Assembly (NCBI RefSeq): GCF_004138135.1
Contig: NZ_RYFD01000037.1
Span: 1 to 44,597 of the forward strand
Direction of reading: 5' to 3'
Length of the DNA stretch: 44,597 bases
From: Candidatus Oscillochloris fontis
GTDB lineage: Bacteria > Chloroflexota > Chloroflexia > Chloroflexales > Chloroflexaceae
The translations under genes and the position numbers were made by a program. Shown here in pieces: positions 1 through 44,597 of this stretch (its first letter is position 1; each line of letters starts with the position of its first letter). The notes beneath the pieces were generated by a model that did not search any database, was not told where the DNA came from, and saw only the letters and a list, made by a program, of their open reading frames with translations.

Positions 1-191
1 CTTCCATGATGACACAAAAGAGCTTCCTTGGCTGTTTTCTTAGCTTGAGGGGTATAGGGGCGCGTCGCGACGCGCCCACCTCACGTACCCCGGTTGTTAA
101 CCGCAGAGGACGCAGAGGGACGCAGAGGAAGAAACGGAGGGGCGCGTTGTGACGCGCCCCATACAAATGGGGGGCGCATTGCGATGCGCCC
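1..191. repeat. Palindromic repeat cluster at left edge
   Basis: No gene is visible here. Three GC-rich palindromes of the form GGGGCGC-n-GCGCCCC lie at about 57-77, 139-160 and 171-192. Between the first two, at about 91-133, is one arm of a dispersed repeat (GGTTGTTAACCGCAGAGGAC, then two more CGCAGAGG units) that recurs with both arms at 10383-10506. The last palindrome touches the stop codon of the following leftward gene and could act as its 3' hairpin, but no T-run follows. Confidence 0.7.
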
Positions 192-1211
192 CTACGCACC
201 ATGGGTGATGCACACCTTGCCAAAGTGCGCCCCGCTGCCCAGATAGGTCAACGCTTGGGGCAGTTCCTCAAAGGCAAAGACACGATCCACCACCGGGCGC
301 AGTTGATGTTGGCTGATCGCCCGCGCCATCGCCTCGAAGCCATCGCGGCTACCCACGGTGATGCCTTGCAGCCGCACTTGGCGGGTGACGATCAGGCCCA
401 GACGCGCCTCCATGGAGGGGCCGGAGAGCACCCCGATCATACTGATCGTCCCGCCGGGGCGAATGGCGCGCAGGGATTGGGGCAGCGTCTGTTGCCCGCC
501 GACCTCGACAATATGGTCTACGCCATCACCCCCGGCGATGTCGCGCACACTGCGGCCCCACTCCGGCGTCTCGCGGTAGCTCAGGGTGGCATCAGCACCC
601 AGGGCACGGGCGCGCTCCAGCTTCTCGCTACTGCTCGAAGTCACAATCGTGAAGGCACCCAGCATCTTGGCGAACTGGAGCGCAAAGAGCGAGACCCCGC
701 CGGTACCCTGGATCAGCACGCGGTCGCCTGGCTCGATCTGGCCCTCGGTGATCAGGGCGCTCCAGGCGGTGAGCGCGGCGCAGGGCAGCGTTGCTGCCTC
801 GATATCGCTGAGATGGGGCGGGGCGAGGGCGACGCTCTCGGCGTCAATCAGCATCAACTCCTGCATCACCCCATCCAGCGGCCCGCCCAGCGTGGCTCCC
901 AGCCGCGCTGCGGTCGGGCGGCCACCGATCCAGTGGGGGCTGAACATCGGACAGACCCGATCACCAAGTTGCACCCGGCGCACCCCGGCACCGACCGCGA
1001 CCACCTCACCAACCCCATCAGAGACCGGGACGAGCGGCAGTTGGCCGGTTTGTGAGCCGTAGCCACGCTGGATCACCACCGTATCGCGATAGTTCAGTGA
1101 GGCAGCCCGCATACGCAACACGATCTGGCCAGGGCCAGGTTCGGGCATGGGCCGCTCGGCGATGACGAGGTGATCAGCCGACCACCCACCTTCTAGTTGG
1201 AAGACGCGCAT
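192..1211 (-). CDS. Zinc-type alcohol dehydrogenase / quinone oxidoreductase-like protein (MDR superfamily)
   Basis: A 339-residue NAD(P)-dependent oxidoreductase of the medium-chain dehydrogenase/reductase superfamily. The N-terminal GroES-like part holds AASLNYRDTVV and VSDGVGEVVAVG. The Rossmann part holds the nucleotide-binding stretch IQGTGGVSLFALQFAKMLGA. The Cys ligands of zinc-dependent members are not evident (SLNYRD replaces the usual GICGSD-type segment), so a zinc-free quinone-reductase or crotonyl-CoA-reductase-like enzyme is more likely than a classical alcohol dehydrogenase; the substrate cannot be told. I chose the start at 1211 (MRVFQLEGG) over an upstream Met at 1292 because AAGGA sits about 9 bases before it and the upstream residues do not resemble the family. 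It stands alone, convergent to nothing in the window. Confidence 0.88.
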   Translation of the reverse strand: MRVFQLEGGWSADHLVIAERPMPEPGPGQIVLRMRAASLNYRDTVVIQRGYGSQTGQLPLVPVSDGVGEVVAVGAGVRRVQLGDRVCPMFSPHWIGGRPTAARLGATLGGPLDGVMQELMLIDAESVALAPPHLSDIEAATLPCAALTAWSALITEGQIEPGDRVLIQGTGGVSLFALQFAKMLGAFTIVTSSSSEKLERARALGADATLSYRETPEWGRSVRDIAGGDGVDHIVEVGGQQTLPQSLRAIRPGGTISMIGVLSGPSMEARLGLIVTRQVRLQGITVGSRDGFEAMARAISQHQLRPVVDRVFAFEELPQALTYLGSGAHFGKVCITHGA

Positions 1212-1293
1212 CGTTGGGATTCCTTCGCTATAGGCAATCATTCTCACCATGCCCATGGGCATTCCGTTTATGGCTGTCGCCCTAAAACCCATG

Positions 1294-1396
1294 CTTGGGG
1301 CTGCGCCCCAGACCTGCTTTTTTCTCGAATGGTGGCGGCGAAGCCGCCACCATTCGAGAAAAAAAGTTCTTCGGGGGAGGCGAAGCCTCCCCCGAA
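1294..1396. repeat. GGGGC-n-GCCCC block followed by two GCGAAGC-capped hairpins
   Basis: The stretch 1212-1546 has no gene. It contains the constant palindromic block CTTGGGGCTGCGCCCCAG (1294-1311). Two perfect hairpins follow: a 22-bp stem (1318-1339 with 1343-1364) and a 12-bp stem (1370-1381 with 1385-1396), both with a GAA loop inside GGC-GAA-GCC. The same block recurs at 10558-10591, 24640-24685 and 27190-27222. The T-rich left arm and A-rich right arm of the first hairpin could work as a terminator in either direction, but the flanking gene (192-1211) reads away from it. Confidence 0.75.
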
Positions 1397-1474
1397 CCCC
1401 CGCCGGGAGGCTGAACGTAATGTCAATGGGCGGCTACGCTCTTACTAGTATACCCGATCCTGCCAAATTGCCTC

Positions 1475-1503
1475 TTGACTTTTTGTTATTCATACACTAT
1501 ACT
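1475..1503 (+). promoter_or_regulatory. Sigma-70-type promoter for the J-domain/pseudokinase gene
   Basis: TTGACT (1475-1480) and TATACT (1498-1503) are separated by 17 bases, a near-consensus housekeeping promoter. Transcription would begin near 1510, leaving a short leader with AGAAGGG ahead of the ATG at 1547. This makes 1547 the first gene of the rightward set. Confidence 0.75.
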
Positions 1504-1546
1504 TATTGTCAGATAGATACTAAGTCTGAAAGAAGGGCCAACGCCC

Positions 1547-2608
1547 ATGATTCGCAGCCTGAATGATCTGATGGAGCGCTTACTCCAGACCACTAGCCCC
1601 GAAGATCTCTTCGGGGTATTGGCCGGAGATGCGGCGGAGAGCCTACGGAGCAAGTACCGGGCACTGGCGCTGGTGGCGCATCCCGACTACAACCCTGGCC
1701 AGTGGGTGGCGGCCAACGAAGCCTTTCGCCAACTTCAGGAGTGGTACGCTATGGCGCAGCAGAAGATCAGCGCGGGGGTGTATGGTCAGCCCGAACGCAT
1801 CCGGGTGATGAGTGGCAGCAGCACCTACGTGGGCTATCAGGCTCCATGGGTGGGCGATCTGTGCGACCTCTACCCGGCCCATGTGGATGGAGTGGCGGTG
1901 TTACTCAAGGTAGCGCGTAGCCCGCGCAGTAGCGATCTGATGCAGGCTGAGGCACGGGTGCTACAGTGGCTCAACCAAGAACTCCACGATCAGCCGGTGC
2001 GGGCGCACTTCCCGGTCTACCGCGAGTCGTTCCGCATGCGTGACACAGCGGGGACGCAGCGCACAGTGAATGTGCTGCACCAGGAACCCGGCACCTTCAC
2101 GCTCGCCGAGGTGCTGCGCTGCTACCCACAGGGTTTACACCCCGCCGATGCGGCTTGGATGTTCAACCGTATGCTGGCGGCACTGGCTACCAGCCATAGC
2201 CTGGGCTTGGTGCATGGGGCCATCGTTCCTGAACATATCTTGATCCGGCCTGCGGATCATAATGGCATCCTGATTGACTGGTGCTACAGCGTGCATAGTG
2301 GCACCGCAATCAAGGCGATTAGCCCGGCCTATGCCGACGATTACCCGCCAGAAGTGACGGCGCGGCGGGCGGCAACGTCCGCAACCGACATCTACATGGC
2401 GGCACGTTTGATGGTACGCTTATTGGGTGGGCAGGCGGGGCAACCCCCGGCCAGCACGCCCAAACCGATCCACGCCCTGCTGCGTGCCTGTCTCATCCCC
2501 GCCCCGGCGCGACGCCATCAGGATGCGTGGCAGGTACTTGATGATTTCCGGGCCATCTTGGCAGAACTGTATGGCCCACCGACCTTTCGGCCATTTCGGA
2601 TGCCCTAA
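1547..2608 (+). CDS. J-domain protein fused to a protein pseudokinase
   Basis: 353 residues. Residues about 1-75 form a DnaJ-like J-domain with the HPD motif at 45-47 (VAHPDYNPGQ), which in the family stimulates Hsp70 ATPase activity. Residues about 95-345 look like a eukaryotic-type protein kinase fold: a Lys at 121 (VLLKVA) in the position of the VAIK lysine, then VHGAIVPEHILI (222-233) aligned with the HRDLKPENIL loop. The catalytic Asp is Ala 225 and the metal-binding Asn is His 230; the DFG site reads D244-W-C. I therefore infer a catalytically dead kinase acting as a binding or sensor module. It is followed after 98 bases by a vWA gene and then a PurA-like enzyme on the same strand, suggesting a functional set. 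No transmembrane segment is seen. Confidence 0.8.
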   Translation: MIRSLNDLMERLLQTTSPEDLFGVLAGDAAESLRSKYRALALVAHPDYNPGQWVAANEAFRQLQEWYAMAQQKISAGVYGQPERIRVMSGSSTYVGYQAPWVGDLCDLYPAHVDGVAVLLKVARSPRSSDLMQAEARVLQWLNQELHDQPVRAHFPVYRESFRMRDTAGTQRTVNVLHQEPGTFTLAEVLRCYPQGLHPADAAWMFNRMLAALATSHSLGLVHGAIVPEHILIRPADHNGILIDWCYSVHSGTAIKAISPAYADDYPPEVTARRAATSATDIYMAARLMVRLLGGQAGQPPASTPKPIHALLRACLIPAPARRHQDAWQVLDDFRAILAELYGPPTFRPFRMP

Positions 2609-2619
2609 ACGGTTCAAAT

Positions 2620-2677
2620 GTCACGCTGAGCATAGCGAAGCGTCCCGGACGGGATTCCTCGCTTCGCTCGGAATGAC
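2620..2677. repeat. Dispersed GTCACGCTGAGC...GGAATGAC-type repeat
   Basis: An imperfect inverted repeat between the J-domain and vWA genes: left part with CATAGCGAAGCGTCCC, right part with GATTCCTCGCTTCGCTCG. Repeats of this type are common between genes in many bacterial genomes. It sits inside a possible operon, so it may form a hairpin in the mRNA. Confidence 0.65.
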
Positions 2678-2706
2678 CAACTAGCTAAACACAGAGGAGG
2701 AGTACC

Positions 2707-3696
2707 ATGGGACACTCAGATTGGAGTGATGCCGCATTTTCCGCCCGCCAGACCCATCGCCGAGCAACCAATACCAGTGCCTTCACCTACGACGACTATG
2801 TGCGCACTACTGGCGCGGTCAAGGTTCACGACCAGATGAACCCCTACGGGGTCATTCGCGAGAGCCGCGACAGTGCGGCACACCCGGAGTCGTTGGCGAT
2901 TGCGGTCATCTTCGACGTAACCGGCTCGATGGGCAGTGTGCCACGGGTGATGCAGACCAAGTTGGGGGCGCTGATGCGTGTGCTGATCCAGCGCGGTTAC
3001 GTGGCGCATCCGCAGATCCTCTTTGGTGGCGTGGGCGATGCGACCTGCGACCAAGTTCCGCTCCAGATCGGCCAGTTTGAGTCGGGTTTGGAGATGGACG
3101 AGGATCTGGGCAAGATCTACATTGAGGGCGGCGGTGGCGGGCAGGTCTACGAGAGCTACGAACTGGCGATGTACTTTATGGCGCGCCACACCTCGATTGA
3201 CTGCTACGAGAAGCGCGGCGTTAAGGGCTACCTCTTCACGATTGGCGATGAGAAGCCGTATGCCAAGATCAAGCACAAGATTGTCCAGGATCTCATGGGT
3301 GATCGCATCGAGCGCGATCTGCCACTCCCAGAGGTGATCGCCGAACTACAGGAGCGCTACAACCACTTCCACATTGTCCCCACCAACACCAGCCATGGGC
3401 GCGACCCGGCCATTCAGGCGCACTGGCGCGGGTTGCTGGGCGAGCGGGTGCTGATGCTGGATGACGAGAGCGCCGTCTGTGAGACCATCGCGCTCACGAT
3501 TGGGCTCTGCGAAGGCACCGTGGATGATCTGGCGGTGGGTGCCGGCGACCTGGTGGATGCCGGGTGTGACCCCAATGCGGCCAGCACCGCCGTGCGGGCA
3601 CTCACCCCCTACGCGGTCAGTCTGCCCCCGGTGGCGCACAGCGCGGTGGGGCTGTTGCCCCCGGCGGGATCATCCGGCGATGCCGGACGGTTATAA
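2707..3696 (+). CDS. von Willebrand factor A (vWA) domain protein
   Basis: 329 residues, soluble. The vWA core starts near residue 62 (SLAIAVIFDVTGSMG). The metal-ion-dependent adhesion site is D70-x-T72-x-S74, a variant of DxSxS that keeps all three ligating side chains. A Gly-rich stretch IEGGGGGQVYESYE (about 140-153) follows in the place of the second MIDAS loop. The C-terminal third (after about 290) is low in complexity. GAGGAGGAG lies just before the ATG and supports this start. The gene lies between the J-domain/pseudokinase gene and the PurA-like gene. vWA proteins in bacteria usually scaffold partner proteins or ATPases; no MoxR-type ATPase is adjacent here, so the partner is unknown. 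Confidence 0.85.
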   Translation: MGHSDWSDAAFSARQTHRRATNTSAFTYDDYVRTTGAVKVHDQMNPYGVIRESRDSAAHPESLAIAVIFDVTGSMGSVPRVMQTKLGALMRVLIQRGYVAHPQILFGGVGDATCDQVPLQIGQFESGLEMDEDLGKIYIEGGGGGQVYESYELAMYFMARHTSIDCYEKRGVKGYLFTIGDEKPYAKIKHKIVQDLMGDRIERDLPLPEVIAELQERYNHFHIVPTNTSHGRDPAIQAHWRGLLGERVLMLDDESAVCETIALTIGLCEGTVDDLAVGAGDLVDAGCDPNAASTAVRALTPYAVSLPPVAHSAVGLLPPAGSSGDAGRL

Positions 3697-3700
3697 GATA

Positions 3701-3741
3701 TTGGCGTGCTGTTGGCGGCTACGCCGCTAACAGCACGCCAA
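3701..3741. repeat. 19-bp hairpin between vWA and PurA-like genes
   Basis: TTGGCGTGCTGTTGGCGGC (3701-3719) pairs with 3723-3741 with one G-T wobble and a TAC loop. No T-run follows, so it is more likely an mRNA-stability or repeat-derived hairpin than a strong terminator. Confidence 0.7.
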
Positions 3742-3760
3742 AAGATACAAGGCTACGCTG

Positions 3761-5080
3761 ATGCAGCAAACCTTTCTCACCGTCGATCTCGGCTTTGGCG
3801 ATGCGGGTAAAGGCTCGGTAGTAGATTTCCTCACCCGCACCTACGATGCACACACAGTCGTGCGCTTTAATGGGGGTGCCCAAGCGGGGCACCGCGTGGT
3901 GACACCGGATGGGCTGGAGCATGTCTTCTCGCAGTTTGGGGCGGGTGCGTTGGCGGGGGCGGCCACGCATCTCTCGCGCTTCATGATCATGGAGCCACTG
4001 GCCATGCTGGCCGAAGCGGCGCATTTGCAGAACCTGGGGGTTGCCGATCCCTTCGCGCAGACCAGCATAGATGTGGGGGCGCTGGTGATCACCCCGTTTG
4101 GGCGGGCGATCAACCGGCTGCGCGAGTTGGCGCGTGGGGCGGGGCGGCACGGGAGCTGCGGGATTGGTGTGGGCGAGACCGTAGCCGATTCACTTGCGCA
4201 TCCTGATCTGGCGCTGCGGGCGGGCGATCTGGTTGATGCGGATCGACTCTATGCGAAACTCGCCGCGATTCGCGAGCTGAATCTGGCCAAACTGGCCCCG
4301 ATCCATGCCGATCTGCCCGCGAACCCACAGAGTGCTGCTGAATTAGAACTGCTGCTCGATCCCGACTGGGCCGACTGGTTATTGCCCGCCTATATCGAGT
4401 TTACCCAACAGGCGCGGCTGGTGCAAGCCGCGCACCTGCACCACATCCTCAAACGCCCCGGCACGGTAATCTTCGAGGCTGCCCAGGGCGTACTCTTAGA
4501 CGAGTGGCGCGGCTTCCACCCGCATACCACATGGAGTACCACAACTCTACATAACGCTGAATGTCTTTTAGCTGAAGCGGATTATTGCGGACACGTTGTA
4601 CGGCTTGGGATCACCCGCGCCTACACCACCCGCCACGGCGCTGGCCCGCTGCCCAGCGAGGACGCCGCACTGAGTCGGGCGCTGCCCGATGCTTGCAATC
4701 AGTTGCATCTGTGGCAACAATACTTTCGTAGCGGTTGGCTCGATTTGGTTTTATTGCGCTACGCCAAAGAGATCGTCGGCCACCTCGACGGCGTGGCCGT
4801 CACATGCCTGGATCGCCTCGCCGATCTCGACACACTCCAGATCTGCCCGCACTACCAGCTAGGGCCATTACAGGTAGATCGGATTATTTCCGCATCAGAC
4901 CCGCAAGATCTGAGCTACCAGAGCCAGATTACGGCGGCGCTGAATACCTGCCAGCCCGTATTGGAGCCACTTGATGGCCCAGAGGCGTTGCTCCAACGGA
5001 TTGCGAACACGCTAGGAATCCCCGTGTGGCTCACATCCTATGGCCCCCGCGCCAGTGATAAAATCTGGCGACTGAAGTGA
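3761..5080 (+). CDS. Divergent adenylosuccinate synthetase-like protein (PurA paralog)
   Basis: 439 residues, about the length of PurA (roughly 430), alignable end to end by motif. The GTP-binding/catalytic loop reads GFGDAGKGS (11-19): the catalytic Asp (D14) and Lys (K17) are kept, but the canonical GDEGKGK Glu and last Lys are Ala and Ser. The NAGHT loop is QAGHRVV with the catalytic His at 44. Later PurA-like segments are EAAQGVLLDEW, YTTRHGAGPLPSE and a C-terminal SYGPRASDKIW. The changes and the company of a J-domain/pseudokinase and a vWA gene argue against a housekeeping PurA; a related ligase acting on a purine-like substrate is my inference. The phage enzyme PurZ replaces the catalytic Asp, which is kept here, so I do not call it PurZ. 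The last 18 codons recur at 5806-5859. Confidence 0.78.
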   Translation: MQQTFLTVDLGFGDAGKGSVVDFLTRTYDAHTVVRFNGGAQAGHRVVTPDGLEHVFSQFGAGALAGAATHLSRFMIMEPLAMLAEAAHLQNLGVADPFAQTSIDVGALVITPFGRAINRLRELARGAGRHGSCGIGVGETVADSLAHPDLALRAGDLVDADRLYAKLAAIRELNLAKLAPIHADLPANPQSAAELELLLDPDWADWLLPAYIEFTQQARLVQAAHLHHILKRPGTVIFEAAQGVLLDEWRGFHPHTTWSTTTLHNAECLLAEADYCGHVVRLGITRAYTTRHGAGPLPSEDAALSRALPDACNQLHLWQQYFRSGWLDLVLLRYAKEIVGHLDGVAVTCLDRLADLDTLQICPHYQLGPLQVDRIISASDPQDLSYQSQITAALNTCQPVLEPLDGPEALLQRIANTLGIPVWLTSYGPRASDKIWRLK

Positions 5081-5109
5081 TATTCAACACACGCTTGCGC
5101 GTTGTCGTT

Positions 5110-5457
5110 TCAGCCTTCTGGCTGCGACTGAGTTGCCATGATGGCACTCACGGCATGTTTAAGGGGAGGAATATCGCGATGGATCACGACCCAGATTTGA
5201 TCCAGATCGATGCCTAGGTAGTTGTGTACCAGCACATTGCGAAAGGCGGCAATCTGACGCCAGGGTATCTGTGGTTGGGTAGCCTTCGTTGCTTCGGAGA
5301 GGCGTTGAGTTGCCTCGGATAGCGTCTGCAAGTTGCGCAAGGTAGCGTCCTGTAGTGTATCCGAGGCGAAAAAGGTATCACGGCCATCGGCGACGTGGCG
5401 CTCAATTCGGCGAATACATTCTAGAATATGCCACAGATAAACGCTGTCGTTACTCAT
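5110..5457 (-). CDS. HepT-like toxin (HEPN ribonuclease), module 1
   Basis: 115 residues with the HEPN RX4-6H signature RNVLVHNY (R73, H78, Y80). HepT proteins are RNases neutralised by their MNT partner, which in studied pairs AMPylates the HepT tyrosine. The gene follows MNT with an ATGA overlap (5454-5457), the usual order of the pair. The pair lies between two diverged copies of the PurA-like gene's 3' end, which suggests it arrived as a unit. Confidence 0.88.
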   Translation of the reverse strand: MSNDSVYLWHILECIRRIERHVADGRDTFFASDTLQDATLRNLQTLSEATQRLSEATKATQPQIPWRQIAAFRNVLVHNYLGIDLDQIWVVIHRDIPPLKHAVSAIMATQSQPEG

Positions 5458-5744
5458 AGCGGACGGGCTTCCTGGAGCACATGCTCGCGGATGGCCGGGT
5501 TCAGTGCCCGCTCAGTGACGATGTCAACCCGTCTCCCAAGGAGATCTTCAAGGTCGAGGATCAGACCCGCAGGGAACCATGCGCTGGTTTCAGGGCCGGT
5601 CTCTACCAGCAGATCGATATCGCTATCAGGTGTTGCTTCGCCCCGCACGACTGAGCCAAAGACGCGCACACGGATGACACCATGATGGTCAGCAATTGTG
5701 GTAATTGCATCGCGATGTGTTTGTAGAAATTCTTGTTCACCCAT
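5454..5744 (-). CDS. MNT-type nucleotidyltransferase antitoxin, module 1
   Basis: 96 residues, a minimal nucleotidyltransferase with GS at 30-31 (VFGSVVRGEA) and the catalytic acidic pair SDIDLLV (D42, D44). Antitoxin of the HepT gene that overlaps its stop codon. I start at the ATG at 5744 because AGGAGGTG lies about 6 bases upstream; a GTG three codons earlier would sit on the ribosome-binding site itself. Confidence 0.88.
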   Translation of the reverse strand: MGEQEFLQTHRDAITTIADHHGVIRVRVFGSVVRGEATPDSDIDLLVETGPETSAWFPAGLILDLEDLLGRRVDIVTERALNPAIREHVLQEARPL

Positions 5745-5805
5745 AAAAAACACCTCCTACTTCATTATAGCGCAGCCGTGCAATGCGGGTTATCCAGATC
5801 CTATC

Positions 5806-5859
5806 TGCCTCACCTCACATGGCCCCTGCGCTAGTGATAAGATCTGGCAACTGAAGTAA
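5806..5859 (+). pseudogene. Remnant 3' end of a second PurA-like gene
   Basis: Read in frame, this segment encodes CLTSHGPCASDKIWQLK and a stop; the end of the intact gene at 5027-5080 encodes WLTSYGPRASDKIWRLK and a stop. About 44 of 54 bases agree and several differences are synonymous (AAA/AAG, GCC/GCT, TGA/TAA, TCC/TCA), so the copy diverged while still coding. The MNT/HepT pair lies exactly between the two ends. Either a tandem paralog was mostly deleted, or the module brought a foreign gene end with it. The remaining sequence 5860-5961 has no gene; a weak copy of the GGGGC-type block lies at about 5901-5925. Confidence 0.72.
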
Positions 5860-5961
5860 TGTTTGACAACTAACTATTGCATGGCGTAGGGGTGATCGTT
5901 TATGCTTGGGGCTGGCCCAAATTAACCCAAACAAAATACACATCCAAAGGTAGGCAGGGGC

Positions 5962-6729
5962 ATGCACCAACACCGCATTATCATTGTCGAAGATGATGGG
6001 GTTACTCGGCTGATGCTGCAACTTGAACTCCAGCAGGCAGGCTATCTCACCATCGGCGTGCCAGATCCACAGACCGCGCTCGATTTCCTGCGGCAGACCC
6101 ACTTTGACCTGTTAATTACCGATCTTGATCTTCCGAGTATGAACGGCCTCCAATTCATTAGCGCTGCGCGTGGCCTTGTGCCCCAGATCGCGGTGATCAT
6201 CCTCACGGCCACCGCCAGCCTCACGACGGCAGTGGCGGCGCTGAACCAACAGGTGCAGCGCTACCTGCTCAAACCGATGGCCACAGATGCAGTGCTTCAG
6301 CATGTCAACACGCTCTTTGCCCAACCGGCGCGGATTGCGGAAGCGCGTCAGCCCTATCAGACCCAACACTCCGTGCCATCACACGATGCGATCATCCAGG
6401 TTGGCCCTTTACGCATTGACCTTTCGCGCTACCGGGTGACGGTGGCGTGCAATGGGGAACAGATTGCGCTGAGCCATGGGGAATTTGAGTTGCTGCACTA
6501 TCTTGCGACCCACCGGGGGCGGGTGGTGTCGGCGCAGGCGATTGCCCACGATGTGTTGCACTACCCCTGTTCGACCCAAGAGGCACGCGATCTGAGTAAG
6601 AGCCGCATCCATACCCTGCGGCGTAAGTTTGCCGGGCATGCGTGTACCGCAAATCTGATTACGAATGTGCGTGGGGCGGGCTACCGTCTGCTTGATGATG
6701 ATGAGATTGAGTATTGCTGCTCCTATTGA
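5962..6729 (+). CDS. OmpR/PhoB-type response regulator
   Basis: 255 residues. The receiver domain (about 4-120) has the acidic pair E10-D11-D12, the phosphoacceptor D54 (LLITDLDLP), a switch Thr in ILTATAS and the Lys in LLKPM. The C-terminal winged-helix DNA-binding domain (about 145-248) contains LSHGEFELLHYLA and NVRGAGYRLL. No histidine kinase is adjacent, so it is an orphan regulator in this window. Its stop overlaps the promoter of the next gene. Confidence 0.9.
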   Translation: MHQHRIIIVEDDGVTRLMLQLELQQAGYLTIGVPDPQTALDFLRQTHFDLLITDLDLPSMNGLQFISAARGLVPQIAVIILTATASLTTAVAALNQQVQRYLLKPMATDAVLQHVNTLFAQPARIAEARQPYQTQHSVPSHDAIIQVGPLRIDLSRYRVTVACNGEQIALSHGEFELLHYLATHRGRVVSAQAIAHDVLHYPCSTQEARDLSKSRIHTLRRKFAGHACTANLITNVRGAGYRLLDDDEIEYCCSY

Positions 6730-6755
6730 CATCCCTCCGTTCCGCGTGCTACAAT
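6726..6755 (+). promoter_or_regulatory. Sigma-70-type promoter for the acyl-CoA dehydrogenase gene
   Basis: TTGACA (6726-6731) and TACAAT (6750-6755) with 18-base spacing. The -35 box overlaps the stop codon of the response regulator. Transcription would start near 6762, giving a leader of about 70 bases before the ATG at 6830. Confidence 0.75.
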
Positions 6756-6829
6756 TCACACATAACGCGATGCGTTATTGGGCGTCAACACTGGCGTTGG
6801 CGTCCGGCACGCGGAACGGAGGAACCACT

Positions 6830-8155
6830 ATGGCACCCGTCTCTCTCCCCTTTAAGAACATGAACCGTCTCCTCGCGCACATGCATCTGCCCGATGTCAT
6901 GCGCAACCTGAGTGGTGTCACGCCCCACGAGGTTGGTTTGGCCCTCAAGCGTCTTGCGCTCAAGCGCCGCTCGAAGGGTGCGCCACCGATCAATAGTGAT
7001 TTCTACGATCTCCGCGATCTGCTTAGCCCCGATGATGTGGCTGTGTTGACCAAGATTCGCAGCTATATGGAAGAGCGCGTCAGCCCCGTCATTGCCGACT
7101 ATTGGGAGCGGGGTGAGTTTCCCCACGAACTGGTACCTAGCTTTGCGCACCTAGTACAGGAGACATGGGCTACCCGTCCGTATGCGATTGATAGCCTCGG
7201 CCCGCTGCTCTCTGGCATGGCATGTATGGAAATGGCACGGGTTGATGCTTCGATCTACACCTTCTTTGGCGTGCAGTGGGGCTTGGCGATGGGTTCGATC
7301 TCCATGTTCGGTTCCGAAGCCCAAAAGGCCCACTGGCTGCCCCAGATGAGCCGCTTTGAAGCGATTGGCGCGTGGTCACTCACCGAACCCGATGTTGGCT
7401 CGGCGACTGCCGCTGGCCTCACCACCACTGCCCGCCGCGAGGGTGACACCTGGGTGATCAACGGGGCCAAGAAGTGGAGTGGTAATGCGCCCTTCGCCGA
7501 CATCCATGTGGTCTGGGCACGTGATCTGAGCGACCAGCAGGTGAAGGGCTTTTTGATCGAGCGTGGCACGCCCGGCTTGCATGTCGAGAAACTGCCCGGC
7601 AAGATCGCGCTGCGGGTGGTGCAGAATGCCGACATCCGCCTCGAAAATTGCCGTGTTCCCGAACGCAACCGCATGCCCAACGCGCACAGCTTCCGCGACG
7701 TGGCGCGCCAACTGGCCATGGCACGCGGCGGGGTGGCCTGGGCCATGACCGGCGTGGCGATGGGGGCGTATGAACACGCGCTCGCCTATGCGAACCAGCG
7801 CCAGCAGTTTGGCCAGCCGATTGCCGGTTTCCAGATGATCCAGAATAACCTTGTCCAGATGTTGGCTAACGTGACGGCCATGCAGGTGCTCTGCACGCGC
7901 ATGGCGCAACTGCAAACCCGTGACGGGCGCATCTCGCAGGAGCGTGCCTCGCTGGCCAAGCTGTTCTGTGGCGAAAAGATGCGCGAGACCGTCGCACTGG
8001 CGCGTGGCGTCTTGGGCGGCAACGGTATTCTGCTCGAACACCATGTCGCCCGCTTCTTCGCCGATGCCGAGGCGCTCTACTCCTACGAGGGCACCCACGA
8101 GATGAATACGCTGATCGTCGGGCGGGCGATCACGGGGATGGGGGCGTTTCTGTAG
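6830..8155 (+). CDS. Acyl-CoA dehydrogenase, glutaryl-CoA dehydrogenase/ACX4-like
   Basis: 441 residues. Flavin-dependent alpha,beta-desaturation of an acyl-CoA. Motifs: WSLTEPDVGSAT (FAD/substrate region), INGAKKWSGNAPFADI, RVVQNADI, QFGQPIAGFQMIQ, LGGNGIL and the C-terminal YEGTHEMNTLIVGRAITG with the catalytic Glu of the GCDH/short-chain oxidase branch. The N-terminal extension of about 60 residues before LLSPDD is longer than in GCDH. Start at 6830 follows CGGAGGAA about 6 bases upstream; an in-frame Met at 6665 would overlap the regulator gene and is rejected. The acyl substrate cannot be settled from sequence. Confidence 0.9.
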   Translation: MAPVSLPFKNMNRLLAHMHLPDVMRNLSGVTPHEVGLALKRLALKRRSKGAPPINSDFYDLRDLLSPDDVAVLTKIRSYMEERVSPVIADYWERGEFPHELVPSFAHLVQETWATRPYAIDSLGPLLSGMACMEMARVDASIYTFFGVQWGLAMGSISMFGSEAQKAHWLPQMSRFEAIGAWSLTEPDVGSATAAGLTTTARREGDTWVINGAKKWSGNAPFADIHVVWARDLSDQQVKGFLIERGTPGLHVEKLPGKIALRVVQNADIRLENCRVPERNRMPNAHSFRDVARQLAMARGGVAWAMTGVAMGAYEHALAYANQRQQFGQPIAGFQMIQNNLVQMLANVTAMQVLCTRMAQLQTRDGRISQERASLAKLFCGEKMRETVALARGVLGGNGILLEHHVARFFADAEALYSYEGTHEMNTLIVGRAITGMGAFL

Positions 8156-8160
8156 CCACC

Positions 8161-8492
8161 TTCTTCTTGACGCAAAGGCGCAAAGACGCAAAGGTTTTAT
8201 TGAAGGCTCTGCGCCTCTGCGTCTTTGCGTCAAAACCTAGAAGCTAGGTAACTGTTCACACTTGGGGTAAAGGAAGCTTCTTCTTGACGCAAAGGCGCAA
8301 AGACGCAAAGGTTTTATTGGAGGCTTTGCGCCTTTGCGTCTTTGCGTCAAAACCTAGAAGCTAGGTAACTGTTCACACTTGGGGTAAAGGAAGCTTCTTC
8401 TTGACGCAAAGGCGCAAAGGTTTTATTGAAGGCTTTGCGCCTCTGCGTCTTTGCGTCAAAACCTAGAAGCTAGGAGAAGTGTGAACTGTTAC
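8161..8492. mobile_element. Tandem array of three 117-bp units of the GTAA miniature element
   Basis: Units begin at 8161, 8278 and 8395, an exact 117-base period; the third lacks about 12 bases. Each unit holds an imperfect palindrome (TTGACGCAAAGGCGCAAAGA ... TCTTTGCGTCAA) and a linker GTAACTGTTCACACTTGGGG. The right end is AAGTGTGAACTGTTAC (8477-8492). The left terminal repeat is missing. The right end supplies the TAA stop codon of lysA. No coding sequence is present. Confidence 0.85.
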
Positions 8493-9802
8493 ACCAGCGG
8501 CAGATCGCGGGCCAGGAGATCCTCCTCGGTTTCACGCCGCTGAATCACCTGCACCTGACCCGCGTTGAGCAAGAGCAGCGCGGGCCGGGGACTCATGTTA
8601 TACGTGCTGGCCATGCTCAGGGTATAGGCACCCGCCCCAGCCACCGCCAGCACATCGCCCACCTGCGCCGTAGGCAATGGCGCATCACGCAGCAGAATAT
8701 CGCCCGACTCGCAGTAGCGTCCGGCAACACTCACCGGGGCGGCGGGGGGCGCATCGGCGCGATTGGCGAGCAGCGCGGTGTAGTGCGCCCCGTACAGTGC
8801 AGGGCGGATATTATCGGCCATGCCGCCATCCACATGCAGGTAGAGCAGACAGCCATCAGCGGCGAACTTGCGCGCTACCACCCGATAGAGCGCCACCCCC
8901 GCCCGCGCAATGATCGAGCGCCCCGGCTCAACCGTGAGCAGGGGGAGGGGGAAGTTGTGGGCCGCGCATGCCTGCTGGGTTGCGGCGGCAAGTGCCTGGG
9001 CATAGCCATCAATATCGGTGGCGGGCATCGCATCGGTATAGGGCACTCCCAACCCCCCGCCGGGGCTAAGCTCATCCAACGTGATCCCATACTGAGCGCG
9101 GATCTGGGCCAGCGTCGCCACCAACACCTGCACCGTCGTCTGGAGTTGGCCCAGATCGAAGATCTGCGAACCAATATGGGCATGCAGACCGCGTAAGCGC
9201 AGCCCCGGCGCGGCCAGAATGCGCTCGACGGCGACAGGCAGCGCTGCCAGCGGCAAACCGAACTTGGCATCGGCTGCGCCGGTAGCAATATGGGCGTGGG
9301 TATGGGCAGCAATGTCGGGGGCGACACGCACCAGCACGGGCTGGGGCTGGGCCCGCCCCGCACTCAGGGCGATCAGGCGCTCCAGTTCATCCAGATTATC
9401 CACCACCACCGCCCCGACGCCCCAAGCGAGGGCGCGTTGCAATTCAGCATCGCTCTTGGCATTACCGTGCAAGTGGATCATCGCCATATCCACCCCGGCG
9501 CGCTGTGCCACCAGCAACTCCGCCGCCGAGACCAGATCCAAGCCCAGGCCCTCCTGCTGGGCCACCTGAGCGATAGCGATGTTGAGCAGCGCCTTACTGG
9601 CATAGTGGACACGGCTGGGCGCGGGGTAGTGGCGGGCGAGGGCGGTACGGTAGGCGCGCATGGCCCCGCGCAGCGTCACCATATCGAGGATGTAGAGTGG
9701 GGTGGAATAAGCCTCGGCGAGGGCGGGCAGCGCAGCGCCACCCACCCAGAGCTGACCCGCCTCAAGGCGGGCAGTATCGGGCCAGAGATGCGGATTGAGC
9801 AT
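8489..9802 (-). CDS. lysA: Diaminopimelate decarboxylase
   Basis: 437 residues. Pyridoxal-phosphate enzyme making L-lysine from meso-diaminopimelate, the last step of the DAP pathway. The PLP lysine is K70 in HYASKA; other family motifs are LHGNAKSD, HAHIGSQI, GGGLGVPY, EPGRSIIA and CESGDILL (active-site Cys-Glu). Length is normal for LysA. The last two codons CTG GTG abut the miniature element, whose terminal GTAAC supplies the TAA stop, so the extreme C-terminus may have been altered by the insertion. It is divergent from tRNA-Arg. Confidence 0.95.
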   Translation of the reverse strand: MLNPHLWPDTARLEAGQLWVGGAALPALAEAYSTPLYILDMVTLRGAMRAYRTALARHYPAPSRVHYASKALLNIAIAQVAQQEGLGLDLVSAAELLVAQRAGVDMAMIHLHGNAKSDAELQRALAWGVGAVVVDNLDELERLIALSAGRAQPQPVLVRVAPDIAAHTHAHIATGAADAKFGLPLAALPVAVERILAAPGLRLRGLHAHIGSQIFDLGQLQTTVQVLVATLAQIRAQYGITLDELSPGGGLGVPYTDAMPATDIDGYAQALAAATQQACAAHNFPLPLLTVEPGRSIIARAGVALYRVVARKFAADGCLLYLHVDGGMADNIRPALYGAHYTALLANRADAPPAAPVSVAGRYCESGDILLRDAPLPTAQVGDVLAVAGAGAYTLSMASTYNMSPRPALLLLNAGQVQVIQRRETEEDLLARDLPLV

Positions 9803-9816
9803 AGGATGAACCCCGG

Positions 9817-9845
9817 TTGCAAAACTGATACGCCTATGCTATTCT
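9817..9845 (+). promoter_or_regulatory. Promoter of tRNA-Arg
   Basis: TTGCAA (9817-9822) and TATTCT (9840-9845) with 17-base spacing, ending 11 bases before the mature tRNA. Confidence 0.6.
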
Positions 9846-9856
9846 AACAGCGGTGA

Positions 9857-9932
9857 GGGCCGGTAGCTCAGTGGATAGAGCATTAGTCTTCGGAACTAAG
9901 TGTCGGGGGTTCGAGTCCCTCCCGGCTCGCCA
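9857..9932 (+). tRNA. tRNA-Arg (anticodon TCG)
   Basis: Cloverleaf read by eye: acceptor GGGCCGG with CCGGCTC, D-arm GCTC/GAGC, anticodon stem TTAGT/ACTAA with loop CTTCGGA, T-loop TTCGAGT, discriminator G and an encoded CCA (9930-9932). The anticodon TCG reads CGA and related Arg codons. Confidence 0.93.
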
Positions 9933-9934
9933 GC

Positions 9935-9963
9935 AACCTTCGTGCAATGCACGGAGGTTTTTT
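9935..9963 (+). terminator. Intrinsic terminator of tRNA-Arg
   Basis: AACCTTCGTGC (9935-9945) pairs with GCACGGAGGTT (9949-9959) around an AAT loop, and the arm ends in a run of six T. Confidence 0.85.
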
Positions 9964-10027
9964 ATGTTGTGGGGGGTGGCGGGGCGACCACCGGCTCAGC
10001 TTTCTTGCCTATCTTCAAACTGATTGG

Positions 10028-10234
10028 CTAGGCTGCTTTACCGACTACTGCATATTCAAACGTAAACGGTTTCTCCGCACGCTTCGAAGCATCCAGGATC
10101 TCGATGCTCACAATCTGCCCGTTCGCGTCGTAGTCAATGATGATCCCTGGCTTCTCTTCGTCGCTCTCATCAACTGGTTCAGAACTGAAGACCAGCCGTA
10201 GAACATCTACCTCGGCGTCATAGGTTGCTTTCAT
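10028..10234 (-). CDS. DUF2283 family protein
   Basis: 68 residues with the family pattern MKATYDAEVDVLRLVF ... GIIIDYDANGQIVSIEILDAS. DUF2283 proteins are small and usually sit directly downstream of a DUF4258 gene; the pair is suspected to be toxin-antitoxin-like, without a known mechanism as far as I know. The start at 10234 is preceded by GGAGAG and overlaps the TGA of the DUF4258 remnant (ATGA). Its usual partner is truncated here. Confidence 0.85.
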   Translation of the reverse strand: MKATYDAEVDVLRLVFSSEPVDESDEEKPGIIIDYDANGQIVSIEILDASKRAEKPFTFEYAVVGKAA

Positions 10235-10384
10235 GGTTCTCTCCAATACTTCGCAATCTTACTGGTACGATAGACTGTGACAATCACGGGTGGGTCAGCA
10301 TCTTCCGCAACCAACACGCGGATGAGAAAGAGACGCCCTTCTTCCACGCATTGACGTTCGGTTAAGCGTCGTATTGCGCCCTGG
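10231..10384 (-). pseudogene. 5'-truncated DUF4258 gene
   Basis: About 50 codons ending LFLIRVLVAEDADPPVIVTV and then YRTSKIAKYW match the C-terminal half of DUF4258 proteins (usually about 80-100 residues). Upstream of about 10384 the reading frame runs into the CGCAGAGG repeat (10383-10506), and no N-terminal half with a start codon is found beyond it. The gene has lost its start and is probably not made; its stop still overlaps the DUF2283 start. Confidence 0.75.
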
Positions 10385-10591
10385 TTGTTGACCGCAGAGG
10401 ACGCAGAGGAACGCAGAGGAAGAACCAGAGGTAGAGCGTGCTTTGCCCCCACAGGTATCGCAAAACCCATCCCTCTGCGTACCTCCGTGTCCTCTGCGGT
10501 TGATAGTAATACACTGTACCACCAAGGAAGGGGCTTCACCAAACAACAAAAATGGGACTTGGGGCGTAGCCCCAAGAACTTTGCACATGCC
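10383..10591. repeat. CGCAGAGG stem-loop repeat plus GGGGC-n-GCCCC block
   Basis: Two repeat types side by side. At 10383-10506, GGTTGTTGACCGCAGAGGAC on the left and an inverted CCTCTGCGGTTGATAGT on the right bracket about 80 bases, forming one long stem-loop; a half copy lies at 91-133. At 10558-10576 is CTTGGGGCGTAGCCCCAAG followed by AACTTTGCACATGCC, the constant block also seen at 24640 and 27190. The left repeat replaces the 5' half of the DUF4258 gene. Confidence 0.75.
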
Positions 10592-13501
10592 CTACCCCAC
10601 CGCCCGCTCGCGCACCCAACGTGCCACAAAGGGGACTTCGCAGCGGTAGCTGCCGTTCACCTGCTCGATGGTGTGGTAGCGTAGCAGCCGCTGGAGCGCC
10701 GCCTGTGCTGCCGGGGTCTCAATGGGAGGGAGGGGCTGCTGCTGGGCGACGGCATGCAGAATCGCTCGTCCGGCCTGCACCTCGGCGAGGCTGCTGCCGG
10801 TGTACTCATCCCACAGGTTGGTAAAGTAGATCTGTCCGGCGGTCAACGCGGCCTCGAAGGCGGCATCGAGGAGTGGCGGGGTGAGCAGGCGTGTCTGGTG
10901 CTGGTTGGCCTGGCGCACCATCGCTTCGCCGATGAGTTGGAGCAGGTAGGGTTGGCAGCGCGTGGCCTCAATGACCCGCTCGACCACCCCCTCGGCGTAG
11001 CGTAGCTCGAAGGCCGGATCGGGGTTGGTGAGCAGTTCGTAGGCCGCCTCTGGCTCCAGGTAGGTCATCTCCATCGGGCGCACGCTGATGAAGTAACTGC
11101 TCCAGTTTGGCCCTAGCTCGCTGAGCGTCTGCACGCCACAGAAGAGGAACGAGAAGTGGCTGTGCTGGATGAGGTCGCGCAGTTGGTCGAAGATCGTACT
11201 CTCCACCTGCCCCTGCGCCACGGCTTTACCAAGATACTCAAACTCGTCGAAGCAGAGCAGCAGCGAACGGTTTGCGAAGCGAGGTGTGGCGGCGTCGAGC
11301 CAATCCTCTAGCGCTGTATATGAATTGGCCTGGAAGGTGGCACGTTCAGCTTCGGGAGTGCTGATCCCCTGACTACTCAGATCGCGCCGGATTGACCGCA
11401 CCAGCCCATAGCAGAAGTCGCCGGTGCTACTGGTGGCGGCGGGGGCTTGCAGGCTATAGTAGACCGGCAGCACACCGCTGGGCAGCAGACGCGGCAGGTT
11501 GAGCAGGAAGGAACTCTTTCCACAGCGGCGCGGCCCGTGGAGTACCAGAGTGGGGCGGCTGGTGTCGTAGACTGAGCGCAGCACATCGTTGACAAACAGG
11601 GTGCGCCCTTTGAAGAGATCCTTGCGCTCAGGCCGCAGCGGGTTGCCGGTCTGGAAGGGGTTGAGCAACTCACCCTGCGAGAGCGTGCGCTGGGCGGCAA
11701 TCGCCTGCTCCAGCACCACTTCCCATTGGGCAAAGGCGGGTTTCCAGCGTGCCACCTGCGGGCTACGCAACCCCAATCCGGGGAGTTGGCCTTGGAGGGT
11801 GCGCAATTTGGTCAGACATTGCTCCAAGCCACGTTCGGCCAGCGCGGGGTTAGTGGCCTCGATTGCGCGGCTGGCGTCGGTGGCAATCGCTAAGAGGCGC
11901 GGGAAGACCAGCGTGGTCTCATCCTGGCCGGGAGCCACCGCCACCCGCTGCCCGCTCTCGTCAGTCTGGTAGAACGCGGGTACCAGCGCGGTGAGCAGTG
12001 GATGATCGGGCTGCGCGGTGGCGATGAGTTGGGCCGGTGTCTGCACCTGGGCCAACTGGTCGGCAATGATCTGTGGGAGTGCCTGCTCAATGCTGGGCCG
12101 GTAGCCGGGGTAGGGCAGATCGCGCATCTGCTGCACAATGGCCAGTGTGCCGCTGGCATCCTCGCGGAAGGCAGCGGCCAGCACATGACGCTGCCCCAAC
12201 AGTGGCCACCAGAGCACCTCATCGCCATAGGGCGGCAGGCGGCGCAGGAGTGCCATTGCCGGGGGCAAGACACGGCGCGGGAGGATACGCCAACCCAGAC
12301 TGAGAAGGTTAAACGGCGTGGTGAGCGACACCAGGCGGTAACTGCCCACCAGGGCAACCAGACCCACCACGAGCGCCATTGGCCCCTGTTGCTGCCAGGT
12401 CATCATAACGAACAGCGTAGCAAGCAGCCATTTCCACCAGCGTCTGTGCAGTGGGGCTAGGTGGAATCCGATCAGCCAGGATGCCAGTAGAAGCCATGGG
12501 AGGGTGAGGAGTGGTATACCTGCCACACTGATCGCTACGACACCCGCCACGCCGACCGCTACGCCGACCACCACAATACCTGCTACGCCGACCGCTACGC
12601 CGACTACCACAATACCTTCTACACCGCCCGCCCTGCCGACTGCCATGCCACCTGCTACGCCAACCGCCACAACACCTGCCACGCCGACCGCTACGCCGCC
12701 TGCTCCGACAAATGCTACGCCACCTGCCACGACGCCTGCGATGCCGACCGCCACGCCGAACGCCACGCCAAACACCACGCCGACTGCTATGCCGCCCGCC
12801 ACGCTGCCCGCCACAACGCTGGCTCTATCTGGATCGTTATGTTCTGGTTCGTTACGTAGAAAAATGAGGAGGAGTATGCTTATTACTCCACCCATGATGA
12901 ACCAAAACAAGACCTCATCCTGTGTTGCTAGCCAGCCACCAAGCGCCATACTTAATGCTGACCCAACACTCAGCGCAATGCGTCCAGACCAGATTTGCTT
13001 GTGTTGCCAGAGCCAGAATACTACCAGTGTACTTAACACTAGCCCAAGTAGTGTACTACCCATACCGAGTATCAACTGAGGCAGCGGAGGCAGCATGGTG
13101 AGAGTTGTATCGAGTGTCTGTCGGAGTACTGCAACCTGATTAGCGTAGGCTAGTACTAAGAGCAGATGTAGCAATAGGCCCGCTGGGAGAAACCATATCG
13201 CCATACCATACGCACTCAAGATAGCAACCGGCACCAACAGCCAGTCGAGGTTTCTCCCACTGGCAGCAACTAGCATTATGAGTGGTAGTGCATGTACCAA
13301 GCTCAGCAGGCCAAACTGCGCCAGGAAGCGGGGATTCATATCCCAAAGTAAGATATGGAAATGACTGGTATAAGCCCGTTGGCCATCTTTTTCTTTGCGT
13401 GGTGCCCAGGCATTCATGCGCGCTTGCAGCCGCGAGGGCCGGAAGAGCGCCCAGTACCAGAGTTCCCAGGTTTCGCGCAGGAATTGGAGGATGGGGGGCA
13501 T
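10592..13501 (-). CDS. Polytopic membrane AAA/STAND-like ATPase with Gly/Val-rich repeat
   Basis: 969 residues. The N-terminal half is a membrane region with several hydrophobic segments between about 60 and 215. A low-complexity run of VAVGVAG-type repeats fills about 225-330, and two or more further hydrophobic segments reach about 400. After a linker comes an ATPase domain introduced by NPFQTGNPLRP; Walker A is GPRRCGKSS (656-664) and Walker B LLLCFDEFEYL (D752, E753). A winged-helix-like C-terminus ends near the stop (YRCEVPFVARWVRE). The same ATPase-plus-winged-helix plan occurs in the CHAT protein upstream, suggesting paralogous switch modules with different outputs. The two are separated by about 340 bases of repeats but read in the same direction. 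A signalling or conflict role is inference. Confidence 0.8.
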   Translation of the reverse strand: MPPILQFLRETWELWYWALFRPSRLQARMNAWAPRKEKDGQRAYTSHFHILLWDMNPRFLAQFGLLSLVHALPLIMLVAASGRNLDWLLVPVAILSAYGMAIWFLPAGLLLHLLLVLAYANQVAVLRQTLDTTLTMLPPLPQLILGMGSTLLGLVLSTLVVFWLWQHKQIWSGRIALSVGSALSMALGGWLATQDEVLFWFIMGGVISILLLIFLRNEPEHNDPDRASVVAGSVAGGIAVGVVFGVAFGVAVGIAGVVAGGVAFVGAGGVAVGVAGVVAVGVAGGMAVGRAGGVEGIVVVGVAVGVAGIVVVGVAVGVAGVVAISVAGIPLLTLPWLLLASWLIGFHLAPLHRRWWKWLLATLFVMMTWQQQGPMALVVGLVALVGSYRLVSLTTPFNLLSLGWRILPRRVLPPAMALLRRLPPYGDEVLWWPLLGQRHVLAAAFREDASGTLAIVQQMRDLPYPGYRPSIEQALPQIIADQLAQVQTPAQLIATAQPDHPLLTALVPAFYQTDESGQRVAVAPGQDETTLVFPRLLAIATDASRAIEATNPALAERGLEQCLTKLRTLQGQLPGLGLRSPQVARWKPAFAQWEVVLEQAIAAQRTLSQGELLNPFQTGNPLRPERKDLFKGRTLFVNDVLRSVYDTSRPTLVLHGPRRCGKSSFLLNLPRLLPSGVLPVYYSLQAPAATSSTGDFCYGLVRSIRRDLSSQGISTPEAERATFQANSYTALEDWLDAATPRFANRSLLLCFDEFEYLGKAVAQGQVESTIFDQLRDLIQHSHFSFLFCGVQTLSELGPNWSSYFISVRPMEMTYLEPEAAYELLTNPDPAFELRYAEGVVERVIEATRCQPYLLQLIGEAMVRQANQHQTRLLTPPLLDAAFEAALTAGQIYFTNLWDEYTGSSLAEVQAGRAILHAVAQQQPLPPIETPAAQAALQRLLRYHTIEQVNGSYRCEVPFVARWVRERAVG

Positions 13502-13554
13502 TGAGAGTACATCCCTATAATATGCGTCAAGCTCATGATTTGGCGTCGCGAACG

Positions 13555-13835
13555 GCCCTCACCCCCCTAGCCCCCCTCTCCCGTTCGCTGCGCGAACAGG
13601 CGAGGGGGGAATACGCTCTGAATACTTGAGAGCGTACCCCCCTCTCCTGTGGGCGTAGCCCACGGGAGAGGTGTTGGGGGTGAGGGCCATTTCAGCCCCC
13701 CTGGTATCTCTCCCGTTCGCTGCGCGAACAGGCGAGGGGGGAAGAGGATCGGAGATCCATCAGGATAGTGCCCCCCTCTCCTGTGGGCGTAGGCCACGGG
13801 AGAGGGGTTGGGGGTGAGGGCCATTTCAGTGTACA
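13555..13835. repeat. Cluster of CCCTCACCCCC...CTCTCCC repeats
   Basis: No gene lies in 13502-13838. Alternating direct and inverted copies of GGCCCTCACCCCC, CCCCTCTCCC, GTTCGCTGCGCGAACAGGCG and CTGTGGGCGTAGCCCACGGG fill the gap between the two ATPase genes. Related sequence lies at 32278-32394. Such repeats are widespread in intergenic DNA; here they could weaken co-transcription of the CHAT and membrane ATPase genes. Confidence 0.85.
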
Positions 13836-13838
13836 TCC

Positions 13839-15914
13839 CTACACATCCCGTACCCACGCATCCAACACCGAACTAAAGAGCCGCCCATCGGCGCGGAGGA
13901 TGCCGTGGCGCTGGAGTTTGGAACGCACGCCGGGGTGGGGCGCGGCGTGGCCGGGTATCCCGGCGGCGTGACGTAGGGCGTGGCGTTCAGCAGCGTTCAG
14001 TTTGTCCCAGAGGTTGGAGAAGTGCGGCCCCACCTCACGGGTATATTCAGCACGGGTGCGGGCGTGGTCGTTGTGGCTCCAGAGCAACTGGGCGGCCAGT
14101 TGGGTGTAGAAGGGCAACCCACCCGCCAGATCGTCAATCAACTCGATATCGGCGTTGCTCACATGCTCCGCCCCAAAGCCGTCGCGTACCAGTGCCTGCC
14201 ATTCGCCGCTACTCAGTGCGCCCAACTCGGTGGTGGTAAAGATATTGCCAAAGGGCGAAGTCAGGCCCAGATCGTGATAGATCGTATCAATCGGGTGTAC
14301 GGTGGCAATCACCAATGCGAAGTAGCCCTGGCTCGCCTTCTCGCGCCAATCACCGCCCCAGCCCTCAAAGGCCGGTAGGCGATCTTCAAGCTGCTCAAAC
14401 TCATCAATCAGCACGATCAGCCGCCGCCCCCGGTCGCGGAGGTGCTGGAGTCCATCGTCCACCGCCCAGGGATCATCATGCTCCTCGCGCCGCCAAGGGG
14501 CAGTGCCGGTCTGCTGCTCGATGCCCCGTCGCAGCCCCTCGGTGATGCCCGCCGGTGTCTGGAAGCGCGAGTCTTGCAGGCTGATGCGCACAACCAGCGG
14601 CGATTGTGCGTGGGTGCAGAATTCGCCGATACGCTGGTGGATATAGTTCAGGAGCGAACTCTTCCCGCTCCGCCGGTAGCCAACAATCGAGAGCGACTGC
14701 GGCACCACCCCACCGATGCGATCCTTAATCGCCCGGATCTGCTCGTGTCGCCCGCGCAACTGATCGGGTGGTACCGGTGGCCCGGCAATAAACGGGGTCC
14801 CCCCCGCACGTTGCGGGCGCAGCGGAGCCGCACCGTTCCACACCCGGCCATCACGCACGCGCATCGTCAGGGTGGGGCGCCACCAATCGGCATGCTCGCG
14901 CTGGGCGGCGCGGCGCGCCGCCGCCAGCGCCAAGTCAATCTGTGGCTCGCGGCGTAGCTCGGAGATGAGCGTGGGCAGCAGCGCATGCACCGCAGCGATA
15001 CTCACCCGCCCCTGCATGGCCACCACCGCCGACACCCCGGCGGCCACCAGCAATGGCCCCAGCGCCGCCAGTGCCTCGTCCCCATGATCCCGCCCCGCGC
15101 CCTCACAGGCGGCCAGAATGGCCAGTTGGGGGCGTCGTGTCGCTCCTTCTAACTCGCACCGGAGATCCGACCCTTTTACGCGGTCACTGGTAGCATCGGA
15201 TTTCTCCAGCCAAAGGATCGGCGTCCCATCCTGGAAACTGCCGTGGGCCACAATGATCAGCAACTCATAGCCATCACGCAGCGCCGCAAGCACATTGGCC
15301 ATGGTGGGCGGATTGTCGGTTTCACGCGCCAGCAGCGTAGCTTGAATCGGCGCAAGCGCCGTCATGATGCGCTGCTCTTCAGCACCAAGATCGAGTTGCG
15401 CCATATCAAAGCGGTGCAGATCAGTGGGACTCGCAATCACCACCAGGGCGCGCAGGTGCTGAACATCGGGCAGTTTCACCGGCTCGCCGTTGCCCCCCAA
15501 CAAATAGCGCGAGAGCAGCACCCGTTCATTGAGCGCCAAAAACGCACCAGTATCAGGATCTTGGAGCCACTCCCAGCGCACGCCATGCAGCGCCGCATCC
15601 TCTGGGTCGAGCGCCAAGCGCAGACGCAGCGGCGCGTTATGGCCGCGTGCCTGGGCGAGCGCCGCGCTAAACCCACGCCGTATCTGGTCGTCGGCGAAGA
15701 GCGTGGCGGTGAGCAACTGCCCGTAGGCTTGCGGATCAAGCTGCGTAGCACGCAGATTCTCATAATCAAACCGCACCGGGGCAAGCGACCTAGCCCCAGC
15801 GTCCTCTTCGGCGGCACTCGTACTCAAGCGTGAACGGACTCGCACCCGATACCCATCACTATGGGCTTCGCGTTCGAGGCTGATGCTGAGATCGACGAAG
15901 GTAGGGGTGGGCAT
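13839..15914 (-). CDS. CHAT caspase-like protease fused to AAA/STAND-like ATPase
   Basis: 691 residues. Residues about 130-375 form a CHAT (caspase-HetF-associated) peptidase with the dyad His 224 (LLIIVAHGSF) and Cys 270 (LAILAACEGAG). An ATPase domain follows, introduced by PFIAGPPVPPDQLRGRHEQI, with Walker A GYRRSGKSS (412-420) and Walker B LIVLIDEFEQL (D504, E505). A winged-helix-like end closes the protein. CHAT proteases in bacterial conflict systems are often activated by an NTPase or repeat sensor. HepT module 2 ends 47 bases upstream on the same strand, and the membrane ATPase lies downstream. No TPR or Cas partner is present. Target and trigger are unknown. Confidence 0.87.
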   Translation of the reverse strand: MPTPTFVDLSISLEREAHSDGYRVRVRSRLSTSAAEEDAGARSLAPVRFDYENLRATQLDPQAYGQLLTATLFADDQIRRGFSAALAQARGHNAPLRLRLALDPEDAALHGVRWEWLQDPDTGAFLALNERVLLSRYLLGGNGEPVKLPDVQHLRALVVIASPTDLHRFDMAQLDLGAEEQRIMTALAPIQATLLARETDNPPTMANVLAALRDGYELLIIVAHGSFQDGTPILWLEKSDATSDRVKGSDLRCELEGATRRPQLAILAACEGAGRDHGDEALAALGPLLVAAGVSAVVAMQGRVSIAAVHALLPTLISELRREPQIDLALAAARRAAQREHADWWRPTLTMRVRDGRVWNGAAPLRPQRAGGTPFIAGPPVPPDQLRGRHEQIRAIKDRIGGVVPQSLSIVGYRRSGKSSLLNYIHQRIGEFCTHAQSPLVVRISLQDSRFQTPAGITEGLRRGIEQQTGTAPWRREEHDDPWAVDDGLQHLRDRGRRLIVLIDEFEQLEDRLPAFEGWGGDWREKASQGYFALVIATVHPIDTIYHDLGLTSPFGNIFTTTELGALSSGEWQALVRDGFGAEHVSNADIELIDDLAGGLPFYTQLAAQLLWSHNDHARTRAEYTREVGPHFSNLWDKLNAAERHALRHAAGIPGHAAPHPGVRSKLQRHGILRADGRLFSSVLDAWVRDV

Positions 15915-15961
15915 GGAACTTTTATTCTACTTATACACCAGACAGTGCTATAGGACGCCTT

Positions 15962-16333
15962 CTATTCACCTATTTCACCCGCAGCAATTCGCTCGGTATG
16001 GATCAGTGCTGCAAGGGGTGCGCGTACCATTGGCAAATCGTCCGTCACCGTTTGCCAGAGAATGTCCAGATCAACCACATCGTACTGGTGGATCAAGCGG
16101 TCACGCATACCAGCCATGAGCCGCCAGGGTATTGCTGGATGACGCATACGAACCGCTTCAGGAATACGCTTTGCAGCTTCGCCCATCACCTCTAGAGCGC
16201 GGGTGACAGCATAGACTGTCTTGAGATCAGCCTTGAAACTACGCACATTCATATCTTGGACAAAGTCCATTGCGCTGTCCATGGCTGTAGCAATGTCTTC
16301 AAGGTAATCTAGATAGGTTCGTGACTCACTCAT
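15962..16333 (-). CDS. HepT-like toxin (HEPN ribonuclease), module 2
   Basis: 123 residues with the HEPN signature RDRLIHQY (R77, H82, Y84). It overlaps the MNT stop by ATGA (16330-16333). It shares little sequence with module 1 at 5110, so the two pairs are separate acquisitions or old paralogs. It ends 47 bases before the CHAT-ATPase gene on the same strand and could be co-transcribed with it. Confidence 0.88.
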   Translation of the reverse strand: MSESRTYLDYLEDIATAMDSAMDFVQDMNVRSFKADLKTVYAVTRALEVMGEAAKRIPEAVRMRHPAIPWRLMAGMRDRLIHQYDVVDLDILWQTVTDDLPMVRAPLAALIHTERIAAGEIGE

Positions 16334-16659
16334 ATTAAGATCACTTCGCTAAGAATGCGGGTCGCAATGCGTGGGCGTAGCGCACTTTTGACTGCCAAAT
16401 CCACCTTGATATTGAGCAACGCACTAAGATCGTCTTCAAGTGCCACAAGCTTGAAGAGACCTGGCGTTTCACTGAAACTGACCAAGACATCAAGATCGCT
16501 GGCTGGATGTTGCTGGTTACGCACATAGGAGCCAAAGACCCCGATCTCGGCGATCTGGTAGCGGGCGCTGAGATCGGCACGGTGCGTGCGTAAGTGTTCA
16601 ATATAGTTGTGGATTGGCCAATCGGTCGGTGGTACGCTCTTGGTGATCGCGGTTGCCAT
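16330..16659 (-). CDS. MNT-type nucleotidyltransferase antitoxin, module 2
   Basis: 109 residues. Nucleotidyltransferase core VFGSYVRNQQHPASDLDVLV with GS at 43-44 and acidic residues D55 and D57. AAGGGG lies before the ATG at 16659. Partner of the overlapping HepT gene and first gene of the leftward block that includes the CHAT and membrane ATPases. Confidence 0.88.
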   Translation of the reverse strand: MATAITKSVPPTDWPIHNYIEHLRTHRADLSARYQIAEIGVFGSYVRNQQHPASDLDVLVSFSETPGLFKLVALEDDLSALLNIKVDLAVKSALRPRIATRILSEVILI

Positions 16660-16820
16660 GATTGTCCCCTTCCGTTGGCTGGAGCCTCTGCGTTGGTATG
16701 TTCAAGTATAACATAGCGGTTTGGGCGGTAGAGATGCACCATGTTGTGCCTCCTATCCCCATCCCTCCCCCAACCATGCTACAATATCCCCAATATCCCC
16801 GCATACAAAGGAATACTACT

Positions 16821-18302
16821 ATGCCGCATCGGTTGATCATCACATGGATTGCGATTATCGCCTTGGCCGGTGTTGTCATTCCCCACGTCACATCTGCTCA
16901 AACCGATGAGCGTTGTTTCCCTGAAACCAACCAGTGTATTCGTGGCCCAATTCGAGCCTATTGGGAACGCAATGGCGGCTTGCCCGTCTTTGGCTACCCC
17001 ACCAGCACCCAGAGTGCTGAGACGGTCGAGGGGCGCTATTTGCAGGTGCAGTGGTTCGAGCGGGATCGCCTCGAAATCCAGGTTGATGGCCTCGTTACGG
17101 CTGGGCGCTTGGGGGCGCAGCGCCTTGAACAGTTGGGGACACCCTGGCAGTTCCGTTCGGGTGGGCGCGCTGATCCTGGGTGTCGCCTCTTCCCAGAGAC
17201 GGGCTATCAGATGTGTGGGGCAATTGCGGATTATTGGAATCGCTATGGCGGGCTGGAGCGTTTTGGCTTCCCGCTGACCGATCCGTTCCAGACGGAGCTT
17301 GAGGGGCGGATGTATACGGTGCAGTATTTCGAGCGCCGCCGCTTCGAGTTGCATCCTGAGATTGGCCCCAACGCGGTGCTGCTGGGGTTGTTGGGCAATG
17401 AGGTGCTGGCCTTCCGTAACGGTGGCTCCCAGCCCACGCCGGTGCCAACCACGCCGCCCTACCCCAACCCGGCACCGTCGTCTGCCCCGACGGCGACCCC
17501 AACCCCAACCAGCATCCCCAGTGCAACCCCAACCAGCATCCCCACCGCCACGCCATCGCCGACGCCCGCCAGTACGCCGCTGGCGCTCCCCGATACATGG
17601 CTGGAGCGGGTGAATGCCTACCGCGCCCTGGCGGGGGTTGCGGCAGTGAATGCCGATACAACGCTCAACGATAACTGTTACCAGCATGCTCGCTACATGG
17701 CCGAGAATAATGATCTGACCCACAACCAGAATGCGCAGTTGCCATGGGCTTCACCCGCCGGGCAGATCTGTGCCGAGAAGGGTAATGCATGGCTGGGGAG
17801 TGGTACGGGTTGGCAGCCCCGCGATGCGGTTGATGGCTGGATGTCTTCGGTTGGGCACCGGCTCTGGTTGCTCTACCCCACCACACCGACGTTTGGCTTC
17901 GGCTTCTATACTACGGCCAATGGCCAGCGCAGTGCGGCGGGCTTGGATGTGCTCTCGTATGCCAACTTCAATGCCGATAGCGGCTTTACCCAGTGGCCCA
18001 TCCGTTACCCGGCCTCTGGCCAGATCAGTATCCCCGCCAGCCAGTATGCGATTACGCTGCTCTGGCCCTACTTTAAGGATACGCCCCAGATCCGTAGTAC
18101 CAGCCTCAGCACTCAGGATGGGACGCCCGTACTGCATAGTGCCAGCAACAACCTGCCCGCTGGTCATAAGGGGATTCTGATCAAGCCCAACGCCAACCTC
18201 GCCGATAATACGATCTATCGGGTGCAGGTTGAGGGGACGTATGCGGGGCAGACGTTTAGTTATTCTTGGTTGTTCTCGACGGGGGATACGGCGCTTCCGT
18301 AG
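16821..18302 (+). CDS. Secreted CAP/SCP-domain protein with W-x-R-x-GGL repeats
   Basis: 493 residues. A signal peptide (about 1-27, LIITWIAIIALAGVVIP) is followed by two copies of a repeat, CIRGPIRAYWERNGGLPVFG and CGAIADYWNRYGGLERFGFP, each ending in an FER-R-E box (about 35-190). A Pro/Thr-rich linker (about 205-260) leads to a CAP domain (about 265-385) with WLERVNAYRALAGV and ARYMAENNDLTHNQN, then a C-terminal beta-rich tail. Probably extracellular or surface-bound; CAP proteins have varied functions. Start at 16821 has AAAGGA about 8 bases upstream and begins a good signal peptide, unlike the in-frame Met at 16662. Confidence 0.87.
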   Translation: MPHRLIITWIAIIALAGVVIPHVTSAQTDERCFPETNQCIRGPIRAYWERNGGLPVFGYPTSTQSAETVEGRYLQVQWFERDRLEIQVDGLVTAGRLGAQRLEQLGTPWQFRSGGRADPGCRLFPETGYQMCGAIADYWNRYGGLERFGFPLTDPFQTELEGRMYTVQYFERRRFELHPEIGPNAVLLGLLGNEVLAFRNGGSQPTPVPTTPPYPNPAPSSAPTATPTPTSIPSATPTSIPTATPSPTPASTPLALPDTWLERVNAYRALAGVAAVNADTTLNDNCYQHARYMAENNDLTHNQNAQLPWASPAGQICAEKGNAWLGSGTGWQPRDAVDGWMSSVGHRLWLLYPTTPTFGFGFYTTANGQRSAAGLDVLSYANFNADSGFTQWPIRYPASGQISIPASQYAITLLWPYFKDTPQIRSTSLSTQDGTPVLHSASNNLPAGHKGILIKPNANLADNTIYRVQVEGTYAGQTFSYSWLFSTGDTALP

Positions 18303-18379
18303 GGATGTTGTTGCTCACGCGAAGGCGCGAAAGGTTTTGAGAATCTTTGCGTCTTCGTGCCTTTGCGTCAAACCGTGAT
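18303..18379. repeat. Core copy of the CGCAAAGG palindrome
   Basis: ACGCGAAGGCGCGAAAGGTTTT and its inverted partner CTTTGCGTCTTCGTGCCTTTG lie between convergent genes. Terminal GTAAC repeats are missing. The right arm (TTTGACGCAAAGG read leftward) supplies the TGA stop of the ACT-domain gene. Confidence 0.7.
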
Positions 18380-18778
18380 TTGATCACGCATCCCCACCAA
18401 GATCTCCACCGCTCGTGGCCCAGCCTCTAGCGGCACAAAGAGGTGATCGTGGTAGTAGCCCGCAACCACATTGCAACTGATCCCGGCCTGACTCAGCGCA
18501 TGCGCCACTGCCGCTGTCAGGCCGACGGCATCAAGGGCTGAGTGAATGGTGAGGGTGATCCATGCACTGACGAAGGTGTAGGGCAGCCCGTGCTGCTCGG
18601 CGCTCTCGCGGGGTAGAATCAGGGTCAGCCCCGCATCCTCGCGGAAGGTGCCGATCACCGTAGCGGGGATGCTGGGGCTATCCGGGGCGACGCAGCAGAA
18701 GACATACGCGCCGGGGTTGAGGTGCGGCTGCATCTCGCGGATTAGGCGGGAGAGATCGGTTTCGCCGGTGGGGGGCAT
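18368..18778 (-). CDS. ACT-domain protein
   Basis: 136 residues, a stand-alone protein of the ACT-fold family (often listed as ACT_3/ACT_7-type). Conserved blocks are GLTLILPRESAEQHGLPY, FVSAWITLTIHSALDAVGL and ISCNVVAGYYHDHLFVP. ACT folds usually bind amino acids, but no function is established for this group to my knowledge. The stop codon TGA comes from the neighbouring repeat (GTT TGA CGC), so the last residues may be recent. Confidence 0.82.
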   Translation of the reverse strand: MPPTGETDLSRLIREMQPHLNPGAYVFCCVAPDSPSIPATVIGTFREDAGLTLILPRESAEQHGLPYTFVSAWITLTIHSALDAVGLTAAVAHALSQAGISCNVVAGYYHDHLFVPLEAGPRAVEILVGMRDQITV

Positions 18779-18790
18779 AAAAACTGCGCT

Positions 18791-19028
18791 TTAGACTGCC
18801 ATAAGAATGGCCAGAAGTTGTGACGGGTTGAGTACAGGCACAATCCCGGTAAGACGGTTGATATGTTCGTTGTCAAGGCTGATCAATGTGGTCTTTGCCG
18901 CCAGTGCTAGTGCTGCATAGACCGAATCGGCACCTCTAAGACGATGTTGGGCATTTTCGGCTTATTTCATGGCCAGATTCGAGAGTGTCCACCCCATTGA
19001 CCCATACACTGGTGTCTATGGTATACAT
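18791..19028 (-). pseudogene. Broken PIN-domain toxin gene (VapC-like)
   Basis: The start ATG at 19028 opens a PIN N-terminus, MYTIDTSVWVN. Farther on, in a different frame, comes a PIN C-terminus: HRLRGADSVYAALALAAKTT followed by LISLDNEH, with a stop at 18791-18793. The middle (on the order of 60-70 codons in intact PIN proteins) is gone, and the two parts are joined with a frameshift; an in-frame TAA also lies just before the C-terminal part. The ATG overlaps the antitoxin stop (TAATG), the arrangement of an intact pair. The toxin cannot be functional. Confidence 0.8.
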
Positions 19029-19264
19029 TAGCGTCGACTTTCGGTGGCTTCGGTGGTAGCACTACGCGCACCAACTAATGTCGGTGACGCCGCGATCATA
19101 TCCATTGTGCTAAATAATGTTGCCCATGGGTCACTGATCGTGGATGTGGGGTGTATGGTTGCACTGGCCATATCTTGCGCAATCAGGGCAATGAGTCTCG
19201 CTCGTTCATGGATTGATAGTTGGCGAGCTAGAGCAAGTGCTTGATCAATGGTGGTTGTAGTCAT
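19028..19264 (-). CDS. VapB-like antitoxin, partner of the broken PIN toxin
   Basis: 78 residues. The N-terminal half IDQALALARQLSIHERARLI is the helix typical of small antitoxins paired with PIN toxins in cyanobacteria and Chloroflexota; the C-terminal half is Ser/Thr/Ala-rich and probably the disordered toxin-binding tail. Intact, while its toxin is broken. GGAAT lies before the ATG at 19264. Confidence 0.7.
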   Translation of the reverse strand: MTTTTIDQALALARQLSIHERARLIALIAQDMASATIHPTSTISDPWATLFSTMDMIAASPTLVGARSATTEATESRR

Positions 19265-19285
19265 GGTTCATTCCAGAAGACACAA

Positions 19286-19308
19286 ACGCCGCCCGGTAGA
19301 GGCGGCGT
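19286..19308 (-). terminator. Terminator-like hairpin after tRNA-Ser
   Basis: ACGCCGCC (19286-19293) pairs with GGCGGCGT (19301-19308). Read leftward the hairpin is followed by TTTGTG, a weak T-run, just downstream of tRNA-Ser. Confidence 0.6.
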
Positions 19309-19319
19309 GGCTGTGATTA

Positions 19320-19410
19320 TGGCGGGGAGAGAGAGATTCGAACTCTCGAGGGCTTTTTAGACCCTACTCGTTTTCGAGACGAGCACGTTCAACCGCTCCG
19401 TCATCTCCCC
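19320..19410 (-). tRNA. tRNA-Ser (anticodon CGA)
   Basis: Acceptor GGGGAGA pairs with TCTCCCC. The anticodon stem CTCGT/ACGAG has the loop CTCGAAA (anticodon CGA). A long variable arm (AGGGTCTAAAAAGCCCT) marks a class II tRNA. T-loop TTCGAAT, discriminator G and encoded CCA at 19320-19322. Confidence 0.93.
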
Positions 19411-19425
19411 GCGATTGCAGGCGCT

Positions 19426-19454
19426 ATTATACACAGGTTGCGCCCTTGCTGCAA
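19426..19454 (-). promoter_or_regulatory. Promoter of tRNA-Ser
   Basis: On the minus strand TTGCAG (19454-19449) and a perfect TATAAT (19431-19426) with 17-base spacing, 16 bases before the tRNA. Confidence 0.75.
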
Positions 19455-19468
19455 ATCTGAACCTTTGC

Positions 19469-19604
19469 GTAACTGTTCACACTTGGGGTAAAAGAAATCT
19501 CGTATTGACGCAAAGGCGCAAGGACGCAAAGGTTTTGTTGCAGGCTTTGCGCCTTGGCGTCTTTGCGTCAAAACCGGAATGCTAGGAGAAGTGTGAACTC
19601 TTAC
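19469..19604. mobile_element. Complete GTAA miniature element with 8-bp target duplication
   Basis: 136 bp. The left end GTAACTGTTCACACTT (19469-19484) matches the inverted right end AAGTGTGAACTCTTAC (19589-19604) at 14 of 16 positions. The inside is the CGCAAAGG palindrome around TTTTGTTGCAGG. The 8 bases before it, ACCTTTGC (19461-19468), are repeated exactly after it (19605-19612), as expected for a target-site duplication. GTAA ends and an 8-bp duplication are features of IS66-family transposition. It has no coding capacity. Confidence 0.85.
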
Positions 19605-19677
19605 ACCTTTGCGCTACCCTCAAACGGTATATCATAGGGGAGTTACGATCTTCCATACCAATACCAATGGGTACGCT

Positions 19678-22158
19678 ATGCTCCATCTCACCGACCAACA
19701 ACAGCAGATTGTTGCCCACTCCCACGGCCCGGCGCTGGTCTTTGCGGTGGCCGGGGCGGGTAAGACGACCGCGATGGTGCATCGGGTTGAGCGTCTGGTG
19801 CGCGAGCGTGTCTTTGCGCCACGCCGGATTCTGGTTAGTTCGTTTAACCGTGCGGCGGTGGATACGATTGGCCACGCGCTGGCGCAGTGGCCGCATTGCG
19901 CTACGGTGGCCCGTCATACCCTCCACGCCCTCGGCTTCAAGATTATCCGCCACGCCGCGCAGCATAGCGCGCTGCCCGCCATTCCCGCTGATGGCCTCAA
20001 GACCAATGGCGAGGAGCGCACGCTGCTCTGGGCCGCCCGCGATCTCGCCCGCCAGCGCGGGTTGGTCGGTGCTGATGATCTGGATGCCATGGATGACCAG
20101 GATCTCCTGACCTATATCGCGGTCTGTAAGAGTAATCTGCGCTACCCCGATCTGGAGGCGGCGCGGCTCCCCGCTGCTGCGCAGCACCTTGCCACCCAAG
20201 CCGAACCCCCGCCGGGCTTGCCCTACTACCGCGATCTCTACCGTCTCTATGAGGAGGTGCGCCACGAGCGTGGGTGGATCACCTTTGATGATATGCTCTT
20301 GCTTGGTTGGGAGTTGTTGGTGCGCCATGCCGATCTGCGTCAGTATTGGCAGCAATCCTATGATGCAGTGCTGGTGGATGAGTTCCAGGATGTCAGTCTC
20401 GCGCAGGCCGAGATGCTCGATCTCTTGGTGGCGCAGCATCGCAATGTGATGGCGATTGGTGATGATGACCAGACGATCTATGGCTTTCGCGGTGCGCAGA
20501 TGGCTTTCTTTCGCGGTTTTGCCCAGCGCTATAACGCCCAGATCTATGAGATGACCGATAACTTTCGTTGTCGGGTTGGGCATGTGGTGTTGGCCAACCG
20601 GGTCATCGCCCAGAACCGCGAGCGCCACCCGAAGACGCTCGTGGCGGCGCGTGGTTGGGGTGGACAAACGGCGCTCCACACTGCGCCCACCGATCTGGCG
20701 ATGGCGCGTCTTGTGGCCGAACGGGTGGCGGCGGCCCATTCTGCTGGCTATCGCTATGCCCAGATCGCGGTGCTGGTGCGTCTGAATGCGCATACCCCGC
20801 TTATCGAGCAAGCCCTGATCTCGGCCCATATCCCCTACCAGATGGCGGGCGATGAGCCGTTCTTCCGGCGGCGTGAGATTGCCGATCTCTTCGCCTATGT
20901 TGAACTTGCCGCCTTTGACCAGCGGTTGCGTGCGCAGCAGCCACTGAGTCCAGCGCAGGCTGAACGTCTGACTGCCTGTTGGCGCCGCCTCTATAATCGC
21001 CCCAAGCGCTACCTGAACCGCCAGTTATCCCAGGAGTGCCTCACTGCGGCGCTGCATCACCACCACCCCCTGAGTGTTACGCTCCCGACCCTGGCGGATC
21101 GGGTGACGGCGCGGGTCGCCAATGGGTTGCGCGATCTGGCTGAGTTGTTGGTCTGGTTGGGGACGGCGCAAGCCACGCTGCCTGCCGCCGATCTGTTGGC
21201 GGAACTTGATGAGCGTTTGGGCTACCAGGATTTTTTGCGTACCCAGAGCGGCTTTCCTGAAACCGGCGCGGGCTACGCGGCGAACGTCGAGGCTTGTCTG
21301 CTCTATGCGCAGGGCAAAGGAACGATGAGCCAGTTCCGCGCCCATTTGGCCGAACTTGAAACCGAGCGCGCCCAGCTTACGCCGCAGTCCGATGCGGTCG
21401 ATCTGCGCACGATCCATCGCGCCAAGGGCTTGGAGTGGCCGGTGGTGCTACTCCCCTTTTGCAATGCGGGCCACATGCCCTTCCGTGGATCTGAGGATCT
21501 GGAGGAGGAGCGGCGTATCTTCTATGTCGCCTTGACGCGGGCGCGGGAAGAGTTGCACCTCTATGCGGTGGAAGATCGCGAGACTGAACTCTCGCCCTTC
21601 TTGTTGGCGGTGGGCGCGAACGCGCTGCTGCGCCAATCTGAGCAGTTTGCGGCGCTGCTGGAGCGTGACCCGCTTACCTGGAGTGCCGCCGAGACCCTCA
21701 ATGTGGCCACTTTTCCGCGTGAATATGGCCAAGAACGCCTGTTGCGCCACTGGTGGCAGGCTGCCCCGGAGGTGCGTCGCCGGGTCGCCGGACGGGTCGT
21801 GGCGCTGATTGAACACCTCGACGCCCAACAAGCGGCGGAGCGTCTCGGCCTTACTCGTGCCGACCCGGAGTTATGGGCGGAGTTGGCCGGGCCAGTTGTG
21901 GATCTGCCGCGTGCCCCGTTCACAGGGCTGGAGCACTTGTTAAAGCCGCCCCCGCCGAGTGCGCCCCCTAGCCAGCCCACGCCCTACCGGGTGGGTGAGC
22001 GGGTGCAGCATCCCCACTTTGGCCAGGGCACTGTGATTGCGGTCGAGGCGGGTCGCAGTGGACGTTCGGTTGAGTGCTACCTGACGGTGCGCTTCAACGG
22101 GCGTGCGCCGGTGAAGTTGCTGGCCGGGATTGCGCCGATCCGGCGGATTGGGGAGTAG
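19678..22158 (+). CDS. UvrD/PcrA/Rep-like superfamily 1 DNA helicase
   Basis: 826 residues. 3'-5' DNA helicase of the UvrD/Rep group by motif: Walker A AVAGAGKTT (GAGKT at 26-30), Walker B VDEFQDVS, motif III IGDDDQTIYGFRGA, motif V TIHRAKGLEW and motif VI YVALTRAREEL. The C-terminus has a PcrA-type module, RVGERVQHPHFGQGTVIAVE, which in PcrA contacts RNA polymerase. It is longer than usual between domains and lacks the AddB-type iron-sulfur cysteines. Start at 19678 (MLHLTDQQQQ) gives the typical N-terminus; an upstream Met at 19609 lies in the miniature element's target duplication. Confidence 0.92.
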   Translation: MLHLTDQQQQIVAHSHGPALVFAVAGAGKTTAMVHRVERLVRERVFAPRRILVSSFNRAAVDTIGHALAQWPHCATVARHTLHALGFKIIRHAAQHSALPAIPADGLKTNGEERTLLWAARDLARQRGLVGADDLDAMDDQDLLTYIAVCKSNLRYPDLEAARLPAAAQHLATQAEPPPGLPYYRDLYRLYEEVRHERGWITFDDMLLLGWELLVRHADLRQYWQQSYDAVLVDEFQDVSLAQAEMLDLLVAQHRNVMAIGDDDQTIYGFRGAQMAFFRGFAQRYNAQIYEMTDNFRCRVGHVVLANRVIAQNRERHPKTLVAARGWGGQTALHTAPTDLAMARLVAERVAAAHSAGYRYAQIAVLVRLNAHTPLIEQALISAHIPYQMAGDEPFFRRREIADLFAYVELAAFDQRLRAQQPLSPAQAERLTACWRRLYNRPKRYLNRQLSQECLTAALHHHHPLSVTLPTLADRVTARVANGLRDLAELLVWLGTAQATLPAADLLAELDERLGYQDFLRTQSGFPETGAGYAANVEACLLYAQGKGTMSQFRAHLAELETERAQLTPQSDAVDLRTIHRAKGLEWPVVLLPFCNAGHMPFRGSEDLEEERRIFYVALTRAREELHLYAVEDRETELSPFLLAVGANALLRQSEQFAALLERDPLTWSAAETLNVATFPREYGQERLLRHWWQAAPEVRRRVAGRVVALIEHLDAQQAAERLGLTRADPELWAELAGPVVDLPRAPFTGLEHLLKPPPPSAPPSQPTPYRVGERVQHPHFGQGTVIAVEAGRSGRSVECYLTVRFNGRAPVKLLAGIAPIRRIGE

Positions 22159-22164
22159 GATGTT

Positions 22165-22250
22165 TTTTTTGACGCCAAGGCGCAAAGACGCAAAGGTTTT
22201 ACTTAGGGTCTATCTTGAAGGCTTTGCGCCTTGGCGTCTTTGCGTCCATC
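22165..22250. repeat. Core copy of the CGCAAAGG palindrome
   Basis: TTGACGCCAAGGCGCAAAGA and the inverted TTTGCGCCTTGGCGTCTTTG around about 30 bases, between the convergent helicase and WD40 genes. It lacks the GTAAC ends. As a strong hairpin near both stop codons it could help end both transcripts. Confidence 0.75.
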
Positions 22251-22260
22251 CCCGGTTATG

Positions 22261-24579
22261 CTACACCTGCCACAAGCGTACCGTCCCGTCGCTCGATCCA
22301 CTCACCAGCAGATCTCCGCTGGGGTTGTACGCGAGGTGGCTGACCGCCCCGGCATGGCCGTGGATCTGCTTGATCATGCTCGGTTCGCGGCGGCGCGAGT
22401 CGTTCTTGCCGCGACTCTTTCCGGCCATACTCCAAACCTGGATGCGCCCGCTGGCATCTCCGCTGGCGAGGCTGCGGCCATCCGGGCTGAAGGCCAGCCC
22501 CACGCTGGCTGGCCCCGGCCCACCGAGCGTGGCGCGGAGGCTGGCATGCTCCACCTGCCAGATCTGCACCTGGCCCGTCTCGCAGCCGGTTGCCAGACTG
22601 TTCCCATCGGGGCTAAAGGCGAGGCTGCGTAGCCGCCCGGCAAACCCGACTAGCTCCGTCTGTGGGTGCAGATCCGGTGTGTCGGTATCCAGATGCCAGA
22701 TCTGGAGTGCGCCATCTTCCACACTGATCGCCAGACGGCGCGCATCGGGGCTAAAGCAGAGCAGCCCTGGCCGCCCGCCTAGCCCGCGCAGTACGCGCCA
22801 GAACGTGCCGCCGGTGGGGCCGAGTTGCCAGATCTGCACCGTGCCCTCACCATCACTACTCGCCAACACCTGCCCGCCCGGCGCAAGTTGCGATCCATGG
22901 CTCGGCCCATGTGTCTGGAGCAGAATCCGGCACGTCCCGGCAGCAATCTGATAATCGCGCACACTCCGGTCTCGTGCGGCGGTCAGTACGCGGGTGCCAT
23001 CGCCACTGAAGACCATACTCTCCACTGGCCCGCGATGATCATGGTACTGGCGCTGCGGCGCACTTGCGTGGTAGAGCGGGTAGATACTCACCGCCCCATC
23101 GGCACCACTCACCGCCAGATTCTCGCCATCGGGGCTGAAGGCCAACCCAGTGACGCGCCCACTCAACGGGCGCAGGCTGATCACCTCCGCCCCATCCGCG
23201 ACGTGCCAGAGCAGCAGCCGATCATCAGCCCCCACACTAGCCAGTCGCTCACCTTGTGGGCAGAAACTCACCCCCGCAATCGCGTCGCTATGCCCCCCCA
23301 GGCTACGCTGGAGCGCACCGTTGCGCACCTGCCACACCCGCACCGTATGGTCGCTGGCCCCGGTCGCTACCAAATCCCCAGCGGGGCTGAAGGTGAGTGC
23401 CTCGACCGCCCCGTCGTGGCCGTCGAGGTTGTGCAGCAAGCGCCAATGTGCTACTCCCCACAGGCGTAACGTGCGCCCGCGTGACCCCGCCGCCAGGATG
23501 TCGCCTGTCGGACTGAATGCGAGCGCCTCGACCGCCCCACCGTGGCCGCTGAGCGTCTGCACGAGACTGCGGTCGAGCGTGCGCCAGATGCGCACCGTGC
23601 GATCTGCGCCGCCACATGCCAGCAACGTACCGTCGGGGCTGAAGGCCAGACTGACGACCTGATCGGGCTGGGGTGGCAGGCTTGCCAGCAGCGGCGTGGC
23701 CAGATCTATCGGATCGTTGCCGGTGCGCCAGAACGCAACCCGCCGATCATCATTCGCACTCACGAGATGACGTTCGTCAGGGCTGAAGGCGAGGGCGTGA
23801 GTACTACTTGCAGCGACCTGGATCTGGTTGCGCAGGCTGCCGTCTTGGAGATCCCAGAGCCGGATGCGATCTCCGGCTGCCAGCGCGAGCAGCCGCCCAC
23901 TCGGGCTGAGCGCAGCATGGCGGGTGGGGCAATCAATCACCCAGAGCGGCTTGGGATCATCCAGCGCGAGCAGCGTAGCACCGCCGCCAGCCAGCAACAG
24001 CGCGTGGTTGGGGCTGAGTAGCCGCAGCGTGCGTGCCACTCCGCGCCCCATCCGCCCAAGCTGACCCTCATGGTCGAGGCTGGCCAGCGCATAGCGCCCG
24101 CGCAGGTCGAGGGCTGGGTTAGGTGGTGGCGGTGGAGGCGGTTCGGAGAGCGCGGGCGCGGGTACAACCGAGGCGTGTAGTAGATCGAGCAGCCGGGCAT
24201 AGCCACTATAGCCGAAGAGATCACACACCAGCGCCCCGGTGAGCGCCGCCGGAACCTCACAACTAGCCAGGCGCACCACGATGGGGTGGGCAGGTGGCGG
24301 ATGCAGCGTGATCAGATCGAGCAGCCGCGCAATATCAGTAGCGGGCTGGCCCGCAGCGTCCAACGAGCGGCGCGAGAGACAAAAGACCACCACCTCCGCC
24401 GCTGCGACGGCGGCACGCAGCGGGCGCAAGGTATCCGATTGGCCCGCTAGTTCATCGGCGATCAGCCAGGGGTGCAGACCATCAACCCGCAAACGCTGGG
24501 TGAGTGCGCGCACCGCCGCCAGATCTTCTGGTGCGCATGCCAGCACCAACCGAAGGGCGTGTTCTGTGCGCTGGGACAT
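22261..24579 (-). CDS. TIR-WD40 protein
   Basis: 772 residues. Residues about 5-140 resemble a bacterial TIR domain: LRLVLACAPEDLAAVRALTQ, HPWLIADELAGQ, VVVFCLSRRSL, then RLLDLL. The usual catalytic Glu region reads ATDI, so NAD-cleaving activity is uncertain. Residues about 190-772 hold about 13-14 WD40 repeats (LAFSPDGTLLACGG, RTVRIWRT and so on), enough for two seven-bladed propellers. No NTPase domain lies between, unlike STAND proteins. TIR-WD40 architectures occur in conflict and signalling proteins; the ligand is unknown. Start at 24579 follows GGAGA; the frame is open upstream only through a repeat. It is a separate unit from the CHAT block 6 kb away. Confidence 0.83.
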   Translation of the reverse strand: MSQRTEHALRLVLACAPEDLAAVRALTQRLRVDGLHPWLIADELAGQSDTLRPLRAAVAAAEVVVFCLSRRSLDAAGQPATDIARLLDLITLHPPPAHPIVVRLASCEVPAALTGALVCDLFGYSGYARLLDLLHASVVPAPALSEPPPPPPPNPALDLRGRYALASLDHEGQLGRMGRGVARTLRLLSPNHALLLAGGGATLLALDDPKPLWVIDCPTRHAALSPSGRLLALAAGDRIRLWDLQDGSLRNQIQVAASSTHALAFSPDERHLVSANDDRRVAFWRTGNDPIDLATPLLASLPPQPDQVVSLAFSPDGTLLACGGADRTVRIWRTLDRSLVQTLSGHGGAVEALAFSPTGDILAAGSRGRTLRLWGVAHWRLLHNLDGHDGAVEALTFSPAGDLVATGASDHTVRVWQVRNGALQRSLGGHSDAIAGVSFCPQGERLASVGADDRLLLWHVADGAEVISLRPLSGRVTGLAFSPDGENLAVSGADGAVSIYPLYHASAPQRQYHDHRGPVESMVFSGDGTRVLTAARDRSVRDYQIAAGTCRILLQTHGPSHGSQLAPGGQVLASSDGEGTVQIWQLGPTGGTFWRVLRGLGGRPGLLCFSPDARRLAISVEDGALQIWHLDTDTPDLHPQTELVGFAGRLRSLAFSPDGNSLATGCETGQVQIWQVEHASLRATLGGPGPASVGLAFSPDGRSLASGDASGRIQVWSMAGKSRGKNDSRRREPSMIKQIHGHAGAVSHLAYNPSGDLLVSGSSDGTVRLWQV

Positions 24580-24599
24580 ACATTCTCCATAGGGTTTCC

Positions 24600-24686
24600 G
24601 GTGGGGGTTTGGGGGCGGCGAATCCGCCCAACACACAACAAAATTGGGGTTTGGGGCGCAGCCCCAAGGACGTTGCACATGCCTGG
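24600..24686. repeat. GGGGC-n-GCCCC block with hairpin, upstream of TIR-WD40
   Basis: TTTGGGGCGCAGCCCCAAGG followed by ACGTTGCACATGCC (to about 24682), the same constant block as at 10558. A GGGCGGCGAATCCGCCC hairpin (about 24614-24630) precedes it. It lies in the 5' region of the TIR-WD40 gene, so it may be in its leader. Confidence 0.7.
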
Positions 24687-24743
24687 GAGCTAGTATACCA
24701 TGGGGTTATCTGGCGTTACCCATGAAAGGATCACCCCAACCCT

Positions 24744-25277
24744 ATGAAAATCCCGGACATCCCCATCAGTCAGCGGCGTCGCCTAGAGATGACCGTCCTG
24801 ATGACCCCGGATACCGCGAACTTCTCCGGCAACGTGCATGGTGGCCACGTCCTCAAGTTGCTGGATCAAGTCGCCTATGCTTGCGCCTCGCGCTACTGTG
24901 GCGGCTATGTTGTGACGGGATCAGTTGATCAGGTCATCTTCCGCGAAGGCATCCATGTTGGTGAGTTGGTCACCTTTTTGGCTTCGGTCAACTACACTGG
25001 CAATAGCTCAATGGAGGTTGGTGTTCGGGTGACCGCCGAGGAAATCACCAGCCACACCGCCCGCCACGTCATCACATGCTACTTTACGATGGTCGCCGTT
25101 GATGACGAGGGTAAATCACGGCGAGTCGAGCCATTAGCTATTACCACGGGTGAACAGCGGCGGCGCTGGGCCGCAGCCCAACTGCGCCGCGATCTGCGGC
25201 GTGAGATTGAGGAGCGTAGCTTGGAGATCCGCCAGCATCCTGAGGATCTGTTGTTGGAGCGCGATGAATCGTGCTAG
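24744..25277 (+). CDS. Acyl-CoA thioesterase (hotdog fold, YciA/BACH-like)
   Basis: 177 residues. Hydrolyses acyl-CoA to free acid and CoA in the family. Hotdog motif ANFSGNVHGGHVLKLLDQVA (the Asn and the HGG region form the active site), then VTGSVDQVIFREGIHVGELV and NSSMEVGVRVTAE. The tail after about 140 is charged and helical. It reads in the same direction as the malic enzyme 70 bases on. Confidence 0.92.
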   Translation: MKIPDIPISQRRRLEMTVLMTPDTANFSGNVHGGHVLKLLDQVAYACASRYCGGYVVTGSVDQVIFREGIHVGELVTFLASVNYTGNSSMEVGVRVTAEEITSHTARHVITCYFTMVAVDDEGKSRRVEPLAITTGEQRRRWAAAQLRRDLRREIEERSLEIRQHPEDLLLERDESC

Positions 25278-25289
25278 AGTAATGTGGGG

Positions 25290-25322
25290 GTTATGGATGG
25301 TGTTGAAAACACCATCCATAAC
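25290..25322. repeat. Perfect 15-bp hairpin with GAA loop
   Basis: GTTATGGATGGTGTT (25290-25304) pairs exactly with AACACCATCCATAAC (25308-25322) around GAA. There is no T-run. It lies between the thioesterase and malic enzyme genes, 25 bases before the latter's ATG, and would form in any shared transcript. Confidence 0.75.
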
Positions 25323-25346
25323 TAACTTTACGTAGAGGGAGAGACT

Positions 25347-27071
25347 ATGAGCGCCTTTCACGACCTCCACCCCGGCCCGGACGGCACGATCAATTTGCGG
25401 GTTCCGTTGCGTGGGCATCAGATCCTTGATACGCCGATGCTCAATAAGGGGAGCGCCTTCAGCGAAGAGGAGCGCCGCGATCTGGGCCTGTTGGGCCTGT
25501 TGCCGCCCCATGTGGCGACGATGGAGGAGCAACTGGCGCGTACTTATGAGAATTATAGCAAAAAGACATCCGATCTCGAACGCTATCTTTTCCTCACCGG
25601 TCTTCAGGATCGCAATGAGGTGCTCTTCTACAGTTTGTTGCATGATCATATCAGCGAGATGCTGCCGATCATCTATACCCCGATTGTCGGCGCAGCCTCG
25701 CAGCACTATAGCCACATCTACCGCCGCCCACGTGGTCTCTATATCGCCTACCCCGATGCGGATCATATCGAGCAGATGCTGCGCAACATCCCCTACCCTG
25801 AAATCCGCGTGATTGTGGTTACGGATGGTGAGCGTATTCTTGGTCTGGGCGATCTGGGGATTGGAGGCATGGGTATTCCCATCGGCAAGCTGGCGCTCTA
25901 TACGCTGTGCGCCGGGATTCATCCGGCGACGACGCTGCCGATTACACTGGATGTGGGCACTAACAACCAGAGCCTGCTTGATGATCCGCTCTACCTCGGC
26001 TGGCAGCATAAGCGTGTGCGCGGTGCCGAATATGCCGCTTTCATCGAGAAGTTTGTTGAAGCAGTCATGCGCGTCTTCCCCGATGCGATCTTGCAGTGGG
26101 AGGATTTTGCCAAGCAGAATGCCGCGACACTGCTTGAGCGCTACCGCGACCGCCTCTGCACCTTTAACGACGACATTCAGGGTACCGGCGCGGTGACGTT
26201 GGCGGGTTTGCTGGCCGCCTGTGATGTGGCGGGTGTGCCGCTGCACCAGCAGCGCATTGTGATGTATGGCGCAGGCTCCTCGGTTCACGGCATCTCCGAC
26301 CAGATCGTGGCCGCGATGGTGGATGAGGGGCTAAGCCCAGCAGTGGCACGCGACGCGATCTGGTTGGTGGATAGCCGGGGTCTCGTCCATGCTGGGCGCA
26401 CCGATCTGGGTGACGAGCCGTTCAAGGTGGCCTACGCCCACCCCGCCGATTGCACCGCCACCTGGGTGCGTACTGAAAGCACGGACGGAGCCTTCACGCT
26501 GGCCGAGATCGTCGCCAATGTACGCCCCAGCATCCTGATTGGCGCCGCCGCTCAGCCCGGTGCCTTCCACGAAGCCCTGGTGCGTGAGATGGCGCGTCAT
26601 GTCGAGCGCCCGATCATCTTCCCGATCTCCAACCCCACCTCGAAGAGCGAGGCCATCCCCGCCGACCTCCTGGCCTGGACGGACGGGCGCGCCCTGATTG
26701 CTACCGGCAGCCCCTATGCGCCCGTCTTCTTCAACAACCGCATGGTGACGATTGGGCAGTGCAATAATGTCTTCATCTTCCCCGGCGTGGGCTTGGGAAT
26801 CCTCGCCTCCGGTGCCCGCCGCGTCACCGACCGCATGTTTGTGGCGGCAGCCCGCGCCCTCAGTACGCTCTCACCCGCCCGCGACGACCATCATGCCTCG
26901 CTCTACCCCGATCAGAATGCGGTGCGCATCGCCTCACGCCATGTGGCGCTCGCCGTTGCTGCTGAGGCCCAACGCGCTGGGGTTGCCGATGTCTGCGATC
27001 CCGATGAATTGGCCCGCCGTATTGATGCGTTGATGTGGGAACCTCGCTATGCCCGCTTGCTACCGGCGTAG
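25347..27071 (+). CDS. NAD-dependent malic enzyme
   Basis: 574 residues, typical for the large SfcA/MaeA-type enzyme that converts malate to pyruvate and CO2. Motifs: [56 protein letters not shown], the metal site [15 protein letters not shown], Rossmann [11 protein letters not shown] and [20 protein letters not shown] precedes the ATG at 25347. The Rossmann fingerprint does not decide between NAD and NADP with certainty. Confidence 0.94.
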
Positions 27072-27225
27072 TAGGGGCGAAGCATTGCCGTCACCTCCGG
27101 TGGAGGGGCGGCTTTGCCGCCTCCGCAGATCTTGTTTGGTAGTGTTTGGTGGCGAAGCCGCCAAACACTACCAAATATTAGGGTCTGGGGCGTAGCCCCA
27201 ATGACTTTGCCCATGCCCTGGCGAT
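27068..27225. repeat. GCGAAGC-capped hairpin and GGGGC-n-GCCCC block
   Basis: The 191-base gap after the malic enzyme contains GTAGGGGCGAAGCATTGCC (27071-27089), a GGAGGGGCGGCTTTGCCGCCTCC hairpin in part (about 27101-27123), a 19-bp stem TTTGGTAGTGTTTGGTGGC with GAA loop (about 27136-27176), and TCTGGGGCGTAGCCCCAATG followed by ACTTTGCCCATGCC. It has the same modular plan as 1294-1396. Confidence 0.75.
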
Positions 27226-27262
27226 ACGCCGCCCCTACATAATTTCCTCGTGGAGGCATCAC

Positions 27263-27694
27263 ATGACCGAGAATTCATCCAACCCAACCGATGACGTTGT
27301 CTATCCTGAGCAGATCAATTCGGAGTTCTTGTTGGCGCTCTTCCAGAATGCCTACTTGAATGTTAGTCGCGATGATGATGGCGACATCTTCATCAAGGAG
27401 AATTTCACCACCTGGATCTTTCCACAGGGCAATGGTGAACAGCTTCGCTTTATGGCTCAGTTTAAGGCCAACCTCGATCTGCCTCGCATCGCCAAACTCG
27501 AATATGCCAATCTGGTCAATGATCGCATGAAGTTGCTGCGGGCCTATGTTGATGCCGATGATGATATTGGCTTCGACTACCATGTGTTGGTTGAGGGTGG
27601 TATCACCAAGCGCAATATTGTCTTTGGGCTACGCACCTTCATCAACTATATTCAGGTGGCCTTGCAACGCGATACCGAGAATGTGATCAATTAG
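27263..27694 (+). CDS. YbjN-domain protein
   Basis: 143 residues of the YbjN family (bacterial sensory transduction regulator fold, related to type III secretion chaperones). Visible family features are the acidic N-terminus, ISREDDGD-like stretch NVSRDDDGDIFIKENF and NRMKLLRAY-like NDRMKLLRAYVDADDDIGFD. Cytoplasmic and acidic. GGAGG precedes the ATG. Precise role is unknown. A hairpin immediately follows the stop. Confidence 0.82.
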   Translation: MTENSSNPTDDVVYPEQINSEFLLALFQNAYLNVSRDDDGDIFIKENFTTWIFPQGNGEQLRFMAQFKANLDLPRIAKLEYANLVNDRMKLLRAYVDADDDIGFDYHVLVEGGITKRNIVFGLRTFINYIQVALQRDTENVIN

Positions 27695-27695
27695 A

Positions 27696-27721
27696 AGTAG
27701 GGGCGAAGCATCGCCCCTACT
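27696..27721 (+). repeat. GCGAAGC hairpin after the YbjN gene
   Basis: AGTAGGGGCG pairs with CGCCCCTACT around AAGCAT, two bases past the stop codon. The same sequence type occurs at 27071 and, as a split inverted pair, at 40921-40993. It may stabilise or end the YbjN transcript, although no T-run follows. Confidence 0.7.
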
Positions 27722-27749
27722 TGCACACAGTGCCGCGCTGTGCTACAAT
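27721..27749 (+). promoter_or_regulatory. Promoter of tRNA-Cys
   Basis: TTGCAC (27721-27726) and TACAAT (27744-27749) with 17-base spacing, 12 bases before the tRNA. Confidence 0.7.
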
Positions 27750-27761
27750 GCGCGGCGCTGA

Positions 27762-27836
27762 GGCGACGTAGCAAAGTGGTAATGCAGCGGTCTGCAAAAC
27801 CGCCATTCGCCGGTTCGATCCCGGCCGTCGCCTCCA
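27762..27836 (+). tRNA. tRNA-Cys (anticodon GCA)
   Basis: Acceptor GGCGACG with CGTCGCC, anticodon stem GCGGT/ACCGC with loop CTGCAAA, T-loop TTCGATC, discriminator T (U73, the tRNA-Cys identity base) and encoded CCA. Confidence 0.94.
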
Positions 27837-27850
27837 TACTCGCCCCAGAG

Positions 27851-27895
27851 GGCGGGGGAAGATCGTAGCTCGTCTGCGACCTTGCCCCGCCTTTT
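27851..27895 (+). terminator. Intrinsic terminator of tRNA-Cys
   Basis: GGCGGGGGAAGATCG pairs, with two mismatches, with CGACCTTGCCCCGCC, followed by TTTT (27892-27895). Confidence 0.8.
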
Positions 27896-27928
27896 GGCAT
27901 GCGCCTACTGGCTGAGGTTCACCTTTCT

Positions 27929-29074
27929 ATGCGAATCCTCTGCGCGTTGACCTATTACCGCCCTTACATTAGTGGGCTGACGATCTATGTCGAACGGTTG
28001 GCGACCGCTCTGGCGCGGCGTGGCCACTATGTCACGGTTCTCACCTCGCAGTATGATCCCAGCCTGCCACAGCGCGAGGTCATGAATGGGGTTCACGTAG
28101 TGCGTGCTCCGGTGGTGGCGCGGGTCTCCAAGGGCGTGATCATGCCCAACATTGGCTGGTTGGCCACTGCCCTCTCGATCAACCACGATGTGATGAACCT
28201 ACATCTGCCCCAGTTTGATGCACCTGGAATAGGGCTGCGCGGACGCCTGCTGCGCCAGCCGGTCGTACTAACCTATAATAGCGATCTGAAGATGCCCCCC
28301 GGCATGCTCAACCGGGTCGCCAACCGCGTAATTGATCTGGCTAATCTGGCTGCTGGCCACCTGGCAACCCGCGTGGTGGCCAGCAGCCACGATTTCGCCG
28401 ATCACTCCCCCTTCCTTCGCCGCTTCCGCGAGAAGATTGAGGTCATCCCGCCTCCGGTTGAGGTCGAATCGGCTACTCCCGACGATATTCAGGGCTTCCG
28501 CCGCCGCTGGAACCTCCAAGGCCCGATCATCGGAATGGCGGCTCGCCTTGCATCCGAAAAGGGTGTCGAGATCCTGCTCAATGCCCTTCCGCGCATCCTC
28601 GAAGTCTACCCTAATGCCCGCGTCCTCTTCACTGGCCCCCACGAGGATGTCCTGGGTGAACAGGACTATGCGCGCCGCCTGGCACCGCTCTTTGCCCGCT
28701 TCCGCGACCACTGGACTTTCTTGGGCACCCTTGCCCCCTCCGATATGGCTGCCTTCTTCCCTAATCTGGACGTGATCGTGGTGCCCTCGCTCAATTCCAC
28801 CGAGACCTTCGGTATGGTGCAGGTGGAGGCGATGCTCTCCGGGACGCCCTCGGTGGCGAGTGCGCTCCCCGGTGTGCGCCAGCCCATCCTCCAGACCGGC
28901 ATGGGCCGGGTGGTGCCTATCGGCGATAGCGCAGCATTGGCGACGGCGCTGCTGGATGTGCTGGCTAACCGCGAACACTATGTGCGCCCGCGTGCCGAGA
29001 TCGCGGCCAAGTTCAGCACCGAGCGCACCGCTATGGAGTATGAACGGCTGTTTATGAATTTGGCTCGTTCTTGA
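27929..29074 (+). CDS. Glycosyltransferase family 4 protein
   Basis: 381 residues, GT-B fold. The N-terminal sugar-acceptor half starts MRILCALTYYRPYISGLTIY with the Gly-containing loop of GT4 enzymes; the C-terminal nucleotide-sugar half has MAARLASEKGVEILLNAL and the E-x7-E motif ETFGMVQVEAM. Probably transfers a sugar to a lipid or polysaccharide acceptor; specificity is not visible. I use the Met at 27929 because the family N-terminus begins there and GAGG lies upstream; a Met at 27899 lies right against the tRNA terminator. It overlaps the convergent acyl-CoA ligase gene by 23 bases. Confidence 0.88.
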   Translation: MRILCALTYYRPYISGLTIYVERLATALARRGHYVTVLTSQYDPSLPQREVMNGVHVVRAPVVARVSKGVIMPNIGWLATALSINHDVMNLHLPQFDAPGIGLRGRLLRQPVVLTYNSDLKMPPGMLNRVANRVIDLANLAAGHLATRVVASSHDFADHSPFLRRFREKIEVIPPPVEVESATPDDIQGFRRRWNLQGPIIGMAARLASEKGVEILLNALPRILEVYPNARVLFTGPHEDVLGEQDYARRLAPLFARFRDHWTFLGTLAPSDMAAFFPNLDVIVVPSLNSTETFGMVQVEAMLSGTPSVASALPGVRQPILQTGMGRVVPIGDSAALATALLDVLANREHYVRPRAEIAAKFSTERTAMEYERLFMNLARS

Positions 29075-30770
29075 GGCTTTCCTCGATCAAGGTGCGCCGC
29101 AGAACCTTCCCAACCATTGTCTTGGGGAGTTCACTACGAAACTCAATTTCGCGTGGGATCTTGTAGTTGGCAAGTTGCAGCCGACAAAATGAACGGATCT
29201 CGTCATTTGTTGGTTGCTCACCCGGCTTGGGTACGATATAGGCTTTGACCGTCTCGTCACCTCGCATGGGGTGCGGAATACCAACCACAACGGCTTCCAT
29301 AACCTGGGGGTGCATATACAAGACTTCCTCAACTTCTCGTGGCAGTACCTTAAAGCCAGAGCTGTTGATCATGTCCTTCTTGCGATCAAGAACCGAGAAG
29401 TAGCCCGCAGAATCGACGGTACAAATGTCACCTGTGTGCAGCCAGCCATCAGCATCAATGGTCATGGCGGTCTCTTCAGGTCGGTTCCAGTAGCCTTGCA
29501 TCACCTGAGGGCCGCGCACACACAACTCACCCCGCGTCTCGCCATCGAACGGGAGGGGTTGTCCGGTCTCAAGGTCAACGATCTTGGCCTCGGTATCCGG
29601 GAAGGGGACGCCAATACTGCCTACTTTGCGGCGGCCCCGCACCGGATTACCATGCGTCAATGGTGAGGCTTCCGAGAGGCCGTACCCCTCTACTAATCGC
29701 CCCCCCGTGAGTGCCTCGAAGCGTTCCTGTATCTGGAGTGGCAGTGGTGCCGAACCACACACACAGACACGTATTGAGCGCAGGTTGTAGGTGTTCACAT
29801 GCTGATGATTGATAATGCTGATATACTGCGCTGGTACGCCAGGGAAGATCGTACACTGCTCGTGATCAATGACTCGCATGACATGCTCGATCAGACGCGG
29901 GTTGGGCACCGTCACTAATTCCGCCCCTAACCAGATCCCATACAACATGGCTGTGGTCATGCCATAGACGTGGAAGAAGGGGATCGCGGCAAGCATCTTC
30001 TCGATCCCCGGACGACCATCCTGCACCCATGCACTCACTTGGGTTACATTGGCAATCAGATTGCGATGGGTCAGCATTGCCGCCTTGGGGATGCCCGTCG
30101 TACCGCCTGTATATTGAAAGATCGCCACATCATCCGCTGCGATGCTCACGTGGGGTAGGTTGGGGGTGTGCCGCAATAGATCAGCGAAGAAGAAGGTATC
30201 ACTACTCGCGGGGACATCAACCCAATCTTGCTCACGTTGTTGGGCGCGGCGCACAAGCAGGTTGGAGGGGAACGTCAGCGTATCAAAGGCATGCGCAACG
30301 ATAACTCGTTGTACCTGGGTCTCTGTGCGTATCGCATGTAGGCGTGGCCAGAAGAGGTTGAGCAAGACAATCGTCTCGGCCCCTGCATCGCTGAGTTGGT
30401 GCTGTAGCTCCCGACTTGTATACGAGGGATTAATGTTGACGACAATCGCCCCCAGGCGCATTGCCGCAAAGAAGGTGATGATATAGTGGGGCGAGTTTGG
30501 CAACATGACCGCGACTCGCGCACCCTTGCCGACACCCAGTTCGGCGAGTGCGGCTGCCATGCGGTTTACCAAATCATTCAAGCGCTGGTAGGTGAGTTTC
30601 CCGCCGATAGGTAGCCGCCCACCAACCGCATACTTAAGCACAAAATTGGTGGCGATGTGCTGCGGGTAACGGTGCACCGTCGCATCGAGTAGATCGCCCA
30701 GGCTCTGATCAGAGTAACTGAGTTGCGCTGGCACGCCTGGCTCATATGAAGCCAGCCAGGGTTTATCCAT
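29052..30770 (-). CDS. Long-chain fatty acid-CoA ligase (AMP-forming)
   Basis: 572 residues, FadD-like. Activates a fatty acid via acyl-AMP. Motifs: P-loop QYTGGTTGIPKAAMLTHRN near residue 217, EGYGLSEASPLTHGNP (A5 region), GWLHTGDICTVDSAGYFSVL and DRKKDMINSSGFKVLPREVE, and a C-terminal LPKTMVGKVLRR with the catalytic Lys. GGAG lies before the ATG at 30770. Together with the thioesterase and acyl-CoA dehydrogenase of this window it indicates fatty-acid use, but they are not in one operon. Confidence 0.93.
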   Translation of the reverse strand: MDKPWLASYEPGVPAQLSYSDQSLGDLLDATVHRYPQHIATNFVLKYAVGGRLPIGGKLTYQRLNDLVNRMAAALAELGVGKGARVAVMLPNSPHYIITFFAAMRLGAIVVNINPSYTSRELQHQLSDAGAETIVLLNLFWPRLHAIRTETQVQRVIVAHAFDTLTFPSNLLVRRAQQREQDWVDVPASSDTFFFADLLRHTPNLPHVSIAADDVAIFQYTGGTTGIPKAAMLTHRNLIANVTQVSAWVQDGRPGIEKMLAAIPFFHVYGMTTAMLYGIWLGAELVTVPNPRLIEHVMRVIDHEQCTIFPGVPAQYISIINHQHVNTYNLRSIRVCVCGSAPLPLQIQERFEALTGGRLVEGYGLSEASPLTHGNPVRGRRKVGSIGVPFPDTEAKIVDLETGQPLPFDGETRGELCVRGPQVMQGYWNRPEETAMTIDADGWLHTGDICTVDSAGYFSVLDRKKDMINSSGFKVLPREVEEVLYMHPQVMEAVVVGIPHPMRGDETVKAYIVPKPGEQPTNDEIRSFCRLQLANYKIPREIEFRSELPKTMVGKVLRRTLIEESLKNEPNS

Positions 30771-30806
30771 GAGAAATCTCCTTTGTCGTCCGTGGGATGC
30801 GGCACA

Positions 30807-31505
30807 TTATTGGTGGTGCGCCATACGCTGCAACTGTATCAGATCGGTCAGTGCGATGGCCTCGTCCTCAATATAGATGATCCCCGCCTCACGCAGTTCC
30901 CCAATTGCCTTGGTGACCGTCTCGCGGTAGGAGCCGATCATATCGGCGAGCTGCTGATGGGTGTAGCGTACCATGCGTGGTGCAGACGAGGCATGGATCT
31001 GGCCAGGGGCTACCCCCGCCAGATTGAGTAGCAGACTGGCGAGGCGCTGTGGCACGCTCTTAAAGGCGATGTCGGCCAGTTTATTCTCCATAATCCGTAG
31101 CCGCTGACCCATCAACTCCATCACCGCCAGCGCGACCGCCGGGTGGGATTCGAGAATCTGCTGCATGGTCGCACGCGCCATTACTCCCACCACGCCCTCA
31201 TGCATCGCCTCGGCGAAGGTATCGTGGAAGTGTTGACCAACCAGGCTCATTTCGCCAAAGATCGTCGGTGCCTCCAACACCAACAGGGTCAAGGCGCGCC
31301 CTTCGGGCGAGAGCTTATAGATCCGCACCCGCCCTGAGTGCAGCACAAAAATCTCTTCACCCACCTCATTGGGTGTGTGAAAGACATGGCCTGCCGGGTA
31401 GGTTCCAGCGGCGATCAGGCGCTCAAGCTCTTGGCGCTGGTGCGGATCGAGGCTGCGGAAGATCGGATCAGACTCGCGCTGATCGGGGCGCTCCTCGGAG
31501 ATCAT
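30807..31505 (-). CDS. Crp/Fnr-family transcription regulator
   Basis: 232 residues. The cyclic-nucleotide-binding-like domain (about 20-130) has [20 protein letters not shown] and [13 protein letters not shown] long dimer helix ([14 protein letters not shown]) and a winged helix-turn-helix ([20 protein letters not shown]) follow. No Fnr-type Cys cluster is seen at the N-terminus, so it is not an oxygen-sensing Fe-S Fnr. Its start overlaps the argB stop (ATGA, 31502-31505), so it is translated with argB. The downstream acyl-CoA ligase starts 36 bases later on the same strand and may be in the same transcript. Confidence 0.9.
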
Positions 31506-32245
31506 AAGATCGTCGTGCCGCCAGCGGCAAACCCGGCTAGATTGGTGATCCGCACCGAGGCCGCTCCGGCATCGAGCGCATCCAGCGCTGCCCGTACCTT
31601 CGGGATCATACCACCACTAATCTCCCCGGAGTCTATCGCTGCCAGCACCGCTGCACGATCCAGGTGTGGCGCAACGCTGCCACCCAGAATCACCCCCGGC
31701 ACATTACTCACAAAGACCAGTTGGGTCGCCGGGAAGGCTCCCGCCACCCCCTGCGCCACCTGATCGGCATTGATGTTGTAGCTGAGGCCATCCGCTACGC
31801 CGCGTGCCACCGGCGCAATGACTGGCAACCAGCCCAGATCGATCATCGCCTGAAGGGCGGCGCGATCCACCTGGGTAATCAGGCCCACCCGCCCCAGATC
31901 GACCCCATCGGGGCGCTGCGGGACACAACCGAGCAACCCCAGATCCTGCCCACTCAGCCCCAACGCCCGCACCCCCGCATCCACCAAGCGTGCCACCACC
32001 CGCTTATTGATCGTTCCGCAGGCCACCTGCTGCATAATCACCATCGCCTCCGGCGACGTGACGCGCAGCCCACCAATGAAGGTCGTGGGAATACCATAAT
32101 GGCTGAGCGCGGCGGTAATCTCCTTCCCGCCGCCATGCACCAGCAGCAATGGCCCGCTGAAATCGGCAATCGCCGCACTCAGCCCATCCAAAAACGCTGG
32201 ATCGTCCAGTTCATTCCCGCCAACTTTAACGACGGTGAGTTGCAT
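31502..32245 (-). CDS. argB: Acetylglutamate kinase
   Basis: 247 residues, amino-acid kinase fold. Phosphorylates N-acetylglutamate in arginine synthesis. Motifs: N-terminal [50 protein letters not shown] and the C-terminal [18 protein letters not shown]. The short N-terminus suggests an Arg-insensitive form. LysZ of the alternative lysine pathway is related, but the window has a DAP-type lysA, so argB fits better. No other arg gene is near. Start at 32245 has AGAGG upstream; a Met nine codons earlier is not family-like. Confidence 0.88.
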
Positions 32246-32277
32246 TGAGAGCCTCTTTCTATCGTGTGCCAAACATT

Positions 32278-32394
32278 GTGGCCCTCACCCCCAGCCCCTC
32301 TCCCGCACGCGGGAGAGGGGTGATTCCGCAGCGCAATGTGTTCGATTCCCCCTCGCCCACGCAGTGTGCGAGGGGGCTAGGAGGTGAGGGCCGA
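32278..32394. repeat. CCCTCACCCCC...GGTGAGGGCC repeat
   Basis: GGCCCTCACCCCCAGCCCCT at the left and GCTAGGAGGTGAGGGCC at the right frame two hairpins (CCCCTCTCCCGCACGCGGGAGAGGGG and CCCCTCGCCCACGCAGTGTGCGAGGGGG, here given by position about 32293-32318 and 32350-32377). It is related to 13555-13835 and separates the membrane operon from argB. Confidence 0.8.
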
Positions 32395-33330
32395 TCATCC
32401 CTCGCCCACCACCCCGGCAATCCGTTCCGCCAGATCCGCCCCCTCGCGTTCGACCATGCGGCGCTGGTAGAGTAACGCCATCCAGATCGGCAACGGAGGC
32501 AGCGCCAGGGTCAGGGCTAATACGACCACGACCACACTGAGCACTTGGCCAAGCACCGACTCAGACCCGAAGAGAAACAGCAACGGCATTGGGAGCAGCA
32601 CGCCAACCGCCACTGTCACGCAGAGCGCCAGCGTACCGAAGATCAGGCTGGCACATAGGTAGATCAACAGATTGCTTCCGAGGCGGTAAAACAGCAGATC
32701 CATACTGCGCCGTAGCGCCTCCTTCATGCCCAGATCGCCCTGCACAAAGGGCTGAAGGCTGAAGATCAGGCTCCCAACAGTGGCTCCACTCACCACCAAT
32801 CCCAACCCATACAAGAGCATAAAGAGCAAGGCCATAAAACTCAAGATCAGACTGCCCAGCGCCGCGCCGATGCCGCCACTTATCTCAAGCAGCCTACCGA
32901 ATAGACTTCCAACAGTGACAATGACGATTGAACTCGGACAGATACACATGGCACTCAGGAATGAAATAACCGTATTGAGGACGATCAGGTAGACTCCACC
33001 ATACATGCTCATTCCCAACAGCCGTAGCGGGCCAATGCGCAGCACCTCGCGCAGGATGATTGGCTTGCCCTGGATGATCTCGACGGTCGCTCGACTGATT
33101 GCGCCCATCAGGTAGATGCCTACCGGCAGGCTCAGCAGGCTGAGGCCAAAAAAGAGGAACAGCCCGCCCAAGCTATTCAACCAAAAAGGCGTCATCACCA
33201 GCAGCAACCCCAACACCACCATCGGAACCGTCCCAATTGCGGCGATCATCGCAAAACGCGGGAATTCACGCCGGTAGAGATTGAGGCCATCGTCGAGGAG
33301 ATTCAGGACGGGTTGCAGCGTGGGGCGCAT
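32395..33330 (-). CDS. Polytopic membrane protein of unknown function
   Basis: 311 residues with about six hydrophobic segments (for example FAMIAAIGTVPMVVLGLLLV near 26-45 and VLSVVVVVLALTLALPPLPI near 265-284). The N-terminus LQPVLNLLDDGLNLYRREFP resembles membrane proteins that accompany DUF4129/DUF4350 genes. It is the last gene of a three-gene leftward operon, 8 bases after DUF4350. No enzyme motif is visible. Confidence 0.75.
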   Translation of the reverse strand: MRPTLQPVLNLLDDGLNLYRREFPRFAMIAAIGTVPMVVLGLLLVMTPFWLNSLGGLFLFFGLSLLSLPVGIYLMGAISRATVEIIQGKPIILREVLRIGPLRLLGMSMYGGVYLIVLNTVISFLSAMCICPSSIVIVTVGSLFGRLLEISGGIGAALGSLILSFMALLFMLLYGLGLVVSGATVGSLIFSLQPFVQGDLGMKEALRRSMDLLFYRLGSNLLIYLCASLIFGTLALCVTVAVGVLLPMPLLFLFGSESVLGQVLSVVVVVLALTLALPPLPIWMALLYQRRMVEREGADLAERIAGVVGEG

Positions 33331-33338
33331 GTCGGCTC

Positions 33339-34460
33339 CTAGAATCGGTCGGCTTCGGCAATCAGGCGCAAGAGTTCGCTTTCGCTCACCTCCGGGCGAT
33401 CCATCCGTGCGAGCAGGCTCCGCAGTGCATTGGGGTCAATCGGGCTTACTCCCGCCAGCGCAGCCACAAACGCCGTGTCGTCTTGGTTGGGGTTGACGCC
33501 ATAGGGCCGCGCTAAGCGGCGCTTGAGGTTGGTGCGGTAGTGCGCTAGTAGGTAATCGCTCTTGCGCCCGCGCCGCAACAGGCCCGCCATACTCTCCAAA
33601 TACTCGGCACTACTGCGGCGGGTACGCTCCTCACGCAAGGCTATCGGGCGGCCAAACCGACGCCCACTCAGCACCAGGTATAGCACAACCACTCCCCCCG
33701 CATAGAGCATCGCCCACCCCCACGCACTCCCAGTCAGTAGGCTGCCCAACGATGGCTCGCGCACAAAGCCGTGGTGGTACTCATCAAACAGAATCCGCCC
33801 GCTCGGCCCAATCCGCCCCACCAGATGCAGCACCAACTCGGCACTGCCCGCTTGGGCCAAGCCGACATTGCTGAAGGGGTAGGTACTACTGCTTAGGTAG
33901 ACATAACCTTTACCATGCACAAACCCCGCCACCACCGGCTCGCCGTTCATCTCCACCAGCACCGCCGCTGCCGCTGGCAACTGCGCCAACACGCTACTGT
34001 TTTGCATCTGAAGTTGGCTGACCGGTGCCACCGGCTGGACGATCCGGGCCTGGGTGTCCATACTATTGGCGGCAGAGCCGAGGCGAGCGGCAAACGCCTG
34101 GAAGAGCGGCGCACTCCCACTGAGGTGGCGCTCATCGGCGAGGATGAGCGTGCCCCCCACCTCAACCCACGCCACCACCGCCGCGCTCTCATCCGGCGTG
34201 AAGACTTCGGGGGGCTCCAACACCACAAGCAGATCGCTCGTGGCATCGAGCGTAAAATCGCGGTACTCCAACCGCTCCACCTGGTAGCCCAACTCGCCCA
34301 GCCAGCGGTAGAGCGCCATGGTGCCCCTGGGGTTACTGGAATGGCTGGTGGCCTGATGTGATCCACCACCCTCATCATTCGGCACAATCAACAAGAAGAT
34401 CAGCAGGCCCCCAAAGAGTGCGCTGATGATCAAGATTTCGCGGCGGTAGCGCAGGATCAT
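33339..34460 (-). CDS. DUF4350 domain membrane protein
   Basis: 373 residues. One membrane segment near 9-27 (ILIISALFGGLLIFLLIVP) and another near 250-270 flank a DUF4350 domain (about 40-235) with NPRGTMALYRWLGELGYQVE, where a Rossmann-like GATase/ThuA-type fold is expected. It starts inside the DUF4129 stop (ATGA, 34457-34460). DUF4350, DUF4129, MoxR ATPase and DUF58 genes commonly cluster; only the first two plus a polytopic protein are here. Confidence 0.85.
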   Translation of the reverse strand: MILRYRREILIISALFGGLLIFLLIVPNDEGGGSHQATSHSSNPRGTMALYRWLGELGYQVERLEYRDFTLDATSDLLVVLEPPEVFTPDESAAVVAWVEVGGTLILADERHLSGSAPLFQAFAARLGSAANSMDTQARIVQPVAPVSQLQMQNSSVLAQLPAAAAVLVEMNGEPVVAGFVHGKGYVYLSSSTYPFSNVGLAQAGSAELVLHLVGRIGPSGRILFDEYHHGFVREPSLGSLLTGSAWGWAMLYAGGVVVLYLVLSGRRFGRPIALREERTRRSSAEYLESMAGLLRRGRKSDYLLAHYRTNLKRRLARPYGVNPNQDDTAFVAALAGVSPIDPNALRSLLARMDRPEVSESELLRLIAEADRF

Positions 34461-35407
34461 GATGTGCCCCCCCGCTCAGCCGGTAGCTCGCGCAGCGCCG
34501 CCACTTGCCCGGCATAGGTGGCAAAGCTGCGCGCATCAAGCCGCACATCCCCGTACCAGACCTGATCAAACGTCTCGACGACCGGGCGCAACCCTTCGCG
34601 CAGGTGCGGGCTATTGTTCAGATGCTCCAGATATTCGCGATTCGTCAGCGTGCGATCATAGCGCAGGCGGCCATGCTCATCGAGCCACAGCAAGGCCGAG
34701 AGGTAGAGCATGCGCGCAGCGCGGCGGTACTCACCCTGCCGCGCCAACTCCGCAGCCTGTTGGGCTGCCTCATCAGCCCGCAGATGCGCTTCGGGGTCGT
34801 CGCTCGGCATGGGGGTAATCGGCACCAGCGTGCGGCGCAACCCGCGCACCCAGATGAAAAGGATCACCGCGACCAGGATCAGGCCGATCAGGACGAAGAT
34901 CCACGCCAGCGGGTCGCTATAGTCATTCGCCGATTGGGCCACTGGCGGGGCAATCGCACCGAACATATCCGCCAGCCACTCAAAGAAATCCCGCAGCCAC
35001 TGGGGTGTTTCGGGCGGGTCGGGTTGGGTAAACGGCGGCGCAGCGAGGATCTGGTGCAGCCGCTCAGTTGCGGCGGGATCGGGCGGGCCAGTACTGGCCG
35101 TAAGGGCATCAAGCAGCGCCCCGATGCGTGTCGCAATCTGGGGCAAGTCGGGGTTCTGAACTTGCATCGCCTCGGCCAACCAGCGGTTATCTACCGGTGC
35201 CATGCGACCATCAGCCAACTGCACCTGCTCCAGTTCCACCAACTGGGACACAACCGCCGCTAAGCCGAGTTGATCGCCCCGCTCAGCGGCAGTATGCGCC
35301 TCACGCAACAGCCGCAGGTAGGTCTCGAAGGGCACTGGCGCGGCGTGTGCTGCGGGTGTCCAGAAGAGAGCGAGGGTGAGGATGCAGAGCAACCAGCGCT
35401 GGTACAT
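34457..35407 (-). CDS. DUF4129 domain membrane protein
   Basis: 316 residues. Signal peptide or first membrane segment at about 1-22 (WLLCILTLALFWTPAAHA), an extracellular part, a membrane segment near 155-178 (WIFVLIGLILVAVILFIWV) and a cytoplasmic DUF4129 domain near 215-305 (GEYRRAARMLYLSALLWLDE, TNREYLEHLN, FDQVWYGD). First gene of the leftward three-gene operon. Its role is not known; context in other genomes suggests cell-envelope or exopolymer processes. Confidence 0.86.
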   Translation of the reverse strand: MYQRWLLCILTLALFWTPAAHAAPVPFETYLRLLREAHTAAERGDQLGLAAVVSQLVELEQVQLADGRMAPVDNRWLAEAMQVQNPDLPQIATRIGALLDALTASTGPPDPAATERLHQILAAPPFTQPDPPETPQWLRDFFEWLADMFGAIAPPVAQSANDYSDPLAWIFVLIGLILVAVILFIWVRGLRRTLVPITPMPSDDPEAHLRADEAAQQAAELARQGEYRRAARMLYLSALLWLDEHGRLRYDRTLTNREYLEHLNNSPHLREGLRPVVETFDQVWYGDVRLDARSFATYAGQVAALRELPAERGGTS

Positions 35408-35422
35408 ACGGCATGCCTGATG

Positions 35423-36223
35423 CTACTTCTGACGCTCAATCTCGGCGCGCACCTTGCGAGCCGCCTTGAGTGCCTTCTGCTCACCCAGCAGATCAATACT
35501 AAAGACCCGGCGGCGCTGTTTGCCTTCCTCGTACCATGTCACCTGGAAGATCGGCTTACCCGCCTTGGTGGTACGCGAAATACCGACAATCCCGGTATTG
35601 GAGTAGGCCACGCCAATCGCCGGACGGTTGGTGCGCGGCTTGCCCACGTCCCGCTCAACTTGGTCGCGCCACTCCACCGCTGCGGCCAACGAACCGAGCC
35701 GATCCCCATAGGCGGCATCGGCAAAATATTTGGTGTAGGTCTTTTTGGCCCACGTCACGCGCACCAAGTAGCCAGGGCGATGCTTGGGGCTACTCTCGAT
35801 GCGGGTCAGATTCTTATACTTGGTAGTGCGCGGCTGGAGGCGGGGGGGCACATAACGCCGAGCACGCCGGGGCGTATCCGCTTCGACATGATTGAGTGGG
35901 GGTGTCAGTTCGTCATCCAGGTCGTCAATCGGTAGCGCGGATGGTTCTGCGGGTGAGGGTGGAGTGAGCGGATCATCGAGAAATTCGGCAGGATCTTCGA
36001 GTTCAGGCAGTTGCTCCGGTACATCACGCGGTCGCCAGAGCGCCCAGATCGGGCCGCTGCTCCGTGGGCGCATGCCCTCCTCAGTGGGGAGCAGGATGCC
36101 GGTGGCTTCCCATTGCACATACCCACCCGGCCAACGTGGCAATAAGCGTCGTAGCTCGTCTGCATCAGGGCTGTATGCCTCTAAGACATACACTTTGCCA
36201 TCGCGCCGACGTTCAAGCCTCAT
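35423..36223 (-). CDS. Protein with two AP2-like DNA-binding repeats
   Basis: 266 residues. The C-terminal half (about 145-262) holds two units resembling bacterial AP2 domains: YLVRVTWAKKTYTKYFADAA with LAAAVEWRDQVERDVGKP, then GIVGISRTTKAGKPIFQVTW with FSIDLLGEQKALKAA. The linker (about 75-140) is rich in Pro, Asp and Glu. The N-terminus (1-70) has no family I recognise. Bacterial AP2 proteins are often mobile-element nucleases, but no HNH motif is seen here, so a stand-alone DNA-binding protein is more likely. Assignment is by pattern and moderate. Confidence 0.6.
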   Translation of the reverse strand: MRLERRRDGKVYVLEAYSPDADELRRLLPRWPGGYVQWEATGILLPTEEGMRPRSSGPIWALWRPRDVPEQLPELEDPAEFLDDPLTPPSPAEPSALPIDDLDDELTPPLNHVEADTPRRARRYVPPRLQPRTTKYKNLTRIESSPKHRPGYLVRVTWAKKTYTKYFADAAYGDRLGSLAAAVEWRDQVERDVGKPRTNRPAIGVAYSNTGIVGISRTTKAGKPIFQVTWYEEGKQRRRVFSIDLLGEQKALKAARKVRAEIERQK

Positions 36224-36313
36224 TGCAGTCCTGTCCTTACTCGGTTAGTGGTATGTTGAAGGTGTCTAACAATCAGGCCATATCATACCACAATCCCTTT
36301 TTGTTGGTTGCAA

Positions 36314-36443
36314 GTGACTGTTCACACTTGGGGTAAAAGAAACCTCTCATTGACGCCAGGGTGTCAAGACGCAAAGGTTTTGTTGAAGGCTTTGCGCCTT
36401 GCACCTTGGCGTCAAAACCGGGATGTGGGGAGAGTGGCCTTAC
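36314..36443. mobile_element. Degenerate GTAA miniature element at the dsbB 3' end
   Basis: The left end GTGACTGTTCACACTTGGGG (36314-36333) is clear; the right end (GAGTGGCCTTAC, to 36443) keeps only the outer GTAA type bases. The core has CGCAAAGG arms with small changes. No 8-bp duplication is found (GGTTGCAA before, ACCAGATC after). The TAA stop of dsbB is read from the right end. Confidence 0.7.
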
Positions 36444-37033
36444 ACCAGATCCGCTAACACCAGCGTCACGATCACCGTCACCACCACAATCCCAATCATC
36501 CAGCGGTTGGCCAACATCTGGCCACGGCCTGGGCGTGGCAGCGCTTCATCACCAGCCAGGGCAAAGTTACCCATCATCACATTGATCGTCATGAAGGCGA
36601 AGAGCGCCAGGAACGGGATTTTGATAAAACTGAACGGGCCGGTCAGAATGGGAGTCAGATAATCCACACTGCACGGCACCAACCCGGTACACGGCGATCC
36701 GGAGATGATCTTCATGACCTCAAGGTAGTGGTAGGTCGAGACGACACTTCCCGCCAATGAGAGCGGCAACACATACCAGTGCAGTTTGGGGTCGCGCTTG
36801 ATGATCCCCACCGCAAGGATGACGGCCAGCGGGTACATGAGGATGCGTTGGTACCAACAAAGCTCACAGGGCAGCCACTTCAACACTTCACTAAAGAAGA
36901 GGCTGCCACAGGTGGCCAGCATGGCGGCGATGAGGGCAATGTGACGACACGAAATGGTGAGTAGTCCGATGATCCCGCCCGACTCGACCAACTCTTCGTT
37001 CTCTTCGCGGGCGTGTGGCTCAATATAGGGCAT
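36440..37033 (-). CDS. Disulfide bond formation protein DsbB/BdbC-like
   Basis: 197 residues, polytopic. Passes electrons from a DsbA-type oxidase to quinone. Has the C-x-x-C pair LPCELCW (C56, C59) and a second pair SPCTGLVPCS (C115, C121) in the next outside loop, as in functional DsbB. Four segments fit the DsbB core and an extra hydrophobic C-terminal helix (VVVTVIVTLVLADLV) may be a fifth segment. No DsbA is adjacent. The stop codon coincides with the end of a repeat element, so the end may be recent. Confidence 0.9.
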   Translation of the reverse strand: MPYIEPHAREENEELVESGGIIGLLTISCRHIALIAAMLATCGSLFFSEVLKWLPCELCWYQRILMYPLAVILAVGIIKRDPKLHWYVLPLSLAGSVVSTYHYLEVMKIISGSPCTGLVPCSVDYLTPILTGPFSFIKIPFLALFAFMTINVMMGNFALAGDEALPRPGRGQMLANRWMIGIVVVTVIVTLVLADLV

Positions 37034-37082
37034 AGTGGTGGCGAGTCCTGCTTCATGATGCTTCTTCCCCTATGATTGTACG

Positions 37083-37715
37083 TCACGATCCATCCAGGTG
37101 TGTCTCAAGATTCTGCATGGCTGCAACCAATTGATCTTGACGAATAGCGGCGGTCATGTCGCCACGGGTTCGTTCCAGAACTGCCCGCAAGGCGTCGGTG
37201 GTGCGCCGTAACCCGCCGGTCACGGCGTCGGGGAAATCAACACTCACCAGTTCGCTGTAGACATCGTCCATGATGCGTAGTAGTGCCTCGCCGCGCTCGG
37301 TTTCGCCCCGGCGTAGCCCGTCGAGAATGGCGCGGCGCAGTTCGCTGGCCGCTTCGGCAAGGCCGTTGAGATAGGCGGCTGGTTCAACCCCAATCGCAGC
37401 CGCATGGGGCGGCGGGCGGTCGCTGAGGAAGGCCAGCACCAGATGGGCCTCGACGAGCTCTTTGAGCGCATCCTGCGAATATCCGGCATGGCGGATCTCT
37501 GGGCATGTGCTGGTGGCCGCACGCAGCTTTTGCGCAAGATTTCCCGCCTCATCTAAGAGTTGTTGCGCGTGCTCAAACTCGGCACGGTGCGCAGCGCGAA
37601 TACTGTTGGCACAACTGCGAATCAGGCTGCGTGAGATGCCAATCGCTTGCTCACGGGCGGCATGGCTGGCTTCGATCTGCCGGACACACGGGGTGACGAG
37701 ATCTTCGATGCTCAT
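37083..37715 (-). CDS. Translin-family protein
   Basis: 210 residues, mostly helical. It has translin-like blocks: AIGISRSLIRSCANSIRAAH, GYSQDALKELVEAHLVLAFL, VEPAAYLNGLAEAASELRRA, VDFPDAVTGGLRRTTDALRA and ERTRGDMTAA. Translin and Trax form octamers that bind and cut small RNA in eukaryotes; prokaryotic homologs are known in archaea and some bacteria with unclear roles. The acidic residues of Trax catalysis cannot be assigned with confidence by eye. It stands alone, downstream of nothing obvious. Confidence 0.8.
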   Translation of the reverse strand: MSIEDLVTPCVRQIEASHAAREQAIGISRSLIRSCANSIRAAHRAEFEHAQQLLDEAGNLAQKLRAATSTCPEIRHAGYSQDALKELVEAHLVLAFLSDRPPPHAAAIGVEPAAYLNGLAEAASELRRAILDGLRRGETERGEALLRIMDDVYSELVSVDFPDAVTGGLRRTTDALRAVLERTRGDMTAAIRQDQLVAAMQNLETHLDGS

Positions 37716-37865
37716 GGGCTTGTTCCCTATAGGCGGTAGGCTAATCGGCGCTGCTGCTCAAACAGAAGACGTTCTTGAGTGATCTATAAGACCGCTACAT
37801 ATGGGTGCGTTCCATATGCTCTCGTACCTCAAAAGGTTTAAGATTGGCATCATACCATGGGTGCG

Positions 37866-37893
37866 TTAACATGAACGCCAAGAATGCTATAAT
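37866..37893 (+). promoter_or_regulatory. Promoter of rlmN (predicted leaderless transcript)
   Basis: TTAACA (37866-37871) and a perfect TATAAT (37888-37893) with 16-base spacing. The expected start, near 37900, is about 3 bases before the rlmN ATG at 37903, and no purine-rich ribosome site lies between. The mRNA is probably leaderless. Confidence 0.7.
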
Positions 37894-37902
37894 CTACCCG
37901 CT

Positions 37903-39051
37903 ATGGCTAATCCATCACTCTACGATATGAATCTATCCGATCTGGAGGCGCTGTTACGTGCCTGGGGCCAGCCGGCCTTCCGTACACGCCAGATCTATCG
38001 CCAACTCTATCTCAATCTTGCCGCTGATCCCGCTGCGATGACCGATCTGCCCCAGGCGTTGCGCGAGCGCCTCGCCCATGAGTCCACACTGAACCCGCTG
38101 CATCTCGTGCGTTCCCAAGTTTCCGCCGATGGCCTCACCCGCAAGGCGCTCTTCGCCCTTCCCGATGGGGTGCAGATCGAGACGGTGCTGATGATCTATG
38201 CTGATCGTGCCACAGTCTGTGTCTCGACTCAGGCCGGGTGTGCGATGGGCTGCTCGTTCTGTGCCACCGCCACCTTGGACTTGCGGCGCAACCTGACGGC
38301 GGGCGAGATGGTGGCGCAAGTGCTCTGGGCCAGCCGCGAGGTGCGCAACCTTGCATCTCAGCCCGCATCAACTACCAATCCGGGGCGCTCTAGTGCTGAG
38401 GACGCAACATGGTGGGGCGAGTCCCATGCGCTCCGGCGGCCTTTGGAGCGGGTCTCCAATCTGGTCTTTATGGGTATGGGCGAGCCATTCGCCAACTATG
38501 ATCGCTGGTGGGAGGCGGTGCAGCGCCTCCACGACCCCCTCGGCTTCAATATGGGCGCCCGCAGCATGACGGTCTCCACGGTCGGGTTGGTGCCGGGTAT
38601 CCTGCGCCTCGCCGATGCGGGCCTGCCGATCAATCTGGCCATCTCGCTGCATGCCCCCGATGATGCGCTGCGTAACGAGTTGGTGCCGATCAATACGCGC
38701 TATCCGATCAAGGAGATCTTGGCGGCGGCGCATACCTATGTTGAAAAGACCGGGCGGCGGGTCTCGTTTGAGTATGTCTTGATCCAGGGGCGTAACGATC
38801 ACCCGCACCAAGCGCTGGCGCTGGCCAAGTTGCTGCGTCATGAATCCTTGATCTGCCACGTCAATCTCATCCCCTGGAATCCGCTGCCCGGCTCACCCTT
38901 GGCACGTTCGGATCTCCAACGGGTGCGCGCCTTCCAACAGGTGCTCGTGGATTATGGCCTTGCCTGTACCGTGCGTGTCGAGCGCGGGGTAGAGATTGCG
39001 GCGGCCTGTGGCCAACTGGCTGGAGGAGGTAACTGTTCACACTTGGGGTAA
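37903..39051 (+). CDS. rlmN: 23S rRNA (adenine-2503-C2) methyltransferase RlmN
   Basis: 382 residues, radical-SAM methyl synthase that methylates A2503 of 23S rRNA and A37 of some tRNAs. The Fe-S cluster motif is CAMGCSFC (C113, C117, C120); [11 protein letters not shown] and the C-terminal CTVRVERG and [10 protein letters not shown] (C369, the methyl-carrying Cys position) follow. An insertion of about 30 residues (about 150-182) precedes FMGMGEP and is not usual. After C369 only 13 residues remain; the last six (NCSHLG) and the stop are encoded by a miniature element inserted at 39029. Without the element the frame would end GGGA-stop, overlapping the next gene's ATG. Confidence 0.94.
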
Positions 39052-39306
39052 AAGAAACCTCTGGTTGACGCAAAGGCGCAAAGACGCAAAGGTTTTGATG
39101 AGGGCATATCCTTGAAGTCTTTGCGTCAAAACCGGGATGCGAGGTAGCTGTTCACACTTGGGGTAAAGGAAGCTTCTGATTGACGCAAAGGCGCAAAGAC
39201 GCAAAGGTTTTGTTGCAGGCTTTGCGCCTTGGCGTCTTTGCGTCAAAATCGGAATGCTAGGAGAACTGTGAACAGTTACGATGCGAGGAGAAGGGTGAAC
39301 AGTTAC
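39029..39306. mobile_element. Composite GTAA miniature element with 8-bp target duplication
   Basis: 278 bp. Left end GTAACTGTTCACACTT, right end AAGGGTGAACAGTTAC (15 of 16 match inverted). The inside holds a second left-type end (about 39146-39165), two CGCAAAGG palindromes and a second right-type end finishing at 39279, so it is two elements nested or joined. TGGAGGAG (39021-39028) before it is repeated exactly at 39307-39314. It separates rlmN from the downstream lipoprotein gene and encodes the rlmN end. Confidence 0.88.
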
Positions 39307-39321
39307 TGGAGGAGGGGCTTG

Positions 39322-40920
39322 ATGCGTCGGTTATTGCTGGTGTTGTTGATGGGCCTCGTACTGGTTGGCTGTGCTTCCACCCGCCCGGTTCCGCCGGTCT
39401 TTGTGCCGATCTCTACCGCAATGCCATTGGGCAATGGCGGAACCCTGATCATGGCCTTGGGGGCGCGTGACCCCAATACGCTCGATCCGGCGCTCACGAG
39501 CGATGTTGGGAGCGCCTTTATCATTCGCCAACTCTTTAGTGGCCTCGTGCGCCTTGATGCTACGTTGGATGTACATCCTGATCTGGCCGAAGCCTGGAAG
39601 GTTTCGGAAGATGGGCTGCGCTACACCTTCACTCTGCGTGCCGATGCACGTTTTGCCGATGGCCGTCCGATCACTTCGGCGGATGTGATCTTCTCGCTCG
39701 AACGGGCGTGTGATCCCCAACTCGGCCCCAGTCTGCCTGCTGCGACCTATCTGACCGATATTGTTGGGGTGCGGGAGAAACTGGACGGGCAGGCGCAGAC
39801 GATTGCTGGCCTGCGGGCGATTGATGATCGCACCATCGAGATCACGATTGATGCGCCGAAGAGCTACTTCTTGGCCAAACTGACCCATCCGAGCAGCTTT
39901 GTGGTGGATGAGCAGGCAGTTGTGGCGGGTGGAGCCGATTGGACGGAGCAACCGAATGGAAGTGGCCCCTTCGAGATCGAAGAGTGGCGTCATGATCAAT
40001 TGCTGGTGATCAAGCGCAATCTGAACTACTACCGCGATCTACCCTACTTGGATCGGGTGCGTTTCCTGATCGGCGCAGCCGCCAGTAATGCTCAGATGCT
40101 CTATGAGCAGGGCGAGATTGATCTTACCGAGGTGCCGAGTTATGCGCTGGCGCGCGTGCAGGACACCAGTAACCCGCTCTCCAAAGAACTGGTGCAGGTA
40201 CCGCAACTCTCGCTCTACTATATCGGCATGAATGTCAACCTGCCGCCCTTCGATGACCCCAAGGTGCGTCAAGCCTTCAGCCTGCTGCTGGATCGCCAGA
40301 AGATGGTCGAGGTCAGCCTGTATGACGCAGTCGAGCAGGCGCATGGGATCTTGCCGCCCGGTATTCCCGGATACAACCCCGATCTGCCCCTGCCCAGCAG
40401 CGACATAGATCGGGTACGCGCCCTGATCGCCGAGTCGCGCTATGGCAGCATCGAAAACCTGCCACCGATTGTTGCCTATGGTGGCTGGGCGGGGGTACTG
40501 CGCGATGTGGTCGAGCAGGAATTGGGCCTGGAGATTGAGGTGCGTGGCTACGAGGATTTTGGCGATTATCTGGCCGCCCTAGATCGCCAGGAGTTCCAGA
40601 TCTATGGCACCGGCTGGGTAGCCGACTACCCCGATCCGCAGAATTTCCTCGACGTACTCTTCCGGGGCGGTAGTTCGCAGAACCATTCCGGCTATGACAA
40701 CCCTGAGGTGAATGCGCTGCTTGACCAAGCCGCCGTAGCACCCGATGAGGCCACGCGGATGCTTCTCTATCGCCAAGTTGAACAGATCATCCTCGCCGAT
40801 GCGCCGGTCATCCCGATCTATCATGATGTCGCGTATACCCTGGTCAAGCCCTATGTGCGTGGCCTTGAGATCACGCCCATGGGGATACTTGATCTCTCAA
40901 GTGTTGAGTTGGTGCGTTAA
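39322..40920 (+). CDS. Peptide/nickel-type ABC transporter substrate-binding lipoprotein
   Basis: 532 residues, family 5 solute-binding protein (DppA/OppA-like). A lipoprotein signal ends in the lipobox LVGC with C17, so it is anchored outside the membrane. Family motifs: LDPALTSDVGSAFIIRQLFS, YTFTLRADARFADGRPITSA DV (split), NGSGPFEIEEW, PFDDPKVRQAFSLLLDRQKM and GTGWVADYPDPQNFLDVLF. No permease or ATPase gene follows, so the transporter partners are elsewhere. The start at 39322 has GGAGGAGGGG upstream, a sequence partly formed by the element's target duplication. Confidence 0.92.
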   Translation: MRRLLLVLLMGLVLVGCASTRPVPPVFVPISTAMPLGNGGTLIMALGARDPNTLDPALTSDVGSAFIIRQLFSGLVRLDATLDVHPDLAEAWKVSEDGLRYTFTLRADARFADGRPITSADVIFSLERACDPQLGPSLPAATYLTDIVGVREKLDGQAQTIAGLRAIDDRTIEITIDAPKSYFLAKLTHPSSFVVDEQAVVAGGADWTEQPNGSGPFEIEEWRHDQLLVIKRNLNYYRDLPYLDRVRFLIGAAASNAQMLYEQGEIDLTEVPSYALARVQDTSNPLSKELVQVPQLSLYYIGMNVNLPPFDDPKVRQAFSLLLDRQKMVEVSLYDAVEQAHGILPPGIPGYNPDLPLPSSDIDRVRALIAESRYGSIENLPPIVAYGGWAGVLRDVVEQELGLEIEVRGYEDFGDYLAALDRQEFQIYGTGWVADYPDPQNFLDVLFRGGSSQNHSGYDNPEVNALLDQAAVAPDEATRMLLYRQVEQIILADAPVIPIYHDVAYTLVKPYVRGLEITPMGILDLSSVELVR

Positions 40921-40993
40921 GTAGGGCGAAGCATCGCCTGGATAAACCACCACTAGATTCGGTTACTTATGGTAGGCGATGCTTCGCCCCTAC
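40921..40993. repeat. Inverted pair of GCGAAGC repeats
   Basis: GTAGGGCGAAGCATCGCCT (40921-40939) and AGGCGATGCTTCGCCCCTAC (40974-40993) frame 34 bases, directly after the lipoprotein stop. It could serve as a 3' hairpin. The same unit occurs at 27071 and 27696. Confidence 0.75.
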
Positions 40994-41052
40994 AAGGTGC
41001 GAGAACCTCCCACCAAATGCGGACATAAGCAGGATGGAGTAAGATAACAGTT

Positions 41053-42384
41053 ATGGCCAAGATCCAGAACATTAAAGGCATGCGCGATCACCTGCCCCCG
41101 GCGATGATGCTGCGCCAGTACATTACCAGCACCATCACCCAGGTGTGTGAGCGCTACGGCTTTGAACCCCTCCAAACGCCTATCGTAGAATATGCCGAAG
41201 CGTTGGAGGGTAAACTGGGCGATGATGAGAGTCTGATCTATCGTTTCGAGGATCACGGTGGGCGGCGCTTGGCCTTGCGCTATGATCAGACCGTGCCACT
41301 CGCACGGGTGGTGGCGCAGTACGCCGGGCAGATCACGCTCCCCTGGCGGCGCTACGCACTTGGCCCCAGCTACCGGGGCGAACGTCCGGCACGCGGGCGC
41401 TACCGCGAGTTTTATCAGGCCGATGCCGATATTGTGGGCAGTAGCTCGCCGCTCGCCGATGCCGAGATCGTGGCGATGCTGAGCGAGGCGTTGGCCGCCT
41501 TGGGCTTCCCCGACTTCGTGACCCTGCTCAACCACCGCCAGATCATCGGCGGGATTGCGCGGGTGAGTGGATTGGATGCGGCGGCGGCGGGTGGGGTCTA
41601 CCGCGCCATTGACAAGTTCGACAAAATCGGGGCGCAGGGGGTCACGGATGAGTTGCTGCGCAGTGGGGTGAGTGCGGAGGCCGCCGCACACATCCTGGCG
41701 CTCGTGCAGATCGAGGGCAGTTCGGCGGAGATCCTGGCCGAACTAGAGGCACGCCTGACCCATGATGCGCGGGCACTGTCCGCCATCGAGAACCTGCGTG
41801 CGATCATCCACGGCCTAGAGCAGATGGGTGTCCCCGCCAATCGCTACAAAGTGGCTCCACGCCTAGCGCGTGGCCTCTCCTACTACACCGGCATGGTCTT
41901 TGAAGCGATCACCCCGCACTGGCCCGAAGGCTCACTGCTGGGCGGTGGGCGCTACGACGAGCTCGTCGGCCAATTTGCGGGGCGCTCCATCCCCACCGTC
42001 GGCCTTGCCTTCGGGATTGACCGCCTCCACGACGTGATGGAAGAACTCAACCTTGGCCCGCGCCCAACCACCACAGCGGTCGCGTATGTCACCTGTTTTA
42101 GCCCTGAACTGGCCGCCGAGAGCCTCGCCCTCGCCGCCGAACTTCGTGCTGCCGGGGTCAACACCCTGATCAATCTCGATGGTGGTGGGCTAGGCAAGCA
42201 GTTCAAAGAGGCCGACCGCAAGGGCGTGCGCTACGCGCTGGTCATCGGGCCGGACGAGGTGGCACGCGGCGAGGTCGTAGTGAAGGATCTACGCGACGGC
42301 ACCCAGCGGACTGTCGAGCGCACCACGGTCGCGACGCAATATCTTGCGTCGTCGGTGCGAAAATCAACCGATCCCGGCCATTGA
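41053..42384 (+). CDS. hisS: Histidyl-tRNA synthetase
   Basis: 443 residues, class II synthetase. Motif 2 region LRYDQTVPLARVVA, RGERPARGRYREFYQADAD, the histidine loop ARGLSYYTGMVFEA (usually LDYYTG; Ser replaces Asp), motif 3 GGGRYDELVGQ with TVGLAFGIDRLH, then the anticodon-binding domain ending GEVVVKDLRDGTQRTVE. The last about 19 residues (VATQYLASSVRKSTDPGH) are encoded by the first unit of a 58-bp tandem repeat and are not family sequence. Confidence 0.94.
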   Translation: MAKIQNIKGMRDHLPPAMMLRQYITSTITQVCERYGFEPLQTPIVEYAEALEGKLGDDESLIYRFEDHGGRRLALRYDQTVPLARVVAQYAGQITLPWRRYALGPSYRGERPARGRYREFYQADADIVGSSSPLADAEIVAMLSEALAALGFPDFVTLLNHRQIIGGIARVSGLDAAAAGGVYRAIDKFDKIGAQGVTDELLRSGVSAEAAAHILALVQIEGSSAEILAELEARLTHDARALSAIENLRAIIHGLEQMGVPANRYKVAPRLARGLSYYTGMVFEAITPHWPEGSLLGGGRYDELVGQFAGRSIPTVGLAFGIDRLHDVMEELNLGPRPTTTAVAYVTCFSPELAAESLALAAELRAAGVNTLINLDGGGLGKQFKEADRKGVRYALVIGPDEVARGEVVVKDLRDGTQRTVERTTVATQYLASSVRKSTDPGH

Positions 42385-42583
42385 CGTGGCGACGCAATAT
42401 CTTGCGTCGTCGGTGCGAAAATCAACCGATCCCGGCCATTGACGTGGCGACGCAATATCTTGCGTCGTCGGTGCGAAAATCAACCGATCCCGGCCATTGA
42501 CGTGGCGACGCAATATCTTGCGTCGTCGGTGCAAAAATCAACCGATCCCGGCCATTGACGTGGCGACGCAATATCTTGCGTCG
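42328..42583. repeat. 58-bp tandem repeat, about 4.4 copies
   Basis: Units start at 42328, 42386, 42444, 42502 and 42560 (partial). They are almost identical (one change in the first unit, GTCGCG for GTGGCG, and one in the fourth). Each unit holds the palindrome CGACGCAA-TATC-TTGCGTCG. The first unit lies inside hisS; the partial last one abuts the stop of the convergent PPK2 gene. The near identity suggests recent amplification. The hairpins may end both transcripts. Confidence 0.9.
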
Positions 42584-44152
42584 CTACGTCAATTTCACCT
42601 TCCCCAACTCCGCCTCTAGGCGGTTCACCACCGTCTGCAAGACCTTCACCCGCCCAAAACGCTTATCCTCCGCCTCCACCACCGTCCAGGGTGCAGTGGG
42701 GGTGGAGGTGCGCAGCAGCATCTCATTCACCGCCTCTTCATAGCTAGGCCACTTCTCGCGGTTACGCCAATCCTCATCGGTCAATTTCCAGGCTTTGTAG
42801 GGCACATTCTGGCGCTGCTCGAAGCGCCGCAGTTGCTCTTCAGGGCTGAGGTGCATCCAGAACTTACAGATGATCGTCCCAAACTCCACCAACTGGCGCT
42901 CAAACTCATTGATCTCAGCATAGGCACGCTGCCACTCATCGGGGCGCGCAAACCCCTCAACCCGTTCCACCAACACCCGACCATACCAGGAACGATCAAA
43001 GATCGCAAAGGCCCCACGCGGCGGCAAGCGACGCCAGAAGCGATAGAGATAGTGGCGGTTCTTATCATCACCTTCGGGTGCGGCAATCGCGTGGACTGTA
43101 TACACACGCGGATCGAGCTTGGCCGTAAGTCGCTGGATCGCGCCTCCCTTCCCAGCGGCGTCCCAACCCTCAAAAACGACCACCACCGGGCGTTGCTGCT
43201 GATACACCTCCAACCCCAACAGATAGATCTGGGTCTGGAGGAGCTTCATGCGGCGGCTATACTCGTCATCAGCAATTCGCAGGCCCAAATCAACCCGTTG
43301 GAGCATGCCATGTTCAGCGAAGGACGGCGCAGGCGCTGGAGCGACCAGTGGCGTAGTGGTAGGGGCGGAAGACTCGCGGCGAAAGATCGCCCCACTTACA
43401 TCAGGCCCAACCGAACGAGTCGCGGCACTTGCCGCCACCGCAGATCGCCCTAAACGCGCCTCAAAGGCGCGCAAGATACGCTCGAAGACCGCAATCCGGG
43501 CGTAATACTTATCGGTTGCAGGGACGATCTGCCACGGCGCGGCGGCGGTATCGGTACGGGCGATCATATCCTCAGCCGCCGCATAGACCTTGGAATAGTG
43601 GCGATGTTGCCACTGATCATCCTCGGTGACCTGCCATGCCGTAAGCGGATCGGCCAATAGCCGCTTAAAGCGCCGGTGTTGCTCTTGTTCGGCGATGTGC
43701 AGCCAGAACTTAAGCAACACCGTTCCATCGGCAGCGAGTTGACGCTCAAAGGCGGCCATATCCTCGCAACGGTCGCGCCAGAGTCGAATATCGCCATGGC
43801 CGTGCGTGCGTTCCGCAAGCGCCTGGCGATACCAAGAGCGATCAAAGATCGCAATCTGGCCATAGCTAGGAATCTTGAGCCAGAAGCGATAGAGCCAGGG
43901 GTATTGGGTCTCATAGGTACGCGGCGCGGTAATCGGATGCACCCGCACCCCACGCGGATCAAGCCGCTGGGTCAGAATACCAATCGTGCGCACCTTCGCA
44001 GTTCCCGCCCAACCCTCAAAGATGATCGCAACCGGTGCCTTCATCTCCAAAAGCGCCTGTTCCATATCGTAGAGCCGCGCCTGAAGATCATCGAGACGTT
44101 GGCGATAGTCGTTCTTGCTGAGTTTCAGCTCAAGATCGATCTGGTCGAGCAT
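42584..44152 (-). CDS. Two-domain polyphosphate kinase 2 (polyphosphate:AMP phosphotransferase-like)
   Basis: 522 residues with two tandem PPK2 domains, the class II architecture that converts AMP to ADP with polyphosphate. The N-terminal domain (about 10-235) has a degenerate Walker A, EGWAGTAKVRTI. The C-terminal domain (about 285-515) has the intact EGWDAAGKGGAIQRL, FDRSWYGRVLVERV (lid and Walker B region) and YRFWRRLPPRG. As in studied two-domain members, only the C-terminal domain is expected to be active. Convergent with hisS across the tandem repeat. Confidence 0.92.
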   Translation of the reverse strand: MLDQIDLELKLSKNDYRQRLDDLQARLYDMEQALLEMKAPVAIIFEGWAGTAKVRTIGILTQRLDPRGVRVHPITAPRTYETQYPWLYRFWLKIPSYGQIAIFDRSWYRQALAERTHGHGDIRLWRDRCEDMAAFERQLAADGTVLLKFWLHIAEQEQHRRFKRLLADPLTAWQVTEDDQWQHRHYSKVYAAAEDMIARTDTAAAPWQIVPATDKYYARIAVFERILRAFEARLGRSAVAASAATRSVGPDVSGAIFRRESSAPTTTPLVAPAPAPSFAEHGMLQRVDLGLRIADDEYSRRMKLLQTQIYLLGLEVYQQQRPVVVVFEGWDAAGKGGAIQRLTAKLDPRVYTVHAIAAPEGDDKNRHYLYRFWRRLPPRGAFAIFDRSWYGRVLVERVEGFARPDEWQRAYAEINEFERQLVEFGTIICKFWMHLSPEEQLRRFEQRQNVPYKAWKLTDEDWRNREKWPSYEEAVNEMLLRTSTPTAPWTVVEAEDKRFGRVKVLQTVVNRLEAELGKVKLT

Positions 44153-44282
44153 CGTATGGCCTCGCTCTCTCCGTATATTTGGGCAGCGCTGGGATCATTA
44201 TACCTATCTGGTCTATCCATTGGGGGGCTGGGGGTGTCATGACGCCCCTAAACCCCCGTCACAGGCCGAAATTGCGTCCGAT

Positions 44283-44311
44283 TTGACAAGACTGAAAAGA
44301 TGCTGTATACT
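44283..44311 (+). promoter_or_regulatory. rRNA operon promoter
   Basis: TTGACA (44283-44288) and TATACT (44306-44311) with the ideal 17-base spacing, about 210 bases before the 16S rRNA. Transcription would begin near 44318. The gap 44153-44282 upstream has no gene; a GGGGTGTCATGACGCCCC palindrome lies at about 44231-44248. Confidence 0.85.
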
Positions 44312-44402
44312 CCCAAACGTTGCGAGGGCGAAACGGTTTCACCGAAAGGTAAACCCTGACAAGCGAACCGAGTGTGAACAATCCATTGTTCCCGTCTCGA
44401 TA

Positions 44403-44431
44403 CTAGGGCCACGAAGTGGCGCTAGTTTTTT
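44403..44431 (+). terminator. Terminator-like hairpin in the rRNA leader
   Basis: CTAGGGCCAC (44403-44412) pairs, with one mismatch, with GTGGCGCTAG (44416-44425) around GAA, followed by six T (44426-44431). It lies between the rRNA promoter and the 16S gene, where antitermination would be needed to pass it. A smaller hairpin, GTCAAGC-AATC-GCTTGAC, lies at 44499-44516, possibly a processing site. Confidence 0.65.
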
Positions 44432-44522
44432 GTTCGCAGACCCCGCGACGAGCACCTTTCCAATCGAGTGTGGTTGTGTGAATGTGGCAGCCCGTACAGT
44501 CAAGCAATCGCTTGACATTCCA

Positions 44523-44597
<75 letters not shown>

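Follow-up and report, generated by a model that had tools for sequence, protein, structure and literature searches.

The window, by which we mean the whole stretch of 44,597 nucleotides analyzed, contains a tRNA-Ser (CGA) gene on the reverse strand (19320-19410), preceded by a predicted promoter of the sigma70 type with the sequence TTGCAG-N17-TATAAT (19426-19454, reverse strand) that serves this gene. Fourteen bases separate the -35 box of this promoter from the left tip of a 136-bp miniature element located on the forward strand (19469-19604), which is formed by a left (L) end, a CGCAAAGG palindrome and a right (R) end. The element is bordered on both sides by exact 8-bp target duplications ACCTTTGC (19461-19468 and 19605-19612, no strand assigned), in the same positions where the preliminary description had placed them. 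The hairpin of this copy, computed as single-stranded DNA, reached a z value of -7.9. Here and in all that follows, promoters are predicted from sequence.

A second copy is bordered by exact duplications TGGAGGAG (39021-39028 and 39307-39314, no strand assigned) and had been described as one element occupying positions 39029-39306. The flanking repeats were found as claimed but the copy is not a single element, as it contains a complete inner copy. The left part of the outer element (39029-39143, forward strand) is followed by an inner 136-bp element (39144-39279, forward strand), inserted in the same orientation at the equivalent of consensus base 117, and the 19-bp right end of the outer element lies at 39288-39306 (forward strand). 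The inner copy displays its own duplication, GATGCGAG, whose left copy is part of the outer element (39136-39143) and whose right copy follows the inner one (39280-39287; no strand assigned in either case); the window thus holds three exact 8-bp duplications. The 16-base inverted repeats attributed to both copies are present but are not perfect, since the right end has 2 mismatches in the first copy and 1 in the second. The last codons and the stop of an rlmN-like gene (37903-39051, forward strand) are supplied by the inserted element. Two more structures were found on the forward strand: a head-to-tail array (~8161-8492) formed by a 5'-truncated unit, a 117-bp unit from 8248 and a terminal copy at 8365-8492, and a decayed copy (~36314-36443) in which no duplication was recognized by eye and whose 3' boundary was also judged by eye. 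The 16-mer end, with up to 3 mismatches, matched 10 times in the window vs. 0.07 expected. The window also has CGCAAAGG palindromes with no transposon end nearby, at 18345-18361 and 22180-22238.

The draft genome assembly (4.46 Mb, 139 contigs) contained 176 forward and 169 reverse ends with up to 2 mismatches, vs. 1 and 1 matches for a reversed-pattern control, which corresponds to roughly 170 copies. Members of the family have inverted repeats of about 16-19 bp and no transposase gene inside, and the main size class, of 136 bp, accounted for 27 of 57 complete copies. The 38 copies whose length is exactly 136 bp comprised 29 distinct sequences and 14 identical pairs, with a mean identity of 0.916, thus some copies look recent. 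Target duplications were evaluated in an 825-kb sample formed by the window and by parts of contigs C1, C6, C15, C34, and C92, overlaps being counted; these contigs were picked for their listed ends and not by their flanks, and C15 and C92 partly for close ends, which may have enriched it in nests. The 8-bp duplication was exact in 15 of its 34 complete elements and had at most 1 mismatch in 22, as compared to 1 and 4, respectively, of the 1122 control pairings of left flanks with the right flanks of other elements; in the same 34 elements exact 7-bp repeats were never found and exact 9-bp repeats occurred twice. The claim that the duplications go beyond chance is therefore well founded. Similar proportions were exact (19/31) or within 1 mismatch (23/31) in a further 31 complete elements. 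Duplications accompany about two thirds of the complete copies, but 12 of the first 34 elements and 8 of the further 31 had none within 1 mismatch; among them are decayed or tandem copies, and in two elements 9-bp repeats take the place of the 8-bp duplication.

Comparison with sister genomes showed the element to be missing at the three sites tested (rlmN, tRNA-Ser, and ssb). The end of rlmN was free of it in all five sister genomes, with the same gene downstream in four of them, the stretch available from the fifth ending too soon; in several of these genomes the gap was filled by other sequence, so that this is an element-free locus rather than a base-by-base empty site, and the sister flanks at the sites tested were too diverged for such an empty site. 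The tRNA-Ser match was full-length in four of the five genomes (29 bases in the fifth), and all four full-length loci presented TTGC(G/A)C-N17-TATAAT, with no end of the element up to 400 bases away. For ssb, the promoter was present and element-free in four orthologues, the best match in the fifth genome (66% identity) being located in another context. One might regard these repeats as static intergenic palindromes similar to REP or BIME sequences, with flanking repeats due to chance and no transposition at all, and the inner palindrome does occur without these ends in relatives. We give this reading almost no credence in view of the element-free sister sites, exact 8-bp duplications far above the control, the nested insertions, and an insertion sequence (IS) with the same ends, presented below.

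GTAA ends and 8-bp duplications had been pointed out as traits of the IS66 family, and it had been proposed that an IS66-type transposase encoded elsewhere moves this non-autonomous family. Both traits were found, in agreement with the literature: ISDge4 of Deinococcus geothermalis (IS66 family, ISBst12 group) has the end GTAACTGCTCAGCA and makes an 8-bp repeat upon moving (PMC12898284), and IS66 of Frankia casuarinae CcI3 gives 8-bp direct repeats at new insertions, IS66 repeats being reported to start with GTAAGCG (PMC11946415). The term "elsewhere" holds in a strong sense, as searches of the draft genome of the organism itself (G000, 139 contigs) for an IS66 transposase gave nothing, either with PF03050 (0 matches at E <= 0.001) or with the related transposase P0001 (0 matches at E <= 1e-5). 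A cognate transposase in the same genome does not define a MITE, but bears on whether the element is active on its own. A scan of the genome collection with the exact 20-base L end retrieved 14 stretches. An element of 1439 bp with L end, transposase frame and R end lies at positions 3493-4931 of locus L051, from a MAG labeled Oscillochloris sp. RM1_1_4 (G010), which its kinship label places in another genus of the same family; the labels of relatives assign the organism studied to Chloroflexaceae. The frame, of 461 residues from stop to stop, matched PF03050 (DDE_Tnp_IS66) with an E value of 8e-48 and remained just under the cut-off for zf-IS66 (26.7 vs. 27.3 bits). Its ends agree with the consensus of the miniature elements at 27 of 28 positions (L) and 22 of 24 positions (R), and its flanks showed no clear 8-bp duplication. 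Five contigs of one MAG (L039, L040, L044, L047, and L048) all break at some 50-54 bases into one and the same L end, resembling what the collapse of a multi-copy IS during assembly would produce.

More distant transposases, ~29-33% identical, were found at eight loci, where two elements had clear GTAAAAGGTCAGG ends with exact 8-bp duplications, one had GTAACTGCCTA ends without duplication, and five gave no ends. The two GTAAAAGGTCAGG-ended IS66 elements belong to relatives (L124, 197-1809, and L134, 1351-2926) and their transposases are about 29% identical. Related transposases appeared in 57 plasmid records, all below 60% identity and at about 28-30% among the matches listed, and a search of plasmids with the element DNA gave no match. 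A transposase of another family could move the elements, their resemblance to IS66 ends being convergent, and the lack of IS66 transposase matches in the genome itself would fit with this; we nevertheless consider it highly unlikely, given the agreement of the L051 ends and the 8-bp duplications. Furthermore, the complete IS66 copy (L033/L051) shows the promoter spacing described below, as do L ends lying by transposase pieces 70-75% identical to its own (L129 and L132). The two IS66 elements with about 29% identical transposases have different ends. The parent was most likely an ISBst12-type IS66 element, lost from this genome or hidden in an assembly gap, and the miniature elements would be moved by a transposase of the L051 type. 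Each miniature element most probably consists of IS66-type (ISBst12-like) ends, of ~28 bp on the left and 24 bp on the right, with an intergenic CGCAAAGG palindrome replacing the transposase gene between them; an IS66-type transposase acting in trans would join these ends to new sites, making 8-bp duplications. The proposal of a non-autonomous family is supported by the GTAA ends, the duplications, the three element-free sites and a same-ended IS66-type element in a related MAG, whose enzyme would be the one that moves the copies.

The inner palindrome was also found without these ends in relatives (for example, 199 matches vs. one L-end match in G023). In other genomes the same ends surrounded, as judged by eye, a different palindrome of the GGGAGCGAGGGC type (L041, L045, L049, and others), which is dispersed alone as well (126 matches vs. 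15 L ends in G018). The same ends have thus apparently taken up two or more distinct palindromes of intergenic origin. Among the matches listed, no printed description of the CGCAAAGG word was found, and papers containing GACGCAAAG looked unrelated by title. The occurrence of the palindrome without these ends in relatives, the nesting and the promoter-anchored target choice are additions to the preliminary description.

For 33 non-self elements bearing duplications (up to 2 mismatches), the flanks were aligned in the orientation of the element, and a motif became apparent on the left side only; its reverse complement reads TTGACN, 17 bases, and TATAAT, that is, the sigma70 consensus. Promoters were scored with the textbook pattern TTGACA-N16..18-TATAAT, at least 8 of the 12 positions matching, which was not fitted to these data. 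Self-like flanks were dropped (L flanks from 51 to 42 and R flanks from 47 to 43 in the first sample; L flanks from 40 to 35 in the held-out set). The 825-kb sample contributed 42 non-self L flanks, of which 11 had a promoter at offset 14, the four other offsets given showing 0 to 1. The held-out set (38 loci chosen by the L end alone, three L ends coming from one locus, L231, and with L255 and L256 excluded as previously seen) had offset 14 in 15 of 35 L flanks vs. a mean of 0.25 at 40 other offsets. L flanks from other genomes behaved likewise (13/38 vs. a mean of 0.65 elsewhere), offsets 13 and 15 being also somewhat raised (6 and 5, respectively), and the complete IS66 element (L033/L051) was among the flanks that fit the 14-base spacing. 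For the 77 L flanks of the genome itself, offset 14 occurred in 26, offset 13 in five and offset 15 in four, with a mean of 0.62 at 40 others; flanks that were short, did not start with GT or were near-duplicates, plus one L049 end, were dropped from the analysis covering these flanks and those of other genomes. With a loose rule, accepting any of three forms, 41 of these 77 flanks were positive, shifted controls predicting 3.0. Roughly half of the copies thus showed no promoter, and the rlmN copy of the window, located at the gene end, gave a weak promoter match (6/12). R flanks presented a small excess in the first sample (offset 14 in 4/43); in the second, the full score reached at most 1/31, and TTG occurred at offset 14 in 3/31 vs. 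a mean of 0.42. A narrow, oriented spacing between the L tip and promoter-like sequence is thus statistically established in three data sets.

On these statistics, target choice is anchored on promoters, many copies having the L end directed towards the promoter and exactly 14 bases between its tip and the -35 box. Random insertion, followed by selection retaining harmless copies just upstream of promoters, could account for copies of the window being intergenic or at a gene end, and the core promoter is left intact by insertions near -50. The peak is, however, narrow (offset 14 in 26/77) and mainly restricted to the L side, and tolerance alone would not choose one base and one orientation, so that this explanation is very improbable. 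We hold with high confidence that the miniature element is of IS66 origin and that the 14-base spacing rule applies, both taken jointly and leaving the polymerase step aside.

The -10 box provided information on what is recognized. Of 30 target TTG sites outside palindromes, 12 had a box matching at 5 or more of 6 positions, vs. 1.0% of 1256 nearby TTG sites; a match at 4 or more of 6 was found in 13 of 15 TTGAC targets outside palindromes vs. 6 of 44 nearby TTGAC words (Fisher P = 5e-7). The transposase itself might read the -35-like word (TTGAC or TTG) with no participation of RNA polymerase, as suggested by the self-insertion site and by some palindrome-adjacent insertions, which display TTGAC at the right spacing and no -10 box. 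This is possible though somewhat improbable, since the difference in -10 boxes between targets and nearby TTGAC words would not be anticipated from it and the targets also included sites where a good -10 accompanied a poor -35. Positioning by polymerase, in which a sigma70 RNA polymerase-promoter complex would place the strand-transfer complex, is in our opinion the likeliest cause of the spacing, although it may prove wrong as easily as right. Downstream of the 11 hits of the first sample, in the direction of the promoter, there were nine ORFs of at least 90 codons (a count without control), one tRNA gene (the tRNA-Ser of the window, whose copy at 19469-19604 is one of the hits) and, in one case, nothing. 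Eight of the nine ORF starts were compared to Pfam, with SSB, IF-3, YaeQ, PemK, and a Sec_GG protein above the cut-off; among the other three, one gave a sub-threshold match and two gave none. Considered as a whole, the chances are evenly balanced that a clade of IS66-type transposases in Chloroflexales carries out promoter-guided transposition, placing the duplication around positions -49 to -42 relative to the start site, and that the palindrome-enclosing elements target themselves and build arrays.

The target preferences of bacterial insertion sequences are generally regarded as weak, and we know of no example of fixed-distance promoter targeting by such short mobile hairpin elements. No published promoter-targeting insertion sequence was found among the matches listed, judged by titles and abstract starts, and the literature on repeats of Oscillochloris or Chloroflexi and on IS66 MITEs gave nothing beyond the papers cited here. 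In eukaryotes, Ty1, Ty3, TRE5-A, and Tf1 integrate at a set distance from the transcription start; these are retroelements guided by eukaryotic factors, whereas the present case is a bacterial DDE-type system with sigma70-like promoters. The target choice is the new part, accompanied by a probable source of transposase and a putative guiding mechanism. If correct, it would be a bacterial counterpart of eukaryotic transcription-guided integration, it would turn these repeats into natural promoter markers, it would help to explain the tolerance of many copies, genes and core promoters being spared, and it would suggest an origin for tandem hairpin arrays. The oriented promoter spacing in the discovery, held-out and other-genome sets would permit direct testing in vitro. 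As regards known systems, ISDge4 is alike in its GTAACTG-type end, the 8-bp repeat in a new insertion and a single transposase gene, but it was inserted inside a gene, with no promoter rule mentioned in the available part of the source, and the present copies are gene-less and mostly of 136 bp (PMC12898284); the same source describes IS66 transposition as insufficiently characterized (PMC12898284). IS66 of F. casuarinae CcI3 shares the 8-bp repeats and differs by its insertion in pyrF, again with no promoter rule in the portion of text available (PMC11946415). Bacterial MITEs are likewise short and gene-less, with terminal inverted repeats, and are presumed to depend on a transposase acting in trans (PMC3189936, PMC10969869), whereas MITEPsy1 is marked "IS5?" and has 4-nt duplications, and the term IS66 does not appear in the available text of the MITE review (PMC10969869). 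REP sequences and GTAG and CGTC palindromes resemble the present repeats in their intergenic palindrome core; they differ in that the present ones have transposon ends and duplications (PMC3733652).

Insertion of the elements into each other followed the same spacing. Among element-like flanks, 12 L tips followed base 117 with both elements pointing the same way, a number inflated because several loci were picked for close ends, and other positions were scattered with one tip each; some tips in this tally were labeled both L and R. In the 825-kb sample alone, base 117 was followed by an L tip six times, at four loci, and other positions once each, and a whole-genome pattern search for the self-insertion junction gave 28 matches with up to 2 mismatches, 7 of them exact. 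Base 117 lies at GTCAA plus 6 plus 8 bases from the palindrome edge, with the same spacing as at promoters, and the site has the -35-like word and lacks the -10 box. Since the captured palindrome ends in GTCAA at promoter-like spacing, each copy is itself a target. Eight nests had exact inner duplications (seven tabulated and one recognized by eye in L159), and the inner duplication varied with the outer copy (GATGCGAG, GAGGCTAG, GAGACTAG, GATGTTAG, and GATGCAAG), thus indicating that at least several nests are independent; a further nest had 1 mismatch (C92:57438) and another was cut by a contig end (C118). Nested insertion at base 117 creates a 27-bp direct repeat, whose collapse would leave head-to-tail units as in the array of the window. 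Arrays may then derive from nesting, which was directly observed, followed by a presumed repeat collapse; the right inner copy was missing in the arrays at C123:8248, C92:57554, and C46:48892.

Some variant structures were also seen in the genome (G000). A 1.2-kb end pair on C57 was rejected as an autonomous copy, as it resolves into a pair of distinct small copies separated by unrelated stretches of sequence. Three copies had 146-154 bp (C34:60713, C6:2954, and C34:221389), two of them with CACGAT-type ends and 9-bp repeats. A structure of about 92 bp, from C120:25210 onward (L191), seemingly consists of two inverted left ends with AATACTAG on both sides, as judged by eye. In the 136-bp copies, the halves mix different variants when inspected by eye, which suggests recombination between copies.
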